A stretch of 10,641 bases of DNA, from positions 1 to 10,641 of the forward strand of contig JAEOTN010000129.1 in the NCBI GenBank assembly GCA_016839865.1, given 5' to 3'. The stretch comes from Promethearchaeota archaeon. GTDB lineage: Archaea > Asgardarchaeota > Lokiarchaeia > Sigynarchaeales > MK-D1. The notes beneath the pieces are model-generated. The model did not search any database. It saw only the letters and a list, made by a program, of their open reading frames with translations, and was not told the DNA's origin. This document shows positions 1 through 10,641 of this stretch, one piece after another. The translations under genes were made by a program, and so were the position numbers. Within the stretch, counting starts at the first letter, position 1. Each line of letters starts with the position of its first letter.

Positions 1-85
1 AGTATATAAATATTCTTAGCCAGATGTTATAACTTTTTTAAATAATGTACTCAAAAATAAAGCATAAATAAATAAATTATTAAAC

Positions 86-100
86 AATAATTCAATTATT
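86..100. repeat. AT-rich 15-bp palindrome
   Basis: AATAATT and its exact reverse complement AATTATT flank a single C. It lies in AT-rich noncoding DNA just before the recombinase remnant. The base composition makes chance occurrence quite possible, and no function is assigned. Confidence 0.3.
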
Positions 101-114
101 ATTTTGGTAATATA

Positions 115-456
115 TTGGAAAAACAATGGATTTACAGAACTGAAAAGGTAAGTAGTAATGATTTGGCCCTTAGGTGTGAACTCACACATAACTACAAGAA
201 CGGTATAGAAAGTCTTGGACAGACACGGAAAAAAGTAAGAATCGAGAAGAAGATCACAGTTCATTCGCTCATACATAGCTTCGCCACCCACCTCTTGAAG
301 AGTGGCCTGGATCTGTGGTACATCCAAGAACTGCCAGCACACAAAAGTAGCAAGACTACAGAGATATATACCCACTTGAGCAATAGGGATCTACCTAAAA
401 TAAAAAATCCACTAGATTCCATTCTGTCGAAAAAAGTGAGGAATAAAAAAGGTTAA
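115..456 (+). pseudogene. Tyrosine recombinase (XerC/XerD-like) C-terminal remnant
   Basis: The frame opens at a TTG and encodes 113 residues. From about residue 45 onward it matches the C-terminal catalytic half of XerC/D-type tyrosine recombinases: a [12 protein letters not shown] box II, then a helix containing [12 protein letters not shown] that carries the nucleophilic Tyr, then the usual NRDLxKIKxPLDS tail. Full-length members have roughly 280-300 residues, so the N-terminal SAM-like domain and box I are absent. The box II motif HxLR reads HSLI here, so a catalytic Arg is replaced by Ile. The following LLGH motif, whose Gly-His is normally kept, reads LPAH. The first 35-40 residues are not recognisably recombinase and may be noise or a rearranged piece. 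The loss of catalytic residues and the truncation mark a decaying relic, probably of an older mobile element or phage. The start is arbitrary. Confidence 0.8.
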
Positions 457-733
457 CTATCTGCCAAAAGTAGGCATATGCGAAAATAATTTCGGATGCA
501 ATCCCAAAATGGAACTATATGCGAAATTAAGTTTGGATACGAACGAGTTAAACAAAATTTCTAATTCTCCTTATCTGAACATCTACCATTGGGATTGGGC
601 TTCGCTAAAACAGGGACAAGAAAAAAAAGCAATTGCTTTGCAAATGCTCATAACGGGATTTAAACGGCTTCACTTCGTCATGACCCAAATTTTCAATAAC
701 AGAAGAGAGGAGAGTTCCGTAAGAAACAAATAA
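440..733 (+). other. Unrecognised open frame; ATG at 509 gives 74 residues
   Basis: This frame is open from just after a stop at 437-439 to the TAA at 731-733. The first ATG is at 509 and yields 74 residues with an aromatic stretch (YLNIYHWDWASL) followed by a basic C-terminal half. I do not recognise a family. The conceptual translation upstream of the ATG, from about 455, also looks protein-like ([16 protein letters not shown]). The frame may therefore be the 3' part of a longer gene whose start has been lost, which would fit its position next to a recombinase relic. There is no convincing ribosome-binding site before 509. It could be a fragment of the same mobile element or simply a chance ORF. 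Confidence 0.3.
476..536 (+). repeat. Imperfect direct repeat, two copies 41 bp apart
   Basis: ATATGCGAAA occurs at 476-485 and again at 517-526. Similarity continues weakly after each copy (TTTCGGAT against GTTTGGAT). The first copy also contains a small inverted repeat, CGAAA/TTTCG at 481-494. The repeats sit between the recombinase relic and the methyltransferase operon and could be old recombination-site debris. The match is short and may be chance. Confidence 0.25.
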
Positions 734-735
734 AT

Positions 736-751
736 ACATTTAATAATATGT
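736..751 (+). promoter_or_regulatory. Candidate TATA-type promoter of the methyltransferase operon
   Basis: An AT-rich box (TTTAATAATA at 739-748) is centred about 27 bases before the ATG at 771. In archaea that spacing puts transcription initiation at or next to the start codon, giving a leaderless mRNA, in line with the weak ribosome-binding site of the first gene. The box is flanked by ACAT and ATGT (736-739 and 748-751), a short inverted repeat. The adjacent ribbon-helix-helix protein could bind there to autoregulate, but four-base arms are weak evidence. Confidence 0.35.
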
Positions 752-770
752 GGGATTGAATGTGATAGAA

Positions 771-908
771 ATGCCTTCGAAAAATGTAACCTTGAATGTC
801 GATGAAGAATTATACGATAAATACAGGAAGTTTTGCAAGAAAAAGGGTTGGATAATATCCAGGCAGTTCGAAATCATGATGGAAGAACAGATGGGAAAGG
901 TAGGATGA
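771..908 (+). CDS. Small ribbon-helix-helix DNA-binding protein, putative operon controller
   Basis: A 45-residue protein starting MPSKNVTLNVDEELY. It shows the ribbon-helix-helix (MetJ/Arc) layout: an N-terminal strand with alternating residues (KNVTLNV, about residues 4-10), helix A (about 11-25, DEELYDKYRKFCKKKG), a turn, and helix B (about 28-42, ISRQFEIMMEEQM). Such proteins dimerise through the strand, which enters the DNA major groove. It ends one base before the methyltransferase ATG, so the two are almost surely co-transcribed and translationally coupled. By analogy with small controller proteins of restriction-modification operons, the inferred job is repression or timing of this operon. 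ATG at 771 fits the family start; an in-frame GTG at 762 would add three residues. No toxin partner is seen, so an antitoxin role is less likely. Confidence 0.8.
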   Translation: MPSKNVTLNVDEELYDKYRKFCKKKGWIISRQFEIMMEEQMGKVG

Positions 909-909
909 A

Positions 910-1983
910 ATGGCCGAAAAAGTGTTGAAAGCTGTCGATTTCTTCTGCGGTGCAGGGGGAATGACTTATGGTTTATCCCAAGCGGGGATAGTTGTACTGG
1001 CAGGTATTGACATTGATATTAGCTGTAGGAAAACCTATGAATTTAATAATCCCAACTCAAAATTTATACATGCTGATATTCACGATCTGACCGAAAAAGA
1101 CCTTGCTAGACTAATCGGAATAAAAAGAAATGATGACTCTTTGATTTTCGTCGGATGTAGCCCATGCCAGTACTGGACAAAAATTTATACCAATAAGGAG
1201 AAATCGGAAGAAACTAAGAATCTTTTGAAAGAGTATCAACGTTTTGTATCGTATTTCAAACCGGGATATATAATAATAGAAAATGTTCCCGGGTTATATA
1301 TGAAAAAAGATAAAAATGCACTTTCTCCCTTTTTACAATTTCTAAAGAATAATAACTATTCTTACGATCATGGACTAATTAATGCGAATCATTTCGGGGT
1401 ACCTCAACATAGGATAAGATATCTACTTTTATCAACGAAACTCAACGATGATTTAATCTTACCCCAAAAAGAATGTGATGATAAATTAATCGTTAGAAAT
1501 TTCATTGGAATTGCAAATGGATTTCCAGCTGTTGAAGCGGGTCACAAAGACGTGTCAGATTTTCGCCATACTGTTGCTTCTCTGTCGAAAAAAAACAAAA
1601 AAAGAATTCAAATTACGCCTCCAAATGGAGGAACTCGATTAAGTTGGAAAGACGAGCCAGAATTGCAGATAAATGCCTATCGTGGTGATGACACTATTTT
1701 TAAGGATGTTTACGGACGGATGTTTTGGAATAAACCGGCACCTACTATTACTACTAGATTCAACAGCTTCTCTAACGGCAGATTCGGACATCCAGAGGAG
1801 AATAGAGCAATATCTTTAAGGGAAGGTGCGACATTACAGAGCTTCCCGAAAACATATGTATTTACTGAAGAGAATATGGCTGTAACGGCTAGGCATATAG
1901 GCAATGCAGTCCCGCCCGAACTGGCTAAAAGGATCGGGTTAGAGCTAAGGGGGAATTGGGAGAATGCCATCATTTCGAGCTAA
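910..1983 (+). CDS. dcm: DNA (cytosine-5-)-methyltransferase
   Basis: This 357-residue C5-cytosine methyltransferase transfers a methyl group from S-adenosylmethionine to a target cytosine in a specific DNA sequence. The conserved motifs appear in the canonical order. Motif I (DFFCGAGG, residues 10-17) binds SAM. Motif IV (SPCQ) carries the catalytic Cys86. Motif VI is ENV at 124-126 and motif VIII is QHRIR at 166-170. A target-recognition region follows at about 180-290, then motif IX (LREGATLQSFP) and motif X (IGNAVPP, 330-336). Nothing essential is missing. The recognition sequence cannot be read from the protein. It starts one base after the ribbon-helix-helix gene and overlaps the ATPase gene by 20 bases. 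In this operon it probably provides the self mark, and a Vsr gene downstream fits m5C modification. The symbol dcm is used as a family label, not to claim CCWGG specificity. Confidence 0.96.
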   Translation: MAEKVLKAVDFFCGAGGMTYGLSQAGIVVLAGIDIDISCRKTYEFNNPNSKFIHADIHDLTEKDLARLIGIKRNDDSLIFVGCSPCQYWTKIYTNKEKSEETKNLLKEYQRFVSYFKPGYIIIENVPGLYMKKDKNALSPFLQFLKNNNYSYDHGLINANHFGVPQHRIRYLLLSTKLNDDLILPQKECDDKLIVRNFIGIANGFPAVEAGHKDVSDFRHTVASLSKKNKKRIQITPPNGGTRLSWKDEPELQINAYRGDDTIFKDVYGRMFWNKPAPTITTRFNSFSNGRFGHPEENRAISLREGATLQSFPKTYVFTEENMAVTARHIGNAVPPELAKRIGLELRGNWENAIISS

Positions 1984-4879
1984 AGCACGGGCGATAGATT
2001 TACTCGGAAAAGGCCAGATTGCTGATCTGCCTACCGCAATTTGCGAACTATGGAAAAACGGATACGATGCCTATGCTGATAACCTTTCATGTGACTTTTA
2101 TTTAAAAGGATACAAAGATTTGGAGTCTCCTATCTTTATATTATCCGATGATGGAACGGGTATGTCGAGAAAAGATATTGAAGAGAAGTGGATTGTTTTA
2201 GGAACGGATTCCAGAGTTAGAGGAATGGAACCTCTCAAAAAAGAAGAAAGACTTGGTAAACTGCCTAGGACACCTATGGGAGAAAAAGGAATAGGAAGGC
2301 TATCGGTTGCATATCTTGGCTCTCAAATGTTAATGCTTACAAAAAAGAAAAACGAAAAATGCTTAGTTCTATTTATGAATTGGGAAATTTTAGAGAATTT
2401 CAATCTTTACTTGGATGATGTCGATATTCCTATAAAAGAAATCACCTCTATTACCACAGTAAAAGATATCTTTAATGAAATAGTGAATGAATTTAAACAA
2501 AATCTAAAACAAGGAAATTGGGAAGAACACAAAACAACATATACTAAAATTTCAGAAGATTTGAGTGAAATTGAATTTCCAGATTTTCTAGTAGAGGAAA
2601 AGATGTCGAAATTTCTGAAAGCGGAGGAACACGGAACTATTTTTGTGATTTTCGATCCTCATGAACAATTAACTGAATTGGCACAGGGGGACAGAATAGA
2701 TGTCCGAGATGATCCTGCTACTAACTATTTACGGTCGTCACTAAGTGGAATACATAATGCCTTCAAGGATGACCGATTATTTGAAACACGATTTTGGATT
2801 CATGATTCTGGTGGGATATATGACCTAATTGCTAAAGAGAATTTTTTTACTAGAGAAGATATTTACAATGCAGACCATTGGTTCAATGGAACTTTTGATG
2901 AGAGAGGTTTTTTTACTGGTGACATTCAAGTTTTCAATCAAATAATTCAGCATACCTTTCATCCAAGAAGACCACCGGGAGCCACACCTTATGGTCCATT
3001 TAAAATTGAATTCGGTTTTATGGAAGGAGATCCAAAAAATAGCAAACTTGCGAGAGAACAATGGGATGCAATTATGAAAAAGTGTGGTAAATTCGGTGGA
3101 TTATACCTATATCGAGATAAATTTAGAGTTCTTCCTTATGGTCGAACTGAGTACGATTTTTTAAAATTTGAAGAGAGGAGATCCTTACAAGCTTCCTATT
3201 ATCAATTCAGTCACCGTAGAATTTTTGGTTATATCGAAATCAGTAGAGATAATAATCCTCAAATGAAAGATAAGGCGGGCCGAGAGGGGTTCATTGTTAA
3301 TCGTGCTTATAGAGAATTCCAGGAGGATTTAATTGCATTTTTTATCGATCTTTCCACGAGATATTTTAGAACTAGAACAACAGATGAAAAGGAAAAGGGA
3401 GAAACACCGACTTTACGTGAGGAACAAGTGGAGGCTATTAGGCAACGTAATGAAAGATTATTGAAAGCGGAAAAGAAAAGAAGTAAAATGACTAAAACTA
3501 GATTCAAAAAAGAATTAAAAGAAAATACCGAAAAAATCGGTTTGATTATGGAGAAAAGCAGAGATTTATTTGAAAAATTAAAAATTGAAAAATCGAAAGT
3601 TACGTTAATTTATAACGAAATTTCTTCCTTGATTTCCCAATTGGAAGAGAATAAAAGTAAATTAAAGAAAATGAAACTGGTCAGACCGAGAAGAATAACA
3701 TTAACAGATAGTCAAACGAACAAATATAACACATATCGTGAAGAATACGAAGAAGGAATGGAATTCTTTTCGAACTGTGATAACTTAATCTCGGAAACAC
3801 AAAAAATGTTAACTAAAGAAAATCTTAAGGAAGAATTCGAAAAAAGGTATGATGACCTGGAGGATAACATATCTTCTTCAATAAAGGAATACGAATCAAG
3901 GTTTAGTGGGATAATGGTGGCCTTAGATGGACAGATAAAGGAAGACATCCAAAAATTTGGTGATTTCTATGCGGAAAAAACCGGACATCTGGTATTAACA
4001 GGAAATGAAGAAAATGAGGAAATTGAAAAGAGAATTCGGATGCTAGAACAAATTCATGATGCTATAATGGACGAAATAGAAGAAAAATATGAGCCGTTTA
4101 TAAAACATGTGGAAGGTCTCAGTTTTGGAATTGATGACGATTTACTAGTGGGATGGTATAAAGAAGAATATGAAAAAATAAACGAGAAGGTTGAGGCAAT
4201 GCATGAGCTGGCTCAACTCGGTATGGCTATAGAAATTATCGATCATCAATTCAATGTTCTTTATGCAGAAATGTCGGCTACAATAGATTTCTTCAAACAA
4301 TTCACCAAAGAAAAACCCGAGGTAGAGTACAATTACAAACAATTACGCCAAGCATTCGAACATTTGGAAACTAATCATCAACTTCTCACACCCCTGTATC
4401 GAACAATGAGAAGAGCGAAAACAGAAATCAAAGGTTCGGAAATAAAAGAGTATTTGAATAAATTCTTCGCTAGGAGGTTCGAACGACATCGTATCGAACT
4501 CACCACCGATCCTTCGTTCGATGAATACGTGTTTTACACTTACGAGTCTGTAATCAAACCAATATTTATCAATATAGTGAATAACGCGCTCTATTGGTTG
4601 ATCCCTTCAAGTGACAGAAAGATACATATCACTTATGAAGATGATAAAGTTTTGATAATGAATTCTGGAGAAAAAATTGAACCTGCGGATTTGGACAAGA
4701 TTTTCGAATTATTCTTTACCAGAAAACCTGGAGGTAGGGGAATCGGTTTATATTTAGCTAGAACTAATCTTCATACAATAGGATATGAAATATATGCTAT
4801 TAATGATAAAAAGTTAAACAAATTGAATGGGGCTTGTTTTGTAATTAAAAAGATAAAAGGGGAGAAGAATGGAATTTGA
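1964..4879 (+). CDS. Double-GHKL ATPase: MutL/MORC-like N-terminus, coiled coils, histidine-kinase-like C-terminus
   Basis: A 971-residue protein with two ATP-binding modules. The N-terminal GHKL domain has an N-box (E28, N32, D35 in ELWKNGYDAYA), a G1 box DDGTGM (62-67) and a G2 box GEKGIG (106-111), resembling Hsp90/MutL/MORC-type ATPases. Residues about 480-760 are very rich in Lys and Glu with coiled-coil character. A helix with LGMAIEIIDHQFN follows, whose His761 sits where a histidine kinase H-box would be. A second GHKL domain comes next: N-box NIVNNA (870-875), degenerate G1 NSGE (900-903), F-box IFELFFTRK, and G2 GGRGIG (923-928). MutL/MORC ATPases form ATP-gated clamps on DNA, and a clamp or sensor role here is inference. 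Kinase activity is unproven, because the G1 Asp is replaced by Asn. The gene overlaps the methyltransferase (20 bases) and the receiver-like gene (11 bases), implying tight co-expression. Confidence 0.85.
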   Translation: MPSFRAKARAIDLLGKGQIADLPTAICELWKNGYDAYADNLSCDFYLKGYKDLESPIFILSDDGTGMSRKDIEEKWIVLGTDSRVRGMEPLKKEERLGKLPRTPMGEKGIGRLSVAYLGSQMLMLTKKKNEKCLVLFMNWEILENFNLYLDDVDIPIKEITSITTVKDIFNEIVNEFKQNLKQGNWEEHKTTYTKISEDLSEIEFPDFLVEEKMSKFLKAEEHGTIFVIFDPHEQLTELAQGDRIDVRDDPATNYLRSSLSGIHNAFKDDRLFETRFWIHDSGGIYDLIAKENFFTREDIYNADHWFNGTFDERGFFTGDIQVFNQIIQHTFHPRRPPGATPYGPFKIEFGFMEGDPKNSKLAREQWDAIMKKCGKFGGLYLYRDKFRVLPYGRTEYDFLKFEERRSLQASYYQFSHRRIFGYIEISRDNNPQMKDKAGREGFIVNRAYREFQEDLIAFFIDLSTRYFRTRTTDEKEKGETPTLREEQVEAIRQRNERLLKAEKKRSKMTKTRFKKELKENTEKIGLIMEKSRDLFEKLKIEKSKVTLIYNEISSLISQLEENKSKLKKMKLVRPRRITLTDSQTNKYNTYREEYEEGMEFFSNCDNLISETQKMLTKENLKEEFEKRYDDLEDNISSSIKEYESRFSGIMVALDGQIKEDIQKFGDFYAEKTGHLVLTGNEENEEIEKRIRMLEQIHDAIMDEIEEKYEPFIKHVEGLSFGIDDDLLVGWYKEEYEKINEKVEAMHELAQLGMAIEIIDHQFNVLYAEMSATIDFFKQFTKEKPEVEYNYKQLRQAFEHLETNHQLLTPLYRTMRRAKTEIKGSEIKEYLNKFFARRFERHRIELTTDPSFDEYVFYTYESVIKPIFINIVNNALYWLIPSSDRKIHITYEDDKVLIMNSGEKIEPADLDKIFELFFTRKPGGRGIGLYLARTNLHTIGYEIYAINDKKLNKLNGACFVIKKIKGEKNGI

Positions 4880-6578
4880 CGCAGTAGCCAAGAAAATAGT
4901 AGGCGATTCGATTTGCACTGCAATATGCATCGACAATGCTTTTGAGGAGCCCTACACCCATGTTGACCATCCATCCGACCCTAGTTTCAAGCTACCAAAA
5001 GAATTATATGAATCTTTCAAAAAACAAAACTGCGTACTCGATTTTTACAAATATGTCGATTTGGAAACTTGGGAAACAAATCAAGATTATATATTGAAAA
5101 ATAAGGACTTATTAATCTTAGATTGGGAACTGATAGATGGAGACCCGAAATATAAAGATGCGTTGGAGATTCTCCTAAAGACTGTGAACTCAGACAGTCT
5201 AGCATTTGTATATATATATACTCATGAAATGAACCTTGATAGTGTTGCATTAAATATCTCTTCGTATTTTTCTCATAACTCTTTGAAAGAATTAAAAAGT
5301 AAATATGAAACCTTTGGTGATAATCTAGAAGATCTTCCAGAAGTCGACGATGCAAATATATTTCTTCAGAGAATAAAAGATAAATGTAAGGAAATCGTAG
5401 TAAATCCTAATAAGGCGCGAGATATCCGGAAGGAAATATCAGAATCTTTCGCGAAGTATCTAGACTCAGAAAATATTGGAATTTTTTGTGATAAGTTCTA
5501 TACTCTCGGAAAACAGATATTCGAATGTGAAAATGAGAATGATTTTTTAATATTTCTGGGGCGATTTTTAAACAATGGTCTTTTTAGAGATGGAGTGACT
5601 TTGAATATCGATATATACCCCATCGAGGGTGAAAAATATACATACATAATCAATAACACCCTGGTAAAGATATCGACTAAAAAACTCACATCTACGGAAA
5701 TGGCTGGGGGGGAAGTTGTTTCCCCCGATGAGGTCTATTCGGAATTTTCAAAAACTATTTGTAGGAGACCTCGGAATTTTCTCGCACTTCTCGGATTGGA
5801 AATGAAAAATCTTTATAGAGATAGCTCGTCAGTCATAGGTAAAGACATAAATGAAATCGATGAGTTAGCATTCTTTCACCATCAGGAGAGTCTAGAAACA
5901 GACGAGGAAGGCGAATTCTATACATTTCTGAAAAATATATGGAAAGACGAAGTTTCTTATTTCATTTTAGACCAAACGCCCCTTCTTTTTTTAGGTATGG
6001 ATGATTACAAAATAAAAAATAAAATCAACCAAAATATTGAAGACTTTCGCCGAAATTCCAAGGTGTTCATCGAGAATCTCGCGAAATTAAATTACTATTA
6101 TTCGATGTTAAGACCAACTGAATCCAAACATCGAAAAATTATATTCGGAGATGTTTTTTCAATAGTAAGCGATGATGAAGAATCTTACTTATTGTGCATA
6201 ACACCTCATTGTGATTGTATCCAACCGAAAAAAATTAACAATTGTCTTTATTTTGTAAGTGGAAAAAAGATAAGGGCGAAAAGCGGATTGAAAAGGGGTG
6301 ATTCTGGATTTATTTCCTATGTAAAAATAGATAAGGATATAAATTGTATTGATTGGAAAACAAGTCCTTTTACTCTTTTTATTTCGCTTGAAGAAAACGA
6401 CATTACTAATTCCATAAAATCAGAACTCTCTGGAAAAAAAATATGTTTAAAATATCTCGGTTCTCAAAAAGAAAATTATACTCAAAGAATCGCCAATGAA
6501 TCATTCAGTTGGGCAAGTCGAGTAGGAATAGATTTTGCTAAAATAGAAGAAGAGGAAGGAAATGGAAATGAAAAATGA
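4869..6578 (+). CDS. Response-receiver-like domain protein, partner of the double-GHKL ATPase
   Basis: A 569-residue protein. Its first 125 residues resemble a divergent response-regulator receiver: a strand ending in acidic AICIDNAF (D22), a strand LLILDWELIDGD with Asp85 at the phospho-acceptor position, a helix KYKDALEIL, and a strand FVYIYTHE with Thr at the usual switch position. The middle (about 150-420) is unrecognised and largely helical. A C-terminal region from about 430 contains CITPHCDC (443-450), a Cys/His cluster that might bind metal, followed by beta-rich sequence. The ATG lies inside the end of the ATPase gene, after a GGGGAGA ribosome-binding site. Because the upstream protein has a kinase-like C-terminus, a phosphorelay or a phosphorylation-independent receiver interaction is plausible. 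This is inference from fold resemblance and gene adjacency. No DNA-binding output domain is recognisable. Confidence 0.7.
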   Translation: MEFDAVAKKIVGDSICTAICIDNAFEEPYTHVDHPSDPSFKLPKELYESFKKQNCVLDFYKYVDLETWETNQDYILKNKDLLILDWELIDGDPKYKDALEILLKTVNSDSLAFVYIYTHEMNLDSVALNISSYFSHNSLKELKSKYETFGDNLEDLPEVDDANIFLQRIKDKCKEIVVNPNKARDIRKEISESFAKYLDSENIGIFCDKFYTLGKQIFECENENDFLIFLGRFLNNGLFRDGVTLNIDIYPIEGEKYTYIINNTLVKISTKKLTSTEMAGGEVVSPDEVYSEFSKTICRRPRNFLALLGLEMKNLYRDSSSVIGKDINEIDELAFFHHQESLETDEEGEFYTFLKNIWKDEVSYFILDQTPLLFLGMDDYKIKNKINQNIEDFRRNSKVFIENLAKLNYYYSMLRPTESKHRKIIFGDVFSIVSDDEESYLLCITPHCDCIQPKKINNCLYFVSGKKIRAKSGLKRGDSGFISYVKIDKDINCIDWKTSPFTLFISLEENDITNSIKSELSGKKICLKYLGSQKENYTQRIANESFSWASRVGIDFAKIEEEEGNGNEK

Positions 6579-6616
6579 ACATGTCTAGTGTGTTGCACAT
6601 TCCTTCTCATCAAGAC

Positions 6617-6626
6617 ATATAAGTAT
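6617..6626 (+). promoter_or_regulatory. Possible TATA box before the HNH gene
   Basis: ATATAAGTAT lies in the 124-base gap after the receiver-like gene. It could give the nuclease genes their own transcript starting near 6645, close to the mini-ORF at 6635. The match is moderate and the region is AT-rich. Confidence 0.25.
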
Positions 6627-6634
6627 TGGTTTGG

Positions 6635-6706
6635 ATGACTACGAATGACTATGTCGTTGGTCCGATAGGAAAGAATAAAATGTTGAGAGACAAAGGTGGA
6701 ATATGA
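6635..6706 (+). other. 23-codon mini-ORF overlapping the HNH start (ATGA)
   Basis: The reading frame begins with ATG and ends with TGA at 6704-6706. It shares four bases (ATGA) with the ATG at 6703 of the HNH gene. The peptide begins MTTNDYVVGPIGKN and has no recognised family. The arrangement is typical of translational coupling, so the mini-ORF could set or gate translation of the nuclease. It could equally be a remnant of a former gene or a chance frame; the conventional ribosome-binding site at 6694-6700 sits inside it. Confidence 0.3.
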
Positions 6707-7461
6707 GTAAAATTCTGTTTAAGATAGGGAAACAGTACTCGAGAAACGATATTTACGATATATTAAAAGTACCAAAAGAGAAAAAAAGAGGAAATTGGGA
6801 AACTGGATATAACAGATATAATAAAGATTGGTTTATTTTTTCAAATATAGGAGTTCCCGGAAGAACTGGACACGATTATGAGAATCATTGGTCTGGGGAT
6901 GAGTTTGTTTGGTGTGGAAAGGTCGGTTCAAAAATATCACATACTTCAATTCAATCAATGCTTGTTCCTAAAGGAGACATATATCTTTTTACCCGTGATT
7001 CTAATCAATCTCCGTTTACTTTCGAAGGTAAAGTAAGAGTGAAATCACATAAAGATAGTGTACCAGTAACTATTGTCTGGGAATTAATTGATGTTAATGA
7101 AAGAAATAAAGAACGTTTATCTGAAGAAATATGTAATGCGCAGTTATTAAGAGAGGGGACGAAGAAAAAAATTTATGTAAATCGATATGAACGTAATCCG
7201 CATGCACGTCGGTTATGTATTCAACATTATGGGTTAAATTGTACTGTTTGTGGATTTAATTTTGAAAAATTCTATGGAAAACGAGGGATAGATTACATTC
7301 ATGTACATCACATCATTCCACTTTCAAAAATAAAGGAAGAATATAAATTAGACCCCATAAAAGATTTAAAGCCAGTCTGTGCGAATTGCCATGCAATAAT
7401 TCATAGAACTCTAACACCCATGACTATTGATGAATTGAGAAGAACACTGATGGTGGGATAA
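6703..7461 (+). CDS. HNH endonuclease with N-terminal DUF3427-like domain
   Basis: A 252-residue, two-domain protein. Residues about 3-145 match the pattern of DUF3427, a domain otherwise found at the C-terminus of some helicases: IGKxYSRNDIYDIL, then DYENHW, a Trp-containing FVWCGKVGS strand, IYLFTR, and FTFEGKV. Residues about 165-250 form a zinc-supported HNH (beta-beta-alpha-metal) nuclease: Cys180 and Cys183, the catalytic His pair H202-H203 in VHHIIPLS, then DLKPVCANCH with Cys226 and Cys229 and a following HxxxH (230 and 234). All expected metal ligands are present, so it should be active. In this cluster it is the best candidate for the DNA-cleaving effector. The N-terminal domain may choose the target, possibly a modification state, which is inference. 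The ATG follows an AGGTGGA ribosome-binding site with very short spacing. Confidence 0.87.
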   Translation: MSKILFKIGKQYSRNDIYDILKVPKEKKRGNWETGYNRYNKDWFIFSNIGVPGRTGHDYENHWSGDEFVWCGKVGSKISHTSIQSMLVPKGDIYLFTRDSNQSPFTFEGKVRVKSHKDSVPVTIVWELIDVNERNKERLSEEICNAQLLREGTKKKIYVNRYERNPHARRLCIQHYGLNCTVCGFNFEKFYGKRGIDYIHVHHIIPLSKIKEEYKLDPIKDLKPVCANCHAIIHRTLTPMTIDELRRTLMVG

Positions 7462-7463
7462 AG

Positions 7464-7892
7464 ATATCGGATATTTATTCAATAGAGAAACGTAGCGATA
7501 TAATGTCGAAAATTCGACAAGAGGATACTAAACCAGAAATTATTGTCCGGAGATTTCTATTCTCTAAAGGATTTCGATATCGGAAGAACGATCTCCGCTA
7601 CTTTGGAAAACCCGATATAGTACTTCCGAAATATAATACAATAGTATTTGTACACGGATGTTTTTGGCACGGCCACGAAGGATGTAAATCTTCAACATTA
7701 CCCAAAACAAGGACAGATTTTTGGAGAAACAAGATAGAAGATAATATAATTCGTGACCAAAATAACATCCAAAAGCTAAAAGATCATGGTTGGAACGTTA
7801 TTGTTATCTGGGAGTGTGAAATAAATAGCGAGAATAATCGTAAAAAACGACTTCAAAAACTTATTACTGAGATTAATATATTGGGAAAATAA
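7464..7892 (+). CDS. vsr: Vsr-type very short patch repair endonuclease, apparent ATA start
   Basis: Vsr nicks DNA 5' of the T in T:G mismatches left by deamination of 5-methylcytosine, so it normally travels with C5-methyltransferases, as here. From ATG 7503 the protein has 129 residues: Glu12 in TKPEI, PD motif Asp38, the metal and active-site stretch HGCFWHGHEGC (51-61), FW of TDFWRNKI, and VIWECE. Homology continues upstream in frame. From an ATA at 7464 the peptide reads SDIYSIEKRSDI before that Met, matching the E. coli Vsr N-terminus (ADVHDKATRSKN). Counting from the ATA gives Glu25, Asp51, Cys66, His69 and His71, the E. coli numbers as I recall them. The true start is therefore probably 7464, ATG having become ATA or a rare start codon being used. 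GGTGGGA at 7452-7458 is a suitable ribosome-binding site. Starting at 7503 would remove the first 13 residues. Confidence 0.9.
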   Translation: MSDIYSIEKRSDIMSKIRQEDTKPEIIVRRFLFSKGFRYRKNDLRYFGKPDIVLPKYNTIVFVHGCFWHGHEGCKSSTLPKTRTDFWRNKIEDNIIRDQNNIQKLKDHGWNVIVIWECEINSENNRKKRLQKLITEINILGK

Positions 7893-8109
7893 AGAAATCT
7901 CGGATGTTAGGAACTCCCACTATTATTGAAAACTACGCCAAACCCCAGATATTCAGGAGAATCAGAAACTTCTCCGCTCCTCATTCACTTTGTTCGTTGC
8001 GGTGATCGATTCCGTTGCACTCTCGCCTTCGCCACAAATCGTTTAACAAATAGATATAAAGCTCCATACCTTGCAGGCCTCCCCCCAAATTACCTCTACT
8101 TTGAAAACG

Positions 8110-8117
8110 TTTATATT
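8110..8117 (+). promoter_or_regulatory. TATA box candidate for the 139-residue gene
   Basis: TTTATATT is a good match to archaeal TATA boxes. With the usual spacing, transcription would begin near 8140, upstream of the mini-ORF at 8157 and the gene at 8194. It lies in an otherwise less AT-rich patch, which makes the match stand out. Confidence 0.4.
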
Positions 8118-8156
8118 CAGCAACTTCGCATTACCCGATAGCCGTGAAGTGAAATC

Positions 8157-8192
8157 ATGGACGTCGAGCGATTAAAGAGGAAGAGGGTATGA
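8157..8192 (+). other. 11-codon mini-ORF just upstream of the 139-residue gene
   Basis: The mini-ORF encodes the very basic peptide MDVERLKRKRV and stops one base before the ATG at 8194. Its 3' half contains AGAGGAAGAGG, which doubles as the ribosome-binding site of the next gene. It could be a translational coupling leader or coincidence. Confidence 0.25.
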
Positions 8193-8193
8193 T

Positions 8194-8613
8194 ATGGAAA
8201 ATCTTAATTGTATAAAACTCTCTGATAATGTTATCAGATGTGACAATGAATATTGGCATTATTATTATAGAATGGCAAAATCGGAACAAGAAATAACGGG
8301 TAAATATCTCTTTTTTTCCGACAGTAAAGACGAGCTAGAAAAAATTGTTATCAACGAATTGGAATTGTGTGGTTTCTTTCATGCTAAAATTAATACAGAT
8401 GAGCATAAGAAAGGAAAAGAATATGTTTTGTGTTTATATTATGCTGATGACTCAAGAAAATTCGAGTTGGCTAATAAATATAAAAATACTCCTAATCTTA
8501 AGTATAGATATTGGAAAAATGACGAAGATACATTAAATAGAAAATACTCGAGAGAATTCTTGGACAAATTACCAACCGAAGAAAAGAAAAGGTGGACTCG
8601 AAGGAAGATATAA
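8194..8613 (+). CDS. Hypothetical protein, tentatively BLES03/DUF1917-like
   Basis: A 139-residue soluble protein without signal peptide or membrane segment. Its order of elements (GKYLFFSDSKDELEKI at about 36-51, FHAKIN at 62-67, EYVLCLYYADDSRKFELA, then YRYWKNDEDTLNRKYSREFL) recalls BLES03/DUF1917 proteins. Those have a K-W/Y-L-x-F strand, an AK pair, a VICVY strand and a YK-x-D-x-T turn, and their fold is related to phosphothreonine lyases. No catalytic claim is made. The similarity is from memory of the pattern and could be coincidental. A strong ribosome-binding site, AGAGGAAGAGG, supports the start at 8194. It lies downstream of vsr with its own candidate promoter, so it may be cargo unrelated to the modification system. 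Confidence 0.6.
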   Translation: MENLNCIKLSDNVIRCDNEYWHYYYRMAKSEQEITGKYLFFSDSKDELEKIVINELELCGFFHAKINTDEHKKGKEYVLCLYYADDSRKFELANKYKNTPNLKYRYWKNDEDTLNRKYSREFLDKLPTEEKKRWTRRKI

Positions 8614-8877
8614 TGAAAGAATTACACCACTCCTTTGCAGATCCAGAAATGTAGAGAGATGGATATCATCAAGAAGTAAAAGAATAACTAATTTATAATT
8701 TAAAGATGACTGAAGCAATATATTCTCATGGGAAAACAATTGGAAAATTCAAATATGAACATAAAGAATATGGTGAAAGCAAAGGTGAGAAAGAAGTCAA
8801 TGTTAATTGGTAAATAATTAGATTCCTTAAGTAATACATGTTAGAAATTTCAGCTTAAATAATTAAGAAGGGAATGA
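8614..8877 (+). other. Intergenic gap with a 35-codon ORF at 8706-8813
   Basis: This gap is AT-rich. A 13-codon frame starts at 8613, overlapping the previous stop. A 35-codon frame at 8706-8813 begins MTEAIYSHGKTIGKF and is Lys/Glu-rich. Neither has a convincing ribosome-binding site or a recognisable family. They may be decayed ends of genes or chance frames. Confidence 0.25.
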
Positions 8878-9165
8878 ATGATAGATCAAAAAACTGATTA
8901 TTATGCATGCAAAATATGTAAAAAACCTAGAAATTGGTATAAAACAAATAGTGAAATAGGGATAGAACATATTAGATATTTTGACCCAATAGAATCAAAT
9001 AAAAAAGATGCTAAATATTATTATGATATTCATCATAATATATGGCATAGGCCAGATAGAAGTTTTATACAATATCAGGCAAAATTATCTGTATCTAATG
9101 GGAAAATAAAAAAAACCGTAATAAATAAAAATGTGGATTTAAATCAACCCACTACGATAAATTAA
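8878..9165 (+). CDS. Small hypothetical protein with one CxxC pair
   Basis: 95 residues, unrecognised. It has an N-terminal CKIC pair at about residues 11-14, then mixed polar sequence with several Tyr and a His-containing stretch (YYYDIHHNIWHRPD, about 48-61), and an Asn/Lys-rich tail. One CxxC plus the later histidines could form a small metal site, but this is only a possibility. The ATG at 8878 follows AAGAAGGG at 8866-8872, a reasonable ribosome-binding site, which supports a real gene. It ends 51 bases from the convergent integrase gene. It may be cargo of the element that the integrase mobilises. Confidence 0.5.
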   Translation: MIDQKTDYYACKICKKPRNWYKTNSEIGIEHIRYFDPIESNKKDAKYYYDIHHNIWHRPDRSFIQYQAKLSVSNGKIKKTVINKNVDLNQPTTIN

Positions 9166-9216
9166 CTAATAGTTCTACCCATTTGTAATTCAATATCATC
9201 TAAAATATAAAATTCA

Positions 9217-10461
9217 TTAGTCAAATCTAGCAAAAGGACCAATTTGTTTCTTAAAGACCAAACTCTGATTTGGGGGCATCTTTCCCATTTCCGTCAATAA
9301 TTTTACAGCACAATCATATATGTCCTTTCGACGCTCCTCAGCTTCTCTATCCAATTTCTGCTCAATAAGATTCAATTTAGCCTTTAACTCATCATTCTCA
9401 CCCTTTAATTCGTCAACTCTATCCTTCCTTACCAACTCAGAAGCATCAGGCAATCGAACCTTACTCCTGGCTAGATAATCCTTTAATCTCTCACCTACAG
9501 TTCCATAACTCCACCCATACCTATCAGCAAGAGCAATAAAATCACGGTTGTAAATCTCTAAGTAATAATGGATAGAAGAATGCCTTAATGTATACATATC
9601 AATCCCAAAACCAAACAAATCGTTGCATTTATAACTCAGATATTTTCTTGCATATTTGTATTTAATTTTGAACAATGGCTCATCCAAATTACCCTTCTTC
9701 TTATCCTTGTTCAATGCCAAATATTTATTAAGCCATTTTGTGCACAAAGGTATATCAACAACTCTCTTTTTTGAGTTTTTCTTAGGAAATTGACAGTAAA
9801 TCCAGTACTTTTTCTTATCACTATCCCATTGAACATCTTTTATTCTTATGTTCCATAGTTCTTCAGGTCTAAAACCAGAATCAAAGCCAACCATTAATAA
9901 AGTTCCAAGATTCAGATTTGAGCTATCAGCAATCAATTCAGCTTGATCTAATGTGATAATCTCAGGTTCCTTTAATTTATCTTGGTCAATAAGGTAGGTA
10001 AAACCCATAAAAACCTGGTCAAAAGAAAATTGTCTACCATTTTCATCATATTGAGGTTTGTTTTTAGATTCATAATAAATCCATCGAAATAATTGTTTTA
10101 AATTTTTTATATAATCTTGTTTTGTAATTTCTGAATAGTTTGCCCTTTCATTTCCTGCATTTTTAAGTGTATTTTTATATTTAAATTCATTATCTATTAA
10201 TTTTCTAATAACTTCTTGGCAATCTTGCCTTGTTACCTCTGAGAAAGGTTTGTTAAACCATGATTCACAAGTAATAAAGGTAGAAATAAGACGAAGTAAT
10301 CTGCTTGCAGTAATTCGTGGATTGCTTTCTTTTTTATAACTTAAAAATTCAAGAATTAGCTCCTTATTTTTAGGTAAGATAACCATGGAATTCTTTAACT
10401 TTTTTAGTACAAACTCATACTTTTTTCCTGAATCATGAAGTTTAATTCGGGGGGATACCAT
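9217..10461 (-). CDS. int: Tyrosine recombinase/integrase (archaeal type)
   Basis: A 414-residue integrase that would catalyse site-specific integration or excision through a covalent 3'-phosphotyrosyl intermediate. The N-terminal part (about 1-160) is a helical SAM-like core-binding domain. The catalytic part has box I Arg198 in SGFRPEEL, then Tyr290-x-x-Arg293 in MYTLRHS, where the usual box II His is a Tyr. Trp317 in YGWSYGT stands at the His/Trp position, and the nucleophile is probably Tyr329 in LKDYLAR. The Y-x-x-R form is known in archaeal integrases. The C-terminus (about 343-385) is an acidic/basic coiled coil starting near KGENDELKAKLNLIE, then a short tail. The gene looks intact, unlike the recombinase relic at the left edge. 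It faces the plus-strand genes, suggesting that it marks one end of an integrated element carrying them. The ATG at 10461 has a TATA box at leaderless spacing. Confidence 0.93.
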   Translation of the reverse strand: MVSPRIKLHDSGKKYEFVLKKLKNSMVILPKNKELILEFLSYKKESNPRITASRLLRLISTFITCESWFNKPFSEVTRQDCQEVIRKLIDNEFKYKNTLKNAGNERANYSEITKQDYIKNLKQLFRWIYYESKNKPQYDENGRQFSFDQVFMGFTYLIDQDKLKEPEIITLDQAELIADSSNLNLGTLLMVGFDSGFRPEELWNIRIKDVQWDSDKKKYWIYCQFPKKNSKKRVVDIPLCTKWLNKYLALNKDKKKGNLDEPLFKIKYKYARKYLSYKCNDLFGFGIDMYTLRHSSIHYYLEIYNRDFIALADRYGWSYGTVGERLKDYLARSKVRLPDASELVRKDRVDELKGENDELKAKLNLIEQKLDREAEERRKDIYDCAVKLLTEMGKMPPNQSLVFKKQIGPFARFD

Positions 10462-10482
10462 TTTATCAATTGTTCAATGTAA

Positions 10483-10492
10483 TTTTATATAC
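10483..10492 (-). promoter_or_regulatory. TATA box of the integrase gene, leaderless spacing
   Basis: On the minus strand this reads GTATATAAAA, preceded by a purine-rich element (TATAAA). Its centre is about 27 bases before the integrase ATG, so transcription should begin at or next to the start codon. No ribosome-binding site is seen, in agreement with a leaderless archaeal mRNA. Confidence 0.6.
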
Positions 10493-10641
10493 TTTATATG
10501 TACACCATTTCCCTCAATTTGGACCGTTTTTGTCCGATGCGCCTGGCGAAATACAGACAAAAGTACTACCATTCAGGGGGAAACAGGATTTCCTCCTAAT
10601 ATTAAAAGATAATTAATCCATCAAAATTTAAAAACCTTTCG
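10493..10641. other. Noncoding right end upstream of the integrase
   Basis: No gene is visible here. It holds an inverted repeat with 7-base arms, TTTTGTC (10528-10534) and GACAAAA (10556-10562), in a locally GC-richer patch. Near the window end lies an AT-rich run (ATTTAAAAACC) that could be a promoter for a gene beyond it. Sites controlling the integrase or its recombination site could lie here, but no tRNA gene half is recognisable. Confidence 0.4.

Follow-up and report, generated by a model that had tools for sequence, protein, structure and literature searches.

The window, the whole 10,641-nucleotide stretch of Promethearchaeota contig JAEOTN010000129.1 analyzed here, carries six genes on the forward strand (Table 1). 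Open reading frames and domain matches agree with the gene set of the original prediction and with its claim that the first four genes touch or overlap: a 1-bp gap separates the small upstream ORF from the C5 methyltransferase (MTase) gene, which overlaps the ATPase gene by 20 bp, and the ATPase and receiver genes overlap by 11 bp. Gaps of 124 and 41 bp follow between the receiver and HNH genes and between the HNH and Vsr genes. Five family labels held, the weak one being ribbon-helix-helix (RHH) for the first ORF, which matches no Pfam model at cut-off. Domain matches also support a restriction-modification (R-M)-centered cluster with a MutL/MORC-like ATPase bearing two GHKL domains and a genuine receiver; HEF_HK and Response_reg_2 score 82.5 bits (cut-off, 24.1) and 78.1 bits (cut-off, 27), and by these scores the overlapping genes that carry them qualify as a HEF_HK/Response_reg_2 element. 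The 45-aa ORF, weakly RHH-like, probably encodes a small regulator. Small ORFs just 5′ of the MTase gene were scanned in seven relatives: four belong to the Cro/C1-type HTH family, one is HTH_73, and two have no HTH family. Two recombinase-like genes border the cluster, one on either side, and tandem repeats amount to a single minor array. Promoter and terminator scanning of the window gave signals at the level of shuffled sequence, the PADLOC families yielded no match to the ATPase or the receiver protein at E 0.1 or better, and a viral_contigs search with the window integrase returned nothing.

Table 1. Genes, domains and candidate phosphotransfer residues of the cluster (window positions)
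Feature	Positions	Strand	Details
RHH-like ORF	771-908	+	45 aa; ParG E 0.077, under cut-off
C5-cytosine DNA methyltransferase	910-1983	+	357 aa; PF00145 3e-51; TIGR00675 132.3 bits (cut-off 100.65)
ParaMORC-like histidine-kinase-like ATPase	1964-4879	+	971 aa; HATPase_c_3 4.8e-12, HEF_HK 3.1e-23, HATPase_c 2.8e-10
N-terminal GHKL (HATPase_c_3) domain	2033-2404	+	residues 24-147
HEF_HK (DHp-like) domain	4214-4414	+	residues 751-817
His761, candidate phospho-acceptor	4244-4246	+	within HEF_HK
C-terminal HATPase_c (kinase CA) domain	4556-4846	+	residues 865-961
Receiver protein	4869-6578	+	569 aa; Response_reg_2 PF19192 1.2e-21
Receiver domain part 1	4911-5267	+	residues 15-133
Asp85, phospho-acceptor candidate	5121-5123	+	receiver domain part 1
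Helical insertion splitting the receiver domain (predicted)	5268-5612	+	residues 134-248; model secondary structure and aligned ranges
Receiver domain part 2 (beta5-alpha5)	5613-5771	+	residues 249-301
Conserved Lys271	5679-5681	+	receiver domain part 2
Output domain, predicted MazF/CcdB-like fold	6144-6527	+	residues 426-553
SRA-like + HNH nuclease	6703-7461	+	252 aa; HNH 2.9e-8, DUF3427 4.6e-8
SRA-like (DUF3427) reader domain	6721-7041	+	residues 7-113
HNH nuclease domain	7240-7407	+	residues 180-235
Vsr mismatch endonuclease	7503-7892	+	PF03852 2e-29; TIGR00632 129 bits (cut-off 97.85)

Kinase, receiver and nuclease domains

Nine residues of the N-terminal GHKL module (E28, N32, D35, D62, G64, G66, G106, G109, and G111) are invariant in the 44 ATPases kept by a length filter for alignment and tree, and likewise in 40/40 of a second alignment. 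Among solved structures, sensor kinases are matched by the CA domain in a profile search (3a0t, E 3.4e-12). His761 is invariant in all 44 sequences and is followed by Gln in 25, the window protein included, and by Glu in 19. An acidic residue after the core His is described as conserved in HEF_HK, as a feature separate from the Pfam cut-off, in the consulted part of PMC8011034; Gln at this position leaves kinase activity uncertain and makes the window pair a variant of the described element. The ATPase search in phages returned 3 weak records, one of them annotated ParaMORC3.

The AlphaFold2 model of the receiver protein (mean pLDDT 89.3) predicts a receiver domain interrupted by a helical insertion, and alignments fit such an inserted segment, their ranges reaching residue ∼300 with just ∼115 residues aligned. 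D22, D80, D85, T/S118, and K271 are present in all 47 aligned homologues, an alignment that omits L025 (receiver in two ORFs), L064 (209-aa receiver ORF), and L027. The window protein carries D22, D85, T118, and K271, with Asn23 at the second beta1 position (N in 3, D in 40, and E in 4 of 47). The C-terminal output domain is predicted from the model to adopt a MazF/CcdB-like fold. Sequence homology to MazF was considered and rejected, as hhalign against eight PemK sequences gave a probability of 0.2%, leaving only the modeled likeness of fold; PemK was also absent among the 25 of 61 families listed in a Pfam scan of 59 members. The invariant output residues G427, C448, and D449 differ from what we take to be the MazF catalytic residues. 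The receiver protein matched no Pfam DNA-binding domain, and a search for solved structures related to the receiver found none (best E 0.069). Single-protein searches in genome_contigs and searches in plasmids found no receiver; the receiver alignment also found none in viral_contigs, where receiver-bearing contigs later reached via the ATPase had been missed.

In the nuclease, the DUF3427 half matches, at the sequence level, residues 805-917 of SauUSI (PDB 7clg, E 4.4e-5), overlapping the segment 806-953 that forms an SRA fold according to the portion of PMC7913695 available; the consulted parts of PMC3874153, PMC12137116, and PMC12839542 place DUF3427 as the C-terminal domain of SauUSI. The HNH half matches EcoKMcrA (6ghc, E 1.9e-7, sequence level), and H202, H203, N228, and H230 are conserved in 30/30 homologues. 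The pocket aromatics are likewise kept (Y36 in 29/30, F46 and W70 in 30/30), whereas the cytosine-reading Asp858 of SauUSI is replaced by Asn61, with Asn in 29/30 homologues as mapped by hand on the alignment. The protein thus has the domain make-up of type IV SRA-HNH nucleases, an SRA-type reader plus HNH, but departs from them in the replaced base-reading Asp and in the C5 MTase of the same cluster.

Conserved association and separate inheritance of two gene pairs

We compared 49 related loci, 30 plus 19 drawn solely by Pfam match from phylum samples. Short or duplicate loci (L031-L063) were dropped and replaced by L064-L082, and below-cut-off matches (L033, L054-L062) were removed. The ATPase gene flanks the receiver gene in 48/48 evaluable loci (L027 is unevaluable), and a C5 MTase lies within ∼0.6 kb of the pair in 44 of 46 (contig ends make L001, L002, and L027 unevaluable), a linkage well beyond chance. 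In the 19 phylum-sample loci the figures are 19/19 and 17/19, and order and tight spacing are retained across phyla. The nuclease, by contrast, is a variable member: with flanking ORFs scanned in part, genes for nucleases or nuclease-like proteins, drawn from several families, lie beside the core in 23/49 loci (within 50 bp 3′ of the receiver on the same strand in 18), Vsr alone follows the receiver in 11, and 15 have neither beside it. The original prediction had named frequent occurrence of the pair without nuclease or methyltransferase as evidence against itself; the former holds for about half of the loci, the latter for 2/46.

Seen from the nuclease, 9 of the 10 SRA-HNH loci reached with it (center genome excluded) have no detected kinase or receiver, a count in which some stretches are cut short by the contig and a kinase-receiver pair with the divergence seen in L119 might escape detection. 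Only the members of 43 HNH-family loci with the SRA profile at 1e-10 were used (L116-L121); L117 and L118 are 93% identical, and L129 has a full-length match below that bound. L119, a contig of the viral collection, holds a diverged version with Vsr, double-GHKL kinase, C5 MTase, SRA-HNH, and a receiver-like protein that has the same TPxCD motif.

In relatives, MTase plus nuclease and ATPase plus receiver are inherited as separate pairs. Between L014 and L028, ATPase and receiver are 89% and 88% identical, whereas the MTases share just 47% and the slot genes behind the receiver are unrelated; DNA similarity (86%) is confined to a single block (6095-10634), which opens one base ahead of the ATPase start and closes 7 bp short of the receiver ORF end. 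The reverse holds between L014 and L015/L016/L018, with 77-78% identity for the slot gene, 66-69% for the MTase target recognition domain (TRD), and 74-79% for the rest of the MTase, against 40-42% for the ATPase and 29-30% for the receiver, and between L013 and L077 (nuclease 75%, MTase 76/83%, ATPase 39%, receiver 30%). Across 20 loci in seven nuclease classes (minimum, 6 changes), class changed 7 times on the MTase tree versus 10 on the ATPase and 10 on the receiver tree; these trees hold 43 rows by length filters, the set omits L019 and L027 (short ORFs), L029 (labeled none), and L073 (no MTase), and L007 was assigned to SRA-HNH by hand. With Vsr added as a class (29 loci), the counts were 11 versus 13 and 13. 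AU tests rejected swapped groupings (p < 1e-4) for groups chosen after the trees were seen. The decoupling comes mainly from seven related Bacteroidota loci (slot gene AAA_15/AAA_21) plus one further pair.

The two separately inherited pairs indicate that the nuclease is probably cognate to the MTase and that kinase and receiver probably form a transferable cassette. In the window's own class (five SRA-HNH loci), nuclease identities of 42-53% do not tell MTase history and ATPase history apart. An earlier idea placed target specificity in a constant MTase-ATPase-receiver core with a plug-in nuclease; its plug-in part is refuted by L014/L028, where the MTase changes along with the nuclease. That idea had arisen from the TRD likeness of system MTases to that of the window, 23-65% identity in 43 system MTases versus 10-22% in five treated as outside, which include L114 (close to an SRA-HNH gene) and one ORF truncated where its locus ends. 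Identity is lower in the TRD than in the remainder of the MTase in 13/18 pairs with different nucleases and also in 29/35 pairs with the same class, so that the comparison of TRD with nuclease is uninformative. The original prediction had seen no classic stand-alone type II restriction enzyme and concluded that restriction must be licensed otherwise. That conclusion is not supported: relatives co-inherit a nuclease gene with the MTase as they would a cognate restriction enzyme, though the kinase and receiver may license it as well.

Possible control of restriction and comparison with known systems

Cassette exchange in relatives suggests that a phosphate-signaling switch may control restriction. 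We give about even credence to an R-M locus of two exchangeable units whose restriction is gated by His-Asp signaling. In the first unit, the C5 MTase would mark self DNA, the nuclease gene 3′ of the receiver would be matched to it, and Vsr would repair T:G mismatches arising from deaminated 5-methylcytosine. The second would be a soluble kinase-receiver cassette, in which the N-terminal GHKL module may use ATP to clamp or sense DNA and the HEF_HK/CA part may, on sensing a signal, transfer phosphate from His761 to Asp85. Once phosphorylated, the receiver would use its predicted MazF/CcdB-like output domain to switch the R-M pair, the simplest way being to license the nuclease, possibly against phage. 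The cassette is often left with no visible nuclease to license, given the loci with Vsr only or with neither gene. More tentatively, one such cassette might move between unrelated R-M pairs and gate their nucleases, restriction being licensed by phosphorelay and not by site recognition alone; that a single unit would serve many specificities and chemistries (SRA-HNH, HNH_2, NOV_C, OLD-like, and McrBC-like) is a similarly doubtful extension. The near-identical cassettes of L014 and L028, with different R-M pairs, offer a direct genetic test. Were gating real, restriction would come under two-component phosphotransfer control, a receiver with a MazF/CcdB-like output would be out of the ordinary, and it would be easier to explain how nucleases descended from type IV families persist next to a 5mC methyltransferase that is active.

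It is rather unlikely that the kinase-receiver pair is itself the defense effector, its output domain acting, RNase-like or by target poisoning, once unmarked or invading DNA is sensed, while the MTase marks self; in the same rather unlikely scheme, the nuclease would be an optional parallel weapon. The near constancy of the MTase, the predicted output fold, and the 26/49 loci with no nuclease besides Vsr beside the core would fit, but the failed PemK/MazF profile comparison and the invariant output residues argue against it, as does the placement of the nuclease or nuclease-like gene, where present, mostly ≤50 bp from the receiver (18/23 loci). Less probable is an ordinary regulator that senses a cue and tunes R-M gene expression while the nuclease restricts alone. 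The two-component parts are conserved, and the 2021 authors speculate, in the portion consulted, on a control role for this association (PMC8011034); set against this are the missing Pfam DNA-binding domain, the separate HTH gene 5′ of the MTase in 5/7 loci scanned, and the N-terminal GHKL motif kept in every aligned ATPase. We consider it improbable that the SRA-HNH protein is a methylation-dependent (type IV) suicide effector that cuts the host's methylated DNA under restraint by the receiver. Its SRA-like domain resembles a 5mC reader with conserved pocket aromatics, but carriage beside an active MTase would demand tight control, and the plain type IV reading was downgraded on the Asn at the base-reading position and on precedent: PcaRCI, whose C5 MTase is paired with a McrBC-like nuclease, restricts unmethylated DNA according to the consulted part of PMC8989522, so that type IV ancestry leaves polarity unfixed. 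Chance neighbors in a mobile defense island, an idea favored by the flanking recombinase-like genes and by SRA-HNH genes elsewhere, are very hard to reconcile with the order and spacing conserved across phyla and with published pseudogenome simulations (P<0.0001; PMC8011034, in part).

Gating by the kinase-receiver cassette, the reading we prefer, concerns an association that is itself not new. The original prediction had called the partnership undefined, yet C5 MTase, a paraMORC-type protein with HEF_HK between two ATPase domains, Response_reg_2, Vsr, and HNH have been described together in bacteria since 2021, in 644 regions of 628 strains with 91.6% linkage (Bellieny-Rabelo et al., PMC8011034, in the portion available). 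The R-M elements of that paper share with the window the Pfam domains, gene adjacency, upstream C5 MTase, Vsr and HNH neighbors, and HATPase_c_3+HEF_HK+HATPase_c architecture. ATPase-receiver phosphotransfer was put forward there as a possibility, and the role of the pair for its R-M neighbors was left unanswered. In the consulted text, the paper covers bacterial strains, leaving archaeal loci such as the window untreated; it reports an acidic neighbor to the core His where the window has Gln, and a conserved Lys on a beta5 of weak support with extended loops, which may or may not correspond to Lys271, modeled here after a helical insertion. That text mentions neither the output domain, nor SRA-HNH as a partner, nor two pairs inherited apart from each other, all described here. 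The paraMORC/MORC R-M operons of Iyer, Abhiman, and Aravind (2008; PMC2292703) similarly place an N-terminal GHKL+S5-type ATPase beside cytosine methylase, Vsr, and nucleases; the term "receiver" is absent from the accessible text.

The window ATPase matches the BbrUII/HgiDII family (NF050001) at 4e-13, with 48.7 bits against a cut-off of 550 and over residues 10-144 only; unlike that family, it also has a kinase half and is partnered by a receiver. A full family member (777.9 bits, cut-off 550) occurs in L112, where it lies with a C5 MTase and Vsr next to an SRA-HNH gene. SauUSI and the SRA-HNH type IV nucleases, among which TagI is reportedly counted, resemble the window nuclease, as far as the consulted sources go, in joining an SRA-type reader to a nuclease, with a McrA-like HNH half; unlike them, the window nuclease lies beside a C5 MTase, has Asn for the cytosine-reading Asp, and lacks a helicase. 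PcaRCI resembles the loci studied here in its type-IV-like nuclease within an R-M pair, and McrBC-like genes lie 3′ of the receiver in L027 (DUF2357+PDDEXK_7) and L028 (66% identical to that of L027); "histidine kinase", "response regulator", and "GHKL" are absent from the available part of PMC8989522. In the open-access PMC literature, as distinct from subscription papers and preprints, we found no prior report of the output fold, cassette exchange, or the SRA-HNH partner. Relative to these known systems, the locus and its relatives add separately inherited gene pairs, an SRA-fold match of the DUF3427 half, invariant His and Asp residues, and a predicted split receiver and output fold.

Genes of the window and its relatives

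Open reading frames and Pfam recovered all six genes of the original prediction on the plus strand and where it had placed them (table). The receiver-nuclease gap spans 124 bp (6579 to 6702), compared with <20 bp in most relatives with a gene directly behind the receiver, and possibly holds a separate promoter. Ahead of its first ATG the Vsr frame stays open (7458 to 7502), and residues encoded there resemble the N terminus of another Vsr (locus L161, 12525 to 12941), so that this ATG is perhaps not the true start. Two ORFs downstream of Vsr (8194 to 8613, 139 aa; 8878 to 9165, 95 aa) had no Pfam match at E 1. The two recombinase-like genes flanking the cluster are signs of a mobile element; the upstream piece carries the motif HSLIHSF, the usual tyrosine recombinase motif being HxLRH.

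Annotated features of the window
Feature	Position	Strand	Basis
Tyrosine recombinase, C-terminal piece	115-456	+	PF00589, 1.2e-12
Ribbon-helix-helix (RHH)-like ORF, 45 aa	771-908	+	Looks RHH-like; every model below its cut-off
C5 methyltransferase	910-1983	+	Pfam
ATPase, 971 aa, HATPase_c_3 + HEF_HK + HATPase_c	1964-4879	+	Pfam
Response_reg_2 protein (receiver)	4869-6578	+	Pfam
HNH+DUF3427 protein	6703-7461	+	Pfam
Vsr	7503-7892	+	Pfam
Recombinase-like gene, full-length	9217-10461	-	XerA_Arch, 1.1e-5, below its cut-off

We compared 49 relative loci (L numbers), 30 from a scan with a receiver alignment (A1) and 19 from around matches to PF19192 (Response_reg_2) outside the centre genomes of phylum samples. 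The receiver gene was flanked by the ATPase gene in 48/48 evaluable loci, and a C5 methyltransferase adjoined the pair in 44/46. It preceded the pair in the same orientation in 41 and lay downstream in three (L029, L030, and L074); the two exceptions are L064 (short contig, short ORFs) and L073. The L067 and L068 receivers are ORFs behind the ATPase identified by Pfam match, and the L072 methyltransferase was taken from the neighbourhood list. ATPase relatives also occur on 13 viral-collection contigs, with a methyltransferase match in the fetched stretch of 11.

Typing of neighbours by Pfam, NCBIfam, and custom profiles placed a nuclease or nuclease-like gene (slot gene) beside the core in 23 of the 49 loci; in 18 of these it starts no more than 50 bp after the receiver gene, in the same orientation. 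Another 11 loci have only Vsr behind the receiver, and neither nuclease nor Vsr was found beside it in 15 (window HNH and Vsr profiles on all ORFs; Pfam on the downstream-side ORF in 7). The window's SRA-HNH architecture (SRA-like DUF3427 plus HNH) recurs in L010 and L017, and in L007 as a divergent upstream gene; L024 encodes the SRA half alone and then a separate HNH gene, and L080 an SRA-like part (custom profile, 1.6e-9; without a Pfam DUF3427 match) with HNH_2. Other HNH_2 proteins occur in L013, L077, and L019 and on the opposite strand in L022 and L082, NOV_C in L012 and L023, Mrr_cat in L073, and a YhcG-type nuclease, upstream, in L029. AAA_15/AAA_21 proteins (OLD/PtuA-like), which presumably carry a nuclease part, were found in L014, L015, L016, L018, L020, L025, and L026. 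L027 pairs an AAA gene with a DUF2357+PDDEXK_7 gene (McrBC-like), and L028 carries a relative of each (59% and 66% identical), the two separated by a YhcG-like gene. Adjoining the L008 system, the gene at 3886 to 4962 encodes a HEPN domain, matches nucleotidyltransferase models weakly, and is possibly a separate defence gene.

Inheritance of the two gene pairs

L014 and L028 share 89% (ATPase) and 88% (receiver) identity but only 47% in the methyltransferase, and their slot genes are unrelated; their DNA aligns in one block (85.7%; 6095 to 10634 in both), which opens one base ahead of the ATPase start codon and stops 7 bases short of the receiver ORF end. Conversely, the AAA_15 product of L014 matches its L015, L016, and L018 counterparts at 77 to 78% identity; the methyltransferases agree at 66 to 69% in the TRD (compared separately) and 74 to 79% in the rest, against 40 to 42% for the ATPase and 29 to 30% for the receiver. 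L013 and L077 behave likewise (nuclease, 75%; methyltransferase, 76/83% TRD/rest; ATPase, 39%; receiver, 30%). Over 35 nonindependent same-slot-class pairs (21 among seven AAA_15 loci; L024 entered with just its SRA half; L019 and L080 treated as one class), slot-protein identity correlated with methyltransferase identity at Spearman 0.88 outside and 0.78 within the TRD, versus 0.32 for the ATPase and 0.27 for the receiver. On quick trees of 20 loci, nuclease class required 7 changes along the methyltransferase tree and 10 along the ATPase tree and the receiver tree alike (minimum possible, 6; 200 shuffles: mean 12, minima 9, 10, and 9, respectively); with Vsr counted as a class (29 loci), changes numbered 11, 13, and 13. 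AU tests on groups picked after the trees were seen rejected the clades L014+L028 (p 4e-62) and L077+L078 (9e-5) for the methyltransferase; for the ATPase they rejected L013+L077 and a clade uniting the seven AAA_15 loci (3e-5 each). Identities, block limits, trees, and AU tests thus indicate that methyltransferase and nuclease travel as one unit and ATPase and receiver as another, the two recombining with each other. Within the window's SRA-HNH class (5 loci), identities (nuclease, 42 to 53%; methyltransferase, 47 to 63%; ATPase, 40 to 59%; receiver, 32 to 37%) do not separate the unit histories.

The SRA-HNH nuclease

A profile of 30 HNH homologues (A2) matched PDB 7clg (residues 7 to 113 against 805 to 917; E 4.4e-5) and, with its HNH half, EcoKMcrA (6ghc; E 1.9e-7). 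Passages of PMC7913695 describe 7CLG as SauUSI, whose residues 806 to 953 form an SRA fold recognising 5-methylcytosine; Tyr831, Phe841, Ile842, and Trp868 line the modelled pocket, and Asp858 is placed to bond the flipped cytosine. Mapped by hand from the alignment, Tyr831, Phe841, and Trp868 correspond to Tyr36 (29/30 homologues), Phe46 (30/30), and Trp70 (30/30) of the window nuclease, Ile842 to Ser47, a variable position, and Asp858 to Asn61 (Asn in 29/30). The SRA-like reader is retained with its base-reading residue changed, so that polarity is not callable.

SRA-HNH also occurs outside the kinase-receiver system. Of 10 loci found with the nuclease as query (L112 to L121, centre genome excluded; some stretches stop at contig or record ends), four had a C5 methyltransferase within 5 kb (L112, L114, L119, and L120), and a kinase-receiver pair and a BbrUII/HgiDII-family protein were each detected in one (L119 and L112, respectively). 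On L119, a viral-collection contig, a HaeII-type nuclease gene (RE_HaeII, 9.7e-147) together with a methyltransferase-like ORF occupies 1184 to 3212 and directly precedes the second, diverged version of the kinase-receiver-methyltransferase-SRA-HNH system, making two consecutive restriction-modification (R-M) systems.

Possible mechanism and known systems

The best-supported picture is an R-M pair with a transferable signalling cassette, the ATPase and receiver, that would gate it; we infer the gating step, and hold this picture with about even confidence. That the cassette is itself the effector seems unlikely, and that it regulates expression somewhat more so. The nuclease could instead be a methylation-dependent suicide enzyme, an improbable reading; PMC8989522 describes a McrBC-like nuclease that, together with a C5 methyltransferase, restricts unmethylated DNA, a precedent by which a methyltransferase and a type-IV-like nuclease can form an ordinary R-M system. 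Chance proximity of the genes is scarcely credible beside their recurrent adjacency.

PF19192 exceeded its cut-off in 2/392, 11/398, 9/395, and 1/398 genomes of phylum samples around Methanoperedens, Vibrio, Dysgonomonas, and Lachnospiraceae genomes, respectively; each sample includes its centre, picked as a PF19192 carrier, and counts without centres are therefore also given (1/391, 10/397, 8/394, and 0/397). Archaeal examples include proteins assigned by name to Argoarchaeum, Methanococcoides, and Methanomicrobium, and L001 (Candidatus Methanoperedens). The L001 ATPase fragment is 81% identical to the window ATPase over 172 residues, a likeness that would fit a similar archaeon as the window's host.

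In L112 the window's nuclease type stands beside a MORC-type system that lacks both kinase and receiver: SRA-HNH diverges there from a C5 methyltransferase, Vsr, and a GHKL restriction protein of the BbrUII/HgiDII family (8834 to 13244). For the HEF_HK/Response_reg_2 pair, PMC8011034 reports 644 regions in 628 bacterial strains, with the two genes linked in 91.6% and frequently preceded by a C5 methyltransferase; Vsr is present in 20 genera, its most frequent place being immediately after the receiver gene, and HNH_2 is the commonest endonuclease domain. PMC2292703 had earlier connected MORC/paraMORC with R-M operons. The window cluster is therefore an example of a described association, and the interpretation in the original prediction was in part already published. 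It is also partly altered: by co-inheritance, the nuclease appears to belong with the methyltransferase, and the exchangeable part would be the ATPase-receiver pair.
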